DNA of 64,000 nucleotides, taken from Kineosporia corallincola (GTDB lineage: Bacteria; Actinomycetota; Actinomycetes; Actinomycetales; Kineosporiaceae). Position 1 is the first letter of the stretch. Each line of letters starts with the position of its first letter. Below, piece by piece: positions 1 through 64,000 of this stretch. The position numbers were made by a program, and so were the translations under genes. The stretch covers positions 310,001 through 374,000 of the forward strand of contig NZ_JAHBAY010000004.1 of assembly GCF_018499875.1 (NCBI RefSeq). Reading direction: 5' to 3'. The notes under the pieces were generated by a model. The model was given only the letters and a program-made list of their open reading frames with translations, did no database searches and was not told the DNA's origin.

Positions 1-1
1 G

Positions 2-544
2 CCCGGTCTGCTCACCGTGCTGGTCGGGCCGTCCGGGGCCGGCCGGGCCGCCGACCTGACGGCGAACGAGGCCTACCCGCACCGGCTGGCCGACGAGGTG
101 CTGCCCGCGGTGCTGGACCACGAGCGGGTGCGGGGGCTGGGGGTGCGGCCATCGCCGGGCACCACGGCGGTGGCGGGCCAGAGCCTGGGCGGGCTGGCGG
201 CGGTGCACGCGGCCTGGCGCCGGCCGGAGGTGTTCGGCAACGTGCTGGCCCAGTCCGGGTCGTTCTGGGTGCAGGGTGCGCAAGACGGCGAAATGCCCTG
301 GATGCACCGGCAGCTGGAGGTGCCGGCAGACGGCCCGGTGCGGTTCAGGTTCCAGGTCGGCACGATGGAGTGGGGTATGCCGGCGATCACCCGCGATCTG
401 TGTGACCGGTTGCGGCGCAAGGGGTACGACGCGCGACTGGAGGAGTTCTGCGGCGGGCACGACCGGGCCTGCTGGCGGGGCGGTCTGGGGGCCGGGCTGG
501 TGGACCTGCTCGGCTCGGGATGCCTTCCGCGGGGTGACAACTAG
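2..544 (+). CDS. Enterochelin-esterase-like alpha/beta hydrolase, 3' part only
   Basis: The reading frame is open from the first bases of the window, so the N-terminus lies outside. The visible ~180 residues match the catalytic end of the Fes/enterochelin-esterase family, which cleaves ester bonds in ferric siderophores or related acyl esters. The nucleophile elbow is GQSLGG (serine about 60 residues into the visible part), followed by QSGSFW. A C-terminal GGHDRACWR supplies the catalytic histidine; this GH-x-x-CW arrangement is typical of the family. It ends 10 bp before the next gene and is probably co-transcribed with it. The substrate cannot be read, since the siderophore-specificity N-domain is outside the window and no siderophore genes are adjacent. 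Confidence 0.8.
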   Translation, partial: PGLLTVLVGPSGAGRAADLTANEAYPHRLADEVLPAVLDHERVRGLGVRPSPGTTAVAGQSLGGLAAVHAAWRRPEVFGNVLAQSGSFWVQGAQDGEMPWMHRQLEVPADGPVRFRFQVGTMEWGMPAITRDLCDRLRRKGYDARLEEFCGGHDRACWRGGLGAGLVDLLGSGCLPRGDN

Positions 545-554
545 CGTGGGAAAC

Positions 555-1214
555 ATGGCCGACACCGCGATCTTCGACGTCGACGGCACCCTCGTCGACA
601 CCAACTACCAGCACGCCCTGGCCTGGTTCCGGGCTTTCCGTCAGCACGACGTCACGCTGCCGCTGTGGCGGTTGCACCGGGCGATCGGGATGGGTGGCGA
701 CAAACTGGTCGCCGCCGTGGCCGGGGCCGAGGTGGAGCGGACGCTCGGCGACGAGGTGCGCACGGCCTGGGAGCGCGAGTTCGACACGATGGTCGGCGAG
801 ATCCGGCCGTTCGAGGGGGTGCGTGACCTGCTCGGCGAGGTGAAGGACCGCGGTTTCCGGCTGGTGCTGGCCAGTTCCGGCAAGGCCAAGCACGTGGAAC
901 ACTTCCTCGACCTGTTCGGGGGCCGTGACCTGGCGGACGCCTGGACCACCTCGGAGGACGCGCAGGAGAGCAAGCCCGCCCCCGACCTGGTGCAGGTGGC
1001 GATGGAGAAGGTGACCGGGGCGCACGGGGTGATGGTGGGCGACTCCACCTGGGACGCGATCGCCGCCGGCCGGGCCGGGCTGCCCGCCGTGGCGGTGCGC
1101 ACCGGCGGGTTCTCCGAGCAGGAACTGCGCGAGGCCGGGGCGGTGGCCGTGCACGACTCCCTGGTCGATCTGCGCGAGCACCTCGACGGGACCCCGCTGG
1201 GCCGGGTTGGGTGA
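555..1214 (+). CDS. HAD-superfamily phosphatase (phosphoglycolate phosphatase-like)
   Basis: A 219-residue Mg-dependent HAD hydrolase of subclass I. Motif I is FDVDGT at residues 7-12 (two aspartates: nucleophile and acid). A helical cap follows, then motif II in LASSGK, the motif III lysine in ESKPAPD and motif IV GDSTWD. This layout is that of phosphoglycolate phosphatase/beta-phosphoglucomutase relatives that dephosphorylate small sugar or glycolate phosphates; the substrate cannot be assigned. The chosen ATG (555) is preceded by an in-frame GTG at 546, equally usable. The frame is open further upstream, but that part overlaps the esterase gene and has no family similarity. Confidence 0.85.
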   Translation: MADTAIFDVDGTLVDTNYQHALAWFRAFRQHDVTLPLWRLHRAIGMGGDKLVAAVAGAEVERTLGDEVRTAWEREFDTMVGEIRPFEGVRDLLGEVKDRGFRLVLASSGKAKHVEHFLDLFGGRDLADAWTTSEDAQESKPAPDLVQVAMEKVTGAHGVMVGDSTWDAIAAGRAGLPAVAVRTGGFSEQELREAGAVAVHDSLVDLREHLDGTPLGRVG

Positions 1215-1226
1215 GGGCGGGGGCTC

Positions 1227-2240
1227 ATGAGACTGCGGCGCAGCACCCCGGACCGGCCCGGCTGGACCCGCCGGCGCAGCGGCAGGGGTTTCGTCTACCT
1301 GGATGCCGACGGTCAGCGGCTGACCGACGCCGAGCAGGTGCGGCGCATCCGCGAGCTGGTGATTCCGCCTGCCTGGCAGGAGGTCTGGATCTGCCCGTGG
1401 CCGAACGGTCACCTCCAGGCCGTCGGCACCGACGTCAAGGGGCGCAGGCAGTACCTCTACCACCCGCGCTGGCGGGAGGACCGCGATCACGACAAACACC
1501 GTCGCATGCTGGATTTCGCCCATGACCTGCCGGCGGCCCGGGTGCGGGTGGCGGAACACCTGGAACTGCCCGGAATGCCCCGGGAAAGGGTGCTGGCGGC
1601 CGCCTTCCGCATGCTCGACCTGGGCCTGTTCCGGATCGGCGGGGAGGCTTATGCCCAGGAGAACAACAGTTTCGGCCTGGCCACCCTGCGCAAGGACCAT
1701 GCGCGGGTCCGCTCCGGGAGCGTGGTCGACTTCGCCTACCCGGCCAAGTCCGGTGTGCGGCGGGTGTTCTCGATCGACGACGAGCCGATCGTGGACGTCG
1801 TCCGTACGCTCAGGCGCCGCAGGGGTGGCGGCGACGAGCTGCTGGCCTGGCGGCGGGGCCGCGCCTGGGTCGATCTGGCCAGCAGTGACATCAGCGCCTA
1901 TGTGAAGGAAGTGGTCTCGCCGGGCGCCTCGGCCAAGGACTTCCGCACCTGGCACGCCACCGTGCTGGCCGCGATCGCCTTCGCCGGGCGTCCGGGCGCG
2001 CAGTCGCCCACCGCGCTGAAACGTGCCGTGGCGCAGGTGATGCGCGAGGTCTCCGGGGAGCTGGGCAACACCCCGGCGGTGTGCCGCGCCTCCTACGTCG
2101 ACCCTCGGGTGGCGCGGGGCTTCCAACAGGGGACGACGATCCGCTCCGCCCTCCGCCGGGTGCCGGAGGGCGTGGCGGCCACCACGGACGAGGGCGTGGA
2201 ACGGGCCGTGCTGCGCCTGCTGCGCAAGGTGGGTGATTGA
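1227..2240 (+). CDS. DNA topoisomerase IB (poxvirus/bacterial type)
   Basis: A 337-residue type IB topoisomerase that relaxes supercoils through a 3'-phosphotyrosyl intermediate without ATP. The N-domain (about 1-90) contains VIPPAW and GTDVKGRRQYLYH. The catalytic residues are all visible: Arg136 (FRIGGE), Lys156 (TLRKDH), Arg240 and His243 (FRTWHAT) and the nucleophile Tyr290 (SYVDPRV). Length and order match the small bacterial homologues, which are accessory to the main topoisomerases. It starts 12 bp after the phosphatase gene. The stop overlaps no other real gene; the following acyl-CoA dehydrogenase has its own Shine-Dalgarno. Confidence 0.93.
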   Translation: MRLRRSTPDRPGWTRRRSGRGFVYLDADGQRLTDAEQVRRIRELVIPPAWQEVWICPWPNGHLQAVGTDVKGRRQYLYHPRWREDRDHDKHRRMLDFAHDLPAARVRVAEHLELPGMPRERVLAAAFRMLDLGLFRIGGEAYAQENNSFGLATLRKDHARVRSGSVVDFAYPAKSGVRRVFSIDDEPIVDVVRTLRRRRGGGDELLAWRRGRAWVDLASSDISAYVKEVVSPGASAKDFRTWHATVLAAIAFAGRPGAQSPTALKRAVAQVMREVSGELGNTPAVCRASYVDPRVARGFQQGTTIRSALRRVPEGVAATTDEGVERAVLRLLRKVGD

Positions 2241-2320
2241 CGCGTGTTGCCGATCGGTGTGCGATCCGCGGCCCGGTGAACCAAAGTGGTGCCGGGAGCG
2301 TCCCCGACCGAGGAGAGCAC

Positions 2321-3496
2321 ATGTCCGAGCTGCTGACCGGCGACCTGTACCAGTTCGAGGCGATGCTGGACGCACAGGACCATCAGGTGCTCGGGCGGTT
2401 GCGCGCCTTTCTCGACGCCGAGGTGCGCCCGATCGCCAACGACTACTGGGTGCGGGCGGAGTTCCCGCACCAGCTGATCAAGGGGTTCGCCGAGGTGGAC
2501 ATCGCCGGGCTGGCCTGCCCGGCGGAGGACGGCCGGCCCCGGCACAGTCTGCTCACCGGCTTCCTGGCGATGGAACTGGCCCGGGCCGACGCGTCGGTCG
2601 CCACCTTCTTCGGCGTGCACACCGGGCTGGCGATGGGCAGCATCGCCGCCTGCGGTTCCGCGGAGCAGCAGGACCGCTGGCTGCCCGCGATGGCGCGGAT
2701 GGAGAAGATCGGGGCGTTCGCGCTGACCGAGCCGGACAGTGGCTCCGACATCGCCGGCGGCATGCGCACGACGGCCCGCCGCGACGGCGACGTCTGGGTG
2801 CTGAACGGGGCCAAGCGCTGGATCGGCAACGCCACCTTCGCCGACCTGATCGTGGTCTGGGCCCGCGACACCGAGGACGGCAAGGTCAAGGGCTTCGTGG
2901 TGGAGAAGGGCACGCCCGGCTTCACGGCCACGAAGATCGAGAACAAGATGGCCCTGCGCATGGTCGAGAACGCCGACATCACGCTGGAGAACTGCCGCGT
3001 GCCGGAGACGCACCGGCTGGTGAACGCCACCTCGTTCCGCGACACCGCGGGCGTGCTGCGCCGCACCCGCAGCGGGGTGGCCTGGCAGGCGGTCGGCGTG
3101 ATGATGGCGGCCTACGAGATCGCCCTCACCTACGCCGGTGAGCGGCAGCAGTTCGGCCGCCCGATCGCCGGGTTCCAGCTGGTGCAGGACCTGCTGGTGC
3201 GGATGCTCGGCAACACCACGGCCTGCCTGGGCATGGTGGTGCGGCTGGCCCAGTTGCAGGACGAGGGCACGTTCCGCGACGAGCACTCGGCCCTGGCCAA
3301 GGCCTATTGCACCACCCGGATGCGCGAGGTGGTGGGCTGGGCGCGGGAGCTCCTGGCCGGCAACGGCATCGTGCTGGAGTACGACATCGGCCGGTTCGTC
3401 GCCGACGCCGAGGCGCTCTACTCCTACGAGGGCACCCGGGAGATCAACAGCCTGATCGTCGGGCGCGCGGTCACCGGGATCAGCGCCCTGACCTGA
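2321..3496 (+). CDS. Acyl-CoA dehydrogenase (glutaryl-CoA dehydrogenase-like)
   Basis: A 391-residue FAD flavoenzyme of the acyl-CoA dehydrogenase family, which oxidises an acyl-CoA to its 2,3-enoyl-CoA. The FAD-binding segment FALTEPDSGSDIAG and the W-I-G-N stretch of the middle beta-domain are present. The C-terminal YSYEGTREINSLIVGRA holds the catalytic glutamate in YEGT, at the position used by glutaryl-CoA dehydrogenase; the following LIVGRAVTG is also GcdH-like. ATG 2321 is preceded by AGGAGAG at 2311. The frame continues upstream to 2237 but there overlaps the topoisomerase gene. A strong hairpin at 3505-3548 closes the unit. Exact acyl-CoA substrate is not determinable. Confidence 0.88.
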   Translation: MSELLTGDLYQFEAMLDAQDHQVLGRLRAFLDAEVRPIANDYWVRAEFPHQLIKGFAEVDIAGLACPAEDGRPRHSLLTGFLAMELARADASVATFFGVHTGLAMGSIAACGSAEQQDRWLPAMARMEKIGAFALTEPDSGSDIAGGMRTTARRDGDVWVLNGAKRWIGNATFADLIVVWARDTEDGKVKGFVVEKGTPGFTATKIENKMALRMVENADITLENCRVPETHRLVNATSFRDTAGVLRRTRSGVAWQAVGVMMAAYEIALTYAGERQQFGRPIAGFQLVQDLLVRMLGNTTACLGMVVRLAQLQDEGTFRDEHSALAKAYCTTRMREVVGWARELLAGNGIVLEYDIGRFVADAEALYSYEGTREINSLIVGRAVTGISALT

Positions 3497-3504
3497 GAAC
3501 GGCT

Positions 3505-3548
3505 GGTCCGGGCGGGATCACGGATCAGACCGTGACCACGCCCGGACC
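3505..3548. terminator. Bidirectional hairpin terminator
   Basis: The 10-bp stem GGTCCGGGCG (3505-3514) pairs with CGCCCGGACC (3539-3548). An inner TCACGG/CCGTGA stem extends it. It sits between the convergent acyl-CoA dehydrogenase and flotillin genes. There is no U-tract, as is common in high-GC actinobacteria. Confidence 0.7.
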
Positions 3549-3570
3549 GTTCGCACCTGATCCGATCTGA

Positions 3571-5079
3571 TCAGGCCTGGCGGGTGTCGTTCACCGGCGT
3601 CGTGGTCGCGGCCTGGCGCGGGTCCAGCGGGTCGGTGGCGCCGTTCAGCAGCTGGCCCAGGTCGAGGCCGCCGGCCTTGGCGGTCTCCAGCACCTGGAGC
3701 AGCAGGGCGGGCACCGAGCCGGCCACCTTGGTCAGCGCGTCACCGCCGTCGTTGCCGCCGTTGCTGAGCACGGTCATGTTGTTGATGTTGCCCATCGGAG
3801 CGGCGACCTCGCGGGCCAGCTGGGGCAGGATCGCGATCAGATCGGGCAGCACGCGCAGGCGGGCGGCCTCGTCGTTGAACGCGCTGAGGGCGGCGGCCAG
3901 TTCCTTCTGACCCTCGGCCTCGGCCAGCAGCTGCTGACGCTGACCCTCGGCGGCCGCGAGCAGCTTGGCCTTCTCCACCTCGGCCTGTGCCTCACCCTCG
4001 CGCTGGTAGGCGGCGGCACCGGCGGTACGGGCCTTGAGGTCGGCCTCACCGGCCAGCTCACGACGACGTGCCTCGGCCTCGGCGGCCGCGATGGTGACGG
4101 CCTTCTGACCCTCGGCGCGGCGTTCCGCCGCCTGCCGCTCGGCCTCGGCCGGGGCGATCACGTCGGCCTGGAGAGCCTTCTGGCGCTGAGCCGCACGCTG
4201 CTCCTCCACCGAGATCTGCCGCTCGGTGCGCTGGCGCTCGGTGTCGATGCCGGCCAGCACCACGGCCCGCTCGGCCTCGGCCTCGGCCAGCGGACCGGCC
4301 TGCGCGGCGCGGGCCTGGGCGGCCTTGACCTCGGTGTCGATCTCGGCCTGCTTCATCGAGAGCTGGCGGTGCGCCTCGGCGATCGCCTCCTGCGACTTGG
4401 CCTCGGCGGTGCGTCCCTGCTGGTCCGCCTCGGCGGCGGCGATGCGGGCGTCCCGGCGGGCCTGGGCCTCGCCGACCTCGGCGTCACGACGCACCTCGGC
4501 GATGCGCTTGCGGCCCAGCGACTCGATGTAGCCGTTCTTGTCGCGCACGTCCTGCACGGTGAGCACGTCGAGCTCCATGCCGATCGCGCCCAGGGCGGCG
4601 CCGGCCTCCTCGGCCACCGAGCGGGTCAGCTGGTCGCGGTTGCTGTTCAGGTCCTCCACGGTCATCTTGGCGCAGATCGCGCGCATGTTACCAGCGATGA
4701 TCTCGGTCAGCTGGTGGCGCAGTTCCTCCCGGTTGGCGGTGAGGAAGCGCTGCGTGCCGGTCTCGATCGCCTCGTCGGTGGACCCGAAACGGATGAGCGC
4801 GACCACGTCCACCGCGATACCGACGCCGTTGCTGGAGATCGCCGAGCCCACGGACACCTGGATGTTGAACGGCTCCAGGCTCATGAAGTCGACCCGCTCC
4901 AGCACCGGAACCCGGAACCGCGCGCCACCGCGCACGATCTTGGGCCGGCCCCGGCCGGTGAAGACGGCCACCATGTTCGGCGGCACCTTCACGTAGTTAC
5001 GGGCGTAGAGAATCGCCAGCAGCAGGAGGGCGACGATCACCGCGCCTACGGCGATCGCGGCGGTGGACACTCCGGTCAT
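3571..5079 (-). CDS. Flotillin-like membrane scaffold protein
   Basis: A 502-residue flotillin/reggie homologue, a membrane-anchored oligomeric scaffold of ordered lipid domains. An N-terminal hydrophobic segment (about residues 7-26) is followed by the SPFH/PHB domain, beginning VPPNMVAVFTGRGRPK and running to about 190. A long alanine- and glutamate-rich coiled coil with repeated EA motifs follows (about 200-430), then a short C-terminal domain. The chosen ATG at 5079 directly precedes the hydrophobic segment and has AAGGACT upstream; the 44 extra residues in the longer frame overlap the upstream gene. It is the second gene of an NfeD-flotillin operon, a conserved bacterial pairing. Confidence 0.92.
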   Translation of the reverse strand: MTGVSTAAIAVGAVIVALLLLAILYARNYVKVPPNMVAVFTGRGRPKIVRGGARFRVPVLERVDFMSLEPFNIQVSVGSAISSNGVGIAVDVVALIRFGSTDEAIETGTQRFLTANREELRHQLTEIIAGNMRAICAKMTVEDLNSNRDQLTRSVAEEAGAALGAIGMELDVLTVQDVRDKNGYIESLGRKRIAEVRRDAEVGEAQARRDARIAAAEADQQGRTAEAKSQEAIAEAHRQLSMKQAEIDTEVKAAQARAAQAGPLAEAEAERAVVLAGIDTERQRTERQISVEEQRAAQRQKALQADVIAPAEAERQAAERRAEGQKAVTIAAAEAEARRRELAGEADLKARTAGAAAYQREGEAQAEVEKAKLLAAAEGQRQQLLAEAEGQKELAAALSAFNDEAARLRVLPDLIAILPQLAREVAAPMGNINNMTVLSNGGNDGGDALTKVAGSVPALLLQVLETAKAGGLDLGQLLNGATDPLDPRQAATTTPVNDTRQA

Positions 5080-5128
5080 CAGCAGTCCTTCGTGAGGGAT
5101 GGTGGTGGATCGGGGAACGTGGGGGGAG

Positions 5129-5731
5129 TCAGTCGGCGAAGGCGTTGCGGTGCACCACAACTGCGCCGGAACTGAGCTCCGTGATGGTGACGGTGGTGCC
5201 CTTCGGCACACCCTCGCCCAGGTCGGAAGAGGCCGTCTGGGTGATGCGGGCGCCGTCGCGGTCGTGGAAGGTCACCTGGCCGGTGCCGTGCGGCAGGATG
5301 TCGAGGGTCACCACGGCGGTGCGCCCGATCCAGCCGTAGCGGCTCGACAGCGAGTTGTATTGTTGCGCGGCAAGAGGTTTCAGGATGAAGCGGTAAGAGG
5401 CCGCGCCCACCGCCAGGAACCCGGCGCCCGCCACCGGCCAGGCCAGCGGCGTGGGAACGCCGGTCGCCTCCGCGGCGAAACCGGCCGCACCGAAACCGAC
5501 CAGGGCCACCGACAGCACGCGGATGCTGAACCAGGTCGGTGCGTCCAGCTCGGCGGACCCGTCCGGGATGTCGTTGCCCGCAACGGCTTCCGCGTCGCTC
5601 GCGAGCTCGGCCTCGCCCCCGTGACCCAGATCGCCGTCGTGCCCGCCGATCTCGCCCAGCACCAGGCTGAGCAGAAGGATCAGGAACCCGGTCGCACCGG
5701 CTGCGATGAAAATGGTCTGCGAGTCCGGCAT
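5129..5731 (-). CDS. NfeD-like membrane protein, flotillin partner
   Basis: A 200-residue membrane protein with hydrophobic segments near residues 5-26, 65-85 and 90-110. A C-terminal soluble domain (about 130-200) matches the NfeD OB fold (YGWIGRTAVV, then TVTITELSSGAVVVHR). The stretch between the first two hydrophobic segments is Gly/Asp/Glu-rich. NfeD-type proteins are usually encoded next to flotillin and thought to act with it at the membrane; here the flotillin start is 49 bp downstream. ATG 5731 follows a good GGGAGGGG and begins just before the first membrane segment; the longer frame adds a basic, unlikely leader. Confidence 0.85.
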   Translation of the reverse strand: MPDSQTIFIAAGATGFLILLLSLVLGEIGGHDGDLGHGGEAELASDAEAVAGNDIPDGSAELDAPTWFSIRVLSVALVGFGAAGFAAEATGVPTPLAWPVAGAGFLAVGAASYRFILKPLAAQQYNSLSSRYGWIGRTAVVTLDILPHGTGQVTFHDRDGARITQTASSDLGEGVPKGTTVTITELSSGAVVVHRNAFAD

Positions 5732-5947
5732 GGCGCTGGGGATCCCCTCCCTGAGATGTCGTGGGCGGAGGGGCGTCCGGCCCCTCTCACCCACCTGACG
5801 CACGAGTCAGCGTATGTGTTGCACGGATTTATGTCGGGGGTGATGGCGGAATCGTGACCTCGGCCGGGTCCTTCGGGGGTGGTGACGGGGGACGGGTCTT
5901 GGTTTTTGACACCGGCCTGGCCCTGACGGTGGTGTTAATTTCCGTTC

Positions 5948-6700
5948 ATGATCCCCTCTGTCCCTCCTCCCGGCCCGTCGGCCGTTCCCGCGTACGCGGC
6001 GGTGATCCGGGACTTCGTGAACCTCCGGAACATCCGTGATCAGCGGGAACTGCTGAGCGGCCCGGAGGATCTCGTCGAGTGGCTCGCGGATCACCTCGGC
6101 ACGCCGCGCCGTCTGGAGCTGCCCCCGGCCGATTTCCTGGTGGCGCTCGGGATCCGCGAAGGGCTGCGTGATGCACTGGAGCGGCACTCGGGCGAGAAGC
6201 GCGTGGACGAGGGGCGCGTAGATGGGCAGCGCGGGGACGCGGGATGTATGGGTGGGGATCGCACGATTGAGGGACGCGTGGGTGAGGGGCGCGTGGGTGA
6301 GGCGTGCGTGGGTGAGGGGCGCGCTGGTGGGGAGTTCGCGGACGAGGCCGCGTTACGGCTGGACGAGGATCTGGCGCGGATTCCGCTGCGGTTGTCGATG
6401 GCGGGGGCCGACGGTGGCATGCGGTTGGTGGCGGCTGACGACGCCCCGCTCACGCTCGCCCTGGCGCCGTTGCTCGACGCGGTGCGGCGGTGCGGGGAGT
6501 CGCGGGTCTGGCGCCGTCTCAGGATCTGCGACCGGAGTGGCTGTCGGCGCGCCTACTACGACGGCTCGCGCGGCCTGACCCGGCGTTGGTGCCCCACGGG
6601 CGGGTGCGGGAACAAGGTCAAGATGCGCCGGGCGTACGTCGTCCGAAAATCTCTGGCCGATCAGGACACCCGGCAGGACTGGGACGCCTGGGGTAATTGA
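5948..6700 (+). CDS. ABATE/CGNR zinc-finger regulator with repeat-filled insertion
   Basis: A 250-residue protein. The C-terminus (about 188-236) is a CGNR zinc finger: C194 (ICDRSGC), C200, C215 (RRWCP) and C220 in CGNK. It is followed by the basic RRAYVVRK typical of this DNA-binding module. The N-terminal part (about 15-75, DFVNLRN and LVEWLADHLG) fits the ABATE stress-response domain that normally precedes CGNR. Residues about 81-135 are a Gly/Arg/Glu/Val-rich insertion made partly of five-residue repeats (EGRVG), with no counterpart in the family as I know it. The final motif is CGNK rather than CGNR. Likely a transcriptional regulator; target unknown. It is transcribed divergently from the NfeD/flotillin pair. 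Confidence 0.78.
   Translation: MIPSVPPPGPSAVPAYAAVIRDFVNLRNIRDQRELLSGPEDLVEWLADHLGTPRRLELPPADFLVALGIREGLRDALERHSGEKRVDEGRVDGQRGDAGCMGGDRTIEGRVGEGRVGEACVGEGRAGGEFADEAALRLDEDLARIPLRLSMAGADGGMRLVAADDAPLTLALAPLLDAVRRCGESRVWRRLRICDRSGCRRAYYDGSRGLTRRWCPTGGCGNKVKMRRAYVVRKSLADQDTRQDWDAWGN
6269..6328 (+). repeat. Four 15-bp in-frame tandem repeats in the CGNR gene
   Basis: Units start at 6269, 6284, 6299 and 6314. Each is close to GAGGGGCGCGTGGGT and encodes E-G-R-V-G or a variant (EACVG, EGRAG). Weaker related units precede them (6205-6225). The array stays in frame. Confidence 0.85.
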
Positions 6701-6783
6701 CGCGATCGGGACCTCTGCGATAAATCTTCGCGGGCGATGCGCCGCATCGTGCTTCTTCCTGCTCATCGTTGAGAGGAATCCGG

Positions 6784-7683
6784 GTGTCCGAGGCCGGGCA
6801 TGCTCCGACGCGGGACGAGATGATCGTCTGCGACAGCCTGGTTCGCATCTACCAGACCGGCTCGGTCGAGGTGCAGGCGCTTCAGGGACTCGATCTGCAC
6901 GTCGGGGCCGGCGAGATGATCGCTCTGGTCGGGGCGTCCGGGTCGGGCAAGTCCACGTTGCTGTCGCTGCTGGCGGGCATCGACGCGCCGACCGCCGGCC
7001 GGGCCCGGGTGGCGGGGTGGGACCTGCTGGCGATGTCCGCCCGCGACCGGGTGCGCTACCGCCGGCACACCGTGGGCTACGTACGGCAGCAGACCGCGCA
7101 GAACCTGGTGCCCTACCTGACCGCCGCCCAGGTGGTGGATCTGCCGATGACTCTCGCCCGGCGTCCCCGCAGGGAGCGCGCCGAACGAGTGAGGACGCTG
7201 CTCGACGCGGTCGGGGTGGCGCACTGCGCCGACCGGCGGCCCGGGCAGATGTCGGGTGGCGAGCAGATGCGCGTGGCCATCGCGGTGTCGCTGGCCAACG
7301 GGCCGCGCGTGCTGCTGGCCGACGAGCCGACCGGTGAGCTCGACACCGAGACCTCGGCCCAGGTGTTCGGGGTGCTGCGCGACGTGAACCGCGACCTCGG
7401 CGTGACGATCGTGGTGGTGACGCACGACCCGGACGTCAGCCGGCAGGTGGAACGCACGGTGGCGATCCGCGACGGGCGCACCTCCAGCGAGGTGCTGCGC
7501 CGCACCGCGACCGGCGCCGACGGCGGCGACGAGGTGGTGCACGAGGAGTACGCGGTGATGGACCGCGCCGGGCGGGTGCAGGTGCCCAAGGACTACATCG
7601 AGGCGCTGGAACTGACCCGCCGCGTGCGGCTGGCGCTGGAGGGCGACCACGTGAGCATCCGTCCCGACGGGAAGAGCGCATGA
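6784..7683 (+). CDS. ABC transporter ATP-binding protein (MacB/LolD type), first of pair
   Basis: A 299-residue ATPase of the LolD/MacB branch. Walker A GASGSGKST (about 50-58), signature MSGGEQ, Walker B VLLADEPTGELD and H-loop THDPDV are intact. Residues beyond about 230 form a C-terminal extension not needed for the ABC fold. GTG 6784 follows GAGAGGAAT; a TTG at 6769 in the same frame is a weaker alternative. It overlaps the second ATPase gene by 4 bp (ATGA) and heads a four-gene operon with two large permeases. Members of this branch usually power lipoprotein or peptide export or extraction from the membrane; the substrate is unknown. Confidence 0.9.
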   Translation: MSEAGHAPTRDEMIVCDSLVRIYQTGSVEVQALQGLDLHVGAGEMIALVGASGSGKSTLLSLLAGIDAPTAGRARVAGWDLLAMSARDRVRYRRHTVGYVRQQTAQNLVPYLTAAQVVDLPMTLARRPRRERAERVRTLLDAVGVAHCADRRPGQMSGGEQMRVAIAVSLANGPRVLLADEPTGELDTETSAQVFGVLRDVNRDLGVTIVVVTHDPDVSRQVERTVAIRDGRTSSEVLRRTATGADGGDEVVHEEYAVMDRAGRVQVPKDYIEALELTRRVRLALEGDHVSIRPDGKSA

Positions 7684-8381
7684 GCACGGACGACGTGAGC
7701 ATGCTCAGGGTCTGCGGGGTCAGCAAGGCCTACGGCGCCGTGCAGGCGCTGCGGGACGTGTCGTTCGACGTCGCTCCGGGCACGATGACCGCGCTGGTCG
7801 GGCGCTCCGGATCGGGCAAGACCACCCTGCTGAACCTGGTCGGCGGGCTTGACTCACCGGACGCCGGAACGGTTTTCGTTAACGGCGCCGAGGTCACCGG
7901 GCTGAACGAGGCCGGGCGCAGCCGGTTGCGGCGCGACACCGTGGCCTACGTGTTCCAGACCTTCGGCCTGGTGCCGGTGCTGTCGGCGGCCGAGAACGTC
8001 GGTGTGCCGCTGCGGATGCGGCGCACGCCGCGCGAGGAACGCGAACGCCGGGTGGCGACCCTGCTGGAACTCGTCGGCCTGGCGGGGCACGCCGACCAGC
8101 GCCCCGACGAGCTCTCCGGCGGGCAGCAGCAGCGGGTGGCGATCGCCCGGGCCCTGGCGTCGTCCCCACGTCTGCTGGTCGCCGACGAACCCACCGGGCA
8201 ACTGGACGCCGAGACCGGGCTGTCCGTCATGGCCCTCCTGCGTGGGGTGGTCGAGTCGGAGGGCGTGACGGCGCTGATCTCCACCCACGACCCGGTGATG
8301 ATGCGGCTGGCCGACCGGGTGATCCGGATCTCCGACGGGCGAGTGAGCGAAGAGCCCGAACCCCCCGGGGCTGCCGGGTGA
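7680..8381 (+). CDS. ABC transporter ATP-binding protein (MacB/LolD type), second of pair
   Basis: A 233-residue, complete MacB/LolD-type ATPase. Walker A is GRSGSGKTT (41-49), the Q-loop is VFQTFGLVPVLSA, the signature LSGGQQQRVAIARAL, Walker B LLVADEPTGQLD and the H-loop STHDPV. It starts inside the stop of the first ATPase gene (ATGA) and ends 7 bp before the first permease, so the four genes are almost certainly one transcript. Two distinct ATPases next to two distinct permeases suggests a heterodimeric transporter or two related transporters. Confidence 0.92.
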   Translation: MSTDDVSMLRVCGVSKAYGAVQALRDVSFDVAPGTMTALVGRSGSGKTTLLNLVGGLDSPDAGTVFVNGAEVTGLNEAGRSRLRRDTVAYVFQTFGLVPVLSAAENVGVPLRMRRTPREERERRVATLLELVGLAGHADQRPDELSGGQQQRVAIARALASSPRLLVADEPTGQLDAETGLSVMALLRGVVESEGVTALISTHDPVMMRLADRVIRISDGRVSEEPEPPGAAG

Positions 8382-8388
8382 TGTCGTC

Positions 8389-11300
8389 GTGCTGAGGCTC
8401 CTGGTCCGCCGGGCCAGGGCCTCCTGGCCCCTGCTCGCCGCCGTGGTGGCGGTCGTCACCGTCGGCGCCACCCTGCTCGGCGTCTCCGCCCGGCTGCTGA
8501 CGGTCTCGGCCGACCGTGCGCTCACCGTCGGCCTCTCGCGTGCCGATCCGCAGGACGCCGAGGTGATCGCCTACCTCAGCGACCTGACCAACGAGAACGC
8601 GCAGCAGGCGGCCGAACTCACGCAGAACCTGCTCGGCGACGCGGTGAGCCCGCTGGGCCCCGGGGTCAGCCGGGTGCGGGCGTCGAGCACGATGCGCCGG
8701 GTCGAGGACCGCGGAAACACCCCGCAGGCCGCCTATCTCACCGGACTCGACGACCTGACCGCCGCCGCCCGGCTGATCGAGGGGGCCTGGCCCAGCACGA
8801 CCGCCACCGGCCCGTTGCAGACCGTCGTGCTCGAATCCACCGCCCGCGCCATGCGTCTGGAGCCGGGCAGCCGCGTGCACCTGGGGGCGCAGGTCGCCGC
8901 CGGCGACCGGGACCGGGTGGACAGCACCGACCTGCTGGTCACCGGCATCGTCGCGCCGCTGCCCGAGGCCGGCTGGGACCGCGACCCACTGGCCGCCGCC
9001 GGCTCGGAAGCCGCACTGCGCCTGGGCTTCCACACCACCTTCCGGGCCTACGGGCCGTTCGTGACCGACCTGCCCACGCTCTGGCGCAGCGGCCTGATGC
9101 TCGACCGGATGCAGGTGGCCACCGCCCCCGACCTGACGAACCCGCCGGGCGCGGCCCTCGACCAGGTGGTCACCCGGCTGGCCACCGCCGACCGGCGTCT
9201 GGGCGACCAGCTCGAAGGCCTCACCGAGAACCAGCGGGTGGCCTCCGGCCTGCCCGCGACCCTGGCCCGCGCCCGCACCCAGCAGGCCGTGACCCGGTCC
9301 ACCGTGCTGGTCGTGGTGCTGCTCGGCACCCTACTCACCGCCACGGCCCTGGCCCTGGCCGGGCGGCTGGTCACCCGCTCGCGCGGCACCCAGACCGCCC
9401 TGCTCTCGACCCTCGGCGCGGGCCGCGGCCAGCTGCTGCTCCTGGCCGTGGGCGAGGCGCTGGGACTGGCGCTGGTGGCGTCGGTGATCGCCGTGCCGGC
9501 CTCGTCACTGGTGCACGCCGCCCTCACCCACCTGCCCGCCCTGGAGCAGGCCGGGCTGGCCGCGGGCCCGGGCGTGAGCCCGGCGCAGGTGGCGGTGATC
9601 CTGGCCGGTGCGGTGGTGCTGGCCCTCGTGCTGCTGCTGCCGGTGCTCCAGGCCGATCCGGCGCGGGTGGAGGGAACCCGCGGCGGTGCGGGCGTGCTGG
9701 TGCGCTCCGGCGCCGACCTGGCCCTGGTCGCGCTCGCGGCGGTGGGCTGGTGGCAGCTGAGGGTGCAGCCGGTCTCCGGTGAGGGCGTCGACCTGGTGCG
9801 GATCCTGGCGCCGGGGGTGTTCCTGCTGGCCGGGTCGGCACTGACGGTGCGCCTGACCGGGCTGCCGCTGCGGCTGGCCGACCGGCTGGCCCGGCGCTCC
9901 ACCCGGCTGGTGCTGCCGCTGGCGGCCTTCGAGGCGGCCCGCCGTCCACAGGCGACCGCTGCCGCGCTGCTGCTCGTCCTGGCCGTCGCGGCAGGCACTT
10001 TCGGCCTGGCGTTCGGGGCCACGTGGCAGCGGTCGCAGGCCGATCAGGCGGACCTGGTGGTGGGCACCGACGTGAGCGTGGCCCTGGCCGGGTCGGTGCA
10101 GACCGGGCAGGGGCCCGCCCTGGCCGCGGCGACCGGCGGCACGGTGTCGCCGGTGCTGGACCGCGATGTGCCGGTGGGACAGTGGATCGGCGGCGCCGGG
10201 GACCCGCCGCACCTGGTGGCTCTGGACGCGTCACAGGCCGGAACCCTGTTGCGGGGGCGGCTTCCCGGGGCGTCCTGGGAGCAGATCGGCGCCGGGCTGA
10301 CCGCCGGCTCGGCAACCGTCTCCTCCGTGGTCCTGGGCGGGCAGGGCACGGTCGAGATGTCCGGGACCGCCGACGCCGGACCGCCGATGCTCGTCACGCC
10401 CCGGCTGGTGATCGAGGACGGCTCCGGCGTGCGCAGTGCCTGTGTGCTACCGACCGTGCTGCTCGACGGCACGACGCACGAGCTGGGCCTCTGCGACGCC
10501 CTGCCCGAGGGCGCGCGCGTGGTGGCGATGACGGTGGACGCCGGGCTGGACCCCGCCACCGCCCCGCCCGCCGACGAGGTGACACCCGGGAACGCGCGTC
10601 TGGAGCTGTCTTTCCGGATCCCCGGTAGCGCCGACGGCGGGGAGTGGACGGCGTCGAACTACGGTGGTGAAACCGGTGCCCGGGTCTCCGGTGTCTCGGG
10701 CGAGGTCGAGAGCAGCGGTGACGGCGTCGTCCTCGAACTGACGGCGACGGTGCCGGTGATCGACCTGGCGTATGCGGACGGGCGCCTGGTGATGACCGGG
10801 TTCGAACCGCCCGAGGTGGTGCCGGTGGCGGTGTCACAGGAGTTCGCCGATGTGCTGGGGGCCGCGCCCGGTGATCGCTTCGACGTCTCGTTCGGCCTGT
10901 CGTCGGTGCCCGTGCGGGTGACGGCGGTGGTGCCGGACGTGCCCTCGGCGCCCGGGCGCGGGGCGATGCTCGCCGACATCGACACGCTCGGAAGGGCCCT
11001 GATCGCCCGCGGCGACCTGGCCGCGCCGGGCAACACCTGGTGGGTGGCGCGGGCCACCGATCCGGGAGCCGTCCGGACACTCGGTCTGGGCAAGGTGACG
11101 ACGAGGGACGCCGTGTACCAGGAACTTTCGAAGGGGCCACTGCGGGCCGGGGTGCCCGCGGCGCTGTTCCTGCTGGTGCCGGCCGTGCTGCTGCTGGCGC
11201 TCGGCGGGCTGACCCTGCACATCGTCTCGGACCTGCGGGTGCGCGCCGGGCAGACGGACCGGCTGCGGGCGCTCGGGCTGCCCCGGCGCACCGTGCGCGG

Positions 11301-11541
11301 CCTGCTGCTGGCCCAGCACGGCGGGCTGCTGGTGCTGCTGGTGGCCGCCGGTGCCGTGGTCGGGGCGGTGGCGACCCGGCTGGTCGGTCCACTGCTGATC
11401 CGCTCCGACCTGGGTGCCCCGCCGATCCCGGGGCCGCTGGTGGTCTGGCCCTGGTTCCCCGAAACCGTATTGGTGTTCGGACTTCTCGCGGCCTGCCTGG
11501 TCGTGGTCCGGGCGGTCGCCCAGGCGCAGGTGCGCCGATGA
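8389..11541 (+). CDS. Large FtsX/MacB-like ABC permease
   Basis: A 1050-residue membrane protein. One transmembrane helix lies near residues 13-35 (LLAAVVAVVTVGATLLG), followed by a large extracytoplasmic domain to about 300. Three FtsX-type helices (about 304-425), further helices around 440-545, a second extracytoplasmic domain (about 550-910) and three C-terminal helices follow (FLLVPAVLLLALGG onward). This duplicated FtsX architecture is known for macrolide-export-like and lipoprotein permeases. GTG 8389 is chosen because it follows the ATPase stop by 7 bp and directly precedes the basic RLLVRRARA of the first helix; a nearby ATG (8381) is out of frame. The stop overlaps the next start (ATGA). 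Confidence 0.88.
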   Translation: MLRLLVRRARASWPLLAAVVAVVTVGATLLGVSARLLTVSADRALTVGLSRADPQDAEVIAYLSDLTNENAQQAAELTQNLLGDAVSPLGPGVSRVRASSTMRRVEDRGNTPQAAYLTGLDDLTAAARLIEGAWPSTTATGPLQTVVLESTARAMRLEPGSRVHLGAQVAAGDRDRVDSTDLLVTGIVAPLPEAGWDRDPLAAAGSEAALRLGFHTTFRAYGPFVTDLPTLWRSGLMLDRMQVATAPDLTNPPGAALDQVVTRLATADRRLGDQLEGLTENQRVASGLPATLARARTQQAVTRSTVLVVVLLGTLLTATALALAGRLVTRSRGTQTALLSTLGAGRGQLLLLAVGEALGLALVASVIAVPASSLVHAALTHLPALEQAGLAAGPGVSPAQVAVILAGAVVLALVLLLPVLQADPARVEGTRGGAGVLVRSGADLALVALAAVGWWQLRVQPVSGEGVDLVRILAPGVFLLAGSALTVRLTGLPLRLADRLARRSTRLVLPLAAFEAARRPQATAAALLLVLAVAAGTFGLAFGATWQRSQADQADLVVGTDVSVALAGSVQTGQGPALAAATGGTVSPVLDRDVPVGQWIGGAGDPPHLVALDASQAGTLLRGRLPGASWEQIGAGLTAGSATVSSVVLGGQGTVEMSGTADAGPPMLVTPRLVIEDGSGVRSACVLPTVLLDGTTHELGLCDALPEGARVVAMTVDAGLDPATAPPADEVTPGNARLELSFRIPGSADGGEWTASNYGGETGARVSGVSGEVESSGDGVVLELTATVPVIDLAYADGRLVMTGFEPPEVVPVAVSQEFADVLGAAPGDRFDVSFGLSSVPVRVTAVVPDVPSAPGRGAMLADIDTLGRALIARGDLAAPGNTWWVARATDPGAVRTLGLGKVTTRDAVYQELSKGPLRAGVPAALFLLVPAVLLLALGGLTLHIVSDLRVRAGQTDRLRALGLPRRTVRGLLLAQHGGLLVLLVAAGAVVGAVATRLVGPLLIRSDLGAPPIPGPLVVWPWFPETVLVFGLLAACLVVVRAVAQAQVRR

Positions 11542-13676
11542 TCCACGGTCCCAGCGTGAGGGGACGGGCTCGCGCCGACCGCGGCCCGCTGCTGCTCACC
11601 GCCCTGGTGGTGTTCCTCGCCGTGCTGATCACGGCCGGTGTGCCGCCGCTGCTGCGCACCCGCGGCGACCGGGCAGTGGCCGAGGTGGTGCAAGGGGCCG
11701 GGGGTGACGCGGACCTGACCGCGTCGGTGACCTTCGACCCGGAGAGCCCGGCCTATCCCCGGGCCCGCATCGACTCCTCGGCCGAGATCGTCGACGGGTA
11801 CTACGAAAACGCCCTGCGCTACCTGGATCCCTCGCTGGAGAAGGTCTTCGGCTCGCCGGTGGCGTCGGTCGGCTCGGGCGATCTCCAGGTCACCTCCGGC
11901 ACCACCCCGGGGCTGAACATGCGCCTGGTCTATGCCGACTCGCCCCGGGACGAGGACCACGGCCCGGCGGTGACCTGGGTGGCCGGCGAAGCACCGGGGG
12001 CCGGCCAGGGCTCCGCCCGCACCAGCGACGCGCCCTGGCCGGTGCAGGTGGGCCTGTCCGAGGCCACGGCGAAGCTGCTCGGGGCCGGCCCGGGCGACAC
12101 GATCTCGGCCCAGGACTACGACAAGGCGCCGATCGAGGTGCACGTCAGCGGCGTGTACCGGGCGCGGCGCGGCACCGACGACGTCTGGCGCACCGAGCCG
12201 GAACTGCTGGCCCCGCGCACGGTCACGGACACCCGGGGCCTCACCACGAGCTACTTCTCCGTGCTGATGACCGGCGAGTCGCTGCCGGACGGGCGCCTGG
12301 CCACGGACCCCTACAGCGGGCTCTTCGTGAACCTGGAGTTCCTGCCCGACCCCGCCCTGGTCACCCGGGACAGCGCCCCGGCCCTGATCGACGCGCTGGT
12401 GCAGCTGGAGGCGGGCACCAAGGCCTACCAGATCGACGGTCCGCCAGTCATTTTCGGCACCGGCCTGGACACCCTGCTCCAGCGCCTGCTGAATCAGATC
12501 GCGGTGGCGACCGCCCTGGCGGCCGTGCTGCTGAGCGCCCTGCTGGTGGCTGTCGCGCTGGCCCTGCTGCTGACCGCCGATCTGCTCGCCCGCCGCCGGG
12601 CCGGGGTGCTCACCGGTCTGCGCCGGCGGGGCGCGTCGCTGCCGGGGCTGGGCGCCGAGCTGGCGGTGGAGTCCCTGGCGGTCGCCGGGATCGCCGGTGG
12701 CGCGGGGCTGGCGGTGGCGTGGTGGCTGACCGGGTCGCTCTCGCTGTCGTGGGTCTGGCCGGTGCTGCTGGTCGCGGTGCTCGGCGCACCGGTCGCGGCG
12801 GTGTCCGAGGCGGCGCGGGCCACACCCCGGAAGGCCGCTCCCGCCAACCGTTCCGCGCGGCGCACCCTCGCCGTCACCCGGCAGTTGCGCCGGATCACGA
12901 TCGAGGTGGCGATCGTGCTGGCGGCCGCGGCCGCCGGCACCGCCCTGGCCCAGCGCGGGGTGACGGCGAACGACGTGCTGCCCGCCGTGGCCCCGTCGCT
13001 GGTCGCGGTGACCGGGGGAGTGCTGGTGCTGCGCCTGCTCCCGGTGCTGTTGCGGCTGTTCCTGCGGCTGGGCAACCGGTTCCGCGGGGCCCTGCCGCTG
13101 CTGGCCGCCGGCCGGGCCGCGGCCACGGTGTCCCGGCCGCTGCCGATGGTGCTGATCGTGACCTCGGTGTCGCTGGGGGTTTTCGCGCTGGCGGTGCGGG
13201 CGACCGCTTCCGGCCCCGGGCGGCCGGCCGACGACGCGCACCCGCTGCCCCCGGCCCTCGCCGACGGTCTGCGTGACCTGGCCCTGACCTGTGGCCTGCT
13301 GCTGTTCCTGCTGGCCGGGCTGGCGGTCGCGCTCGGCACCTTCGCCGGTGCCGGTGACCGGGCCGAGACCTTTGCCCGGCTGCGGACTCTCGGCATGACC
13401 CCGGCCGCCACCCGGCGCATCGCCCTGGGAGAACTGCTGCCCGTGGCCGTGATCGGCGGCGTGGTGGGCTGGGCACTCGGGCGGGTGCTGGCCTCCGAGG
13501 CGATCGGCCTGCTCTCGCTGAAGATGCTGAACGACCTGCCCGCCGACCCGGCGCTGGTGGTGCCGGCCGTCACCTACCTGCCGATCATGCTGCTGCCCGC
13601 GGCGGTGGTGGTGCTGGTGCTGGCCGAGTCGTCGGTGCGTCGCCGGGAACGCCTCGGCCAGGTACTACGGGCCTGA
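11538..13676 (+). CDS. FtsX/MacB-like ABC permease, second of pair
   Basis: A 712-residue permease. The N-terminal helix (LLLTALVVFLAVLITAGVPPLL) is followed by a large extracytoplasmic domain (about 45-310). Helices around 320-345 (VATALAAVLLSALLVAVALALLL), a middle group near 390-420 and about 470-500, and a C-terminal FtsX set ending in LLPAAVVVLVLAESSVRRRERLG complete it. The ATG overlaps the stop of the first permease by 4 bp. A longer open frame to 11040 lies inside that permease gene and is not a family match. The last 12 bp overlap the convergent acetyltransferase gene. Partner of the two ATPases upstream; cargo unknown. Confidence 0.87.
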   Translation: MIHGPSVRGRARADRGPLLLTALVVFLAVLITAGVPPLLRTRGDRAVAEVVQGAGGDADLTASVTFDPESPAYPRARIDSSAEIVDGYYENALRYLDPSLEKVFGSPVASVGSGDLQVTSGTTPGLNMRLVYADSPRDEDHGPAVTWVAGEAPGAGQGSARTSDAPWPVQVGLSEATAKLLGAGPGDTISAQDYDKAPIEVHVSGVYRARRGTDDVWRTEPELLAPRTVTDTRGLTTSYFSVLMTGESLPDGRLATDPYSGLFVNLEFLPDPALVTRDSAPALIDALVQLEAGTKAYQIDGPPVIFGTGLDTLLQRLLNQIAVATALAAVLLSALLVAVALALLLTADLLARRRAGVLTGLRRRGASLPGLGAELAVESLAVAGIAGGAGLAVAWWLTGSLSLSWVWPVLLVAVLGAPVAAVSEAARATPRKAAPANRSARRTLAVTRQLRRITIEVAIVLAAAAAGTALAQRGVTANDVLPAVAPSLVAVTGGVLVLRLLPVLLRLFLRLGNRFRGALPLLAAGRAAATVSRPLPMVLIVTSVSLGVFALAVRATASGPGRPADDAHPLPPALADGLRDLALTCGLLLFLLAGLAVALGTFAGAGDRAETFARLRTLGMTPAATRRIALGELLPVAVIGGVVGWALGRVLASEAIGLLSLKMLNDLPADPALVVPAVTYLPIMLLPAAVVVLVLAESSVRRRERLGQVLRA

Positions 13677-14186
13677 ATCACCCGGCCGCCCTGGCCGCGG
13701 CAGCGGGTCGAGCAGGTAGGTCTGCCCCACCAGGTCCACCCCGAAGAGGTGCTGCGGGGTTTCGTCCATCAGAGCGAAACCTCGTGCAAGATAAAGTTTT
13801 CGGGCCGAGACCAGAGAGTCGGTCGTCCACAGTCGTAGCCGGGCGTACCCGGCCTCGCGGGCGAACCGCACGCAGGTGTCGATCAGCTTGCCGCCCAGCC
13901 CGTGGCCCCGCGCCGCCGGGTCCACCAGCAGGGTGCGCAGAACGGCGGTATCCGTTTCGCCGGCCCTGTCGCCGGCCATGCAGAACACCGAACCGGTGCG
14001 CTGCCCGTCCAGTTCGGCGATCCAGGCGTTCTCCCGTGTCGGATCCCGGTCGCGTGCATAACCCGCCACGATGCCGGCCACCAGGGTCTCGAAACCGCTG
14101 TCCCAGCCGAACTCCCGGGCATACATCTCGCCGTGCGCCTGGATCACCCAGCCCAGATCGCCCGGGCGTCCCAGTTCGCGGATCAT
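13665..14186 (-). CDS. GNAT family N-acetyltransferase
   Basis: A 173-residue acetyl-CoA-dependent acetyltransferase. The V/I-x-x-x-x-R/Q-x-x-G/A acetyl-CoA loop is seen as TLLVDPAARGHGLGGKL (motif A). Motif B is LYLARGFALMDE. The N-terminal IRELGRPGDLGWVIQAHGEMYAREFGW is close to the GNAT halves found fused to MarR regulators, but no MarR domain is present. Its start is 51 bp from the divergent TetR gene and the gap holds a perfect-armed palindrome (14204-14225), so it is probably controlled by that regulator. It overlaps the preceding permease gene tail-to-tail. Confidence 0.85.
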   Translation of the reverse strand: MIRELGRPGDLGWVIQAHGEMYAREFGWDSGFETLVAGIVAGYARDRDPTRENAWIAELDGQRTGSVFCMAGDRAGETDTAVLRTLLVDPAARGHGLGGKLIDTCVRFAREAGYARLRLWTTDSLVSARKLYLARGFALMDETPQHLFGVDLVGQTYLLDPLPRPGRPGDSGP

Positions 14187-14203
14187 CTCGTCTCCTCGAG
14201 CTC

Positions 14204-14225
14204 GACTGAAACAGTTGTTTCAGTC
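14204..14225. promoter_or_regulatory. Palindromic TetR operator between divergent genes
   Basis: GACTGAAACA-GT-TGTTTCAGTC: two perfect 10-bp arms around a 2-bp centre. It lies 17 bp upstream of the acetyltransferase start and 12 bp upstream of the TetR start, where it would block both promoters. Confidence 0.82.
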
Positions 14226-14237
14226 AATACTAGCCAT

Positions 14238-14819
14238 GTGCCGGACAGTCGCAAGGACCAGTTGCTCGAACTCACCCACGACTACGTGCGGCAGCACGGT
14301 CTGGCCGACCTGTCGCTGCGCCCGCTGGCCGCCGCGGTCGGGTCCAGCCCACGCGTGCTGCTGTTCCTGTTCGGGAGCAAGGACGGCCTGGTCAAGGCCC
14401 TGCTGGAACGGGCCCGCGACGACGAACTGCGGCTGCTGCGAACACTTCCCGAGGCCGGCCTGATCGACACCGCGCACCTGCTGTGGGGGTGGCTGCGCGA
14501 TCCGGGGCACCGCGGGTCGGTCACGCTCTGGGCCGAGGCGTACGCCCGGTCGCTGGTGGCCCGCGACGAGGTCTGGGCCGGCTTCGCCGAGCGAACGGTG
14601 AACGACTGGCTGGGTTTCCTGGCCGCGCGTCAGGACGATTCCGAACGGGGGACGACGCGGGCCCTCGCCGTCCGTACCGCTGTTCTGATGGCCCTGCGCG
14701 GTGCTCTGCTCGACCTGCTGGCCACCGGGGACGACGAACGGGTCACCGCCGCTCTGGAGTGCACCCTCCACGGGCTCGCGGGTGGAGCGTCGTCCCCCCG
14801 TGGTTCGATGGACGCCTGA
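14238..14819 (+). CDS. TetR family transcriptional regulator
   Basis: A 193-residue repressor. The N-terminal helix-turn-helix spans about 8-55 (DQLLELTHDYVRQHGLADLSLR, then VGSSPRVLLFLFGSKDGLVKALLE), with the family's terminal F-x-x-K-D-x-L feature. The rest is a helical ligand-binding domain. GTG 14238 is chosen because the frame extending to 13902 runs through the operator and the divergent acetyltransferase gene. The palindrome at 14204-14225 is its likely operator, implying autorepression and control of the acetyltransferase. Ligand unknown. Confidence 0.85.
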   Translation: MPDSRKDQLLELTHDYVRQHGLADLSLRPLAAAVGSSPRVLLFLFGSKDGLVKALLERARDDELRLLRTLPEAGLIDTAHLLWGWLRDPGHRGSVTLWAEAYARSLVARDEVWAGFAERTVNDWLGFLAARQDDSERGTTRALAVRTAVLMALRGALLDLLATGDDERVTAALECTLHGLAGGASSPRGSMDA

Positions 14820-14838
14820 CCGGGGGAGGAGCAGGCGC

Positions 14839-15171
14839 ATGGCATGGTTCATCACGATCGGGTACGGCGACCAGGAGGGCTACGACCGCACGGAACCGGC
14901 CGTGCGGGAGGCGGCCCACGCCCACGACGCCCGGCTGGCCGGGGGCGGCGTGCGGATGGGCGTGGCCGGTGCCCCGGTGCAGGTACGCAACCACGATGCC
15001 ACCGGGCCCCTCGTGCGTCCCGGCGCGTATCTGACGTCGGGCCTGCCGGTCGCCGGGTTCGCGGTGATCGAGGCGGATTCGATCGAGCAGGCCGTGGAGA
15101 TGGTGGCGGGCACCCCGTGCGCCGTCGCCCACGGGGTGGTGGAGGTCTGGCCGGTGCTGTCCGCGCCGTAG
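14839..15171 (+). CDS. YCII-like small protein
   Basis: A 110-residue protein starting MAWFITIGYGDQEGYDRT at an ATG preceded by GGAGGAG. The small alpha/beta fold with ATGPLVRPGAYLTSGLPVAGFAVIEADSIEQAVEMV resembles YCII-related domains (ferredoxin-like dimers, sometimes fused to other enzymes or sigma factors). The weak point is the N-terminal half, which is less typical. No function is assigned. It lies 19 bp after the TetR gene and 9 bp before the next small gene, so these three may be one transcript. Confidence 0.65.
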   Translation: MAWFITIGYGDQEGYDRTEPAVREAAHAHDARLAGGGVRMGVAGAPVQVRNHDATGPLVRPGAYLTSGLPVAGFAVIEADSIEQAVEMVAGTPCAVAHGVVEVWPVLSAP

Positions 15172-15180
15172 GGTTCGGCC

Positions 15181-15519
15181 ATGCTGACCGGCACGATGAT
15201 CATGCAGAGCCTGCGGACGGGTGCCACCCTGGACGCTGCTGGGCTCGTCTTCACCCGGCTGGAGCGGATCGGGAACGGCTGGGTGCTGGGGTATTTCACC
15301 TCCGCGACGATCGATCCCGGTGATCTGGCCGGACGGTTCGCCGAGGTGCTCGACGCACCCGGCTGGTACGCCGACCTGCACGACGACGAGCATCACTGGG
15401 TGATCTACCCGGGCCGGGTGTTCCGCTACCGCCGCGACGACCCGCACGGCCGCGTCCCGGCTGTGGCCCACGGCCTGGCCGTGGGAGTGCCCGCGGAGCA
15501 ACTGGACTGGGAGGACTGA
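15181..15519 (+). CDS. Conserved hypothetical protein
   Basis: A 112-residue protein that I do not recognise beyond a general resemblance to small actinobacterial hypotheticals. It is rich in Trp and acidic residues, with a run LDAPGWYADLHDDEHHWVIYPGR read across about residues 58-80 and an ending GVPAEQLDWED. No signal peptide or membrane segment. ATGs at 15196 and 15202 are alternative starts. It follows the YCII-like gene by 9 bp. Confidence 0.6.
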   Translation: MLTGTMIMQSLRTGATLDAAGLVFTRLERIGNGWVLGYFTSATIDPGDLAGRFAEVLDAPGWYADLHDDEHHWVIYPGRVFRYRRDDPHGRVPAVAHGLAVGVPAEQLDWED

Positions 15520-15564
15520 CCGCTTCGGGGAGCGCGCCCGGGTGGATTCGTGCATGCTCTGGCC

Positions 15565-16491
15565 ATGGCAGCTCAGGGCACCGCGGTCGTGTTCACCCCT
15601 TCGCCCCTGCTCACCGTGACCATCGAGGGGCAGCCCGACGGCACGCCGGAGATCCACGTGCACGGTGGCGGGCAGGGCGTCTGGATCGCGCGGATGATGG
15701 CGTCGCTGGGGGCGCAGGTGCGGCTCACCGGGCCGTTCGGCGGGGAGAGCGGTGAGGTGCTGCGGCCCCTGATCGAGCGCGAGGGCATCATCCCCCGACC
15801 GCTGGAGGTGCCGTACACCAACGGCGCCTACGTGCACGACCGGCGTGAGGGCGAGCGCGAGGTGGTCGCCACGCACGTCCCGCCCACCCTGGAACGTCAC
15901 GACCACGACCACCTGTACGACCTGACGCTGGTCGAGGGGCTGGAGGCGTCGGTGGTGGTGCTCGGCGGGCCGGACGGCGAGAACGTGGTGGAGCCCGAGA
16001 CCTACCGGCGGCTGGCGGCAGACCTGACGGCGCACGGGATTCCGGTGGTGGTGGACCTGTCGGGTGACTACCTGAAGGCCGCCGTCGAGGGCGGCGTGCA
16101 CCTGCTCAAGGTGAGTCACGAAGAACTGATGGACGACGGACTGGCCACCTCGGAAGAGCCCGGCGAACTGCTGCGGGCCGCCGGTGAGCTGCGGGCGGCC
16201 GGGGCGGCGAACGTGGTCGTGTCCAGAGCCGGCGAACCTGCCCTGGCCCTGCTCGGAGACCGGGCCGTGAGCGTGGAGACGCCGTCGTTCGAGCGGGCCG
16301 ACCACCGCGGGGCGGGCGACTCGATGACGGCCGGGCTGGCCGTCGGCACCGCCACCGGCCTGCCCCTGGACCAGGCCCTGATGCTGGGCGCGGCGGCGGG
16401 CACGCTGAACACCACCCGGCACGGCCTGGCCACCGGCGAGCGTGAGCTGATCGAGCGGCTGCGCGAGCGGGTGACCCTGAGCGACCTGTGA
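15565..16491 (+). CDS. PfkB family sugar kinase (1-phosphofructokinase-like)
   Basis: A 308-residue ribokinase-fold kinase. The N-terminal glycine motif is GGGQGVWIARMMASLG, which in 1-phosphofructokinases and tagatose-6-phosphate kinases reads GGKGxNVA; the usual Asn is replaced here. The C-terminal signature DHRGAGDSMTAGLAVG provides the anion hole and catalytic aspartate, with the SM variant seen in LacC/FruK. It phosphorylates a sugar or sugar phosphate, identity unknown. ATG 15565 is preferred over an in-frame GTG at 15550. SurE follows 22 bp downstream, suggesting a shared role in phospho-metabolite turnover. Confidence 0.82.
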   Translation: MAAQGTAVVFTPSPLLTVTIEGQPDGTPEIHVHGGGQGVWIARMMASLGAQVRLTGPFGGESGEVLRPLIEREGIIPRPLEVPYTNGAYVHDRREGEREVVATHVPPTLERHDHDHLYDLTLVEGLEASVVVLGGPDGENVVEPETYRRLAADLTAHGIPVVVDLSGDYLKAAVEGGVHLLKVSHEELMDDGLATSEEPGELLRAAGELRAAGAANVVVSRAGEPALALLGDRAVSVETPSFERADHRGAGDSMTAGLAVGTATGLPLDQALMLGAAAGTLNTTRHGLATGERELIERLRERVTLSDL

Positions 16492-16513
16492 ATGAGAGCG
16501 AGGTGTAACGGTT

Positions 16514-17263
16514 TTGAGGGCACTGATCACGAACGACGACGGAGTGGGCAGCGAGGGCATCATCACGCTGACCGAGGCCGCACTCGCTGCCGGGCTGGAG
16601 GTCACGGTCGCGGCGCCGCACGAGGAGCGCAGCGGCGCCAGTGCCATGCTGTCGGCGCTTGAGGACGACGGAAAGCTGCTCGTCGACCACACCACCGTGG
16701 CCGGCACGGATGCCCTCGCGGTGCACGCGTCGCCGGCGATGATCGTGTTCGTCGCCCTGCGCGGCGCCTTCGGCGAGCCGCCCGACATCGTGCTGTCGGG
16801 CGTCAATCACGGACCGAACACCGGCCAGGCGGTGCTGCACTCGGGCACGGTCGGGGCCGGGCTGACCGCGGTGTCGCAGGGACTGCCGGCGCTGGCGGTG
16901 TCGTTGACCGGGTCCCGCCCCACCCGGTTCGACACCGCCCGCGTCGCCACCGACCAGGCGCTGGGCTGGTTCCTCCAGAATCTCGGCAGTGCGTACGTGC
17001 TCAACGTGAACGTGCCCGACATCCCGCCGGGCGAACTGCGTGGCCTGAAACCCGCCACGCCTGCCTCGTTCGGCGCGGTCCAGGCCGAGATCGGCGAGGC
17101 CGGAGAGGGATTCGTCACCGCGACGTTCCACGAGATCGGTGACCGGCCCGACCCCGGCACCGATGTGGCGCTGCTCCAGGAGGGCTGGGCGACGGCCACG
17201 GCCCTGCGCCCGCCGATCGTGGCCGACGCGGTGGATCTGGCCGGGATCTCCTCGGGCCGGTAG
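16514..17263 (+). CDS. surE: 5'/3'-nucleotidase SurE
   Basis: A 249-residue metal-dependent survival phosphatase that dephosphorylates nucleoside monophosphates. The start motif RALITNDDGVGSEGI has the Asp-Asp pair at residues 8-9. APHEERSGAS contributes the metal-binding serine, and SGVNHGPNTG the conserved asparagine; all are intact. The start is a TTG at 16514, two residues before the beta-strand, with GAGCGAGG upstream. It probably forms an operon with the PfkB kinase and ends convergently 17 bp from the next gene. Confidence 0.88.
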   Translation: MRALITNDDGVGSEGIITLTEAALAAGLEVTVAAPHEERSGASAMLSALEDDGKLLVDHTTVAGTDALAVHASPAMIVFVALRGAFGEPPDIVLSGVNHGPNTGQAVLHSGTVGAGLTAVSQGLPALAVSLTGSRPTRFDTARVATDQALGWFLQNLGSAYVLNVNVPDIPPGELRGLKPATPASFGAVQAEIGEAGEGFVTATFHEIGDRPDPGTDVALLQEGWATATALRPPIVADAVDLAGISSGR

Positions 17264-17280
17264 TTCTCGGACCGGCGACG

Positions 17281-17805
17281 TCAGGAGGGCCGCATCACCG
17301 ATCGGGCCAGCGCGGCCATCCAGATGCCCGGCATGTCGCGGAAGGTGCGAACCGGGGCCGGCGGGGCGGTCTCCAGGTAGACGGCCTCGGTGATGTCGAG
17401 GGTGAGTTCGGTGAATTCGCCGGCGAACCCGCCCGAGGCGCCGATCTCCAGCTGCCATTCGGGGCGTTCCATCTGCACGGTGAGCCACTGCACGTCCACG
17501 TCGAGAGCCAGTGCGATGTCGTGGATGCTGGCCTGCCCGCCCATCTCCAGCAGGGCGTTGTGGACGTCGGCGGGGGAGCAGCCGTTGCGTCGCGCGGAGT
17601 CCCGGGCGTTCGGTGCCCGGTCGTGGGCCAGGGCCTCGGCCGGGGTGAGGTACTCGACGACACAGAGGGTGTCGCCGCCTTCGTGCTTCCAGCCGATGTG
17701 CGAGATCAGGGTCTTCTCGCCCAGCTGGTGTTTGGCTCGGGCGCGGGCCTGGTCGTTGTTCTTGACCGAGCGTTTACCCGCGTAGGGATAGATGACCGTT
17801 TCCAT
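17281..17805 (-). CDS. Hypothetical protein with possible helix-turn-helix
   Basis: A 174-residue protein not assigned to a family. It opens METVIYPYAGKRSVKNNDQARARAKHQLG (shown across residues 1-29 in two parts: METVIYPYAG and KRSVKNNDQARARAKHQLG). A segment around 78-115 (SPADVHNALLEMGGQASIHD) could fold as a helix-turn-helix. The end, PGIWMAALARSVM, is hydrophobic but short for a membrane anchor. Codon use matches the neighbours. It is the last of a minus-strand run with the DUF1905, chemoreceptor and acetyltransferase genes, though the 130-bp gap upstream suggests its own promoter. Confidence 0.6.
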   Translation of the reverse strand: METVIYPYAGKRSVKNNDQARARAKHQLGEKTLISHIGWKHEGGDTLCVVEYLTPAEALAHDRAPNARDSARRNGCSPADVHNALLEMGGQASIHDIALALDVDVQWLTVQMERPEWQLEIGASGGFAGEFTELTLDITEAVYLETAPPAPVRTFRDMPGIWMAALARSVMRPS

Positions 17806-17902
17806 GACGGCTCCTCCGCTCTCCGATGAGGGGAAAGATTTCGGCCCCCGTCGGCAGCCGACCGGTCGGTGTTAACGACTTCAAGTAGCCATTCGGCCGG
17901 GT

Positions 17903-17922
17903 GGACGGCGAAACACCCGTCC
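17903..17922. terminator. Possible hairpin terminator after the DUF1905 gene
   Basis: GGACGG (17903-17908) and CCGTCC (17917-17922) form a 6-bp stem with an 8-nt loop. An alternative CGGGTG/CACCCG pairing overlaps it. It lies 13 bp past the DUF1905 stop on the minus strand. Confidence 0.4.
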
Positions 17923-17935
17923 GGCGCAACGTGGT

Positions 17936-18379
17936 TCAGGGGATCAGGCCGGCGACGACCGCGTCGAGGCGGCGCTGCCGCGTCTCCTCCTTCTTCGCGG
18001 AAGTCACCGATTCCACGTGCTGACGCCGCCGGCTGGGTGACAGGGCGTCGAACGCCTCGCGGGCACCCGGGCGGGCGGCCAGGGCCGCGGACAGGTCGTC
18101 GGGAACCTCGACGGTGCGCTCGGCCAGGTCGGGGGCGAGTGTCACCTGCACGGTCTGCCCGGCGGCCAGCCCGGCGGCGTCGCGGTTGGCCGCGCTGAGC
18201 GGAACGAAGAAGTCCCCGCCGTACGGGGCGACGCTGCTGCGGTAGGAGTGGCCGTTCAGCGTGACCGTGACCTTGGGCTTCTTGCCCTGGCCGAGCGCCT
18301 CGACCACTCCGGCCGGCACCCGCAGGCCGGTGGCCGTCTTGCCGTGCAGCTCGACCTCGGTGCTGAAGGTGTGCGTCAT
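17936..18379 (-). CDS. DUF1905 / YdeI-OmdA domain protein
   Basis: A 147-residue protein with two parts. The N-terminal beta-barrel domain of DUF1905 (about 1-90) contains FSTEVELHGKTATGLRVP, VTVTLNGHSYRSSVAPYGGDFFVPLS and the A-G-L-x-x-G-Q-T-V-Q-V-T strand. A C-terminal helical YdeI/OmpD-associated segment (about 100-147) includes FDALSPSRRRQHVESVTSAK. Members are small cytoplasmic proteins linked in some species to bacteriocin tolerance, but biochemical function is unclear. Probably transcribed with or just after the chemoreceptor gene 100 bp upstream. Confidence 0.82.
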   Translation of the reverse strand: MTHTFSTEVELHGKTATGLRVPAGVVEALGQGKKPKVTVTLNGHSYRSSVAPYGGDFFVPLSAANRDAAGLAAGQTVQVTLAPDLAERTVEVPDDLSAALAARPGAREAFDALSPSRRRQHVESVTSAKKEETRQRRLDAVVAGLIP

Positions 18380-18479
18380 GAGGAAAAGTCTCCGCCTTTC
18401 GCTGGGGCACCGGCAACGGTGCGAACGGCCATGCGCTCTCTCGCGTCTTCGCGGGTCTCGCCCCGCCTCACCTCACGTC

Positions 18480-19985
18480 TCACCTCACCTCGGCCGGCAG
18501 GGTGTCCCGACCGGCCGACTGCACCAGGGTGCCCAGCACGTGCGACAGCGAGGCCAGCTGGTCGGCAGTCGTCTGGGTGTCGCCGGCGGTGGCCTGGTGC
18601 GCGCGGGTGGCCTCGGCCATCGCGGAGATCGCCAGGTCGGTCTGCTCCACCGCTACCGACTGCTGACTGGTCGACTGCTGGATCTGCCGGGCCGACTCCA
18701 TCGTGTTGGCCACCAGCGAGACGATCTCCTCGAAACTCTCCACCGCCTGCCCGACCTGGGCCGCGCCCTCGCCGATCACGTCCGAGGCGTCGCGGCTGAC
18801 CCGGCGGGTGTCGTCGACCGCGGTGGCCACCGACGCCACCATCTCGCCGATCTCCCGCGTCGAGCCGCCGACCCGGTCGGCCAGCGCCCGGATCTCGTCG
18901 GCCAGCGCGGCGAACCGGGACGCCTCACCGCCCGCGCCGGCCGCCTCGATACTCGCGTTGATCGCCACGATATTGGTCAGTTCGGCCAGCTCGGACACGA
19001 TCTCGACGACTCCGGTGATCTGCCGGGCCCGGCGGCTGAGGTCTTCCATGTGCTGGTCGACCGAGCCGGAGTGCGCGCGGATGCGCTCCATTGAGGACTG
19101 GGTGGCGAGCACCACGTCGCGCCCGTGCCGGCCGGCCTCGGCGGTCTGCCCGGCGGCGGCCACCACGTCCTGGGCGCCCTCGGCGATCAGCCGGGACTCG
19201 GCCAGCATCTCCTTCACCGTGGTCGAGATCTCGGCCGCCGAGCTGGCCTGCTGGCTCGCGCCCTCGGCCTGCTGCCGGGCGCTGAGCTGGAGGTCGGTGG
19301 ACGACTGCTGCACCGAGCGGACCGCGGTCATCACCCGTCCGCGCACCTGGCGCACCACCATCGAGGCGACCAGCGTGGAGCCGATCAGGATCACCACGAA
19401 CGAGGCGACGATCAGCCGCACCCCGTCGTGGGCGGTGCGGGTGGCCGCCTGCTCACGTTCTCGCACCAGCCCCTGGAGGTAGGCGAACAGCGAGTCCATC
19501 GCGGCGGTCGTGGTGACCCGCTGGTCGTCGATCTCCTCCCAGGCCGCCACCACCTCGGCGGGCGGGGCATGGGCCTCCTTCAACTGCACCGGGCCCTTGT
19601 CCAGCTCGATGAAACTGGCCTGGAGCCGGGTGATCTGGTCGACCAGGTCCCGGCCCCGGTCGGTGTCTACGGTTTGCCGCAGCGCGGTGAGCTGCTTGTT
19701 GAACGCCTCGTCCCACTTGTACTGCTCACCCAGGTACTTGGTCTGGCCGGAGAACAGGTAGCCCCGGTTGGCGGCGGCCCGGGCGTCGCGAATGTCCATC
19801 AGGGTGCGGGCCTCGAGGACCAGCGCGGCGTCGTGGTCGATCACCCGGTCCTTGCGGTCCACCACGCGTTGCAGGCCGTTCAGCGCGAGCACCGCCATCA
19901 CCAGGGTCAGGCTGAGCACGACGGCGAGCGCGGTGAAGACACTGGCCGTCACCGTCCACTGCCGCTGCCCGCGCGCCCTAGGCAC
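18480..19985 (-). CDS. Methyl-accepting chemotaxis protein with CHASE3 sensor, divergent hairpin
   Basis: A 501-residue transmembrane receptor. TM1 lies near 11-36 and a CHASE3-type helical sensor at about 40-180 (ARAAANRGYLFSGQTKYL). TM2 is near 187-212, followed directly by a methyl-accepting coiled coil; I see no clear HAMP domain. The kinase-control tip reads TNIVAINASIEAAGAGG then ASRFAALADEIRALADR, deviating from the common NLLALNAAIEAARAGE form; such GAGGE tips occur in alternative (non-flagellar) Che classes. GTG 19985 is the first start before TM1. The GNAT gene ends 63 bp upstream; no cheA or cheW is in the window. Confidence 0.88.
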   Translation of the reverse strand: MPRARGQRQWTVTASVFTALAVVLSLTLVMAVLALNGLQRVVDRKDRVIDHDAALVLEARTLMDIRDARAAANRGYLFSGQTKYLGEQYKWDEAFNKQLTALRQTVDTDRGRDLVDQITRLQASFIELDKGPVQLKEAHAPPAEVVAAWEEIDDQRVTTTAAMDSLFAYLQGLVREREQAATRTAHDGVRLIVASFVVILIGSTLVASMVVRQVRGRVMTAVRSVQQSSTDLQLSARQQAEGASQQASSAAEISTTVKEMLAESRLIAEGAQDVVAAAGQTAEAGRHGRDVVLATQSSMERIRAHSGSVDQHMEDLSRRARQITGVVEIVSELAELTNIVAINASIEAAGAGGEASRFAALADEIRALADRVGGSTREIGEMVASVATAVDDTRRVSRDASDVIGEGAAQVGQAVESFEEIVSLVANTMESARQIQQSTSQQSVAVEQTDLAISAMAEATRAHQATAGDTQTTADQLASLSHVLGTLVQSAGRDTLPAEVR

Positions 19986-20048
19986 CCGCGATCCCCGTCG
20001 TCACCCATCCGGACTCGGCAGCGCCGGGCCCTGCCTTGACCCTGAGGG

Positions 20049-20615
20049 TCAGTCGAGCAGCAGCGCGTGCAGGTGCATGTCGTGGTAGCCGTCCGCGTGA
20101 CGCTGGGAGCGCACGGCCACGCCCTCCAGCACGAACCCGCAGCGCGTCGCCACCCGGCAGGACGCCACGTTCTGCGTGGAGTGGGTGAGCGAGAACCGGT
20201 GCATACCGGCGTTCCTGGCCCAGTCGATCAGGACCGAGGCGGAACGCGCCGCGATGCCGTTGCCGCGGGCGTCCGGAGCCACCCAGTAGGCCACCTCGCC
20301 GTCGCCGTACGGCAGGTCGAGAGTACGTAGCCCGACCCGGCCCAGCGGCTTGCCGTCGGCGCTCACCATCCAGTCGGCCCCGCTCTCCTGCTGCCAGCGC
20401 CGGGTCTGCCGGGCGATGAACTCCTCGGCCTCCGCCTGCTTGCTCATGCCGAACGCGTGCCAGTGCTGGATGGCCGGGTCGGAGTAGGCGCCGAGCAGGA
20501 ACGGCTCGTCGCCCGGCCGCCACGGCCTGAGCAGCAGCCCGTCGCCCTCGATCTCGGGCTGCGGGAAGGGGCCCCAGGAACCGGCTGGGACGACAGGGGG
20601 AACCAGAGAAGGCAT
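20049..20615 (-). CDS. GNAT acetyltransferase, RimJ/RimL type
   Basis: A 188-residue acetyltransferase. The RimJ/L features are LLLRPWRPGDEPFL near residue 28, GEVAYWVAPDARGNGIAAR (motif A, acetyl-CoA loop, about 106-124) and NVASCRVATRCGFVLEGV (motif B). Such enzymes acetylate ribosomal protein N-termini, aminoglycosides or small amines; the target is unknown. ATG 20615 lacks an evident Shine-Dalgarno, which would fit a leaderless mRNA. It is first of a minus-strand run leading into the CHASE3 chemoreceptor. Confidence 0.82.
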   Translation of the reverse strand: MPSLVPPVVPAGSWGPFPQPEIEGDGLLLRPWRPGDEPFLLGAYSDPAIQHWHAFGMSKQAEAEEFIARQTRRWQQESGADWMVSADGKPLGRVGLRTLDLPYGDGEVAYWVAPDARGNGIAARSASVLIDWARNAGMHRFSLTHSTQNVASCRVATRCGFVLEGVAVRSQRHADGYHDMHLHALLLD

Positions 20616-20745
20616 GGGCGCAGCCTAAAGCGACAAATAGCCCAGCGGTACGGGGGAGTAGCTCACGGTGTGCGAGACCCGGACCGTACGGATGGGTGAA
20701 GAGTGTCGACGCGCGGGTGACGGCGGGTAGCCGTACGGTCGCCGC

Positions 20746-21612
20746 ATGACGACGACGGACACCCGCTCGCAGTCGACCACGAGCACGGTGCGCCTCACCG
20801 TGAACGGCTCCGAACACGACATCACCCTCGACCATCGCACCTCGCTGCTCGACGCCCTGCGCGAGCACCTGCGTCTGACCGGCGCGAAGAAGGGCTGCGA
20901 CCACGGCCAGTGCGGCGCCTGCACGGTGCTGCTCGACGGACGCCGGGCCAACGCCTGCCTGGTGCTCGCCGTGGCCGCGCAGGGCCGGCCGGTCACCACG
21001 ATCGAGGGCCTGGCGGGCGGGACCGGGGACGACGCGGAACTGCACCCGGTTCAGCGTGCGTTCGTGGAGCGGGACGCGTTCCAGTGCGGCTACTGCACGC
21101 CCGGCCAGATCTGTTCTGCCGTGGGCGTGCTGGAGGAGGCCCGGAACGGCTGGCCGTCGGCCGTCACCCCGATGGAGGAAGCCGGGTCCACGGCGACCGA
21201 TCCCTGGGCTGCTGATTCGGGGGCCGCCGATTCGGAGGCTGTGGATTCGGGGACGCCCGGCTCGGCAGTTGCTGATTCGCCCGCTGACTCGGCAGCCGTC
21301 GGTCCGCCTGCCGGCCAGGCAATCATCAACCCGGCAGCCGCTCACCCGGCAGCCGCTCACCCGGCGGCCGCTGACCCGGCGGCCGCTGACCCGGCGGCCG
21401 CCGATCACGGCTCGCCGACCGGTGCGAACCCGATCGCGGGCGGGGTGGTGCTCAACGAGGCTGAGGTACGTGAACGGATGAGTGGAAACCTCTGCCGCTG
21501 CGGGGCCTACGCCAACATCGTGCCGGCCGTGCTCGACGCCGCCGGCCAGACGCCCGGGCCAGGGCTCGAGACAGGTTCCGACACGGGGTTCGAGACGGGA
21601 GGCTCCCGATGA
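20746..21612 (+). CDS. Molybdenum hydroxylase iron-sulfur subunit (YagT type) with expanded linker
   Basis: A 288-residue subunit carrying two [2Fe-2S] clusters that pass electrons from the Mo site to FAD. The plant-type cluster cysteines are C51, C56, C59 (CDHGQCGAC) and C71. The second cluster cysteines are C114, C117 (CGYC) and C250, C252 (NLCRC). Between C117 and C250 the usual short link is enlarged by about 85-90 residues (145-234) of Ala/Asp/Pro-rich low complexity, ending in five PAAAH/PAAAD-type repeats. All eight cysteines remain, so the enzyme is probably functional. The C-terminal 20 residues are also Gly/Thr-rich. It overlaps the FAD subunit gene by 4 bp. Confidence 0.9.
   Translation: MTTTDTRSQSTTSTVRLTVNGSEHDITLDHRTSLLDALREHLRLTGAKKGCDHGQCGACTVLLDGRRANACLVLAVAAQGRPVTTIEGLAGGTGDDAELHPVQRAFVERDAFQCGYCTPGQICSAVGVLEEARNGWPSAVTPMEEAGSTATDPWAADSGAADSEAVDSGTPGSAVADSPADSAAVGPPAGQAIINPAAAHPAAAHPAAADPAAADPAAADHGSPTGANPIAGGVVLNEAEVRERMSGNLCRCGAYANIVPAVLDAAGQTPGPGLETGSDTGFETGGSR
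21208..21300 (+). repeat. Degenerate 15-bp repeats encoding A-D-S-x-A in the YagT linker
   Basis: Units related to GCTGATTCGGGGGCC recur about every 15 bp (near 21208, 21223, 21238, then decayed) and give ADSGA, ADSEA, VDSGT. They precede the cleaner array at 21331. Confidence 0.6.
21331..21405 (+). repeat. Five 15-bp in-frame tandem repeats in the YagT linker
   Basis: Two exact copies of CCGGCAGCCGCTCAC (21331, 21346), two of CCGGCGGCCGCTGAC (21361, 21376) and one CCGGCGGCCGCCGAT (21391). They encode PAAAH/PAAAD. The pairing of identical adjacent units suggests recent duplication. Confidence 0.9.
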
Positions 21613-22607
21613 AGCCGTTCGCCTACGCCGTGGCCGGGGCTCCGGCCGATGCCGTGCGGCGGATCTCCGGCAGCCCGGGTGCGCGTTTCCTGGGTGGGGG
21701 AACCAACCTCGTGGACCTGATGCGGCTCGGGGTGGAATCGCCCGACCTGCTCGTCGACGTGACCCGCCTGGACCTCGACCGCATCGAGCCCGTCGACGGC
21801 GGAGGGGTACGGATCGGCGCCGGCGTGCGCAACTCCGACCTGGCCGCCGACCCCCGGCTGCGCGTCGCCTACCCGATGCTGTCACAGGCCCTCCTCTCCG
21901 GAGCCTCGGGCCAACTGCGCAACCTGGCCACCGTGGGCGGGAACCTGTTGCAGCGCACCCGGTGCCCGTACTTCCAGGACGTGACCAAGCCGTGCAACAA
22001 GCGCAGCCCCGGCAGCGGCTGCCCGGCCCGCACCGGCGTGCACCGCGACCTGGCGATCCTCGGTGCAAGCGAGCACTGCATCGCCACCCACCCGTCCGAC
22101 TTCGCCGTGGCCCTGGCCGCCATCGGCGCCCGGGTGCACGTGACCGGCCCGGCCGGCGACCGCACGCTGAAGGTGACCGAGCTGTACCGGTCACCCGGCG
22201 AGGACCCCTCCCGGGACACGGTTCTCGACCCGGCAGACCTGATCACCGCGGTCGAGCTGCCGCCCTCCGGGCCGGCGCACCGCACCTCGCTGTACCGCAA
22301 GGCCCGCGACCGTGCCTCGTACGCCTTCGCCGTCGGCTCGGTGGCCGCAGGGCTCGGCCTGACGCCCGACGGCGAGGTCGGCGAGGTGCGTATCGCCCTG
22401 GGCGCCGTGGCCCACAAGCCGTGGCGCGCCCGTCTGGCCGAGGCCGCCCTGACCGGCCGCCCGGCCACCGTGGAGGAGTTCCGCCGTGCCGCCGGCATCG
22501 AGCTGGCCGCCGCCGAGCCGCTGCCCGACAACGCCTTCAAGGTGACGCTCAGCCAGAACCTCATCGTGGCAGCGCTTCTCGAACTGGCCGGGGGTGAGGC
22601 CCGATGA
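21609..22607 (+). CDS. Molybdenum hydroxylase FAD-binding subunit (YagS type)
   Basis: A 332-residue FAD subunit of the xanthine-dehydrogenase family. The FAD pyrophosphate loop is FLGGGTNLVDLM (about 28-39). A second loop is NLATVGGNLLQRTRCPYFQD, followed by CNKRSPGSGC, a cysteine-bearing insertion characteristic of YagS/PaoB, where it holds an extra [4Fe-4S] cluster. The C-terminal CO-dehydrogenase flavoprotein domain follows (VRIALGAVAHKPWRA). It overlaps both neighbours by 4 bp, so subunit synthesis is translationally coupled. Confidence 0.92.
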   Translation: MKPFAYAVAGAPADAVRRISGSPGARFLGGGTNLVDLMRLGVESPDLLVDVTRLDLDRIEPVDGGGVRIGAGVRNSDLAADPRLRVAYPMLSQALLSGASGQLRNLATVGGNLLQRTRCPYFQDVTKPCNKRSPGSGCPARTGVHRDLAILGASEHCIATHPSDFAVALAAIGARVHVTGPAGDRTLKVTELYRSPGEDPSRDTVLDPADLITAVELPPSGPAHRTSLYRKARDRASYAFAVGSVAAGLGLTPDGEVGEVRIALGAVAHKPWRARLAEAALTGRPATVEEFRRAAGIELAAAEPLPDNAFKVTLSQNLIVAALLELAGGEAR

Positions 22608-24676
22608 GCGCCCCCGTATTCCGCCGCCCGGCCGCTGCCGGCCCGCCGCAGCCCCGCGAGGAGTCGGTCGAGAAGGTCACCGGTGCGGCCCGGTACGCCT
22701 ACGAGTACCCGCAGCAGGAGGCCGCGTACGCCTGGATCGTCACCTCGCCGATCGCCAAGGGCCGCGTGCTCACCGTGGACGCCGACCACGTGCTGCGCTC
22801 GGACGACGTGATCGCCGTGCTGCGGCACGACAACGCCCCGCGCCTGGAGGACGTGGGCGACCCGGCGCTCGCGGTGCTCCAGGACCCCGCCGTCGCCTAC
22901 CGTGGCCAGGTGGTGGCCCTGGTGGTGGCGAAGACCCCGGAGGCTGCCCGGGAGGCCGCCGCCACGCTGCCGGTGGAGTACGAGGAGCTCGGCCACGACG
23001 TGGTGCTCACCCCGGACCACGAGAGCCTGTACCAGCCGGACGCGGTGAACCCGGATTACCCGGCGGACACCGAACAGGGCGACCCGGACGGCGCTTTCGA
23101 GGCGAGCCCGGTGCGGGTGGACCACACCTACCGCACCGTGGCCCTGCACAACAACCCGATGGAGCCGCACGCCACCACGGCACTCTGGCACGACGACGGC
23201 TCGCTCACCCTGTACGACTCGAACCAGGGCGGCCACGTGGTGCGGCAGACGATCGCCGGGCTGTTCGGCCTCGCCCCGGACCGGGTGCGCGTGATGAACC
23301 CGCATGTGGGAGGCGGATTCGGCTCCAAGGGCACGCCCCGGCCGAACGTGGTGCTGGCGGCTATGGCCGCCCAGGTGACTGGGCGCCCGGTGAAGATCGC
23401 CGTCACCCGGCAGCAGATGTTCTCGCTCGTGGGCTATCGCACGCCCACCATTCAGCGGGTGCGGCTCGGCGCCGAGGCCGACGGCCGGCTCAACTCGATC
23501 ACCCACGAGGTGGTCGAACAGACCTCCACCGTCAAGGAGTTCGCCGAGCAGACCGCCGTGGCCACCCGCTCGATGTATGCCGCGCCGCACCGCCGCACCA
23601 GTCACCGGCTGGCCCGCCTGGACGTGCCGGTGCCCTCGTGGATGCGCGCCCCCGGCGAGTGCCCGGGCTTCTTCGCCTTCGAGTCGGCGCTGGACGAGCT
23701 GGCCGCCGAACTCGGCATGGACCCGATCGACCTGCGGGTGCGCAACGAGCCGGAGACCGACCCGGAGAGCGGAAAACCCTTCAGCAGCCGCAATCTCGTG
23801 GCCTGCCTGCGCCAGGGGGCGGAGCGCTTCGGCTGGGAGCCCCGGCCGCGGGCACCCCGCACCCGCCGTGACGGGCGCTGGCTGATCGGCACCGGCGTGG
23901 CCTCGTCGTACTACCCGACCTACGAGGCCCCGGCCACCGCGACCGTGTCGGCCGACGAGAACGGCCACCACACCGTCGCCATCAACGCCACCGACATCGG
24001 GACCGGCGCCCGCACCGCCCTGCACCAGCTCGCCGCCGAGGCCCTGGACGTGCCGTGGGCCGACGTGACCGTGCGGATCGGCGACTCGGACCTGCCACAG
24101 GCCGGCCTGGCCGGCGGCTCGATGGGCACCCGGTCGTGGGGCTGGGCCGTGACCAAGGCCTGCCGGGCCCTGCGTGAGCAGGGCGGTGGGTCGGTGACCG
24201 CGAACACCGCCGAGGACATCAAGGCACTGGGGGAGTACAGCCGCGCCGCCTACGGGGCGCAGTTCGTGGAGGTGCGGGTGAACCAGGACACCGGAGAGCT
24301 GCGGGTGCCCCGGATGACCGGGGTGTTCGCCGCCGGCCGCATCGTGAACTCACGCACCGCGCGCTCGCAGTTCATCGGCGGGATGACCATGGGCCTGTCG
24401 ATGGCGCTGCACGAGGAGGGCGTGATGGACGCCGCCTTCGGCGACTACGCCAATCACGACCTGGCCTCGTACCACGTGGCGGCCTGCGCGGACGTGGGGA
24501 CGATGGACATCGCCTGGATCGAGGAGGACGACGAGCACCTGGGCGGCACCGGCACGAAGGGGATCGGCGAGATCGGCATCGTGGGCACGGCCGCCGCGGT
24601 GGCCAACGCGGTGTACGACGCCACCGGCGTGCGGGTGCGCGACCTTCCGATCCACCTGGAAGACCTGCTCGCCTGA
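22604..24676 (+). CDS. Molybdenum hydroxylase catalytic subunit (YagR/PaoC type)
   Basis: A 690-residue Mo-cofactor-binding subunit. The N-terminal a/b hammerhead domain (about 15-135, EKVTGAARYAYEYP) is followed by Mo-binding motifs: VGGGFGSKG, RAPGECPGFFAFE, GSMGTRSWGWAV and the C-terminal GTGTKGIGEIGIVG, whose glutamate is the expected catalytic base. YagTSR/PaoABC enzymes oxidise aromatic and other aldehydes in the periplasm or cytoplasm. Here no Tat signal is seen on the Fe-S subunit, suggesting a cytoplasmic enzyme. XdhC/PaoD-type maturation genes are not adjacent. It ends convergent to the first roadblock gene. Confidence 0.92.
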   Translation: MSAPVFRRPAAAGPPQPREESVEKVTGAARYAYEYPQQEAAYAWIVTSPIAKGRVLTVDADHVLRSDDVIAVLRHDNAPRLEDVGDPALAVLQDPAVAYRGQVVALVVAKTPEAAREAAATLPVEYEELGHDVVLTPDHESLYQPDAVNPDYPADTEQGDPDGAFEASPVRVDHTYRTVALHNNPMEPHATTALWHDDGSLTLYDSNQGGHVVRQTIAGLFGLAPDRVRVMNPHVGGGFGSKGTPRPNVVLAAMAAQVTGRPVKIAVTRQQMFSLVGYRTPTIQRVRLGAEADGRLNSITHEVVEQTSTVKEFAEQTAVATRSMYAAPHRRTSHRLARLDVPVPSWMRAPGECPGFFAFESALDELAAELGMDPIDLRVRNEPETDPESGKPFSSRNLVACLRQGAERFGWEPRPRAPRTRRDGRWLIGTGVASSYYPTYEAPATATVSADENGHHTVAINATDIGTGARTALHQLAAEALDVPWADVTVRIGDSDLPQAGLAGGSMGTRSWGWAVTKACRALREQGGGSVTANTAEDIKALGEYSRAAYGAQFVEVRVNQDTGELRVPRMTGVFAAGRIVNSRTARSQFIGGMTMGLSMALHEEGVMDAAFGDYANHDLASYHVAACADVGTMDIAWIEEDDEHLGGTGTKGIGEIGIVGTAAAVANAVYDATGVRVRDLPIHLEDLLA

Positions 24677-24754
24677 CTCCTCATACCTGGTAAACGCGCC
24701 CCGCCCCCGGAACGTGAGCTCCCGCCGCGGAATTCATGACCGGCGCCGGGACGC

Positions 24755-24790
24755 GGGAACGGCGCCGATCTGAGGGGCCGGCGCCGTCCC
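24755..24790. terminator. Hairpin terminator, GGCGCC-core family
   Basis: GGG-A-ACGGCGCC (24755-24766) pairs with GGCGCCGTCCC (24780-24790) with one bulged A. It lies between the convergent Mo-hydroxylase and roadblock-like genes. It shares its ACGGCGCC core with the terminators at 25436, 26201 and 28621. Confidence 0.65.
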
Positions 24791-24807
24791 TGGTTGGGAA
24801 GGGGTGC

Positions 24808-25179
24808 TCAGATCTCGATGGTGCGCTCCAGGTTGGCCAGCTTGTGCCGGGCCAGAGCCAGGTTGGCGCGGCGCTTGTCGAGGGCCATGTAGAGGAACAG
24901 GCCGTTGCCCTGCGGGCCCGCGATCAGCCGGATCAGGTGGTACTGGGTGTCCAGGGTGATCAGGATGTCCTCGATGCTCTCGCGCAGCCGCAGCGACTCC
25001 ATCGTCCGCATCTTGGCCCGCACGATCTCGGTGTTGCCCGCCGCGGCCACCTCGAGGTTCAGGGCGTTGTTGCCCCCGGCCTGACCCAGCGTCATGCCGC
25101 TGGTGTAGTCCACGAGCGCGGCGCCGATGGCACCGTCGATCTGCATGGCTTCCTTGAGGACGATCTCGATGTTGGACAC
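24808..25179 (-). CDS. Roadblock/LC7-like small protein, copy 1
   Basis: A 123-residue protein with a roadblock-like alpha/beta pattern: an N-terminal helix (IEIVLKEAM), GAIGAALVDYTSGMTLG, a central helix and a C-terminal LFLYMALDKRRANLALARHK. In actinobacteria and myxobacteria, roadblock proteins regulate small Ras-like GTPases or act in gliding and secretion; no GTPase gene is adjacent. Start GTG 25179 follows GGAAGGA; the frame above it is non-conserved. It is roughly 80 percent identical by eye to the next gene upstream (25491-25859), so the two are a tandem duplication, each with its own terminator. Confidence 0.75.
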   Translation of the reverse strand: MSNIEIVLKEAMQIDGAIGAALVDYTSGMTLGQAGGNNALNLEVAAAGNTEIVRAKMRTMESLRLRESIEDILITLDTQYHLIRLIAGPQGNGLFLYMALDKRRANLALARHKLANLERTIEI

Positions 25180-25490
25180 GCTGGTTTCCTTCCGATGGAA
25201 CACACTGGGAGAAGCTCTGGTGGGGCATCACCGAACGTGACCAGGCTCCCGCATCCCCGACACCCGTTGCCCGGCCACTGCTCACGGTGACGGCGCGTGC
25301 GCTCGCTGCGTAGGGACTTTGGTCCCGGGAAGTCGGCCGTCGCGCTGCGTCCTCACCCGCTTGGGGCAGTGCGAATTCAGTTTCCTGATCTTGCAATTCG
25401 CCGGGTGCAGCCGCCGTGCAGGATCACGGCAAAACGATGGACGGCGCCGGCCGTGCCGGCCCGGCGCCGTCCATCACCCGTGCGACGGGC
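25180..25490. other. Intergenic region between the roadblock twins
   Basis: This 311-bp stretch carries no convincing gene. It holds the terminator of copy 2 (25436-25475) and an inverted repeat GCGAATT / AATTCGC (25371-25377 and 25395-25401) that is noticeably AT-richer than its surroundings and could be an operator. The promoter region of copy 1 is expected here, but no -10/-35 pair stands out. Confidence 0.5.
25436..25475. terminator. Strong hairpin terminator, GGCGCC-core family
   Basis: A perfect 15-bp stem: GATGGACGGCGCCGG (25436-25450) and CCGGCGCCGTCCATC (25461-25475), with a 10-nt loop. It lies 16 bp past the stop of roadblock copy 2. The stem is identical in all 15 positions to the one at 26201. 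Confidence 0.85.
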
Positions 25491-25859
25491 TCAGATCTGG
25501 ATGTTGCGCTCCAGGTTGGCCAGCTTGTGCCGGGCCAGGGCCAGGTTCGCGCGGCCCTTGTCGAGGGCCATGTAGAGGAAGAGCCCCTGGCCGCCCTGGC
25601 CGGAGATCAGCCGGATCAGGTGGTACTGGGTGTTCAGGGTGATCAGGATGTCCTGGATGCCCTCACGCATGCCCAGGGACTCCATGGTGCGCATCTCGGA
25701 CCGGACGACCTCGGTGTTACCCGCGGCGGCCACCTCGAGGTCCAGGACGGCGCCGCCGGCCTGGCCCAGGGTCATGCCGCTGGTGTAGTCGACGAGGGCG
25801 ACACCGATGGCGCCGTCGATCTGCATGGCTTCCTTGAGGACAGTGTCCAGGTTGCTCAC
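25491..25859 (-). CDS. Roadblock/LC7-like small protein, copy 2
   Basis: A 122-residue paralogue of the protein at 24808-25179, beginning with a GTG (25859) preceded by AAAGGAAA and reading VSNLDTVLKEAMQIDGAIG. Differences are conservative (for example TLDTQ/TLNTQ, and AGGNNALNL/AGGAVLDL with a two-residue length change at the loop). It has the same SGMTLG and NLALARHKLANLER ends. The divergence of flanks alongside conserved coding sequence suggests both copies are under selection. Possible role as a GTPase-associated or polarity protein is inference from the fold only. Confidence 0.75.
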   Translation of the reverse strand: MSNLDTVLKEAMQIDGAIGVALVDYTSGMTLGQAGGAVLDLEVAAAGNTEVVRSEMRTMESLGMREGIQDILITLNTQYHLIRLISGQGGQGLFLYMALDKGRANLALARHKLANLERNIQI

Positions 25860-26252
25860 GGTGCGTTTCCTTTCGGCCACGAGGGCTGAATCTGTGGAGC
25901 GAACTGCGTCGGCGCCGGGGCCGGTCCGGGGCACTGGACTCCAGCCGTGGATCTCAGCTTTGTTGTCGGCGCAGTTAGCGCCCAACTGATGCCGTCTTCA
26001 ATACCCCGAGTGGTCTTATCGGGCCGCGACTACGCTAAGCAAGCTGAATGGCGTCCCTGTGGGCTATGGCACAGCAGATTTCCCCAGTTCCTGCCCTGTG
26101 CGCTGGCTCTGTCACGCTCCGCGCAAGAATTGGACGGTCACGAATTGTGATGACCCGTGGTGCATTCCACACACGTCCGGCTCAGTCGTGGGGCAAAAAT
26201 GATGGACGGCGCCGGTCGTTCGCGGCCGGCGCCGTCCATCATCGGAGCTCGC
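25860..26252. other. Intergenic region upstream of roadblock copy 2
   Basis: This 393-bp stretch is less GC-rich than average. It contains the terminator of the oxidoreductase gene (26201-26240). On the minus strand GCCCGATAAG (26020-26029) resembles half of a flagellar-type sigma -10 (GCCGATAA), but no matching TAAA -35 was found. I see no coding potential with a start, Shine-Dalgarno and family match. Confidence 0.5.
26201..26240. terminator. Strong hairpin terminator, GGCGCC-core family
   Basis: A perfect 15-bp stem: GATGGACGGCGCCGG (26201-26215) and CCGGCGCCGTCCATC (26226-26240). It lies 13 bp past the stop of the minus-strand oxidoreductase. The stem is the same 15 bases as at 25436; only the loop differs. 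Confidence 0.85.
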
Positions 26253-27320
26253 TCAGCGCGCGGGACGACCCCGGTCGTACTGCGGCGGCCAGGCGATGTC
26301 GTCGCCCAGCTCGTGCGCCGCGCGCTGCGGCCAGCTGGGCTCGCGCAGCAGCACCCGGGCCAGCAGGACCGCGTCGGCGGAACCCTCGGCGAGGATCTGC
26401 TCGGCCTGCTTCGGCTCGGTGATCAGGCCGACGGCGGCAGTGGGCAGCCCGCTGGTCTCCTTGATCTGCCGGGCGAACGGTACCTGGTAGCCCGGGCCCA
26501 GGGTGATCTTCTGGTCGGGGTGGTTGCCGCCGGTGGAGACGTCCACCAGGTCCACGCCGTGCTCCTTCAGCGTGACGGCCACCTGCGCCACCTCGTCCAC
26601 GTCCAGCCCGCCCGGCACCCAGTCGGTGGCGCTGACCCGCACGAACAACGGCGTGGCGTCGGGGACGGCGGCCCGCACGGCGTCGACGATCTCGATCAGC
26701 AGCCGGGAGCGGCCGGCCAGATCCCCGCCGTAGGAGTCGGTGCGCAGGTTGCTCACCGGCGAGAGGAACTGGTGCAGCAGGTAGCCGTGCGCGGCGTGGA
26801 TCTCCAGCACCTCGAACCCGGCCGCGAGCGCCCGCCGGGCGGCGTCCACCCAGGCCTGCACCAGGGCGGGGATCTCGGCCACGGGGATCTCGGCGGGCAC
26901 GTCGTAGCGGCCGAAGGCGTTCTCGGAGGGGGCGACGGTCTTCCAGCCGCCCTCCGACACCGGCACCGAGCCCCTGCCCCGCCACGGGGCGTATGTGGAT
27001 GCCTTGCGCCCGGCGTGCGCCAGCTGGATGCCCGGCACCGATCCCTGTTCCCGGATGAAGCGGGTGATCCGCTCGTAGTCCGCGGCCTGGGTGTCGTTCC
27101 AGATCCCGGCGTCCTCCGGCGAGATCCGGCCCTCCGGCACCACGGCGGTGGCCTCCTGGATCACCAGGCCGGCCCCGCCCCGGGCCAGGCTGCCCAGGTG
27201 CACCAGGTGCCAGTCCGTGGGGCGGCCCTTCTCGCTGGAGTACTGACACATCGGTGACACCCAGGCGCGGTTCGGCACGGTCACGCCGCGCAGGGTGAGC
27301 GGGGAGAAGAGAAGGCTCAT
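26253..27320 (-). CDS. Old yellow enzyme family oxidoreductase (YqjM/NamA-like)
   Basis: A 355-residue FMN-dependent ene-reductase that reduces activated C=C bonds with NAD(P)H. It begins SLLFSPLTLRGVTVPNR and has the YqjM-type SPMCQYSS near 23-30, where the Cys tunes FMN. LAHAGRKAS and IHAAHGYLLHQFLSP carry the substrate-binding His pair, RTDSYGG the FMN contacts, and the C-terminal VLLARVLLREP completes the barrel. Length and motifs match classical YqjM. It lies divergent from the antitoxin gene with 119 bp between starts. Physiological substrate unknown. Confidence 0.92.
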   Translation of the reverse strand: MSLLFSPLTLRGVTVPNRAWVSPMCQYSSEKGRPTDWHLVHLGSLARGGAGLVIQEATAVVPEGRISPEDAGIWNDTQAADYERITRFIREQGSVPGIQLAHAGRKASTYAPWRGRGSVPVSEGGWKTVAPSENAFGRYDVPAEIPVAEIPALVQAWVDAARRALAAGFEVLEIHAAHGYLLHQFLSPVSNLRTDSYGGDLAGRSRLLIEIVDAVRAAVPDATPLFVRVSATDWVPGGLDVDEVAQVAVTLKEHGVDLVDVSTGGNHPDQKITLGPGYQVPFARQIKETSGLPTAAVGLITEPKQAEQILAEGSADAVLLARVLLREPSWPQRAAHELGDDIAWPPQYDRGRPAR

Positions 27321-27387
27321 GCTGCGGTGAACCGTGGCGGAGGGGTCGGACTTCCCCGGCGGGCGATGTGATTCGGCCGGAACGAGC

Positions 27388-27422
27388 TGGACGCAAGAAA
27401 CGAAAGCGATTACGTTTGTTGC
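27388..27422 (+). promoter_or_regulatory. Promoter and operator of the toxin-antitoxin operon
   Basis: TGGACG (27388-27393) and TACGTT (27411-27416) are separated by 17 bp and resemble a -35/-10 pair. An inverted repeat GCAAGAAACG (27393-27402) / CGTTTGTTGC (27413-27422), with one mismatch in 10, covers the promoter. It is a good place for antitoxin autoregulation. Confidence 0.6.
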
Positions 27423-27439
27423 GTTGAAGGGGGCGGCGA

Positions 27440-27967
27440 ATGACCGTGCAGCTGAACCGAGAGACCTATCTGCCCAGCAGCGGCCCGCAACTGGCCCGGG
27501 TACATGCCTTCATGGCTGCCCACGCCCCGTCTCCGGGCGGGGCGGGCGACGTCCGGTGCCGACTGACCGGGCCCGGTGGCGAGGAGGGTGTCGAGCTGCC
27601 GCACGAGGTGTATCTCGTGCTGCGACAGGTGGTGGAGGCCATGCGGGCGGACCTCGCCGTCACGGTGATCCCGCAGACCATGACGCTGACCACGCAGCAG
27701 GCGGCAGACCTGCTCGGGGTCAGCCGCCCGACCGTGATCAAACTGCTCGACGCCGAGCGGATTCCGTTCGAGCGGGTCGGCACACATCGGCGAATTCTTC
27801 TGCGCGACCTGCTGGCCTACCGCAAGCAGCGGCGTGAGGAGCGGTACGACGCCCTGGCCGCCCTGGGGTCCGATGACGACGACGAGCAGCCCGATGTCGT
27901 GCTGAGGCGCCTCCGCGAGGCGCGGAAGGCGGTGGCCTCGCGGCGCCGGCGGCCCGATCGGGAGTGA
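27440..27967 (+). CDS. Antitoxin with excisionase-type helix-turn-helix
   Basis: A 175-residue DNA-binding protein. The MerR/excisionase-like domain (about 75-135) reads LTTQQAADLLGVSRPTVIKL, then ERIPFERVGTHRRILLRDLLAY, a standard layout of antitoxins paired with PIN toxins in actinobacteria. The N-terminal 70 residues are variable; the C-terminal tail (about 140-175) is acidic then Arg-rich and may wrap the toxin. ATG 27440 follows AAGGGGGCGG. The PIN gene starts 56-65 bp downstream. Expected to repress its own operon through the inverted repeat just upstream. Confidence 0.85.
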   Translation: MTVQLNRETYLPSSGPQLARVHAFMAAHAPSPGGAGDVRCRLTGPGGEEGVELPHEVYLVLRQVVEAMRADLAVTVIPQTMTLTTQQAADLLGVSRPTVIKLLDAERIPFERVGTHRRILLRDLLAYRKQRREERYDALAALGSDDDDEQPDVVLRRLREARKAVASRRRRPDRE

Positions 27968-28023
27968 CCGTTTTGATTCCTGAATAGCCGGTATTATTCG
28001 GGAAAACGGGAATTGATCGGGGG

Positions 28024-28641
28024 ATGGTTCCAGTGTTCACGGCACTTCTGGATACATGCGTACTGTGGCCGAGTCGACAGCGGGACTTCCTGCTGTCACT
28101 GGCTTTTGAGCATCTCTATCGTCCGGCCTGGAGCAGCGCGATCCTGGCAGAGCTCGGCCATCACGAGAGGGTCAAGCTGGAAGGTCGCGGAGTTCCCCGC
28201 GACCAGGCGCGGGCGCGGGGAGAGCGGCTCATCTCCTTCATGGGCTCCTGCTTCCCGGATGCCGAGGTGTCCGGATGGGAAGACCTGGAGGGCACATTCG
28301 GGCTTCCGGACCCGAACGACGAGCACGTCGCCGCGGCAGCGGTGCTGGCCTCTGCTGGAGTGCTGGTCACGCACAATCTGAAAGACTTCCCACCCGAACG
28401 GCTTCCGCGCTCCTTGCAGGTGCTTCCGCCGGCCGAGTTCGCCTACAACACGGTCTCCGTCGACCCGGCGCGGGCGGTGCTGGCGCTGGAGGAGATGGCA
28501 CGTCGCTCGGGGCAGCACGGTCCGCGGCACGAGGTCGCCGACATCCTTGCGATTCTCGAGAATCGTTACGGCATGCACGCGGCGGTGGGCCTGGTGCGGC
28601 AGGTGTCCCGGCGCACGAGAACGGCGCCGGGTTCGCAGTGA
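28024..28641 (+). CDS. PIN domain ribonuclease toxin
   Basis: A 205-residue PIN-domain protein (VapC-like Mg-dependent RNase). Conserved acids are seen in ALLDTCVLWPS (first Asp), ILAEL (Glu), LPDPNDEHVAAAA and THNLKDF. The C-terminal 60 residues extend past the PIN core. ATG 28024 has GGGGG immediately upstream, too close; the in-frame GTG at 28033 has GGGG at a proper distance and would give the common start VFTALLDTC, so it may be the real one. Forms a type II toxin-antitoxin pair with the upstream gene. TATTAT at 27992 might be an extra promoter for the toxin. Confidence 0.85.
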   Translation: MVPVFTALLDTCVLWPSRQRDFLLSLAFEHLYRPAWSSAILAELGHHERVKLEGRGVPRDQARARGERLISFMGSCFPDAEVSGWEDLEGTFGLPDPNDEHVAAAAVLASAGVLVTHNLKDFPPERLPRSLQVLPPAEFAYNTVSVDPARAVLALEEMARRSGQHGPRHEVADILAILENRYGMHAAVGLVRQVSRRTRTAPGSQ

Positions 28642-28653
28642 GCCCGGCGCCGT
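28621..28653. terminator. Bidirectional terminator, GGCGCC-core family
   Basis: ACGGCGCCGGG (28621-28631) pairs with CCCGGCGCCGT (28643-28653) in a perfect 11-bp stem. The toxin stop codon lies in the loop. It separates the convergent toxin and chemoreceptor genes. Confidence 0.8.
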
Positions 28654-28671
28654 CGTTCGTTCGGTTCCCGG

Positions 28672-30330
28672 TCAGATCTTGAAGCGACCCACCAGCTCGT
28701 TCAGCCCACCGGCCACCTGGGCCAGGTCCCCGGCCGCCCGCTGCGCCTCGGAGATACCCGTGCTGGACGACTGGGCCGCGTTCGACACCGCGTCCACATC
28801 CGACGAGATCCGCGACGCCGCACGAGCGGTTTCGTCGATGCTGCGGGCGATTTCGGAGGTCACCGCGGTCTGCTCCTCCACGGCCGAGGCGATCGTGGTC
28901 TGGTAGGAGTTCACGTCCTCGATCGTCCGGGTGATCCGGTCGATCGCCTCGACCGCGGCCCGGGTGTCGGCCTGGATCGTCTCCACCCGGTGGCTGATGT
29001 CCTCGGTGGCCCGGGCGGTCTCCTGCGCCAGCTGCTTGACCTCCTCGGCGACCACCGCGAAGCCCTTGCCGGCGTCCCCGGCGCGGGCGGCCTCGATGGT
29101 GGCGTTCAGGGCCAGCAGGTTGGTCTGCTCGGCGATCGTGGTGATGGTCTTGACCACGTTGCCGATCTCCTCGCTGGAGGCACCCAGCTTGCCCACGGTC
29201 TCGGTGGCGGTGGCCGCCTCGGTGGCCGCACCGGCCGACACCCGGGCCGCCTCGGCCGAGGAGTTCGCGATCTCGCGGATGCTGGCCGACATCTCCTCGG
29301 TGCCGGCCGCGACCGTCTGCACGTTGCCCGACACCTGCGACGAGGTGGCGCTCAGGCTCATCGCCTGGGCCGAGGTCTCCTCGGAGTTGGAGGCCACCTG
29401 GGCCGACACCGCGCTGAGCTCCTCGGCGCTGCCCGACAGGGTGACCGAGTTGGTGCGGATATCCTCCATCGCCGAGCGCAGCGAGGTGCTGGCGCGGTTC
29501 AGCGCCGCGGACATCTCGCCGACCTCGTCGTTGCTGGTCACCGGCACACTCTGGGTGAGGTCACCGTCGGCCAGGGCGACCAGGCCGTCACGCACCCGGC
29601 CGACGGCCGCCACGATCAGGCGGGCGATCCAGAAGCCGAAGCCGACCATGATCAGCAGGCCGACGGCGGTGATGATCCAGGACTGCACGATCTGGCTCTC
29701 GGCCGAGCTCTTGGCGTCGGCCGCCTCGGTGCTCATGTCGTCGGCGGCGTTGCTGCCCAGCTTGTTCAGGCCGTCGGACACCTTGGTGGCGGCCGTGGCG
29801 AAATCACCGGCGATGTAGGTGCCCAGGGCCCGGTACTGCACGCCGGTCAGGTCGTTCTGGCTGATCACCGGCAGGATGTTGTCGGTGTACAGGCCCTTGA
29901 CCGTGGCCAGGTCGGTGACGTCCTGCTCCAGCAGGGCGGTGTCCGCGCTGTCCAGCCCACTCGCCTTCAGCGCGTCGAGCTTGGCCGACATCTCGTCGAA
30001 GCTGGTCGCGACGTCTTCCTGAGCGGTCTTCGAGGTCTCGCCGGTGGTGAGGGCGGCGACCATGATGTTGCGGCGCAGGCTGGCGAAGGCCAGTCGGGCC
30101 TCCAGCGCTGTGGTGTCGCGCTTGGCGGTGACCGAGACGATGTGGTCACTGGTGGACTGCACGGCATTGACCGCGCGCATCCCGATCACGCCGATACCCA
30201 CCGCCAGCAGTGAGGCCACCGCGATGAGGCTGAAGATCTTCTTCAGCAGGCTCAGGTTCTTGAAGAAGGCGGCGGGGGAGGCACCGGCCTTCTTGTTGCC
30301 CTGCCCAGGCAGCGTTACAGCGGCAGACAT
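28672..30330 (-). CDS. Methyl-accepting chemotaxis protein (4HB-HAMP-MCP)
   Basis: A 552-residue classical chemoreceptor. TM1 spans about 32-52 (IFSLIAVASLLAVGIGVIG) and a four-helix-bundle sensor about 53-215. TM2 is about 218-240 (IITAVGLLIMVGFGFWIARLI), with HAMP to about 290 (GDLTQSVPVTSNDEVGEM). The signalling domain has the canonical tip AEQTNLLALNATIEAARAG and GKGFAVVAEEVKQLA. The end reads LVGRFKI; no CheR-tethering pentapeptide is seen. ATG 30330 follows GAGAGGA. Unlike the other receptor in this window (18480-19985), its tip is of the standard flagellar type. A structured leader lies upstream. Confidence 0.94.
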   Translation of the reverse strand: MSAAVTLPGQGNKKAGASPAAFFKNLSLLKKIFSLIAVASLLAVGIGVIGMRAVNAVQSTSDHIVSVTAKRDTTALEARLAFASLRRNIMVAALTTGETSKTAQEDVATSFDEMSAKLDALKASGLDSADTALLEQDVTDLATVKGLYTDNILPVISQNDLTGVQYRALGTYIAGDFATAATKVSDGLNKLGSNAADDMSTEAADAKSSAESQIVQSWIITAVGLLIMVGFGFWIARLIVAAVGRVRDGLVALADGDLTQSVPVTSNDEVGEMSAALNRASTSLRSAMEDIRTNSVTLSGSAEELSAVSAQVASNSEETSAQAMSLSATSSQVSGNVQTVAAGTEEMSASIREIANSSAEAARVSAGAATEAATATETVGKLGASSEEIGNVVKTITTIAEQTNLLALNATIEAARAGDAGKGFAVVAEEVKQLAQETARATEDISHRVETIQADTRAAVEAIDRITRTIEDVNSYQTTIASAVEEQTAVTSEIARSIDETARAASRISSDVDAVSNAAQSSSTGISEAQRAAGDLAQVAGGLNELVGRFKI

Positions 30331-30347
30331 TGACGTCCTCTCGGGCG

Positions 30348-30455
30348 TAAGTCACGTCTCCCCGCCGCACTCGTTGCGGCGTCGCGACGGACTGAAGCGA
30401 CTTGTCAACTTCAGCCATCGTCACGGCGTAGCCCTTCGTTAACCTTAAGTCACGT
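30348..30455 (-). promoter_or_regulatory. Structured leader of the chemoreceptor gene
   Basis: Two stem-loops lie in the 5' region: CGCCGCA/TGCGGCG (30363-30381) and CTGAAG/CTTCAG (30392-30414). They are bracketed by a 10-bp direct repeat, TAAGTCACGT as read on the plus strand, at 30348-30357 and 30446-30455. I could not match it to a known riboswitch consensus. Confidence 0.4.
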
Positions 30456-30505
30456 GCTCATCCGGCCGGGCGCAGAATCGACGCTGACTCGACGCGGGAT
30501 GCCGG

Positions 30506-31555
30506 TCACACACTGCCGGAGTCACCGCCCCGGTCCGGCCGCAGGTGCCGTCGCGAACCCTCGACCTCGGCCAGCTCGTCGTCGTCCAGTTTTCTGGTGT
30601 CCCGCAGGCGCACGTAGGGCTCGGCGCCCCGGGGCAGACCGTCGTTCTCGGCCCGGGCCCGCTCCAGCTCGGCGTTGAACTCGGCGCCCAGCAGGATGGC
30701 CAGGTTCGAGATCCACATCCAGATCAGGAAGATGACGATCCCGGCGAAGGTGCCGTAGGTGGCGTCGTAGCTGGAGAAGTTGGCCACGTAGAAACCGAAG
30801 CCGGCCGAGGCGACCAGCCAGAGCACGACGGCGAGGATCCCGCCGGGCGTGACCCATCTGAAGCCCTGCTTGGCGTTCGGGGCGGCCCAGTACAGGATGG
30901 CCAGCTCCAGCATCATGATCAGCAGCAGCACAGGCCATTTCACGATGCTCCAGGTGGTGACCGCGGCGTCGCCGAGCCCCAGGAGATCACCGGCCTGCTG
31001 CGCCAGCGGGCCGGTGAACAGCACGATCACGGCCGCCATCAGGATCAGCACCAGCATCACCAGGGTGGTGAGCACGCGGGTGGGGAGGGTCTTCCAGATC
31101 GGCCGGCCCTCGGGGATGTCGTACACCACGTTCGAGGCGCGCATGAATGCCGCGATGTATCCGGACGACGACCACAGGGCCGTGACCAGACCCAGCACGA
31201 ACGCGAAACCGGCTGATCCGGGCTTGTTCCCGACCTGGTCGAGGATGCTGTTGATCGTGCTCTGGAAGGTGCCGGGCACGACCTCGCCGAGGTTGTCCTT
31301 GAGCTCCTGGATGGCGTCGTCGGACAGGAACCCGAGCAGCGACACCAGCACCAGGATGCCCGGGAACAGGGCCTGGATGCCGTAGTAGGTCAGCGATGCG
31401 GCGGAGTCGCTGAGGTTGTCCTCGGAGAACTCCCGGGCCGAGCCGCGCAGCACGCGCAGCCACGAGCGCCTGGGCAGCTGGGTCGGAGACTCGGCCGGGT
31501 TCTCGTCCGGCAGATCTTCGTGCTGGTCAGGGTTTCGGTGCGTCTTTCCCCACAT
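30506..31555 (-). CDS. YihY/BrkB (RNase BN-like) family membrane protein
   Basis: A 349-residue inner-membrane protein with about six helices: ALFPGILVLVSLLGFL, FAFVLGLVTALWSSSGYIAAF, LVMLVLILMAAVIVLF, WPVLLLIMMLELAILYW, GILAVVLWLVASAGFGFYV and FAGIVIFLIWMWISNLAILLG. The motifs SDSAASLTYYGIQALFPG and LGAEFNAELERAR are hallmarks of the family. Once called RNase BN by error, the family is now regarded as a membrane protein of unknown transport or stress role. ATG 31555 is chosen because the longer frame upstream is basic and unlike the family. The acidic C-terminal tail is cytoplasmic. Confidence 0.88.
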   Translation of the reverse strand: MWGKTHRNPDQHEDLPDENPAESPTQLPRRSWLRVLRGSAREFSEDNLSDSAASLTYYGIQALFPGILVLVSLLGFLSDDAIQELKDNLGEVVPGTFQSTINSILDQVGNKPGSAGFAFVLGLVTALWSSSGYIAAFMRASNVVYDIPEGRPIWKTLPTRVLTTLVMLVLILMAAVIVLFTGPLAQQAGDLLGLGDAAVTTWSIVKWPVLLLIMMLELAILYWAAPNAKQGFRWVTPGGILAVVLWLVASAGFGFYVANFSSYDATYGTFAGIVIFLIWMWISNLAILLGAEFNAELERARAENDGLPRGAEPYVRLRDTRKLDDDELAEVEGSRRHLRPDRGGDSGSV

Positions 31556-31958
31556 GAGGTCATGGTGGCGCGTGCCCGGCGGGGTCGCCGGTCGAGAGGG
31601 CACCCGGGGGTAAACCCCTGATCGGTCCGCGTTCCACGGCGGCGAGCATGGTGGACGCGTCTGTGGGAGGCACGAATTCGAGCCACCAGGTGGCGCCGCC
31701 CGCGGCCGCGGCGGACACCGCGCGCCGTTCGGCCTCCTCGTCGTCCAGGCGCCGGCGCCCTCCGACAGCGATGTCACCGTCGCCGACAACCGCCCGCGGT
31801 GAACGGATCTCGGCCTCGGTGAAGTCGCTCCAGCTCAAGTCCGTATCGCACCCGTCCAGGCTAGGCCGTGACCCAGCTCACCCGAACTTTCCGGTCCGGA
31901 CCCGCCATCTCACTCGCTGACAGACCACCGCAGCGCAGCAGGACGAGGGAGAACCATC
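31556..31958. other. Intergenic region with one doubtful small ORF
   Basis: Between the YihY gene and the secreted protein gene. Apart from the 92-codon minus-strand frame at 31560-31838 I see no coding sequence, and no hairpin or palindrome stands out. The divergent promoters of the flanking genes must lie here. Confidence 0.4.
31560..31838 (-). CDS. Doubtful small hypothetical protein or gene remnant
   Basis: A 92-codon frame that starts with a TTG and reads SWSDFTEAEIRSPRAVVGDG, then AAAAGGATWWLEFVPPTDAS and ERGPIRGLPPG. The GATWWLE-x-n-ERGP pattern resembles the C-terminus of some actinobacterial luciferase-like or hypothetical proteins, from memory, so it could be a small true gene or the fragment of a larger one. 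There is no clear Shine-Dalgarno. It ends 4 bp before the YihY start, a spacing that would suit an operon. Confidence 0.4.
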   Translation of the reverse strand: MSWSDFTEAEIRSPRAVVGDGDIAVGGRRRLDDEEAERRAVSAAAAGGATWWLEFVPPTDASTMLAAVERGPIRGLPPGALSTGDPAGHAPP

Positions 31959-32423
31959 ATGGGCACCGCACTCCGCCGGAACGTCCCGGCCATCACCGCT
32001 TCCGCCCTGGTGACGGTGGCCGTGGCGGCGACCGCCGTGGCGGGGGCCGGAATCGCCCGGGCCGCCGAGAAGCCCGCCGCCGCGACGAAGGCGGCCGACG
32101 GCCTGACCTACCTGAAGATCAAGGAGCCGTTCACCACGCCGGTGGGCCGGTGCGACGAGGACGGCACCACGATCGAGATGACCAACTGCGTGCTGAAGAA
32201 GGTCGTGAGCACGGACAGGAAGATCGACGCGCTCCAGAAGAAGCGTTTCGACACGGCGAGGACGACCAAGCAGCGCAAGGCCTACCTGAAGAACGACGCC
32301 ACCTGGCTGAAGAACCGCACGGCCACGGTGAAGAAGGTCGGTCAGGGCGGCACGATCGACGCCGTGCTGAAGGCGCAGGAGACGCTGAAGCTGAGCAAGA
32401 AGCGCCTCAACGCCCTTGGCTGA
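31959..32423 (+). CDS. Secreted LprI/DUF1311-like protein
   Basis: A 154-residue exported protein. The Sec signal peptide is residues 1-36 (RRN, then ITASALVTVAVAATAVAGAG, cleavage near ARA-AE). The mature part has two cysteines (RCDEDG and TNCVLKK) and a helical stretch ending KQRKAYLKNDATWLKNRTATVKK. This matches the LprI/DUF1311 pattern of Cys-x(n)-M-x-x-C followed by L-x-x-A/D-x-x-W-L-x-x-R. LprI-type proteins include lysozyme inhibitors, but the family is broad. ATG 31959 follows GGGAGAA. A 20-bp stem terminator follows. Confidence 0.65.
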   Translation: MGTALRRNVPAITASALVTVAVAATAVAGAGIARAAEKPAAATKAADGLTYLKIKEPFTTPVGRCDEDGTTIEMTNCVLKKVVSTDRKIDALQKKRFDTARTTKQRKAYLKNDATWLKNRTATVKKVGQGGTIDAVLKAQETLKLSKKRLNALG

Positions 32424-32431
32424 CGGCAAAT

Positions 32432-32474
32432 TGAGGACGACGGTGAGCTCGTCGCGAGCTCACCGTCGTCCTCA
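32432..32474. terminator. Very long bidirectional terminator hairpin
   Basis: A perfect 20-bp stem (32432-32451 with 32455-32474) closes a 3-nt TCG loop. It lies between the convergent secreted-protein and MFS genes, 9 and 14 bp from their stops. Confidence 0.88.
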
Positions 32475-32487
32475 GTTCAGGCGGACC

Positions 32488-34026
32488 CTACATGTGCACC
32501 GCGACGTTCTCGTTGTCGGCCGCCAGCGCCGCCGTGACCGCACGGGACGGGTACAGCACGAAGGCGACCACGGCGGTGACGGCGAAGAACACCGCCGACC
32601 AGACGAACACCGAGTCGTACGCGGCCAGCTGGGCCTGCACCTGGAGCGCCGGGGTGACCCCCTGGGCCGCGTGCGCCGAGATGTAGTCCGTGGCGGCGGA
32701 GGCCGAGACGCTGCTCAGCAGCGCCACACCGATCGAACCGCCCACCTGCTGCGAGGTGTTCACGGTGGCGGAGGCGACACCGGCCTGGTGCACCTCCACG
32801 CCGATCGTGGCCGAGCCGATCGCGACCGCGAAGATGCAGCCCAGGCCCAGACCGGCCAGCAGCAGGCCGGGCAGCAGAGCGGTGACGTAGCTGCTGTCCG
32901 CGCCGAAACCGGTGAACAGCAGCATGCCCGCGGCGGCCAGCAGCGAGCCCACGCCGACCTGGATCTTCGAGCCGATCTTCGTCTGGAACGCCGGGGTGCC
33001 GTTGAACTGCGCGCTCACGCCGATCGCGAAAACCATCGGCAGGAAGGCGAAACCGGACTGGATCGGGGAGTAGCCGAGGATCTGCTGGATGTAGTAGGTG
33101 ACGAACAGGAACACCGCGAACATGCCTATGGCGGCGATCAGCATGACCAGGTACGAGGTGCCACGCACCCGGTTGAGCACGATCTGCATCGGCAGCAGCG
33201 GGTGCTGCACCAGGCGCTCGGCCACCACGAAGCCGATGACCAGCACCACACCGACGATCAGCGAGGCCAGGGTGACACCGTCGCTCCAGCCCTCGGTCTC
33301 GGACCGGGCGAAACCGTAGACCACACCGAAGATACCGGCCACGGCCAGCACGGAACCGGGCCAGTCGAACGACATCCGGCCGCTCTCCCGGTCGTTCGCG
33401 GGCAGCAAGCGCAGGCCGCCGATCACGGCGATCACCGCGAAGAACACGTTGACGTAGAGGCACCAGCGCCAGGACAGGTACTCGGTGAGCGCGCCGCCGA
33501 GCAGCAGCCCGACCGCGGCGCCGGAGCCGGCGACGGCGCCGAAGATGCCGAAGGCCTTGCCCCGGTCAGCCGATCCGGCGAAGCTCACGGTGAGCATGGC
33601 GAGGGCGGCGGGGGCCAGAAGGGCGCCGAACGCACCCTGGGCGGCGCGCGCCACGATCAGCACCTCGAAACTGGGGGCCCAGCCGCCCAGGGCGCTCGCG
33701 GCAGCGAAACCGACCAGACCGACCAGGAATCCGAGCTTGCTGCCGAACATGTCGTTCAGCCGGCCGCCGATCAGCAGCAGACTGCCGAACGCCAGCGAGT
33801 AGGCCGTGACCACCCACTGCCGCTGGGCGTCGTCGAAGCCCAGGTCGGTCTGCGCGGCGGGCAGGGCGATGTTCACGATCGTGGAGTCGAGCACCACCAT
33901 CAGCTGGGCGATGGAGATGATGCCGAGGATCAGCCACTGGGCGCGCGAGGTGCCGTGGGCCGGGGTGGGGTGATGCTCTCCGTCGAGCGTGGTCGTCCGG
34001 CTGGCCGCGGGGGAGCGGTCGGTCAT
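32488..34026 (-). CDS. MFS drug efflux transporter, DHA2 (14-TM) family
   Basis: A 512-residue proton-driven multidrug exporter of the EmrB/QacA type. The DHA2 motif MVVLDSTIVNIALPAAQTDL lies in helix 1. The motif A region is GRLNDMFGSKLGF, and motif C is seen around GAVAGSGAAVGLLLGGALTEY. Fourteen hydrophobic segments can be traced. ATG 34026 follows AAAGGCAG; a longer frame crosses the operators. The divergent TetR gene and two copies of a palindrome in the shared promoter region make it the probable target of that repressor. Substrate unknown; DHA2 exporters commonly expel cationic drugs or antibiotics. Confidence 0.92.
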   Translation of the reverse strand: MTDRSPAASRTTTLDGEHHPTPAHGTSRAQWLILGIISIAQLMVVLDSTIVNIALPAAQTDLGFDDAQRQWVVTAYSLAFGSLLLIGGRLNDMFGSKLGFLVGLVGFAAASALGGWAPSFEVLIVARAAQGAFGALLAPAALAMLTVSFAGSADRGKAFGIFGAVAGSGAAVGLLLGGALTEYLSWRWCLYVNVFFAVIAVIGGLRLLPANDRESGRMSFDWPGSVLAVAGIFGVVYGFARSETEGWSDGVTLASLIVGVVLVIGFVVAERLVQHPLLPMQIVLNRVRGTSYLVMLIAAIGMFAVFLFVTYYIQQILGYSPIQSGFAFLPMVFAIGVSAQFNGTPAFQTKIGSKIQVGVGSLLAAAGMLLFTGFGADSSYVTALLPGLLLAGLGLGCIFAVAIGSATIGVEVHQAGVASATVNTSQQVGGSIGVALLSSVSASAATDYISAHAAQGVTPALQVQAQLAAYDSVFVWSAVFFAVTAVVAFVLYPSRAVTAALAADNENVAVHM

Positions 34027-34054
34027 GATCTGCCTTTCACGGGCGTGCGGGGTT

Positions 34055-34072
34055 GCGGAATAGCTGTTCCGG
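34055..34072. promoter_or_regulatory. TetR operator, site 1
   Basis: GCGGAATAGCTGTTCCGG, an imperfect palindrome with half-site CGGAA/TTCCG. It lies between the MFS start and site 2, and is repeated with two changes (the middle C/T and the last base) at 34089. Confidence 0.8.
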
Positions 34073-34088
34073 GGTGGCAACAACTGTA

Positions 34089-34106
34089 GCGGAATAGTTG
34101 TTCCGC
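34089..34106. promoter_or_regulatory. TetR operator, site 2
   Basis: GCGGAATAGTTGTTCCGC, the second copy of the MFS/TetR operator, 34 bp from the first. It overlaps the region just upstream of TACGCT (34112-34117), a plausible -10 of a leaderless tetR transcript. Confidence 0.8.
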
Positions 34107-34123
34107 GTTGCTACGCTGGTTCG

Positions 34124-34765
34124 GTGAACAGTTCGGCAGCGGCTGACGCGCAGCACACCCTCACCGATCGGATCCTCGACGCCGCAGGTGAGGTGTTTGC
34201 CGCCCAGGGTCTGCACGCCACTCTGGCGGACGTGGCGAGGACGGCCGGGGTGGGCGTCGCCACGGTGTACCGGCGGTTCGCCAACAAGGACGAACTGATC
34301 CTGGCGCTGTTCGACGTGCGGTTCCGGCACACGCACGACCAGCTGCGCCGGGTGATGGAGGCGGAGGACCCCTGGCAGGGTTTCGTCGCGTTCTTCGAGG
34401 GCGGTGTGCGGCAGTTCGCCCGGGACCGGGGTTTTCGCGAGTTCGTGATCAGCGGCAACACCGAGAAATTCGGCTGGGCGCGGGGTGCCGGGCACAGCCG
34501 GATGGAGGAGGCCGTTCACGAGCAACAGCGTCTGGTGCAGGAAGGACTGGACGACATGCTGCGCCGGTGCCAGGAGGCGGGGGCGATCCGGGACGACGTG
34601 GTGCCGCACGACCTGTTCGTGCTCACCATGGCGGCGGTCAGCAGTATCGAGGTGGGCGAGGCCAAGGGGGAGCCGGAGGCCTACCGCCGGGTGATCGGCA
34701 TCGTCCTCGACGGTCTGCGGCCATCGCGAGAGGCTCCCACCCCGCTACCGCCCCACCGGCCGTGA
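34124..34765 (+). CDS. TetR family repressor of the divergent MFS exporter
   Basis: A 213-residue regulator. The helix-turn-helix spans about 14-60: LTDRILDAAGEVFAAQGLHA, TLADVARTAGVGVATVYRRF and NKDELILAL, all canonical. The C-terminal domain is TetR_C-like helical. GTG 34124 lies 7 bp after a TACGCT hexamer, compatible with leaderless initiation. Two palindromes between the two genes are the probable operators, giving a standard drug-inducible tetR/MFS unit. The Pro-rich C-terminal tail (APTPLPPHRP) is unusual but short. Confidence 0.92.
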   Translation: MNSSAAADAQHTLTDRILDAAGEVFAAQGLHATLADVARTAGVGVATVYRRFANKDELILALFDVRFRHTHDQLRRVMEAEDPWQGFVAFFEGGVRQFARDRGFREFVISGNTEKFGWARGAGHSRMEEAVHEQQRLVQEGLDDMLRRCQEAGAIRDDVVPHDLFVLTMAAVSSIEVGEAKGEPEAYRRVIGIVLDGLRPSREAPTPLPPHRP

Positions 34766-34799
34766 TGCCCCCGGCGACAGGTCGACGGGGGCATCACGG
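34760..34799. terminator. Bidirectional hairpin terminator
   Basis: CCGTGATGCCCCCG (34760-34773) pairs perfectly with CGGGGGCATCACGG (34786-34799), a 14-bp stem with a 12-nt loop. It lies between the convergent TetR and DUF3618 genes and starts inside the last TetR codons. Confidence 0.85.
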
Positions 34800-34808
34800 C
34801 AACGGGTT

Positions 34809-35321
34809 TCAGCGGTTGCGGCGCCGCCGCAGCCAGACCAGCGCACCGGTCAGCAGGCCGGCCGCAGCGCCCAGGGCGGGCAGCAGCCAGGGCCGGTCCT
34901 GACGCTGCTGCTGCACCGTCTCCTGGGCCGAGTGGGCCCGCTCGGTGGCGGCCAGCCGGGCCTGCTCGCTCTTGACCTTCGCCTGGCCGGCGACCGCCTC
35001 GCCCTTGATCCGGGCCTGCTCGCCCACCTGCCGGGCCTGCTCGGTGACCTGACGAGTCTGCTCGGTGACCTTCACCTTGGCGGCCATGGCGTGCACCTTG
35101 GCACTCTCCTGGGCCTCCTGGGCGCGGTGCTTCGCGGTCTCCTGGAGCGTCTGCACCCGGGCCCGGGTGGTCTCCTGCACCTCGTGCGCCTTCTGCGTGG
35201 CCCGGCCCTTCACGTCGGTCTTGGCGGCCAGCGCCTCCACCGTGTCGGCGAGTTCGTCACGGGTGTGGTCGATCTCGGCGCGGATCTGCTCGGTGTCGCG
35301 ACTTCCGTTGTCGTCACTCAT
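34809..35321 (-). CDS. DUF3618 protein with long helix and membrane anchor
   Basis: A 170-residue protein. The N-terminal DUF3618 motif (about 10-40) is RAEIDHTRDELADTVEALAA. A continuous amphipathic helix rich in Gln, Lys, Ala and Glu follows (about 45-140) with near-11-residue repeats such as VTEQTRQVTEQARQVGEQAR, as in apolipoprotein or LEA-like proteins. A transmembrane segment (WLLPALGAAAGLLTGALVWL) and basic tail RRRRNR end it. It overlaps the holin-X gene upstream by 4 bp (ATGA). Such pairs are common in actinobacterial envelope-stress loci; molecular role unknown. Confidence 0.85.
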   Translation of the reverse strand: MSDDNGSRDTEQIRAEIDHTRDELADTVEALAAKTDVKGRATQKAHEVQETTRARVQTLQETAKHRAQEAQESAKVHAMAAKVKVTEQTRQVTEQARQVGEQARIKGEAVAGQAKVKSEQARLAATERAHSAQETVQQQRQDRPWLLPALGAAAGLLTGALVWLRRRRNR

Positions 35322-35764
35322 CGGTGGGCGCTCTCCTTAACGGCCTCGACGTCATGCTTGGTGCTGTCCACCGCCTGGCTGGGCACCGGCGGGGTGGCCT
35401 GCTGAATCTGCTTGCGCCCCACCAGGGCCATCACACCGGCGACGGCGAGCAGCACGGCGGCCACGATCAGCGCCGACGCCCAGGCCGGCACGGCCTCGGC
35501 CAGGCCGATCACCGCGGCGGCCACCAGCGTGCCGACGCCGAACAGGGCGACCAGGCCGGCGCCGCCGAAGGCCCCGGCCCCGACTCCGGCGTGCTTCGCC
35601 TTCTCGGCCAGCTCGGCCTTGGCCAGCTCGACCTCCTGCCGGGCCAGCTGCGGCACCAGGCGGGTCAGGTCCTGCACCAGCTCGGGTGTGGACTTCTGAT
35701 GGTCGGCGGCGACGGGCCCCGGAGCGGCAGTGGCGCCCGCGGGCCTCTCGTTGGTCACGCTCAT
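35318..35764 (-). CDS. Holin-X / DUF1469 family membrane protein
   Basis: A 148-residue protein. A cytoplasmic amphipathic part is ELVQDLTRLVPQLARQEVEL then AKAELAEKAKHAG, the actinobacterial holin-X signature. Two transmembrane helices follow (about 68-92 and 97-118) and a short polar tail. Despite the name, these chromosomal proteins are not shown to lyse cells; they cluster with DUF3618 and stress proteins. ATG 35764 follows GGAGAG; the longer frame upstream is not conserved. It overlaps the DUF3618 start (ATGA). Confidence 0.85.
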   Translation of the reverse strand: MSVTNERPAGATAAPGPVAADHQKSTPELVQDLTRLVPQLARQEVELAKAELAEKAKHAGVGAGAFGGAGLVALFGVGTLVAAAVIGLAEAVPAWASALIVAAVLLAVAGVMALVGRKQIQQATPPVPSQAVDSTKHDVEAVKESAHR

Positions 35765-35901
35765 GGCTCTCCAACCTCGCGTTCCGTTTCCCTCTTCGAA
35801 TTTAGGGGCCGTCGGTCGGCGCGCATCCCGAGTGGGCACCATCGGGCCAGGCCAGGGGGTTTTCACCCGTTTGCGGGGCAAGATCACGTAATACTTGCGG
35901 C

Positions 35902-36552
35902 ATGAGCGAATCCGGGGTCACCGAGCAGGGCGCGAGAACGGGGGACGACGCGGGCCGGCCGCGCGGGGCGCTGGTCTGCGCCCTGCTGCTCGTGCTCACG
36001 GTGGGGCAGCTGGTGGTGGCCACGTTCTTCGCGTCCGGCCTGGAACAGTTCGAGGGCAAGGGTTTCGCGGCGCGGCTGGGGCTCTACCCGGTGATGATGC
36101 TGGCCGTGCCGCTGGTCTGGCGGTTCACCTCGAAGCGCCGGGCCGACCCGCCGTGGGCCGCTTTCGCCTGGATCATGCTGCCCTACCTGGTCGACGTCAC
36201 CGGCAACACGCTGAACCTCTACGACTCGGTGACCTGGTGGGACGACGCGAACCACTACGTCAACTGGATGTTCCTCGGGCTCGGCGCCGGGCTGCTGGTG
36301 ACTCGCGGAAGGCCGCGCCCGGTCTGGGAGATCGTGCTGCTGGTCGGTGGGATCGGCGCGATCATGGCGATCTTCTGGGAGGTCGGCGAGTACTACGCGT
36401 TCATCCGGGGCGGCACCGAGCTGGACACCGCCTACACCGACACCCTGGGCGACGAGGTGCTGGGCACGCTCGGCGCCCTGACCGCCGGGGTGATCACCGT
36501 GCTGCGCGGGCGGGTCGCCGGGGTAGCTCGGGTCGCTCGGGTCAGGAGCTGA
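35902..36552 (+). CDS. Conserved membrane protein, DUF2238/YjdF-like
   Basis: A 216-residue integral membrane protein with about five helices: ALVCALLLVLTVGQLVVATF, LGLYPVMMLAVPLVWRF, WMFLGLGAGLLVT, IVLLVGGIGAIMAIFWEV and a last one near 185-200. Charged motifs at the membrane face, WWDDANHYVNWM and WEVGEYYAFI with the following GDEVLGTLGAL, recall the DUF2238/YjdF family. No function is known. The last 11 bp overlap the convergent SRPBCC gene. Codons near the end (VAGVARVARVRS) are repetitive. Confidence 0.72.
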   Translation: MSESGVTEQGARTGDDAGRPRGALVCALLLVLTVGQLVVATFFASGLEQFEGKGFAARLGLYPVMMLAVPLVWRFTSKRRADPPWAAFAWIMLPYLVDVTGNTLNLYDSVTWWDDANHYVNWMFLGLGAGLLVTRGRPRPVWEIVLLVGGIGAIMAIFWEVGEYYAFIRGGTELDTAYTDTLGDEVLGTLGALTAGVITVLRGRVAGVARVARVRS

Positions 36553-36991
36553 CCCGTCCTTCGGCGATCAGGGCCAGCCGGCGCAGACTCTCGGTGTTGC
36601 GCGGCGCGATGCTGAGCTGACGCACCGGGGCGGGGACCAGCTTGCCCGGCCCGGCCGAGGCGTCCTCACGCATCCGGACCAGGCAGCCGCCGTCGGCCGG
36701 GTCGAGGTCGAGATACACGGTGCCCTCGCCGATCGGCCAGCCCTTGGCCCGCAGCACCAGGCGCTGACCGGGCACGCACTCGAGCACGTGCGTGGTGTCG
36801 TTCAGCAGGGCGGGCCAGACCCCCACCGAATGGTGGATTCTGGCGCCCGGGGCCGGCCAGGTGTCGTCCACCGCCCGGATGCGGGAGGCCCCGACCACCC
36901 AGCCGGAGTACAGCCAGCCGTCGGCGAGCACGGAGAATACCTGGGTCGGGCTGGCTTTCACCTGACGCTTGACCTCGATCATGTCTGCCAT
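36542..36991 (-). CDS. SRPBCC (START-like) family protein
   Basis: A 149-residue ligand-binding-fold protein. It starts MADMIEVKRQVKASPTQVFS and has VLADGWLYSGWVVGASRIRA and the C-terminal amphipathic helix PRNTESLRRLALIAE; this is the SRPBCC/polyketide-cyclase-like pattern. ATG 36991 fits the family start; a second ATG 9 bp later is possible and the longer frame is not conserved. It probably binds a hydrophobic small molecule; no pathway is evident. Convergent overlap with the membrane protein gene. Confidence 0.8.
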   Translation of the reverse strand: MADMIEVKRQVKASPTQVFSVLADGWLYSGWVVGASRIRAVDDTWPAPGARIHHSVGVWPALLNDTTHVLECVPGQRLVLRAKGWPIGEGTVYLDLDPADGGCLVRMREDASAGPGKLVPAPVRQLSIAPRNTESLRRLALIAEGRVSS

Positions 36992-37133
36992 TCCACACCG
37001 GATGCGGCGCGCGGCAAGTTCGCAGGTCACCTGGCGCGACCCGGCGGGTGGGGGAGACTGGCACGATCGAGGCACGGTGCCCGCGGTGAACAGAACCCGC
37101 GCCCGGCCCCCTCTTTTCGTGCGAGGAGACACC

Positions 37134-37973
37134 ATGTCCCCGAAACCGCAGCAGCAGGACGTTCCGGGCAGCACCGCGGCGATGGACCCGCAACCCGACC
37201 ACGGTGAGCACAGTTACCGCGGCTCCGGCCGGCTCGACGGCAAGATCGCGGTGATCACCGGGGCCGACAGCGGCATCGGCCGCGCCGTGGCCATCGCCTA
37301 CGCGCGGGAGGGCGCTGACGTCGTCCTCTCGTACCTGGATGAGCACGACGACGCCGCGACCACCGCCGAATGGGTGCGCAAGGCCGGCCGCCGGGTGCTG
37401 GTGATCCCCGGCGACGTGTCCGATCCCGCGCACTGCCGGGCGATCGTCCGGCAGGCCGTGGACGAGTTCGGCCGGGTCGACGTGCTGGTGAACAACGCCG
37501 CCTTCCAGGCCACCCACGAGAACCTCGAAGACATCACCGACGAGGAGTGGGACCGCACCCTCGCGACCAACCTCAGTGCCTTCTTCCACCTGACCAAGGC
37601 CGCCGTGCCGCACATGCCGCCGGGTGGCAGCATCATCGGCTCGTCGTCGGTCAACTCGGACGCGCCCAAGCCCGACCTGATGCCCTACGACGTGACCAAG
37701 GCCGGGATCGCGAACATGACCGCGGCGCTGGCCGGGTTGCTGGGCGACCGGGGGATCCGGGCGAACAGCGTTGCACCGGGCCCGATCTGGACCCCGCTGA
37801 TCCCGGCCACCATGCCGCCGGAGGCGGTGGAGCAGTTCGGCAGGAACGTGCCGCTGGGCCGGCCCGGGCAGCCGGCCGAACTGGCACCGGTGTACGTGCT
37901 ACTGGCCTCGGACGAGTCGAGTTACGTGTCGGGAGCCCGGATCGCGGTGACCGGCGGGCGGCCGGTGCTGTGA
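37134..37973 (+). CDS. SDR family oxidoreductase (YghA/GspA39-like)
   Basis: A 279-residue NAD(P)-dependent dehydrogenase. An N-terminal extension with DHGEHSYRGSGRL precedes the Rossmann motif TGADSGIGRAVAIAYAREGA (about 43-62). NNAAF, the catalytic serine region SSVNSDAPKPDL and YDVTKAG (Tyr and Lys) are present. The HGE-x-S-Y-x-G extension marks the YghA/general-stress-protein-39 group. ATG 37134 follows GCGAGGAGA. A paralogue with the same extension lies at 44492-45385 on the other strand. Substrate unknown; the group is stress-induced in Bacillus. Confidence 0.88.
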   Translation: MSPKPQQQDVPGSTAAMDPQPDHGEHSYRGSGRLDGKIAVITGADSGIGRAVAIAYAREGADVVLSYLDEHDDAATTAEWVRKAGRRVLVIPGDVSDPAHCRAIVRQAVDEFGRVDVLVNNAAFQATHENLEDITDEEWDRTLATNLSAFFHLTKAAVPHMPPGGSIIGSSSVNSDAPKPDLMPYDVTKAGIANMTAALAGLLGDRGIRANSVAPGPIWTPLIPATMPPEAVEQFGRNVPLGRPGQPAELAPVYVLLASDESSYVSGARIAVTGGRPVL

Positions 37974-38010
37974 GCTGACCGACCTGGCTTGAGCGGCCGG
38001 TCAGGTTCGG

Positions 38011-38044
38011 CGGGTGGGCGGAGTGCGTGCCGCGCGCCCACCCG
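38011..38044. terminator. Bidirectional hairpin terminator
   Basis: CGGGTGGGCG (38011-38020) and CGCCCACCCG (38035-38044) form a perfect 10-bp stem with a 14-nt loop. It lies between the convergent SDR and ANTAR genes. Confidence 0.8.
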
Positions 38045-38051
38045 TCGCGGG

Positions 38052-39398
38052 TCACAGCAGCTGGATGTCTTCCGGGTCCTGTCCGGTCTGCACCACGGCC
38101 TCGGCGATCAGCCGGACCTTGACGTTGCGGTGCTGCGACGCGGTGACCAGGCGGCGGAACGCCTCGTCCGGCAGGATGCGGTGGCGTTCCACCAGCACGC
38201 CGACCGCCTCGCCGATGTGCTGACGGGTGCGCATGGCCACCTGGAGGTGCTCCTCCCGCTGCATCCGGTGCAGGGCAACGGCACCCTGCACCGCTACCAG
38301 CGGCGCCACGCTGCGCACGGCCGGGCCGAAGGCGTCCGGGTGGGCGGAGTACAGGCTCAGCACACCGAGCGGCTGTTCGCCGTAGCTGAGCGGCACCGCC
38401 AGCACCCGGCGGATGTCGGCACGGGCCGCCGCGGTGACCAGACGCGGCCACTGGGAGGTCTTCTCGGGGATCGTGGCGACCACGGTGGCGTGGTTGCGCA
38501 CGGCGTTCGCCGCCGGGCCCTCGGCCCGCCCGTGCTCACCCGCCAGTTGCGCGCGTTCGCAGGCCAGCGCGGCGTCGTCACTGCCGGCCGCCACTTCGGT
38601 GCCGTCACGCCGGCACAAGGTGATCGCGGCCCGCTGCGCCCCGGGGACGATCGAGATCGCTCCCTCCAGAATGCCTTTCAGCACCCCGTCGAGGTCGGTG
38701 CAACCGGCCAGCTGCCCGGCCATCGAGGTCAGCGACTCGGCCAGCGCGATGGACAGCTGGCCCGGGCGGTCCACGGGGAACGACGCCCGGTCCGGCTCGT
38801 CGGCCGGCGGGGCGTCGGTGACCACTCGTAGTGGGCGGTCGGGCGTCTTCAGGTCGGGACGCAGCTCCCAGCGCAGCACCGGCGCCCCGGTGCGGACGTC
38901 GGTGGCCGTGGTGACGGCGATGACCACCGGTCGCGGTTCCCCGCCGGGCAGGCGCAGCATGCCCTGGTCGGCGGCGCTGCCGTCCTGGCGGGCCCGCACG
39001 CACCGCTGCATGCGGCCGATCAGGTTGCGCACCCGGCCCCGGTCGGCGACCTCGAACCAGAGGGCGATCGGCCGCGTGGGACGGTCGGCCCGGCGCCGGA
39101 TCAGCTGGTCGGCGGCGGTGTTGGTGCGCCGCACCCCGCCGTCGAGATCGGTGATCACCCGGGCGTGCGGGGACGCCTGGAAGTACGACTCGTTCTCGGC
39201 GATGCTCGCCGTCAGACGGCGCGAGACGTCGTCCAGCTCTTCTTGCTGCACCCGCAGTTCCTCGTCGGCCAGCTGCATGCGCTCGGCCAGATCGCGCAGG
39301 TCGTCGGCGTGTGGATCGCTCTCGCCCAGCTCCAGCAGACGGGTGCGCCGCACCGTGAGATCGGCCAGAAAGGCATGCAGTTCTGGTGCTGAGGTCAT
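38052..39398 (-). CDS. PAS-GAF-ANTAR sensor/antiterminator, distal gene of the Che module
   Basis: A 448-residue soluble regulator. A short coiled coil (about 15-70, ERMQLADEELRVQQEELDDV) is followed by PAS (about 75-190, SPHARVITDLDGGVRRTNTA), GAF (about 225-385, ending VAPLVAVQGAVAL) and ANTAR (about 393-448: MRTRQHIGEAVGVLVERHRI, then AFRRLVTASQHRNVK). ANTAR domains bind paired RNA hairpins and prevent transcription termination. No receiver domain is present, so the signal would enter through PAS/GAF. ATG 39398 follows GGGGAGC. It is separated from the upstream CheR gene by 139 bp and may have its own promoter. Confidence 0.88.
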   Translation of the reverse strand: MTSAPELHAFLADLTVRRTRLLELGESDPHADDLRDLAERMQLADEELRVQQEELDDVSRRLTASIAENESYFQASPHARVITDLDGGVRRTNTAADQLIRRRADRPTRPIALWFEVADRGRVRNLIGRMQRCVRARQDGSAADQGMLRLPGGEPRPVVIAVTTATDVRTGAPVLRWELRPDLKTPDRPLRVVTDAPPADEPDRASFPVDRPGQLSIALAESLTSMAGQLAGCTDLDGVLKGILEGAISIVPGAQRAAITLCRRDGTEVAAGSDDAALACERAQLAGEHGRAEGPAANAVRNHATVVATIPEKTSQWPRLVTAAARADIRRVLAVPLSYGEQPLGVLSLYSAHPDAFGPAVRSVAPLVAVQGAVALHRMQREEHLQVAMRTRQHIGEAVGVLVERHRILPDEAFRRLVTASQHRNVKVRLIAEAVVQTGQDPEDIQLL

Positions 39399-39537
39399 CG
39401 GGTGCTCCCCGCGTCCGTGAGCCACCGTCCGTCTGCCGCTGTCTCGACCGTGAACGGTGCACCGGAGATCAACGCTAGGTCCGACTCGCCGGTCCGTCCA
39501 GGCGAGCACGCTGTGCCCCCGCATCAGTCGTGGACGT

Positions 39538-41414
<1,877 letters not shown>

Positions 41415-41418
<4 letters not shown>

Positions 41419-42458
41419 GCGCTTTCCGTGGACTCGGACTGTTCGGCGTGGTCACCGGCCCGCCCGGCACCGGGATTCGCGAGCAGTGTCCGGCGGATCA
41501 GGGCTGCGGCCTCGCGGGCCTCCGCGGCCTGCTCGGCGAATCGGCGGGCCACCAGGGGCTGATCGTGGGTCCTGGCCCGGGTGCTCATGTTGTCGGCCAG
41601 CGATGCCTTCTCCTCCAGCGACCGCAGGCCCATCCAGAGCGCGCCCTCCAGCGCGGCGTCGGTCTCGGCCAGCAGGCTCTCGGCCGACCAGGCGTGCCCG
41701 GTGAGGCACCGGTAGCGGACATAGCCGGCCTCGTCGATCGCGAACAGCGGCCCGTGGCAGTCGGGACAGGTCAGCCCGGCGGGATTGCTCTGGTAGTGCT
41801 GGCGCCCGGCAGCGCGGGACGAGCCGTGCCGGGCGATCTCGACCTCCTCGCCGAGCGGGTCGCCCGGCGCGGGGGTGGGCACCTCGCCCACCTCCGCGCC
41901 GACCAGTCCGGTCAGGGTGGCCGGGATGGCATCGAGCGGCAGTACGTGCTCCGGGTCCGCGGCGGCGATCGCGTTGGCCGGCATCCCCGGTTGCGCGGCG
42001 TCCAGCGGGTCCTGCACGATCGCGACACCGCCGCGGGCGCGCACCGAGACCAGACCGGCCGAGCCGTCGTCCAGCGCCCCGGACAGCACGACGCCCACCA
42101 CGCGCGGGCCGAGAACCCTTGCCGCGGAACGGAACAGCACGTCCACGGCGGGCCGGTGACCGTTCTCCCGCGGGCCCCGGGTGAGGATCACCCGGTCGTC
42201 CACCACCAGCAGATGATGGTCGGGCCGGGCGACGATGACCGACCCGCGCTCGAAGGGCGTCTCGCCCTCCGCCGCCACCACCTTGAGCGCGGTGACCCGG
42301 CTCAGGATGGTGGCCAGGGCATTCACGCCGGTGGCCGGGGTGTGCAGCACCACCAGCACGCAGGCCGGCAGATCGGCCGGCAGGGGGGACAGCAATCTGG
42401 TGATCGCCTCGACCCCGCCGGCGCTCGCACCGACGACCACCACGTCACGCTGGGCCAC
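41415..42458 (-). CDS. CheB-type methylesterase without receiver domain
   Basis: A 347-residue protein. The CheB catalytic domain is about 4-190: the nucleophile serine in VVGASAGGVEAI (Ser12), His39 (VVLHTP) and Asp130-131 (SGALDDGSAG). There is no N-terminal response-regulator domain, so it is not switched by CheA phosphorylation in the classical way. A C-terminal part (about 230-347) has a possible zinc ribbon (TCPDCHGPLF, then RYRCLTGHAWS) and a helical tail, as in CheB proteins associated with CheR-PAS. GTG 42458 follows GGAGG. It overlaps the CheR start (ATGA), so the two opposing enzymes are made together. Confidence 0.9.
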
Positions 42459-42518
42459 GTGACAACCTCCGTCTGTTGATCGGTATCCACGTTTCTGGCA
42501 GAAGCCGATCAAGCGACC

Positions 42519-43880
42519 CTAGTGCATGGGCGGACGGCCCTTGACGGCCTCGTCGACGAACTCGGCGGCCAGGTCGCGGATCTTGCGGTTGCTGTCGTTG
42601 CTCATCTTGACCAGCACGGCGAACGCCTCCTCGGCGGAGCACTGCCGGGTCAGCATGATCATCCCCTTGGCCTGGTCGATGACGGCGCGCGACGACAGTG
42701 CCTCCCGCAGTTGCTCCTGCACCTGGCGGATCTCCTGCATCGTGCGGACATCACGCACCAGCGTGCCGGCCGCCGCCACGAACGGGGCGGCCTGCCCGGC
42801 CGTCTCCTCGGTGAAGTCCTGCCCGGCGGCGTAGAGCACGAGCACACCGGCGGTCCGTTCCTCCAGCACCAGGGGCAGGGCCAGCCAGCTGCCCGGACCC
42901 TCACCGCTGCCCGTTCCGCTCCCGGCCGCTCGGTGCAGGGCCGGCCAGCGCGGGTCATCGAGCGGGTCGTGGGTGAGCACCGGTTCGCCGCTGGTGAAGG
43001 CGTCGAAGACCGGACCGGCCGCGTTCATGTACTGCACCCCGTCGGCGGCCTGGGCCGACGGCGAGGTGGAGACGATGGTGGCCGGGTCGGACGGGTCGCC
43101 GATCACGATCGACGCGGCCTGCGCCCCCGGGGTGGCGCGGGTGGCCAGCTCTGCCACGCGCCGCAGCAGCGTGCCCAGGTCGGCGTCGCCGACGCCGAGC
43201 CGCGACAGTTCCACCAGCATCTGGCGGTACAGCTCGTCGGCCGAGGCCGCGTCGGGGGCGACGGGTTGCAGCACCCACTGCACCGGCTCCCGGTCACCGG
43301 CTCGTTCGGCGGGCCAGTGAGTGACGACGACCTGGCAGGTCACCGGCTCGCCCTCGCGCGGGGTCAGGGTGATCGTGGCGATGGTCGCCTCACCCCGGAG
43401 CTTGACCGCGGCCAGGGCACCGCGTGCGGTGCGCCGGTCGGCGACGTCGATGAAGGCGAACACCGGCTTGTGCCGCTCCAGCGCCCGCATCGGCACCCGC
43501 AGCAGCTCCTCGGCCGCCGGGTTGGCCTCGACGATCGCGCCCTCGCGGTCGGTGGTGAGCACCGCGATCGGCAGCGAGCCGAGCAGCCGGCGGGTCAGGG
43601 CCCTGCCCTGCCGCTGGGCCTGCGCCGCGCTCTCCACCTCGGCCAGCTGTGCGGTCAGCTCCTCCTCGGCGAGCACCAGGTCTTCCGCGACCCGGGTCAT
43701 CGTCTCGGGCGACAGCGGCTCCCCGGCCACGGCCGACTGGCCGAACAGCGTCTCCTGGGCGGAGCGCAGCATGATCAGCGCCTCACCGAGTGCCTGACCC
43801 GGGTCCCCGCTGGTGGGCGTGTCTTCTGAGAGGACGACGGACGGCTGCTGATGGTCGGCGATCGTGTGGTTGTTCGGCAT
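42519..43880 (-). CDS. PAS-GAF-ANTAR sensor/antiterminator, proximal gene of the Che module
   Basis: A 453-residue regulator with the same domain order as the gene at 38052: an N-terminal coil (about 30-90, SAQETLFGQSAVAG and LAEEELTAQLAEVESAAQ), PAS about 95-210 (LPIAVLTTDREGAIVEANPA), GAF about 220-390 and ANTAR about 395-453 (SSRAVIDQAKGMIMLTRQCS then AEEAFAVLVKMSNDSNRK). It is the most upstream gene of the CheB-CheR cluster, 60 bp before the CheB start. The canonical ANTAR residues suggest RNA binding. No receiver domain. Its targets could be this operon or distant ones. Confidence 0.9.
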   Translation of the reverse strand: MPNNHTIADHQQPSVVLSEDTPTSGDPGQALGEALIMLRSAQETLFGQSAVAGEPLSPETMTRVAEDLVLAEEELTAQLAEVESAAQAQRQGRALTRRLLGSLPIAVLTTDREGAIVEANPAAEELLRVPMRALERHKPVFAFIDVADRRTARGALAAVKLRGEATIATITLTPREGEPVTCQVVVTHWPAERAGDREPVQWVLQPVAPDAASADELYRQMLVELSRLGVGDADLGTLLRRVAELATRATPGAQAASIVIGDPSDPATIVSTSPSAQAADGVQYMNAAGPVFDAFTSGEPVLTHDPLDDPRWPALHRAAGSGTGSGEGPGSWLALPLVLEERTAGVLVLYAAGQDFTEETAGQAAPFVAAAGTLVRDVRTMQEIRQVQEQLREALSSRAVIDQAKGMIMLTRQCSAEEAFAVLVKMSNDSNRKIRDLAAEFVDEAVKGRPPMH

Positions 43881-44049
43881 CCTGACCCTCCCGCTTCCCC
43901 GTACCGGGACACGTGTCCTGCCCGGCAGCGGTGAGCGAGGGCAGGACTCACAGTGGGCCCTGCCTCACCCGGGGAACCGGGCCTGCCCGGCATCAAGGTT
44001 ACGTGGCGTGCTCCCGTCGTCGCGAAGCCGGGTCAATGTCGGGTCGATG

Positions 44050-44466
44050 TCAGCGGGAGCGGGCGCTCGCCCGGTCGTTCGCCTTCCGGATCGCGTCCAC
44101 CAGCTCGGCCTTGGTCATCCGCGAGCGGCCACGCACCTCCAGCCGCCGGGCGACGTCCATCAGGTGCTCCTTGCCGGCGTTCGCGTTCACCCCGCCGGCC
44201 GTCTCGCGATGCGTGTCGCGCCCGCCCTCGGCCTGAGCGTCGGAGGGGCCGTTCTTCTCCTTCGGCTCCCAGCGGTCGCCCACCTTCTCGTGGGTGTGTT
44301 TGAGGGCGGCGTAGGCCACCTGGTGGGCCCGCTGTTCGTCGCCGTACTCGTCGATCGCCGAGTCGTAGGCCTTGGTGAAGGTGCGCTGCGCCTTGGCGCC
44401 GGAATGCTTCAGCGTGGAGGGCAGCTCACTCTGCTTCGGCTGCCCGCTCTTCGTGGTCTTCGGCAT
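44050..44466 (-). CDS. ChaB family protein with Rho-N/SAP-like tail
   Basis: A 138-residue protein. The ChaB domain (about 12-72) reads LPSTLKHSGAKAQRTFTKAY, EYGDEQRAHQVAYAALK and WEPKEK. After an acidic linker, the C-terminal 35 residues (HLMDVARRLEVRGRSRMTKA, then ELVDAIRKAN) form a Rho-N or SAP-like helical motif that often contacts nucleic acid. ATG 44466 follows AAAGGAA. It is the last gene of the ADH-katE-CYP152-SDR unit, 25 bp after the SDR. Function of actinobacterial ChaB proteins is unknown; in E. coli ChaB is associated with cation transport. Confidence 0.85.
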   Translation of the reverse strand: MPKTTKSGQPKQSELPSTLKHSGAKAQRTFTKAYDSAIDEYGDEQRAHQVAYAALKHTHEKVGDRWEPKEKNGPSDAQAEGGRDTHRETAGGVNANAGKEHLMDVARRLEVRGRSRMTKAELVDAIRKANDRASARSR

Positions 44467-44491
44467 GACGGGTTCCTTTCCGGTGAGGTTC

Positions 44492-45385
44492 CTAGGGAGT
44501 CGGCATACCACCGGTCACGGTCAGCGTCTCGCCCACCGTGAACCCGGACTCGGCCGAGGCCAGGTACACGTAGGCCGGCGCCAGCTCGGCCGGCTGCCCC
44601 GGCCGGCCCAGTGGGGTCTGCTGCCCGAACTCCGGCAGCTTCTGCGGCGGCTGACCGCCCGCGGCCTGCAACGGCGTCCAGACCGGGCCGGGCGCGACCA
44701 CGTTCACCCGGATGCCGCGCGGTGCCAGCTGCTGGGCCAGGGCCTTGCTGAAGGTGTTGATCGCGGCCTTGGTGGTGGCGTAGTCGACCAGCGTGGGGGA
44801 GGGGCTGTAGGCCTGTACCGAGCTGGTGTTGATGATCGCCGAGCCGGCCGGCAGGTGCGGCAGCGCCTCCTGGACGATCCAGAACATCGCGTGGATGTTG
44901 GTGCGCATGGTCAGGTCGAAGCTGTCCGAGGTGATGTCTTCCAGCTTCTCCTCGGTCTGCTGGCGCCCGGCCACGTTCACCACCAGGTCCAGCCCGCCGA
45001 GCTCGCGCACGGCGGTGCGCACCAGACCGCGGGCGAACTTCTCGTCGGCCACGTCGCCCGGGGCCAGCACCGCCCGCCGCCCGGCCTCGGTGACCAGCCG
45101 GGCCACCTCGTCGGCGTCGGGCTGTTCCTCGGGCAGGTAGGAGAGCACCAGGTCGGCTCCCTCCCGGGCGAAGGCGATCGCCACCGCCCGGCCGATGCCC
45201 GAGTCCGCGCCGGTGATCAGGGCCCGGCGCCCGCCGAGCCGCCCGGTGCCGCGGTAGCTCTTCTCGCCGTGGTCGGCCTTCGGCCGCAGCTCCCGGTCCA
45301 GGCCGGGCCCGTCCTGGTACTGCTCGTCGGGCTCCGGCATCCGGTACTGCTCGACCGGGTTGGTGAAGGTGTACTGATCCGTCAT
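44492..45385 (-). CDS. SDR family oxidoreductase (YghA/GspA39-like), paralogue of 37134
   Basis: A 297-residue enzyme with the same N-terminal extension as the SDR at 37134: KADHGEKSYRGTGRLGGR. The Rossmann motif ITGADSGIGRAVAIAFAREG, the NVAGRQ segment, catalytic serines (INTSSVQAYSPSP), YATTKAA (Tyr and Lys) and the C-terminal GRPGQPAELAPAYVYLAS are shared almost word for word. It starts 18 bp after the P450 stop and leads into ChaB, so it belongs to the catalase-P450 operon. It might process the P450's hydroxylated or aldehyde products, but that is inference. Confidence 0.88.
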   Translation of the reverse strand: MTDQYTFTNPVEQYRMPEPDEQYQDGPGLDRELRPKADHGEKSYRGTGRLGGRRALITGADSGIGRAVAIAFAREGADLVLSYLPEEQPDADEVARLVTEAGRRAVLAPGDVADEKFARGLVRTAVRELGGLDLVVNVAGRQQTEEKLEDITSDSFDLTMRTNIHAMFWIVQEALPHLPAGSAIINTSSVQAYSPSPTLVDYATTKAAINTFSKALAQQLAPRGIRVNVVAPGPVWTPLQAAGGQPPQKLPEFGQQTPLGRPGQPAELAPAYVYLASAESGFTVGETLTVTGGMPTP

Positions 45386-45403
45386 GCGAAAGTGACTCTC
45401 CTG

Positions 45404-46618
45404 TCAGGAAAAACTGGTGACGACGAAACCGCTCGCCACCCGTGCCGGGATCCGGTCGGCCCGGATGTGCAGGTTCTGCGGCGGCACCCGGTAGTGCGAG
45501 GCGGCCAGCCGCATGCTGAGCGCCTCCAGCACGCCGACCACGATGCGCTCGCCCGGGCAGCGGTGCCCGGTCTCCGGGTCGCCCGCCCCCTGCGGTACGA
45601 GATCCCATTCTCCGGGCGGGTTCTCGACGAACCGCTCGGGCCGGAAGTCGTACGGCCGGGGGAACACCCTCTCGTCGTGGTTCTGCCCGTACAGATCAGG
45701 CAGCACCATGCTGCCGCCGGGGATCGGGGTGCCGGCCCAGCCGGTGTCGCGCGCGGCCCGGCCACCGATGAACGGGGCGAACGGGTAGTAGCGGCGCACC
45801 TCGTGCTGGAAGGCGGTGGCGAAGGCGGTGTCCCCGGCGGCCAGCCGTTCCCGGTGCTGCGGCCAGAAGTGCAGGGCGTGCGCGGCGTAGGTGACGAACC
45901 AGCAGATCGCCACCGTGGGCCGCAGCACGTTGAGCACCTCGACCGCGGCGACCCGCTCCGGCAGCAGTACGCCGTCCCGGTCGCGGTGCCGCGCGATCAC
46001 CTCCAGCGCCGTGCCCTCCCGGGCCGCCAGGGTGCCGGCGCGCACCTCACGCACGATGCCGGACAGCCATCGCTCCCGGCGATAGCGGGCCGCCCGGGCC
46101 CGCCAGTGCCGGGGACCCGCCGTGGCGAAACCGTCGACCATCGCGACCAGATCGTCGCGCAGGCGGTCGATCTCGCCCTCGTCCGGATCGAGCCCGGCCC
46201 AGCCGGACACCGCCCGGGTGAGTACCCGGGCGCTCGCGTCGAACAGCACCACGCGCTCACGCCCGGCCCAGGCCGGCCGCTCGGCCTCCCACGACCGCAT
46301 CACCGCCGCGGTCAGCCCGGCCACCGACTCCGGCGGCATGAGCAGGTGGGTGAACACGGCCTTGCGGTGCCGGTGCTCCTCGCCGTCCAGGGTGTGCACC
46401 GCGCCGTGACCGAACAGGGTGGAGAGAATTGGCTCGGGCATCGCCCCGGAACGCCGGATGTTGTTCTCGTCGTAGAAGAACCGCAGGGCGTCCGATCCCT
46501 CGACGCCGGTGAAACGCAGCCCGGCCAGCCGGCCCCGGGTCGCCGCACCGCTCTCCTTCGAGCGACGGTGCGGCAACCAGAGGTAGCCCTCGCGCAGCAG
46601 GGCGGGGAGCGCGTCCAT
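45404..46618 (-). CDS. CYP152-family cytochrome P450 peroxygenase (fatty acid hydroxylase/decarboxylase)
   Basis: A 404-residue P450 that should use H2O2 directly on fatty acids. CYP152 marks are NVLRPTVAI (Arg233-Pro234, replacing the normal acid-alcohol pair and binding the carboxylate), EVRRYYPFAPFIG, LYGQNHDERVF, FRPERF and the heme loop GHRCPGE (Cys354). GHGAVHTLDGEEHRHRK places His75 where the alkene-forming OleT has His85 and the hydroxylase BS-beta has Gln85; Phe69 and Arg233 match OleT Phe79 and Arg245. Other stretches (VDGFATAGPRHWRARAAR) look more BS-beta-like. The start overlaps the catalase stop by one base (TGATG), so translation is coupled. Confidence 0.9.
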   Translation of the reverse strand: MDALPALLREGYLWLPHRRSKESGAATRGRLAGLRFTGVEGSDALRFFYDENNIRRSGAMPEPILSTLFGHGAVHTLDGEEHRHRKAVFTHLLMPPESVAGLTAAVMRSWEAERPAWAGRERVVLFDASARVLTRAVSGWAGLDPDEGEIDRLRDDLVAMVDGFATAGPRHWRARAARYRRERWLSGIVREVRAGTLAAREGTALEVIARHRDRDGVLLPERVAAVEVLNVLRPTVAICWFVTYAAHALHFWPQHRERLAAGDTAFATAFQHEVRRYYPFAPFIGGRAARDTGWAGTPIPGGSMVLPDLYGQNHDERVFPRPYDFRPERFVENPPGEWDLVPQGAGDPETGHRCPGERIVVGVLEALSMRLAASHYRVPPQNLHIRADRIPARVASGFVVTSFS

Positions 46619-48708
46619 CAGGCCGGTGCCACCGCGTCGGCCATCACCACGTCGGCGCGTTCCCACACCCGGTGCAGGCCGAGGGCGGTGACCAACTCGG
46701 CGGTGAAGGTCTTGTCGGCGGAATCGGCGTGCAGCACACCCGGGCCGTTTTCCGGGACGCCCGCACCGGTGAGCACCTCGATCCCGTCGCCCCAGGCCCC
46801 GACGGCCTTGCAGTGCCGGTACATCTCCTGGAGCAGGATCACCGTCTTGATGTCCGGCGCGTGCCCGGTGCCGTCGGCCACCAGCACCGCGTCGAACTCG
46901 ACCGAGCGGGCGGTGAGCACGGTGCGCTGCACCACCTCCCGGGACCGGCCCGAGCCGATGAACCCACCGGCCGGCGCGATCACCAGCAGCTCGGCGCCCA
47001 GCTTGGTCAGGGCCTTGCGCAGCGTGCGCAGGCCGGACAGGTCGGAGCCGGAGTCGGCGATCACGCCCACCTTGCGGCCGGCGATCGGGCCCGGCACCTC
47101 CACCACCTGCGACAGGGCGGGAGACAGTTGCACCTCGCCGACCTGCGGAATGCCCTTCGGCACGGGCAGTCCCAGGCCCTGGGCGACCACCGCGGCCAGC
47201 CCGGTGTCGACGTGGGCCAGCACGGCGAGCTCGCGTTCCTTGATCGCCTGCTCGTAGCACTTGCCCAGCTCGAAGGTGAAGGCCTCGGCCACGTGCGCCT
47301 GCTCGACCGGGGTCAGGCTGCGGTAGAACATCGCCGGCTGGGTGAAGTGGTCCTCGAACGACACCGGGTCGGCCCGCTCCACGTTGCCCTCGACCCGGCG
47401 CGGCGTCGGGGTGTAGCCGTTCTCCGGATCGGTCGCGGGCAGCCCGTCGTCCAGTGAATTGGGCTGGTACGGAGCGACTCCGGTGTGCACGGCGGTCTGG
47501 TGCATGCCGTCGCGCAGCATGTCGTTGACCGGGCAGTGCGGCCGGTTGACCGGCAGCTGGGTGAAGTTCGGCCCGCCCAGCCGGGTGAGCTGGGTGTCGA
47601 GGTAGGAGAACAACCGTGCCTGCATCAGCGGGTCGTTCGTCACCTCGATGCCCGGCACCAGGTTGCCGGTGTGGAAGGCGACCTGCTCGGTCTCGGCGAA
47701 GTAGTTGGTCGGGTTACGGTTCAGCGTGAGCCGGCCGAGCGGCTGCACCGGGGCGAGTTCCTCGGGCACGATCTTGGTCGGGTCGAGAAGGTCGATGCCC
47801 GCGAAGGTCTCGGTGCTGTCGTCGGGCATCACCTGCACGCCCAGTTCCCACTCCGGAAAGGCGCCGGCCTCGATCGCGTCGGCCAGGTCGCGGCGGTGGA
47901 AGTCGGGATCCACCCCGGCCGCGATCTGCGCCTCCTCCCAGACCAGCGAGTGCACCCCGGCCACCGGCTTCCAGTGGAACTTCACCAGCGAGCTGTTCCC
48001 CGCGGCGTCCACCAGCCGGAAGGTGTGCACCCCGAAACCCTCCATCGTGCGGTACGAGCGCGGGATGCCCCGGTCGCTCATGTTCCAGAACACGTGGTGG
48101 GTGGCCTCGGTGTGCAGCGACACGAAGTCCCAGAAGGTGTCGTGCGCCGACTGGGCCTGCGGGATCTCCCGGTCCGGGTGCGGTTTGCCGGCGTGGATGA
48201 CGTCGGGGAACTTGATCCCGTCCTGGATGAAGAACACCGGCATGTTGTTGCCGACCAGGTCGAAATTGCCCTCGTCGGTGTAGAACTTGGTGGCGAAGCC
48301 CCGGGTGTCGCGCACCGTGTCGGCTGAGCCGCGCGAGCCCAGCACGGTGGAGAATCGCACGAAAACCTCGGTCTCCCGGCCCTTCTCGGCCAGGAAGCGG
48401 GCCCGGGTGATCTTCGTGCCGTACGACCGGAACACCCCGTGCGCGGCGGCACCACGGGCGTGCACCACCCGCTCCGGAATGCGCTCGTGGTCGAAATGCG
48501 TGATCTTCTCGCGCAGATGGAAGTCTTCCATCAGCGTGGGACCGCGCCGCCCGGCCTTCAGCGAGTGGTCGGTGTCGGGCAGGCGCAGCCCCTGGGCGGT
48601 CGTCAGCACATCACCCGACTGGGCCCGGGAATCGGCCGAGCCGGACTCCGCCCCGGTGGGGCTGACCTCGTCCGGGGCACTCTGGTCGGGCTTGCGGCGA
48701 GTGGGCAT
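46618..48708 (-). CDS. katE: Large-subunit catalase KatE (HPII type)
   Basis: A 696-residue heme catalase. Distal His in RVVHARGAAAHG, Asn in DLVGNNMPVFFIQDG and the heme motif RLFSYLDTQLTRLGGPNFTQ are present. The core (about 40-520) is followed by the HPII flavodoxin/DJ-1-like C-terminal domain (about 540-690, GRKVGVIADSGSDLSGLRTL). Length matches clade 2 catalases, which are stationary-phase or stress enzymes. The ATG follows GGAG inside a purine-rich leader with a 10-bp tandem repeat (48722-48751). The upstream ADH ends 45 bp away and the downstream P450 start overlaps its stop, tying an H2O2 remover to an H2O2 user. Confidence 0.95.
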   Translation of the reverse strand: MPTRRKPDQSAPDEVSPTGAESGSADSRAQSGDVLTTAQGLRLPDTDHSLKAGRRGPTLMEDFHLREKITHFDHERIPERVVHARGAAAHGVFRSYGTKITRARFLAEKGRETEVFVRFSTVLGSRGSADTVRDTRGFATKFYTDEGNFDLVGNNMPVFFIQDGIKFPDVIHAGKPHPDREIPQAQSAHDTFWDFVSLHTEATHHVFWNMSDRGIPRSYRTMEGFGVHTFRLVDAAGNSSLVKFHWKPVAGVHSLVWEEAQIAAGVDPDFHRRDLADAIEAGAFPEWELGVQVMPDDSTETFAGIDLLDPTKIVPEELAPVQPLGRLTLNRNPTNYFAETEQVAFHTGNLVPGIEVTNDPLMQARLFSYLDTQLTRLGGPNFTQLPVNRPHCPVNDMLRDGMHQTAVHTGVAPYQPNSLDDGLPATDPENGYTPTPRRVEGNVERADPVSFEDHFTQPAMFYRSLTPVEQAHVAEAFTFELGKCYEQAIKERELAVLAHVDTGLAAVVAQGLGLPVPKGIPQVGEVQLSPALSQVVEVPGPIAGRKVGVIADSGSDLSGLRTLRKALTKLGAELLVIAPAGGFIGSGRSREVVQRTVLTARSVEFDAVLVADGTGHAPDIKTVILLQEMYRHCKAVGAWGDGIEVLTGAGVPENGPGVLHADSADKTFTAELVTALGLHRVWERADVVMADAVAPA

Positions 48709-48721
48709 TCGGATCTCCTCG

Positions 48722-48751
48722 GGTTGAAGAAGGTTGAAGAAGGGTGAAGAG
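48722..48751 (-). repeat. Three 10-bp tandem repeats before katE
   Basis: GGTTGAAGAA, GGTTGAAGAA and GGGTGAAGAG on the plus strand (48722, 48732, 48742), that is pyrimidine-rich TTCTTCAACC units in the katE mRNA leader. They fill most of the 45-bp gap between the ADH stop and the katE start. Confidence 0.8.
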
Positions 48752-48753
48752 GG

Positions 48754-49938
48754 TCAGGGCTGGAAGACGACCTTGACCATGCCGTCCTGCTTCTTCTGGA
48801 ACTCGGCGTAGGCCTCCGGGGCCTGCGACAACGGCAGCGTGTGCGTGGCGAAACCCTCCACGCCGAACGGGTCGCCGTCTTCCAGCAGCGGCAGGATCTC
48901 GGGCACCCAGCGCCACACGTTGGCCTGGCCCATCCGCAGCTGGATCTGCTTGTCGAACATGGTCATCATCGGCAGCGGGTCGGCCATCCCGCCGTACACG
49001 CCGCTGAGCGACACCGTGCCGCCGCGGCGCACCAGGTCGATGGCCAGGTGCAGGGCGTGCAGCTTGTCCACGCCGGAGGTCTGCATGAGCCGGCGGGCGA
49101 TCGGGCCGGGCAAGAAGCCGGTGGCCCGGTGGGCCAGCCCGGCACCGGGCGAGCCGTGCGCCTCCATGCCGACCGCGTCGATCACCGAGTCCGGCCCGCG
49201 GCCGTCGGTCAGGTCGCGGATCAGCTCGGTCAGGTCGTCTTCGTGCCGGCTCAGGTCAATGGTGTGCACACCGTGCGCGGCGGCGCGCTCCAGCCGCTCC
49301 GGCACCAGGTCCACGCCGATCACCTGGCGGATGCCCTGGTGCATCGCGACTCTCGTGGCCATGTCGCCGATCGGGCCCAGGCCGAGCACCACCAGCGTGC
49401 CGTCTTTCGGGGCGTTCGCGTAGCGCACGCCCTGCCAGGCGGTGGGCAGCACGTCGGACAGGAACAGGAAACGCGCGTCGGGCGGGCCGTCCGGCACCTT
49501 GATCGGCAGCGTGTCGCCGAACGGCACACGCAGGTACTCGGCCTGGCCGCCGGGCACCTGGCCGTACAGCTTGGTGTAGCCGAACAGCGAGGCGCCCATG
49601 CCCTGTTCGCGCACCTGCGTGGTCTCGCACTGCGACTGGAGTCCCTGGGAGCACATGAAGCAGGTGCCGCAGGAGATGTTGAACGGCACCACCACCCGGT
49701 CGCCCACCCGCAGGTTCCTCACCTCGGGGCCGACCTCCTCGACGACGCCCATCGGCTCGTGCCCGAGGATGTCGCCCGGGTCGAGGAAGGGCCCGAGGGG
49801 CTGGTACAGGTGCAGGTCGGATCCGCACAGGCCGCTGGAGGTCACCCGCACGATCACGTCGGTCGGGTCCTTCAGCACCGGGTCGGGTACGTCGAGGACC
49901 TGGATGTCTCGTTCGCCCTGCCATGTGACAGCTCGCAT
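48754..49938 (-). CDS. Zinc-dependent alcohol/formaldehyde dehydrogenase-like oxidoreductase
   Basis: A 394-residue MDR-superfamily enzyme. The catalytic Zn region is GLCGSDLHLYQP with GHEPMGVVEEVG. The structural Zn cysteines are CGTCFMCSQGLQSQC. The nucleotide fold has VVLGLGPIGDMATRVA followed by GVDLVPERLE, an Asp that favours NAD. The long insertion AHGSPGAGLAHRATGFLPG before the last third is typical of the glutathione-independent formaldehyde dehydrogenase / FdhA-like branch. It heads the ADH-katE-CYP152-SDR-ChaB run. Substrate is uncertain: formaldehyde, other aldehydes or alcohols. Confidence 0.86.
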   Translation of the reverse strand: MRAVTWQGERDIQVLDVPDPVLKDPTDVIVRVTSSGLCGSDLHLYQPLGPFLDPGDILGHEPMGVVEEVGPEVRNLRVGDRVVVPFNISCGTCFMCSQGLQSQCETTQVREQGMGASLFGYTKLYGQVPGGQAEYLRVPFGDTLPIKVPDGPPDARFLFLSDVLPTAWQGVRYANAPKDGTLVVLGLGPIGDMATRVAMHQGIRQVIGVDLVPERLERAAAHGVHTIDLSRHEDDLTELIRDLTDGRGPDSVIDAVGMEAHGSPGAGLAHRATGFLPGPIARRLMQTSGVDKLHALHLAIDLVRRGGTVSLSGVYGGMADPLPMMTMFDKQIQLRMGQANVWRWVPEILPLLEDGDPFGVEGFATHTLPLSQAPEAYAEFQKKQDGMVKVVFQP

Positions 49939-50105
49939 CGCTGGTCTCCGTTCCGTGGTTCAGATCGGAATCCGCGGTTTGTTTCACGGAAATGCTCATA
50001 CGGCACCGAAATCCCTGTCGGGCTGAGCTACTACGTGACTCTTCCAGATCGTGCAGGCCTCGCCACTTCAGCGCGACAAGGCAGGTGACGACGTGGTGCA
50101 ACGGG

Positions 50106-51119
50106 TCAGCGCGACACGTTCGTGCGACCGGGGTGCAGGGGCGGGAACCGCGGGTCACCGTCGCGGGCCCGCATCGACGCGAGCAGCTCGCCCAACGCGT
50201 CGAGGCTGGAATGCTCCGGTTCCCAGCCCAGTTCGCGCAGTCTGCGGGTGGACATCAGGGGCACCGAGGCGGCCAGGTCGATCCACCCGGGCTCGGTGGG
50301 CTGTAGCCGCAGCCGCCAGGTGGCGGCGGCCAGGGCCCGCAGCACGCCGAGCGGCAGCCGGGCCGTGCGTCGTCCACCAAGACTCCGGGCCAGGTCGGAC
50401 GGGTGCAACGGCGGATCGGCGGCGACGTTGAAGGCCCCACCGGCCCGGGCGTTCAGCAGGGTGCTGATCGCGCCGGCCACGTCGTCGGCGTGCACCGCCT
50501 GGAACACCAGCTCGGCGGGCAGCGGTACGACCGGCGGGCGCACCCGGCCGATCAGCCCGGTGGGCACCAGCGGCCCGAGGAAGAGCCGGGCGATCTCACC
50601 GGCGGCCGCCGCCTGGAACACCAGGCCGGGACGCACCCGGGTGAGCACGGTCTGCGGATGGTCGACCTCGAACCGGTCGAGCAGCCGCTCCACCGCCGCC
50701 TTGTGCCGGGCGTAGACCGACGCCCCCACTCCGTCTGTGGGCCAGTCCTCCTCCACCGTGCGGTCTTTCGGACCGGGAGAGTAGGCCCCGACGCTCGACA
50801 CCACGAGCAGGTGCGGCACCTGCGCGGCAGCCGCGGCGGTGAGCACATGGTCGGCGCCGATCACGTTGGTCAGCCGTAACCGCGCCTCGTCGTGCGCGGG
50901 CAGCAGCTTCCAGGCCAGGTGCACCACCGCGTCGGCGCCGGTGAACGTCTCGCTGAGCCGCTCGCGGCAGGCCGGGTCGGACAGATCGAGCTCGGCCCAC
51001 GGCGGGTCGCCCGCGGGACGGCGGCGGGAGACCCCGACCACCTCGTGCCCGAGCGTGCGCAGGCGCCGCAGCAGGGCCGACCCCAGGTTCCCGCTGGCGC
51101 CGGTGACGACGATCCTCAT
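50106..51119 (-). CDS. NAD-dependent epimerase/dehydratase (extended SDR)
   Basis: A 337-residue extended SDR. MRIVVTGASGNLGSALLRRL is the NAD-binding start; DAVVHLAWKLLP, VVSSVGAYSPG and YARHKAAVERLL (Tyr and Lys) are the catalytic marks. A long C-terminal substrate domain ends LRELGWEPEHSS. ATG 51119 is at the family start; the frame extending upstream is basic and not conserved. Substrate could be a nucleotide sugar or a small ketone; not determinable. It follows the aldehyde dehydrogenase by 106 bp on the same strand. Confidence 0.85.
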   Translation of the reverse strand: MRIVVTGASGNLGSALLRRLRTLGHEVVGVSRRRPAGDPPWAELDLSDPACRERLSETFTGADAVVHLAWKLLPAHDEARLRLTNVIGADHVLTAAAAAQVPHLLVVSSVGAYSPGPKDRTVEEDWPTDGVGASVYARHKAAVERLLDRFEVDHPQTVLTRVRPGLVFQAAAAGEIARLFLGPLVPTGLIGRVRPPVVPLPAELVFQAVHADDVAGAISTLLNARAGGAFNVAADPPLHPSDLARSLGGRRTARLPLGVLRALAAATWRLRLQPTEPGWIDLAASVPLMSTRRLRELGWEPEHSSLDALGELLASMRARDGDPRFPPLHPGRTNVSR

Positions 51120-51225
51120 GACCCGCTCCCCGCTCCGACGGCGTCCGGCCGGTGGGTTCGACCGGATGCCGCGACGGCCTCCATCCTCGCCCGGACCGCC
51201 GGGGGCGGCGACTCGCGACGTCGCG

Positions 51226-52713
51226 TCACGGCGCGGCCTCGATGTGCACCGCCTTGAGCGCGGTGAACTCACCGAGCAGGGCCGGGCCGAAACCCGGCCC
51301 GTGGCCGCTGCCGCGGCGCGGGTCGGCCGAACCGCCGGGAGCGCCGCCGAACACCGCGTTCACCTTCACCGTGCCCGCGTCGATCTCGGCGGCGGCGCGC
51401 AGGGCATGCGCGGTGGACGGCGTCAGCACGGTCGCGGCCAGGCCGTAGTCGGTGTCGTCGGCCGCCTTCAGGGCCTCGTCGAAGTCCGGCACGGTCATGA
51501 TCGCGGCCACCGGCCCGAACGTCTCCTCGCGCATCACCGCCAGGTCGGGACGGCAGCCGGTGAGCACCGTCGGCGGGTAGAAGCAGCCCGGCCGGTCGAG
51601 TCGCCGGCCGCCGGTCAGGCAGGTCGCGCCGGCCGCCACCGCCTCGTCCACGTGCCGCGCCACCACGGCCAGCTGACGTTCGTCGACCAGCGGCCCGAGG
51701 TCGGTGCCGCTCGCGCCGGGATCGCCCGTCACCATCGCCTCGGCGATCCGCACCAGCTCGGCGGTGACCGCCTCGGCCACGTCGCGGTGCAGGTAGACGC
51801 GCTCCACCGAGGTACACAGCTGGCCGGTGTTGGTGAACGCGCCGATCGCGATCTGCTCGGCCGCCCAGCGCGGGTCCACGCCGCTGTCCACCACGATCGG
51901 GTCCTTGCCGCCGTTCTCCAGCAGCACCCGGCCGCCGCGCCCGCCCACCACCCGGGCGATGTCGCGCCCGGTGGCGGTGCTGCCGATGTGGGCCACCACC
52001 GCCACCCGCGGGTCGGCCACCAGTGCGGCGCCCACCTCGCCGTCACCGGCCAGCACGTTCAGCACCCCCGCGGGAAGCCGCGCGGCGATCAGCGAGGCCA
52101 GGGCCCAGCCCGCCGCGGGGCTGCGTTCCGACGGCTTGTGCACCACCGTGTTGCCGGTCACCAGGGCGGCGGCCAGCAGCCCGGCCGCTGCCGGGTAGGG
52201 GTCGTTCCAGGGGGTGAGGACGGCGACCGGACCGCGCGGCTCACGGCGCACGGCATCGACCGCCAGCGGGTTCCCGGCCAGGGAGCGGCCGGCCTCCAGC
52301 ACCCCGGTGACGGCTGCCTCGTCGAGCAGGTCCGCGGCCACCGCGGCCGAGTCGGTGGCCTGGCCGAGCAACCGGCCGGTGTCACGCGACAGGATGCGGC
52401 CCAGCTCGCCGGTGTGCGCCCGGACCGTCGCGGCCGCCTCACGCAGGGCCGCGGCCCGCTCGGAGGCGGGAGTGTGGCGCCATCGCGGAAAAGCCTGTGC
52501 GGCCGACGTGACGGCGGAATCCACGTCGCCGGGGGAGGACGCCCGGAGATCACCGCGTTTCGAGCCGGTGACGGCGTCGGTCAGCGGTAGATCTTTTCCG
52601 CCGCCCGGCCGGGATTCTCCCGCGATCCACTGGAGAATCTGCGAACCGCTGAAAAGTCCTGCCGATGGCAGAAGTTCATGCACGGAAAGATCATTCTGCT
52701 TGGTCATTCCCAT
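51226..52713 (-). CDS. Aldehyde dehydrogenase family protein
   Basis: A 495-residue NAD(P)-dependent aldehyde dehydrogenase. The oxyanion/cofactor segment is TPWNDPYPAAAG, normally TPWNFP (the Asn is kept). VVHKPSERSP gives the cofactor Lys; LLENGGKDPIVV has the general base Glu; NTGQLCTSVERVY has the nucleophile Cys; and EETFGPVAAIM closes the motif set. The N-terminal 40 residues are an extension with no known motif. Start could be ATG 52713 or a second ATG two codons later. It is divergent from the heptose/glycan operon with about 100 bp between. Confidence 0.9.
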   Translation of the reverse strand: MGMTKQNDLSVHELLPSAGLFSGSQILQWIAGESRPGGGKDLPLTDAVTGSKRGDLRASSPGDVDSAVTSAAQAFPRWRHTPASERAAALREAAATVRAHTGELGRILSRDTGRLLGQATDSAAVAADLLDEAAVTGVLEAGRSLAGNPLAVDAVRREPRGPVAVLTPWNDPYPAAAGLLAAALVTGNTVVHKPSERSPAAGWALASLIAARLPAGVLNVLAGDGEVGAALVADPRVAVVAHIGSTATGRDIARVVGGRGGRVLLENGGKDPIVVDSGVDPRWAAEQIAIGAFTNTGQLCTSVERVYLHRDVAEAVTAELVRIAEAMVTGDPGASGTDLGPLVDERQLAVVARHVDEAVAAGATCLTGGRRLDRPGCFYPPTVLTGCRPDLAVMREETFGPVAAIMTVPDFDEALKAADDTDYGLAATVLTPSTAHALRAAAEIDAGTVKVNAVFGGAPGGSADPRRGSGHGPGFGPALLGEFTALKAVHIEAAP

Positions 52714-52814
52714 ATCTCACGACGCTACCCGGGTCCGGAAATACCGGCGAGTGAGGATGTAAAAGGGGCCGGGAAGAGATGCGGCTCCCGAAAGTGCGTG
52801 AGAAGTTGCCGATC

Positions 52815-54458
52815 ATGCGAGTCATCGGGGTGAACGCGATATTTCATGATCCCTCAGCGGCTCTGGTGATCGACGGGCAGACCGTCGCCGCCGCCGAGGA
52901 GGAACGCTTCAGCCGTCGCAAGCACGGCAAGCGCCCGGTTCCCTTCTCCGCCTGGGAACTGCCCGAACTGAGCCTGCGCTGGTGCCTGGCCGAGGCCGGG
53001 CTGAAACCTTCCGACATCGACGTGGTGGCCTACTCGTTCGACCCGGCCCTCGCCGAGCCCGTCGCCGGCGACCCCTGGGACCACCTGCGTCTCACCTATG
53101 CCGAACGGGCCCCGCACTTCCTCGCCAGTGCCCTGCCCGGCCTGGATCCGGAGCAGGTGCGCTTCGTGCCGCACCACGTGGCGCACGCCGCCTCGGCCGG
53201 ACTGGCCTCACCGCACGGTGACTGCTCGGTGCTGGTGCTCGACGGGCGCGGCGAACGCGCCTCGCACCTGGCCGGGCGCTACCGCAACGGCCACCTGGAC
53301 ACCCTCGCCGCACAGGCGCTGCCGCACTCCCTCGGCCTGGTCTACGAATCACTGACCGAACACCTCGGATTCCTGCGCTCCAGCGACGAGTTCAAGGTGA
53401 TGGCCCTCGCCTCCTACGGAAAACCGCGCTGGCTGGAAGAAATGCGCGAGCTGATCCGCGCCGACGGCGAGGGCGGCTTCGTCGCGCCCACCCTGGACTG
53501 GAACCGCTGGGCGCCGCCGCGCGTGGACGACGGCAGCTGGGGCGGCGAGCACGCCGACCTGGCCGCCAGCGTGCAGGCCCGGCTGGAGGAGGTGCTGGTC
53601 GACCTGGCCACCTGGCTGCACGCACAGACCGGCGACCGGGTGCTCACGATGGCCGGCGGCACCGCGCTGAACTGCGTCGCCAACAGCCGGATCTGGCGGG
53701 AGAGCCCGTTCGAGGAGGTCTGGGTGCAGCCCGCCGCCGGCGACGCCGGCACCTCGCTGGGCGCGGCCCTCCAGGTCAGCGCCGACGGCGGCGAGGTGCC
53801 CGCGCCGATGCCCACGGCCGCCCTCGGCCGGTCGTGGACGGACGACGAACTGGCGGCCTGGTTGCGCCGCGCCGCCGTGCCCTTCACCACCCCGCCCGAC
53901 CTGGCCGGCGAGGTGGCCGACGTGCTGGCACGCAACGGCGTCATCGCCTGGTTCGACGGTCGCAGCGAGTACGGCCCGCGGGCCCTGGGCCGGCGCTCGC
54001 TGATCGCCAACCCCACCGTCGCCGACAACCTGGAACGGCTCAACGACGTGAAGGGGCGTGAGCAGTTCCGCCCGGTCGCCCCGATGGTGCTCGCCGACCG
54101 CGCCCCGGAGATCTTCTCCGGCGGCCCGATCCCCAGTCCGTACATGCTTTTCGTCCACGACGTGGCACCGGCCTGGCGCGACCGGATCCCGGCCGTGGTG
54201 CACGTCGACGGCACCGCCCGGATCCAGACGGTGGACGACGCGACGAATCCCGGCATCGCCGGCCTGCTCCGGGCGTTCGAGCGGCGCACCGGGGTGCCGG
54301 TGGTGATCAACACCAGCCTGAACACGGCCGGCCGGCCGATGGTCGACGACCCCCGCGACGCCCTGGAGCTGTTCGGCTCGGCGCCGGTGGACCTGCTGGT
54401 GCTGGGGCCGCACCTGGTCCGGCGCTCGCAGATGACCGGGGCGGGGGCACCGGCATGA
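52815..54458 (+). CDS. Carbamoyltransferase, NodU/TobZ family
   Basis: A 547-residue enzyme that transfers a carbamoyl group from carbamoyl phosphate via carbamoyl adenylate to a hydroxyl group. The Kae1-like N-domain begins MRVIGVNAIFHDPSAALV and contains the metal-binding histidines in HHVAHAASAG, plus VMALASYG and GGTALNCVANS. The YrdC-like C-domain has EYGPRALGRRSL and DVKGREQFRPVAP. ATG 52815 matches the family start; ATG 52779 in frame would add 12 residues. It is the first gene of the coupled glycan operon, and the overlap with the next gene (ATGA) suggests it decorates the sugar or glycan made there. Confidence 0.93.
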   Translation: MRVIGVNAIFHDPSAALVIDGQTVAAAEEERFSRRKHGKRPVPFSAWELPELSLRWCLAEAGLKPSDIDVVAYSFDPALAEPVAGDPWDHLRLTYAERAPHFLASALPGLDPEQVRFVPHHVAHAASAGLASPHGDCSVLVLDGRGERASHLAGRYRNGHLDTLAAQALPHSLGLVYESLTEHLGFLRSSDEFKVMALASYGKPRWLEEMRELIRADGEGGFVAPTLDWNRWAPPRVDDGSWGGEHADLAASVQARLEEVLVDLATWLHAQTGDRVLTMAGGTALNCVANSRIWRESPFEEVWVQPAAGDAGTSLGAALQVSADGGEVPAPMPTAALGRSWTDDELAAWLRRAAVPFTTPPDLAGEVADVLARNGVIAWFDGRSEYGPRALGRRSLIANPTVADNLERLNDVKGREQFRPVAPMVLADRAPEIFSGGPIPSPYMLFVHDVAPAWRDRIPAVVHVDGTARIQTVDDATNPGIAGLLRAFERRTGVPVVINTSLNTAGRPMVDDPRDALELFGSAPVDLLVLGPHLVRRSQMTGAGAPA

Positions 54459-56089
54459 CCGGCCCGCACGACTACGCCGTCGTGGTCCCGAGCATCGGCC
54501 GTCCCAGCCTGTACCGGCTGCTGGAGACCCTGGCCGGGCAGGCCGGCCCCCGCCCGGCCGAGCTGGTGGTGGTGGACGACCGGCCCGCACCGCCGGGGGC
54601 GAGTGCCGCGGCGTCCCCCATTGTTCTTGCCGCACTGCCCTTTCCGACGCGTGTCGTGCGCACGCAGGGACGCGGCCCGGCGGCCGCCCGCAACGCCGGA
54701 TGGCGTTGTACCAGCGCGCCCTGGGTGGTGTTCCTCGACGACGACGTGGAACTGCTGCCGCACTGGGCGCAGGCACTGGCCGAGGACCTGCGGGCGGTTC
54801 CGGCCGACGGGGCGGGCAGCCAGGCCCAGTTGCACGTGCCGCTGCCGGGGCACCGCCGCCCGACCGACTGGGAACGGGGGACGGCGGGTCTCCAGGACGC
54901 CGCCTGGGCCACGGCCGACATGGCCTACCGCCGGTCCGCGCTGGAGCAGGTGCACGGTTTCGACGAGCGCTTCCCCCGGGCCTACCGGGAGGACGCCGAC
55001 CTGGCCCTGCGGGTGCTGCGGGCCGGATGGCGGCTGACCCGGGGGGAACGCGTCACCCTGCATCCGGTGCGCCCGGCCGATGACCTGGTCAGCCTGCGGG
55101 CGCAGCGGGGCAACGCCGACGACGTGCTGATGCGGGTGCTGCACGGGCCGGGCTGGCGCGAGGACGGCGACGTGCCGACCGGTGCCTTCCCCCGGCACGT
55201 GGCCACCACGCTGGCCCTGGTGGGAGCCGGTGCGGCGGTGGCGGTGGGCAGGCCGCGGGAGGCGGCGCTGGCCGGGGCCGCCTGGGCGTTCCTGAGCACG
55301 GACTTCCTGCGCCGTCGTCTGCTGCCCGGCCCCCGGCCGGGCGATCCGGAGTTCGGCGCCGAGGCCCGGCGCATGCTGGTGACCAGCCTGGCCATTCCCC
55401 CGGCCGCCGTGGCCCACCGGCTGCGGGGGGCCTGGCGGGTGCGGCGTGGGGCGCCGGCCTGGCCCCCGCCGGTGCGCGCGGTGCTGTTCGACCGCGACGG
55501 CACGCTGGTACGTGACGTGCCCTACAACGGTGACCCGGACCGGGTGAAGCTGATGCCCTTCGCCCGCGAGGCCCTGGACGCGGTGCGGGCGGCCGGGCTG
55601 CGGACCGGGGTGGTGAGCAACCAGTCCGGCGTGGCGCGGGGGCTGCTGACCATCCGGCAGGTGGAGGACGTCAATGCGGAGATCGACCGCCGGCTGGGCG
55701 GACTGGGCGTCTGGCGCTACTGCCCGCACGGCCCGGAGAGCTCCGGTGCGGATTGTGCCTGCCGCAAGCCTGGCCCCGGGCTGGTACTGGCGGCCGCCCG
55801 GGAACTGGGTGTGGAGCCGTACGAGTGCCTGGTGGTCGGTGACATCGGTGCAGACCTGGGGGCCGCCGTGAGCGCCGGGGCCCGGGCGGTGCTGGTGCCG
55901 ACGGCGCAGACCCGTCCGGAGGAGGTGGCCGCCGCACCGGTGGTCGCCGCGGATCTGCTGGAGGCCGTGGGGCTCGCCGTCCGCCTGGCCGGGGGAACCG
56001 GTGAACCTGCCCACCCCGCTCCTGGCCCTGCCCTGGACCCCGCCTCCGGGACGGGCCGCAGCCCGGCAGCCGGTGGGACGCGACGATGA
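54455..56089 (+). CDS. Fusion of GT2 glycosyltransferase and GmhB-type heptose bisphosphatase
   Basis: A 544-residue two-domain protein. Residues 6-230 are a GT-A glycosyltransferase 2: VVPSIGRPSLYRLLETL, the DXD-like VVFLDDDVELL (95-97) and GFDERFPRAYREDADLALRV. A hydrophobic stretch (about 248-285) may be membrane-associated. Residues 340-500 are a HAD-IIIA phosphatase: FDRDGTLVRD (345-354), VVSNQSGVARG and the Zn-binding CPHGPESSGADCACRKPG typical of GmhB, which removes the 7-phosphate of D-glycero-manno-heptose 1,7-bisphosphate. A fusion of pathway enzyme and transferase is unusual. Overlaps both neighbours by 4 bp. Confidence 0.9.
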   Translation: MTGPHDYAVVVPSIGRPSLYRLLETLAGQAGPRPAELVVVDDRPAPPGASAAASPIVLAALPFPTRVVRTQGRGPAAARNAGWRCTSAPWVVFLDDDVELLPHWAQALAEDLRAVPADGAGSQAQLHVPLPGHRRPTDWERGTAGLQDAAWATADMAYRRSALEQVHGFDERFPRAYREDADLALRVLRAGWRLTRGERVTLHPVRPADDLVSLRAQRGNADDVLMRVLHGPGWREDGDVPTGAFPRHVATTLALVGAGAAVAVGRPREAALAGAAWAFLSTDFLRRRLLPGPRPGDPEFGAEARRMLVTSLAIPPAAVAHRLRGAWRVRRGAPAWPPPVRAVLFDRDGTLVRDVPYNGDPDRVKLMPFAREALDAVRAAGLRTGVVSNQSGVARGLLTIRQVEDVNAEIDRRLGGLGVWRYCPHGPESSGADCACRKPGPGLVLAAARELGVEPYECLVVGDIGADLGAAVSAGARAVLVPTAQTRPEEVAAAPVVAADLLEAVGLAVRLAGGTGEPAHPAPGPALDPASGTGRSPAAGGTRR

Positions 56090-57189
56090 CCCGCACCCTG
56101 GCCGTCCGGCTGGACAGCGACGGGGACGTGCTGCTCACCGGCCCGGCCGTGCGGGCGCTGGCGGCCGCGTCCGACCGTCTCGACCTCCTGGTGTCGCCCG
56201 CGGGCCGGGCGGCGGCCGGACTGCTGCCCGGCGTGGACCGGCTGACGGTCTTCGACGTCCCCTGGTCCGGATTCCGGCCCGCAGCGGTGAATCCGGCCGC
56301 GATCAGTGCCCTGGTCGTCGACATGACCCACCAGAAGTACGATCTCGCGGTCGTCTTCACCTCGTTCCACCAGAGTCCGCTGCCGATGGCCCTGCTCGCC
56401 CGGATGGCCGGCGTGCCGCGGATCGTGGCCGACAGTGAGGACTACCCGGGGTCACTGCTCGACGTGCGGCACCGACGGCAGGAGGTGCACGAGGTCGAGG
56501 CCGCGCTCCAGCTGGCGACGGCGGCCGGGGCGCCGGCCACCGATGATTCCCGGCTGCGCGTCTCGATCCCGCCGGGCACCGGGAACCCGGCCGGCGGAAG
56601 TGGTTACGTGGTGCTGCACCCGGGGGCCTCGGTGCCGTCGCGAGGGCTGCTGCCGGCGCACGCCCACCGGATCGCGGCGGAACTCGTGGCGCGCGGGCAC
56701 CGGGTGGTGATCACCGGCGGCCCGCAGGAGGTCGAGCTCGCCGCAGCGGCGTATGCTCCTGGATGTACCGATCTGGCGGGCCGCACCGATCTGGCGGAAC
56801 TGGCCGCCGTGCTGCGCGCCGCGGCCTGCGTGGTCACCGGCAACACCGGCCCCGCGCACCTGGCGGCCGCCGTGGGAACCCCCGTGGTGTCACTGTTCTC
56901 GCCCGTCGTGCCGGCAGGCCGCTGGGCCCCCTACGGAGTACCGGTCGTGCTGCTCGGCGACCAGCAGGCTCCCTGTGCCGGCAGCCGCGCCCGTGAGTGC
57001 CCGGTTCCCGGCCATCCCTGCCTCAGCGGCGTCAGTGCGGCCGAGGTGGCCCGAGCAGTAGAACGTTTCGCCGGACCGATCGAGAACACGGTCTCCGCCG
57101 GTGACAGTGACTCTGTCATGGAGACCGATGCCGAACATACTGATCTGGCACGTCCACGGTTCGTGGATGACGTCGTTCGTCCAGGGTGA
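56086..57189 (+). CDS. GT9 family (heptosyltransferase-like) glycosyltransferase, copy 1
   Basis: A 367-residue GT-B enzyme of family 9, whose best known members are the LPS heptosyltransferases that use ADP-heptose. The start is LAVRLDSDGDVLLTGPAVRA. The nucleotide-sugar loop is VVLHPGASVPSRGL (canonical HPGA), followed by VVITGGPQE and the C-terminal VVTGNTGPAHLAAAVGTPVV. The Lys of the usual HPGA-x-x-x-K is changed. Its final 62 bp overlap the next gene, an unusually long overlap, and the overlapping tail after residue about 325 is not family-like. Probably adds heptose to a surface or secreted acceptor. Confidence 0.88.
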   Translation: MTRTLAVRLDSDGDVLLTGPAVRALAAASDRLDLLVSPAGRAAAGLLPGVDRLTVFDVPWSGFRPAAVNPAAISALVVDMTHQKYDLAVVFTSFHQSPLPMALLARMAGVPRIVADSEDYPGSLLDVRHRRQEVHEVEAALQLATAAGAPATDDSRLRVSIPPGTGNPAGGSGYVVLHPGASVPSRGLLPAHAHRIAAELVARGHRVVITGGPQEVELAAAAYAPGCTDLAGRTDLAELAAVLRAAACVVTGNTGPAHLAAAVGTPVVSLFSPVVPAGRWAPYGVPVVLLGDQQAPCAGSRARECPVPGHPCLSGVSAAEVARAVERFAGPIENTVSAGDSDSVMETDAEHTDLARPRFVDDVVRPG

Positions 57190-58090
57190 CCACACCTATC
57201 TGATTCCCGTCCTGCCCGGCCGGGGCCCCGACGGCCGGGGCCGCGCCCGCACCTGGGACTGGCCCCCGAACGCCCGCGAGGTGACGCCGGCCGAACTCGC
57301 CGGCCTGCCGATCGACCTGGTCGTGCTGCAACGCCCGCACGAACTGAAACTCACCCGGGAGTGGACCGGAAGACGACCGGGGACAGACGTTCCCGCCGTG
57401 TACGTCGAGCACAACACCCCGTCCGGCCCGGCCGTGTCGTCGATGCACCCGCTGGCCGGGCACGACGACGTCCCGCTGGTGCACGTCACCCGGTTCAACG
57501 AGATGGCCTGGGACAACGGTCTCGCCCCGACCCGGGTGGTGGAGCACGGCATCGTGGATCCGGGGTACCTGTACACCGGGGACGACGCGTCGGTGGCCGT
57601 GGTCGTCAACGAGCCGGTACGCCGCGCCCGGGTGGCCGGCACCGACCTGGTCGCCCGGGTCGCGGCCGAGGTGCCGGTGGACGTGTACGGCATGGGCGTG
57701 GAACAGTTGCCCGATCACATTCCGGACGTCAAAGGCCGTGTGCACGAAGATGTTCCGCAGGCCGAGCTGCACCGGATGCTCGGGAGGCACCGGCTGTACC
57801 TGCACCCCTACCGGTGGACCAGCCTGGGCCTGTCACTGATCGAGGCGATGACCCTCGGCATGCCGGTGCTGGCTCTGGCCACCACCGAGGCCCCGGTGGC
57901 CGTACCGCCCGGTGCCGGGGTGGTCAGCAACGACCTGAGGGTGCTCACCGCCACCGCCCGGCGCTGGCTGGCGGATCCCCAGGAAGCCCGCGAGATCGGG
58001 CTGACAGCAAGGCAGTACGCGCTCAGTCGCTACGGGTTGGACCGCAGCCTCGCCGACTGGGACGCGATCGTGAAGGAGATGCTCCGATGA
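57128..58090 (+). CDS. GT-B glycosyltransferase (group 1-like)
   Basis: A 320-residue glycosyltransferase. It opens MPNILIWHVHGSWMTSFVQG and then a non-typical N-domain to about 110 (VVLQRPHELKL, VYVEHNTPSGPA). RVVEHGIVDPGYLYTGD marks the domain boundary. The C-domain ends with the group-1 E-x(7)-E zone RWTSLGLSLIEAMTLGMPVLALATTEAP. ATG 57128 lies inside the end of the preceding gene (62-bp overlap); a longer GTG-started form from 57101 is less likely. It overlaps the following GT4 by 4 bp. Donor sugar unknown. Confidence 0.83.
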   Translation: MPNILIWHVHGSWMTSFVQGDHTYLIPVLPGRGPDGRGRARTWDWPPNAREVTPAELAGLPIDLVVLQRPHELKLTREWTGRRPGTDVPAVYVEHNTPSGPAVSSMHPLAGHDDVPLVHVTRFNEMAWDNGLAPTRVVEHGIVDPGYLYTGDDASVAVVVNEPVRRARVAGTDLVARVAAEVPVDVYGMGVEQLPDHIPDVKGRVHEDVPQAELHRMLGRHRLYLHPYRWTSLGLSLIEAMTLGMPVLALATTEAPVAVPPGAGVVSNDLRVLTATARRWLADPQEAREIGLTARQYALSRYGLDRSLADWDAIVKEMLR

Positions 58091-59328
58091 GGATCGGCAT
58101 GATTTCCGAGCACGCCAGCCCTCTGGCCGCGCTCGGCGGGCAGGACGCCGGTGGGCAGAACGTCTACGTCGCCTCCCTGGCCCGGGCCCTGGCGGCACGT
58201 GGCCACGAGGTCGCCGTGTACACCCGGCGTGACGACCCTTACCTGCCCGACGTCGTCGAGATGGTTCCGGGCGTCACCGTGGTGCATGTGCCGGCCGGCC
58301 CGGCCCGGGTGCTGCCGAAGGACGAGATGCTGCGCTGGATGCCGGACTTCGGCCGGTGGCTGGCCGAGACCTGGCTGCTCGGCGCGGCCGGGCGGCCGGA
58401 CGTGCTGCACGCCAACTTCTGGATGTCCGGCGTCGCCGCGCTGACCGCGAACCAGCTCGTGCCCGGGCGGCGGATCCCGCTGGTGCAGACCTTCCACGCC
58501 CTGGGCTCGGTGAAGCGCCGGTTCCAGGGGGCACGTGACACCAGCCCGGCCCGGCGGATCGCGGTGGAGCGGATGCTGGCCGAGACCGCCGACCTGGTGC
58601 TGGCCACCTGCTCGGACGAGGTGGCCGAGCTGCACCGGGCCGGGGCGGCCCGGTGTCACGTGCGGGTCGTGCCGTGCGGGGTGGACGTGGAGCGGTTCGC
58701 GCCGGAAGGCAGCACGCACACGCCGGTTCCGAGCAGCCCTGGTGTGCTGAACCTGGTCTGCGTGGGAAGGCTGGTGCCGCGCAAGGGGATAGACACCGTG
58801 GTGGACGCCCTGCCGCGGGTGCCGGGTGCCCGGCTGGTGGTGGTCGGCGGGCCGGAAGCCTCCGGCCTGCACCACGATCCAGAGGCACGACGTCTGCTCG
58901 ACCGGGCCCGGCGGCACGGGGTGGCCGACCGGGTGGAGCTCACCGGCGCCGTCGGGCAGGACCGTCTGCCCGGACTGCTGCGCCGGGCGGACGTCGTGGT
59001 GGCCACGCCCTGGTACGAGCCGTTCGGCATCGTTCCGCTGGAGGCGATGGCCGTCGGGCGTCCCCTGGTCGGCAGCGCGGTGGGCGGGCTGCTCGACACC
59101 GTGAAAGACGGTGAGACCGGCATTCTCGTGCCGCCCCGCGATCCGGGTGCCCTGGCGGCGGCACTGCGCCGGCTGGCCGGTGACGAAGAACTGCGCGCCC
59201 GGATGGGGCGGGCGGCGCGCCGCCGGGCCGAGCGGCACTACGGCTGGAGCCGGGTGGCCGAACAGGTGGAGGAGGCCTACCGGAGCGTGGCCGCCCACGA
59301 CCGGGTGCCCGCCCTGGAGGCGCTGTGA
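58087..59328 (+). CDS. GT4 family glycosyltransferase
   Basis: A 413-residue GT-B retaining glycosyltransferase. The acceptor-side motif GGQDAGGQNVYVASLARALA (about 18-37) is close to the one in sucrose-phosphate-synthase-like and MshA-type enzymes. LVCVGRLVPRKGIDTVVDAL starts the donor domain and ATPWYEPFGIVPLEAMAVGR contains the E-x(7)-E donor motif. The frame extends to 57361 but ATG 58087, overlapping the upstream stop (ATGA), is clearly the family start. It is one of four glycosyltransferases in this operon, implying an oligosaccharide of several residues. Confidence 0.92.
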   Translation: MRIGMISEHASPLAALGGQDAGGQNVYVASLARALAARGHEVAVYTRRDDPYLPDVVEMVPGVTVVHVPAGPARVLPKDEMLRWMPDFGRWLAETWLLGAAGRPDVLHANFWMSGVAALTANQLVPGRRIPLVQTFHALGSVKRRFQGARDTSPARRIAVERMLAETADLVLATCSDEVAELHRAGAARCHVRVVPCGVDVERFAPEGSTHTPVPSSPGVLNLVCVGRLVPRKGIDTVVDALPRVPGARLVVVGGPEASGLHHDPEARRLLDRARRHGVADRVELTGAVGQDRLPGLLRRADVVVATPWYEPFGIVPLEAMAVGRPLVGSAVGGLLDTVKDGETGILVPPRDPGALAAALRRLAGDEELRARMGRAARRRAERHYGWSRVAEQVEEAYRSVAAHDRVPALEAL

Positions 59329-59969
59329 CCGCCGGCCTGCGGGTGGTCCCCGCCCCGCCGGCCCCGCCGCAGCAGCCGGTCACCTGGATCGACCGGCACC
59401 TGGAAGACCTTGCCCCGGGCCTGGTCTCGCTGCGCCGGCAGGGCCCGCTGCTGGACTCCTGGGGACGCCGCCTGGCCGGGGTGTTCGGGTCCGGTGGACG
59501 GCTGCTGGTGGCTGGGAACGGCGGAAGTGCCGCCGAGGCACAGCATCTCACCGCCGAGCTGGTGGGCCGGTTCGTGGGCGAGCGGCGCCCGCTGTCGGCC
59601 CTCTGCCTGAGTGCCGAGACCTCCAGCCTGACCGCGCTGGTCAACGACTACGGCATCGGCGAGATGTTCGCCCGGCAGGTGCAGGCCCACGGCCGTACGG
59701 GTGACGTGCTGATGCTGCTCTCCACCAGTGGCCGCAGCCCGAACCTGCTCGCCGCCGCCGAACGTGCCGCGCAGCAGGGCATCTCGGTCTGGGCGCTGAC
59801 CGGCCCGGACGGCAGCCCGCTGGCGGCGGCGGCCGACGAGGCCGTCTGCGTGGATTCGGACAGCACGTCCGCCGTGCAGGAGGTGCACCTGATGGCGGTG
59901 CACGCGATCTGTGCCGCGCTGGACGCCCAGCTGCGCGGTGCCGTGCCGGAGCGGGTGGGCTCCCGATGA
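59325..59969 (+). CDS. gmhA: Phosphoheptose isomerase (GmhA-like)
   Basis: A 214-residue SIS-domain isomerase that converts sedoheptulose 7-phosphate to D-glycero-D-manno-heptose 7-phosphate, the first step of ADP-heptose synthesis. GNGGSAAEAQHLTAELVGRF (64-83) and LSTSGRSPNLLAAAE (132-146) are near copies of the enterobacterial motifs, and the C-terminal SAVQEVHLMAVHAICAALD carries the conserved Gln-Glu and His. The first 20 residues are Pro-rich and variable. The start is GTG 59325, overlapping the GT4 stop. It pairs with the HldE gene immediately downstream. Confidence 0.92.
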   Translation: MTAGLRVVPAPPAPPQQPVTWIDRHLEDLAPGLVSLRRQGPLLDSWGRRLAGVFGSGGRLLVAGNGGSAAEAQHLTAELVGRFVGERRPLSALCLSAETSSLTALVNDYGIGEMFARQVQAHGRTGDVLMLLSTSGRSPNLLAAAERAAQQGISVWALTGPDGSPLAAAADEAVCVDSDSTSAVQEVHLMAVHAICAALDAQLRGAVPERVGSR

Positions 59970-61369
59970 CGCGCCACGTCGTCGTGCTCGGTGATCTGCT
60001 GCTCGACCGTGACGTGCACGGAAGCGTCACCCGGATCGCCCCGGACGCCCCGGTGCCGGTGCTCGACGCCTCGCGCACGGCCGAACGCCCGGGTGGCGCC
60101 GGGCTGACGGCCCTGCTGTGCGTGGGCGAGGGCGTGCGGGTCACCCTGGTGGCGCCGGTCGCCGACGACCACGACGGACGACGTCTGCGCGACCTCCTCG
60201 CGCCCCATGTCCGCCTGCTGGCCCTCGGGCACGAAGGGGGGACACGCACCAGGACCCGGTTGCGGGCCTCCGGGCAGTGCCTGCTGCGACTGGACGAGGG
60301 CGGTCCGGGCACGCCGGTGCCGGACTCCGTGGACCGGGTGGACGAGGTGCTGGAGTCCGCCGACGTGGTGCTGGTCTCGGACTACGGCGCCGGTGTCACC
60401 CGGCATCCGGAACTGCGCGAGCTGCTCGTCCGCGCCGCCGCCCGGCGGCCGGTGCTCTGGGACCCGCACCCGCGCGGCGGCGACCCGGTGCCGGGGTGCC
60501 TGCTGGTGACGCCGAATCTGGCCGAGGCCGAGGGTGCGCTGAGAGCGGCGGGGGAGCCGGCCGGGACCGGGGTGACGCCCGACGTGCTGGCCACCCGGTT
60601 GCGGGAGCGGTGGCGGGTGCGGGGTGTGTGCGTCACGGCCGGGGAGGCGGGGGCCCACCTGTCACGGACCGGCAGCGAGACGCTGTACGTGCCGGCCCGG
60701 CCGGCCGCCGGGGATCCGTGCGGTGCCGGGGACCGGTTCGCCGCCTCGGTGGCGGTGGGACTGGCCGGTGGCCGGGTGCTGTCCGAAGCGGTGACCGCCG
60801 CGGTGGGGGACGCGTCGGCCTGGGTGGAGGCTGGTGGCACAGCCGGTTTCGCCGTCGGGTCCACGCCGGCGCGTGAGGCCGGCGCCACCGGCCGTGGCCC
60901 GGGCCTGGAGGCGAAGCTCGCCGCGACCCGCGCCGCGGGCGGCCGGGTCGTCGCCACCGGAGGCTGTTTCGATCTCCTGCACGTGGGCCATCTCTCCTGC
61001 CTGCGGGCCGCCCGCCGGGCCGGGGACCTGCTGGTCGTGCTGCTGAACTCGGACGCCTCGGTGTCCAGACTGAAAGGCCCGGGCCGGCCGGTGGTTCCGC
61101 AGAACGAGCGGGCCGAGGTGCTGAGGTCCCTGGAATGCGTCGACGACGTGGTCATTTTCGACGAGGACGACCCGGGGGCGGCGCTGGAACGGCTCCGCCC
61201 GGACGTCTGGGTGAAGGGTGGCGACTACGGCGGCGCCCCGATGCCCGAGGCCGGCCTGGTACGGAGCTGGGGCGGGCGGGTGCTGTTGCTGCCCTACCTG
61301 AGTGGCCGCTCCACCACCGCCATGCTGGATCGCGCGGAGCGCGACCACGAACTGGAGGAGATCCGATGA
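59966..61369 (+). CDS. hldE: Bifunctional heptose-7-phosphate kinase / heptose-1-phosphate adenylyltransferase (HldE-like)
   Basis: A 467-residue fusion. Residues 1-300 are a PfkB kinase making heptose 1,7-bisphosphate: APVPVLDASRTAERPGGAG (motif 1; the usual Asn of GGAANVA is not present) and GDPCGAGDRFAASVAVGLAG (about 249-268). Residues about 325-467 are a cytidylyltransferase-fold domain: GGCFDLLHVGHLSCLRAAR (HxGH at 339-342), LNSDASVSRLKGPGRP and VWVKGGDY. Together with GmhA, the GmhB domain of the GT2 fusion and this protein, all steps from sedoheptulose 7-phosphate to ADP-D-glycero-beta-D-manno-heptose are present. Overlaps its neighbours by 4 bp. Confidence 0.93.
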   Translation: MTRHVVVLGDLLLDRDVHGSVTRIAPDAPVPVLDASRTAERPGGAGLTALLCVGEGVRVTLVAPVADDHDGRRLRDLLAPHVRLLALGHEGGTRTRTRLRASGQCLLRLDEGGPGTPVPDSVDRVDEVLESADVVLVSDYGAGVTRHPELRELLVRAAARRPVLWDPHPRGGDPVPGCLLVTPNLAEAEGALRAAGEPAGTGVTPDVLATRLRERWRVRGVCVTAGEAGAHLSRTGSETLYVPARPAAGDPCGAGDRFAASVAVGLAGGRVLSEAVTAAVGDASAWVEAGGTAGFAVGSTPAREAGATGRGPGLEAKLAATRAAGGRVVATGGCFDLLHVGHLSCLRAARRAGDLLVVLLNSDASVSRLKGPGRPVVPQNERAEVLRSLECVDDVVIFDEDDPGAALERLRPDVWVKGGDYGGAPMPEAGLVRSWGGRVLLLPYLSGRSTTAMLDRAERDHELEEIR

Positions 61370-62067
61370 GCATTCAGAACCGTCCGGTGGGAACCGTCTT
61401 CGTCAGCGGCGGGGCCGGTGGCCTGGGAGCGGCGGTGGTCGCGGCTGTGCGGGAGGCCGGCGGCACGCCCGCCGTCATCGACCTGGTCGCCCCGAAGGAC
61501 GACGTGGTGGCACACGCCGTGGCCGATCTGTCCGACACCACCGAGGCGGAGAACGCGGTGGCCGCGCTGATCGGGAAGGTGGGCCCGCCCGACGCAGTGG
61601 TCACCTGTGCCGGCACCGACGCCTGCGGCCCGCTCGACGGCGTCGACAGCCAGACCTGGGAACGGGTGGTGCGGGTGAACTTGTTCGGCACCGTCGCCCT
61701 GGTGCGGGCCTGCCTGCCCCACCTCAAGCAGAACCACGGCACCGTGGTCACGGTCGCCTCCACCCTCGGCATCAAGGCCGTCGGCGACGCGACCGCCTAC
61801 TGCGCATCGAAATTCGGCGTCGTCGGCTTCACCCGGTCGCTGGCCGCCGAGCTGGCCGGGCAGGTCGGCGTGACCCTGCTGATCCCGGGCGGCATGAGCA
61901 CGGCCTTCTTCGACGGTCGCACGGAGCAGTACCGGCCGGGCCCCGACGCCGTCCTCAATGACCCGGCACACACCGCCCAGGCCGTGCTCACCGTGCTGTC
62001 GCAACCACCCGGCAGCGAGATCCGGGAACTGGTGGTGGCCACGTCCACCGAGCCGTCCTGGCCGTGA
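61366..62067 (+). CDS. Short-chain dehydrogenase in the heptose operon
   Basis: A 233-residue classical SDR. The NAD-binding motif is FVSGGAGGLGAAVVAAVREA (residues about 12-31), with an aspartate at the end of beta-2 (VIDLVAP) suggesting NAD. TCAGTDA, the catalytic VASTLG serine and YCASKFGVVGF (Tyr and Lys) are intact. It is not the HldD epimerase, which is an extended SDR of about 310 residues. It could oxidise or reduce a sugar carbon before transfer. Coupled to HldE and the second GT9 by 4-bp overlaps. Confidence 0.85.
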   Translation: MSIQNRPVGTVFVSGGAGGLGAAVVAAVREAGGTPAVIDLVAPKDDVVAHAVADLSDTTEAENAVAALIGKVGPPDAVVTCAGTDACGPLDGVDSQTWERVVRVNLFGTVALVRACLPHLKQNHGTVVTVASTLGIKAVGDATAYCASKFGVVGFTRSLAAELAGQVGVTLLIPGGMSTAFFDGRTEQYRPGPDAVLNDPAHTAQAVLTVLSQPPGSEIRELVVATSTEPSWP

Positions 62068-63074
62068 CCACCGGGAATGTGCTCATCCTGCGGGCTCTCG
62101 GGCTGGGTGACGCCCTCACCGGTGTCCCCGCCCTGAGGGGCCTGCGGCGGCGGTACCCGGATGCGCGGCTGACGTTGCTGGCGCCGTCCACCATCGGGTC
62201 GTGGTTGCGGGAACTCGGGCTGGTGGACGCCGTGGTGGACGCCCGGGGCCCGCACCGTCCGGTGCGGGTGGACGGGCGTCCCACGGTTGCCGTGAACCTG
62301 CACGGCAGCGGTCCCGAGAGTCACCGGTTACTCATGTCCTCGGAGCCGGACCGGCTGGTCGCCTTCGCCACCCCGGAGTTCCCGGACGGGCCGGCCTGGG
62401 ACCACGGCCCGGAGCACGAGGTGGATCGCTGGTGCCGTCTGGTGCGTGCGGACGGCGGTGGCTGCGACCGCTCCGACCTGTTCCTGAACCCGAGGGCGGT
62501 GATGCATCTCGGCGGTTCGCGCGGCACCCTGGGCATCGAGACCTGGTGTCTCGGCGAGCATGTCGTGATTCATCCGGGCGCGGCCTCGGGCAGCAGGCGC
62601 TGGCCCGCGCGGCGGTGGGCGGCGGTCGCGCGGCATCTGGCGCGGGCCGGGGCGCGGGTGGTGCTGACCGGATCGGTGGACGAGAAGCCGCTCTGCCACG
62701 AGATCGCGACGCTGTCCGGGGCGAGCTCACCGGCCGGAACCGGGCCGACCGACCTGGCCGGCCGTTCCACCCTGCCCGAGCTGGCCGCCCTGATCGCCTC
62801 GGCCCGCCTGCTGATCTGTGGCGACACCGGCGTCGCCCATGTCGCCACGGCCGTCGGCACGCCCTCGGTGCTGCTGTTCGGCCCGACCTCGCCCCGGCTC
62901 TGGGGCCCGGCCCTGCGCCCCGGCCTGCACCAGGTGCTGTGGCACGGCTCGGACGAGGCCCCCGGCGACCCGCACGGCACCCGGCCCGACCCGGCCCTGC
63001 TCGCCGTCCAGCCGCCCGAGGTGGTCGCCGCAGCCCTGCCCCGGCTGGCGGGGACGGTCACCGCACCACGGTGA
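62064..63074 (+). CDS. GT9 family (heptosyltransferase-like) glycosyltransferase, copy 2
   Basis: A 336-residue family 9 transferase: NVLILRALGLGDALTGVPAL at the start, the donor-binding VVIHPGAASGSRRWPARRWA, VVLTGSVDEKPL and LLICGDTGVAHVATAVGTPSV followed by LFGPTSPRLWGP. It differs clearly from copy 1, so the two probably act on different acceptors. The start is GTG 62064 in the SDR stop. Its last 17 bp overlap the convergent decarboxylase/epimerase gene, with no room for a terminator between. Confidence 0.9.
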   Translation: MTTGNVLILRALGLGDALTGVPALRGLRRRYPDARLTLLAPSTIGSWLRELGLVDAVVDARGPHRPVRVDGRPTVAVNLHGSGPESHRLLMSSEPDRLVAFATPEFPDGPAWDHGPEHEVDRWCRLVRADGGGCDRSDLFLNPRAVMHLGGSRGTLGIETWCLGEHVVIHPGAASGSRRWPARRWAAVARHLARAGARVVLTGSVDEKPLCHEIATLSGASSPAGTGPTDLAGRSTLPELAALIASARLLICGDTGVAHVATAVGTPSVLLFGPTSPRLWGPALRPGLHQVLWHGSDEAPGDPHGTRPDPALLAVQPPEVVAAALPRLAGTVTAPR

Positions 63075-63999
63075 GTTCCGGCCCGGCCGGCGCCGCGAGC
63101 GCGTCGCGGAACCAGGCCACCGTGCGGGCCAGGCCGTCCTCCCAGCTCACCCGCGGTTCCCAGCCCAGCCGTTCGCGGGCCAGGGCGGTGTCGGGACGGC
63201 GCACCTGGGGGTCGTCCACCGGACGGTCGACGAAGCGCACGGTGGAGGAACTGCCGCAGGCGCGGATCACGTCCTCGGCGATCCGGGCCACGGTCATCTC
63301 GTGCGGGTTGCCGATGTTCACCGGGCCGGGCTCCCCGCTCAGGGCCAGGGCCAGGATGCCGCGCACCAGATCGTCCACGTAGCAGACCGACCGGGTCTGG
63401 AGCCCGTCACCGGTCACCGTGATCGGCTCACCGGCCAGGGCCTGCCGGACGAAGGTCGGGACGGCCCGGCCGTCGTCCGGGCGCATCCGCGGGCCGAAGG
63501 TGTTGAAGATGCGCACGATCGCCGTGTCCACCCCACGGGCGGTGCGGTAGGCCGTGGTCATCGCCTCGGCGTAGCGCTTGGCCTCGTCGTACACCCCGCG
63601 CGGCCCGACCGGGTTGACGTGGCCCCAGTAGCTCTCCGGCTGCGGGTGCACCTGCGGGTCGCCGTACACCTCGGAGGTGGAGGCCAGCAGGAACCGGGCC
63701 TGCTTCTCGCGGGCCAGGCCGAGGGCGTGCCAGGTGCCGATGGAGCCCACGTTCAGCGTCTCCACGGGGAACCTCAGGTAGTCCACCGGGGAGGCCGGAG
63801 AGGCGAGGTGGAGCACCAGGTCGACCGGGCCGGAGACATGCACGAAATCCGTGACGTCGTAGCGCAGGCAGCGGAATCCGGGCTCGCTGAGCAGGTGTTC
63901 GACGTTGCGGGGCGTGCCGGTGAGGAAGTTGTCGAGGCACAGCACCTCCACGCCCTCCTCGAGCAGTTTCCCGCAGAGGTGGCTGCCGAGGAACCCGGC
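63058..63999 (-). CDS. UDP-glucuronate decarboxylase-like extended SDR (UXS type), 5' end outside
   Basis: At least 313 residues; the frame is open past 63999 (AGFLGSHLCGKLLEE precedes the visible VEVLCLDNF), so the first few residues lie beyond the window. The Rossmann fold is nearly complete. LASTSEVYGDPQVHPQPESY, RGVYDEAKRYAEAMT (Tyr and Lys), RIFNTFGPRMRPDDGRAV, DGLQTRSVCYVDDLV and NIGNPHEMTV are hallmarks of UDP-xylose synthase, which makes UDP-xylose from UDP-glucuronate. It faces the heptose operon from a convergent gene and may supply a second sugar to the same glycan. GTG 63951 is an internal start only. Confidence 0.88.
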   Translation of the reverse strand, partial: AGFLGSHLCGKLLEEGVEVLCLDNFLTGTPRNVEHLLSEPGFRCLRYDVTDFVHVSGPVDLVLHLASPASPVDYLRFPVETLNVGSIGTWHALGLAREKQARFLLASTSEVYGDPQVHPQPESYWGHVNPVGPRGVYDEAKRYAEAMTTAYRTARGVDTAIVRIFNTFGPRMRPDDGRAVPTFVRQALAGEPITVTGDGLQTRSVCYVDDLVRGILALALSGEPGPVNIGNPHEMTVARIAEDVIRACGSSSTVRFVDRPVDDPQVRRPDTALARERLGWEPRVSWEDGLARTVAWFRDALAAPAGPELTVVR

Positions 64000-64000
64000 G

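Follow-up and report, generated by a model that had tools for sequence, protein, structure and literature searches.

A nine-gene operon of Kineosporia corallincola is a homologue of the Streptomyces cwg operon and probably directs synthesis of a heptose-bearing, carbamoylated envelope oligosaccharide

We analyzed a 64,000-nucleotide stretch of the Kineosporia corallincola genome (contig NZ_JAHBAY010000004.1, positions 310,001 to 374,000; hereafter the window), and found that the operon at positions 52815 to 63074 is, by gene order and by sequence identity to the genes behind the published cwg promoter, homologous to SCO6179-6190, the cwg (cell wall glycan) operon of Streptomyces coelicolor, and hence of an already described kind. 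The original prediction, which had put the operon forward as an undescribed system, fails on this point. We consider it probable that this actinobacterial cwg operon makes a heptose-bearing, carbamoylated oligosaccharide for the cell envelope.

The ORF listing bore out the nine plus-strand genes that had been read from the sequence, each overlapping the next: seven of the eight junctions are 4-bp overlaps (ATGA or GTGA), and the remaining one, between GT9a and GT4a, spans 62 bp. They encode, in order, a carbamoyltransferase, a GT2-GmhB fusion, GT9a, GT4a, GT4b, GmhA, HldE, a short-chain dehydrogenase/reductase (SDR), and GT9b. Pfam supported the broad families as originally named, while the narrower names GmhA, HldE, and GmhB are those of the best NCBIfam matches, which fall below the curated equivalog cut-offs. 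The first gene (52815..54458, plus strand; cwgB homologue) codes for an O-carbamoyltransferase of the NodU/CmcH type (PF02543, PF16861) and has an alternative in-frame ATG start at 52779. The cluster extends past 63074, its tenth member being a convergent cwgA homologue on the minus strand (63058..64203, running past the window end at 64000), which encodes a NAD-dependent nucleotide-sugar epimerase/dehydratase (PF01370/PF16363).

The reference operon was located through 26 bases of the published S. coelicolor cwg promoter and not through an accession, and its genes were placed by tblastn and not by ORF calls. Among 392 genomes of one genus group, which we take to be Streptomyces, four matched the promoter sequence, one of them (G538) exactly. 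About 0.2 kb downstream of the exact match, tblastn placed cwgA, the carbamoyltransferase, GT2, GmhB, GT9, GT4, GT4, GmhA, HldE (two domains), GT9, K, and L in this order, and the parts matched with window queries were 46 to 71% identical (71% for the carbamoyltransferase behind the published promoter), cwgA, K, and L having been matched with queries from another locus, L044. Eight of the nine window genes, all but the SDR, match nine of the 12 cwg genes in order from cwgB to cwgJ, C and D being fused in the window. Since the published promoter precedes the same gene order at this level of identity, we regard the window operon as a cwg homologue. GT9a is also 58% identical to its counterpart in the reference locus L177, and the cwgA homologue shares 63% identity with the L044 cwgA-type gene. 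G435, another promoter match and the sole one of the remaining three to be inspected, yielded only GT2, part of GmhB, and GT4b. When plasmid records were searched with the didomain HldE, related gene sets were found on Streptomyces, Nonomuraea, and Arthrobacter replicons; plasmid p65_CHABEC of Streptomyces sp. CA-256286 carries consecutively an epimerase, a carbamoyltransferase, a glycosyltransferase, a HAD hydrolase, a GT9, two glycosyltransferases, a SIS protein, rfaE2, a GT9, and two more glycosyltransferases.

Although the window shares with S. coelicolor the homologues of cwgA to cwgJ and the core order carbamoyltransferase, GT2, GmhB, GT9, GT4, GT4, GmhA, HldE, GT9, it differs in three respects: GT2 and GmhB are fused, an extra SDR (61366..62067, plus strand; PF00106) follows HldE, for which the L177 cwg operon showed no counterpart, and cwgA lies convergent and downstream instead of being the first gene. 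Homologues of cwgK and cwgL were found neither in the window nor in the downstream stretch L036. The fusion, the SDR, and the convergent cwgA each recur in other genera. The idea that the fusion is peculiar to the window genome was rejected, for among the 72 loci with both domains identified, out of 83 examined, 30 have them fused. No sigma-E-type promoter (AAC ... CGTCTT) was found within 400 bp of the first gene in the window, in a search of little power: among 27 Streptomycetaceae operons the pattern picked out 10, the background rate being 0.175.

In Streptomyces, cwg (SCO6179-SCO6190) was described in 2002 as a sigma-E target (Hong 2002, as cited in Tran 2019, PMC6767563), and vancomycin induces it, partly through sigma-E (PMC6767563). 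A published table that presents SCO6180-6188, except SCO6184, as cwg genes lists SCO6186 (cwgH) as a putative phosphoheptose isomerase and SCO6187 (cwgI) as a bifunctional enzyme (PMC5839063), and SCO6183 (cwgE) has been labelled a putative heptosyl transferase. The product is called a cell wall glycan by prediction only; the available text of papers dealing with cwg genes (PMC5839063, PMC4630627, PMC6767563, PMC13011467, PMC5882110, and PMC3902916) yielded neither a structure of the product, nor heptose within it, nor an assay of any cwg enzyme, and the word "heptose" does not occur in the available part of PMC6767563.

The distribution of the operon was examined with GT4a (alignment A1) as the marker. 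Scanning 84,980 species with this alignment gave at least 575 relatives, of which the best 80 loci were analyzed. The search for the gene order in actinobacterial genomes, proposed along with the original prediction, revealed the identical core order carbamoyltransferase-GT2-GmhB-GT9-GT4-GT4-GmhA-HldE in 54 of these 80 loci, a fraction that may overstate conservation across all relatives, since the 80 were selected for their similarity to the GT4a group of the window itself. The 54 loci belong to ten named families plus some unnamed ones, and 21 of them continue with an SDR and then GT9b, as the window does. In 10 further loci, all from Streptosporangiaceae, GmhB and GT4a are on the opposite strand, and the other 16 either run off a contig, are rearranged, or are incomplete. 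With the same core order in 54 of the best 80 loci resembling the window GT4a, the shared gene order is not due to chance. At E values up to 1e-40, GT4a was present in 72 and the HldE nucleotidyltransferase domain in 69 of 296 genomes of the class; 67 genomes have the two together, 5 have only GT4a, 2 have only HldE, and 222 have neither. These are counts per genome and not of adjacency, and because the sequences are related by descent, a Fisher test on them does not count independent events. At the looser threshold of 1e-3, the nucleotidyltransferase domain was found in 151 of the 296 genomes, the extra matches being weak and presumably to other nucleotidyltransferases.

Five glycosyltransferase domains are encoded in the operon. 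GT9a (56086..57189, plus strand; cwgE homologue) and GT9b (62064..63074, plus strand; cwgJ homologue) are heptosyltransferase-like proteins that match PF01075 over the cut-off (E values of 6e-24 and 8e-29, respectively) and the NCBIfam equivalogs for LPS heptosyltransferases below it. In the PDB, GT9a matches heptosyltransferase structures weakly and GT9b matches heptosyltransferase I and II structures, in both cases mainly in the C-terminal half, which is the donor-binding half of GT9 enzymes. The donor of a GT9 enzyme is not readable from sequence, and we infer that heptose is the donor of both. GT4a (57128..58090, plus strand; cwgF homologue) is a GT4-like glycosyltransferase (PF13524/PF00534), and GT4b (58087..59328, plus strand; cwgG homologue) is MshA-like (TIGR03449, E value of 1.4e-76, below cut-off). 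Here a different destination of the glycan comes into consideration, namely, a glycolipid or a protein (e.g., an inositol lipid) instead of a wall polymer. The best NCBIfam model of GT4b is that of MshA, the D-inositol-3-phosphate glycosyltransferase, and its best PDB matches are 6kih and 3c4q/3c48 (6kih being presumably sucrose-phosphate synthase and 3c48 MshA), with phosphatidylinositol mannosyltransferases further down the list; moreover, no polymerase, flippase, or ligase was recognized at the locus, nor by eye, in an inspection that could have missed one, in the 25 widest clusters of ORFs lying within 10 kb of the 80 loci. However, the acceptor, flippase, and ligase may be encoded elsewhere and serve other pathways as well, and the choice cannot be made from sequence alone; we therefore regard a glycolipid or glycoprotein as a possible but minority reading. 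Among the neighbor clusters themselves, the four widest look like antisense ORFs and were set aside, and the one after these encodes, according to Pfam, a polysaccharide pyruvyl transferase (14 loci in 5 genera).

For the predicted envelope oligosaccharide, heptose is, by analogy, a plausible natural target of the carbamoyltransferase, whose solved relatives are 7xb6, TobZ, and GdmN (PDB): in Pseudomonas, a putative carbamoyltransferase, WapO, is credited with the carbamoyl group on heptose II of the LPS core (PMC8005017).

Families for all four steps of heptose activation are encoded at the locus, i.e., GmhA, the HldE kinase, GmhB (fused to GT2), and the HldE nucleotidyltransferase, and heptose enzymes are the best narrow NCBIfam matches for each step, the equivalog cut-off being reached by none. 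GmhA, a predicted sedoheptulose 7-phosphate isomerase (59325..59969, plus strand; cwgH homologue), is matched by solved phosphoheptose isomerases at an E value of about 1e-37 (PDB). HldE, a predicted heptose 7-phosphate kinase/heptose 1-phosphate nucleotidyltransferase (59966..61369, plus strand; cwgI homologue), matches NF008454 over almost its full length (E value of 1.4e-78, below cut-off) and retains intact GAGD, GGCFDLLHVGH, and GRSTT motifs. In the fusion protein (54455..56089, plus strand; cwgC and cwgD homologues), a GT2 domain (PF00535) precedes a GmhB-type HAD phosphatase that matches NF006506 and TIGR00213 below cut-off and only the broad HAD/histidinol-phosphatase models TIGR01656 and TIGR01662 over it, while solved D,D-heptose 1,7-bisphosphate phosphatases match this C-terminal part in the PDB. 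Solved heptose enzymes are the best PDB matches of the isomerase, kinase, and phosphatase parts; that of the nucleotidyltransferase part is 5x9q, named only "putative cytidylyltransferase." The STTR5 motif, (F/L)XXGRSTT, marks promiscuous nucleotidyltransferases, and its arginine is said to accompany the use of CTP and UTP besides ATP (PMC11573728). The window HldE has YLSGRSTT, with R5 present and Y instead of F/L at the first position, and GRSTT occurs in 29 of 49 compared HldEs. NDP-heptose synthesis is established beyond Gram-negatives (PMC11461863; PMC11573728).

From these families and their context, we infer that the enzyme set turns sedoheptulose 7-phosphate into NDP-D,D-heptose, which is the best-supported biochemical reading. 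No HldD-type ADP-glyceromanno-heptose 6-epimerase was found at the locus. The CwgA homologue scored 50.7 against TIGR02197 (HldD; cut-off, 274.6) and has dTDP-glucose 4,6-dehydratase, not HldD, as its nearest NCBIfam relative, so that D,D-heptose is the form expected. The same enzyme families, with a carbamoyltransferase beside heptose genes, are known from the Gram-negative LPS core (GmhA, HldE, GmhB, and WaaC/WaaF; Pseudomonas WapO), whereas the window locus is without an HldD-type gene and the PDB similarity of its GT9 proteins is mostly confined to the C-terminal half. To our knowledge, monoderm bacteria have no LPS. The SIS, PfkB, nucleotidyltransferase, and HAD families are broad, and with the equivalog cut-offs unmet, the HAD part passing broad models only, and the GT9 donor not legible, the enzymes could act on non-heptose sugar phosphates and build a glycan devoid of heptose. 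We consider this unlikely, because four steps of one pathway are co-encoded beside two GT9 genes, the narrow matches given above all name heptose enzymes, and strong HldE and GT4a occur in the same genomes.

The original prediction had left open whether the carbamoylated heptose glycan would serve the envelope or be a secreted compound, and, judged by families and context, the envelope oligosaccharide is the better supported of the two, natural-product synthesis being disfavored by the wide conservation and the lack of scaffold genes. A septacidin-type cluster combines heptose genes with those for a nucleoside or a different scaffold; no such scaffold genes were found among the nine genes or the flanking genes examined. 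The core order is kept in families that include Cellulomonas, Georgenia, and Kocuria, which are not known as antibiotic producers. Even though a Streptomyces uses NDP-heptose to build septacidin (PMC11461863), carbamoyltransferases of the same family serve antibiotic pathways (TobZ, GdmN, and the novobiocin enzyme), and candidate natural-product heptose loci exist on the Streptomyces plasmids pFRL3 and pFRL5, where a tridomain HldE lies beside P450, radical SAM, and carbamoyltransferase genes, a secreted heptose-bearing product of the septacidin or hygromycin B type is very unlikely for an operon that is kept across ten named families, is homologous to an envelope-stress target, and encodes five glycosyltransferase domains and no scaffold-building enzymes recognized by Pfam. 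NDP-heptose synthesis in an actinobacterium is the feature in common with septacidin-type and tridomain synthetases, and the window differs from these in having GmhA, a didomain HldE, and a GT2-GmhB fusion, all in a glycan operon.

Within the family, GT4a was found at E values up to 1e-20 in one of 13 genomes, the window's own. Of five congeners, three have just gmhA-hldE at the position of the window operon, flanked on one side by alcohol dehydrogenase (ADH), catalase, and SDR genes and on the other by down3 (accompanied by COX1 in one genome and by down2 in a second). ADH and down3 are about 17 kb apart in the window genome versus 2.8 to 4.6 kb in these three congeners. The interval is 1.4 kb in congener G003, which has there a homologue of the window's upstream epimerase without gmhA-hldE, and congener G001 gave no match to the window ADH. 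Neither the GT4a marker nor a GmhB-family match at E values up to 1e-10 was found in the three gmhA-hldE genomes. Each of them has one weak GT9 match elsewhere in the genome, which could be a remaining heptose user, or nothing. In a quick maximum-likelihood tree computed without bootstrap from 49 hand-picked rows (33 of the 80 loci plus 16 others), the HldEs of the window and the three congeners form one clade (SH-aLRT, 99) nested in a larger clade (100), the other 23 members of which belong to loci identified with GT4a. One row of this tree, L043, is a long branch and apparently a second HldE copy.

The restriction of GT4a to one of the 13 family genomes had suggested a recent import of the operon, which is disfavored by the grouping of HldE with the congeners inside the cwg-locus clade and by the syntenic flanks; differential loss fits better on these two grounds. 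Most simply, the pattern would reflect an ancestral cwg operon whose erosion took a different course from lineage to lineage, with gmhA-hldE worth keeping even when the rest was gone. Among the congeners, gmhA-hldE shows dN/dS values of 0.16 to 0.28, and the HldE motifs are intact. The two genes nevertheless change faster than most of their neighbors, so slow decay instead of retention is possible, and another phosphatase could stand in for GmhB in the three congeners. With these five congeners as the basis, we offer only as a tentative and rather doubtful proposal that NDP-heptose from GmhA-HldE has a second, cwg-independent use, three of the five having lost the glycan genes, with gmhA-hldE still under purifying selection and their genomes yielding no GmhB-family match, and that the cwg product is an LPS-inner-core-like carbamoyl-heptose oligosaccharide in the monoderm envelope of about a quarter of the sampled class genomes.

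For the cwg operon as a maker of an envelope oligosaccharide, the following scheme is envisaged. The two GT9 enzymes would transfer heptose, and GT2, GT4a, and GT4b would add further sugars in the cytoplasm onto an acceptor encoded elsewhere. The carbamoyltransferase would cap a hydroxyl, plausibly on heptose as is held for WapO in the Pseudomonas LPS core, and the SDR and the CwgA homologue may provide or modify another nucleotide sugar. The completed oligosaccharide would then reach the cell envelope.

Whereas cwg has been known as a sigma-E target in Streptomyces with a product only predicted to be a cell wall glycan, our analysis connects it with families covering the whole heptose pathway and reveals that, in genomes of the class, a strong HldE is almost always accompanied by the cwg glycosyltransferase GT4a. 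The old question of the cwg product thereby becomes directly testable. If carbamoylated heptose is indeed present in the envelope, monoderm actinobacteria would possess a counterpart to the inner core of LPS, and NDP-heptose, a molecule sensed by vertebrate ALPK1 (PMC11461863), would be widespread among them.

At L178, a locus of genome G435, the promoter of the cwg (cell wall glycan) operon, carrying one mismatch, lies upstream of a seemingly shrunken cwg operon, and the only cwg parts found downstream of it were GT2, a GmhB fragment, and GT4b. At the cwg locus of three congeners of Kineosporia corallincola, G005, G004, and G002 (L031, L032, and L033, respectively), gmhA-hldE was retained alone, the glycan assembly genes having apparently been lost.

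The genome that contains the window, besides carrying the cwg operon, harbors a second heptose-type locus, L037 (G000:C4:176000-195900), whose heptose-type genes are located at about 180.8 to 188.2 kb on the same contig, some 175 kb before the operon. These genes code for a GT9, a protein resembling pyruvyl transferases, a member of the polysaccharide flippase family, a fusion of GmhA with a nucleotidyltransferase (SIS plus CTP_transf_like), a protein similar to heptose kinases, a HAD protein of the GmhB type, and a GT2, and the set looks like a polysaccharide cluster separate from cwg. Within the window, genes for CheB, CheR-PAS, and two GAF-ANTAR proteins are grouped at 38052-43880; since ANTAR domains bind RNA, this group may be a sensory cassette.

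Clusters resembling each other were observed on two Streptomyces linear plasmids, pFRL5 (L041) and pFRL3 (L046). Both encode a radical SAM protein, a P450, a serine hydroxymethyltransferase, a GT9, a carbamoyltransferase, a GDSL esterase, and a tridomain HldE, and they are candidate heptose natural-product clusters.
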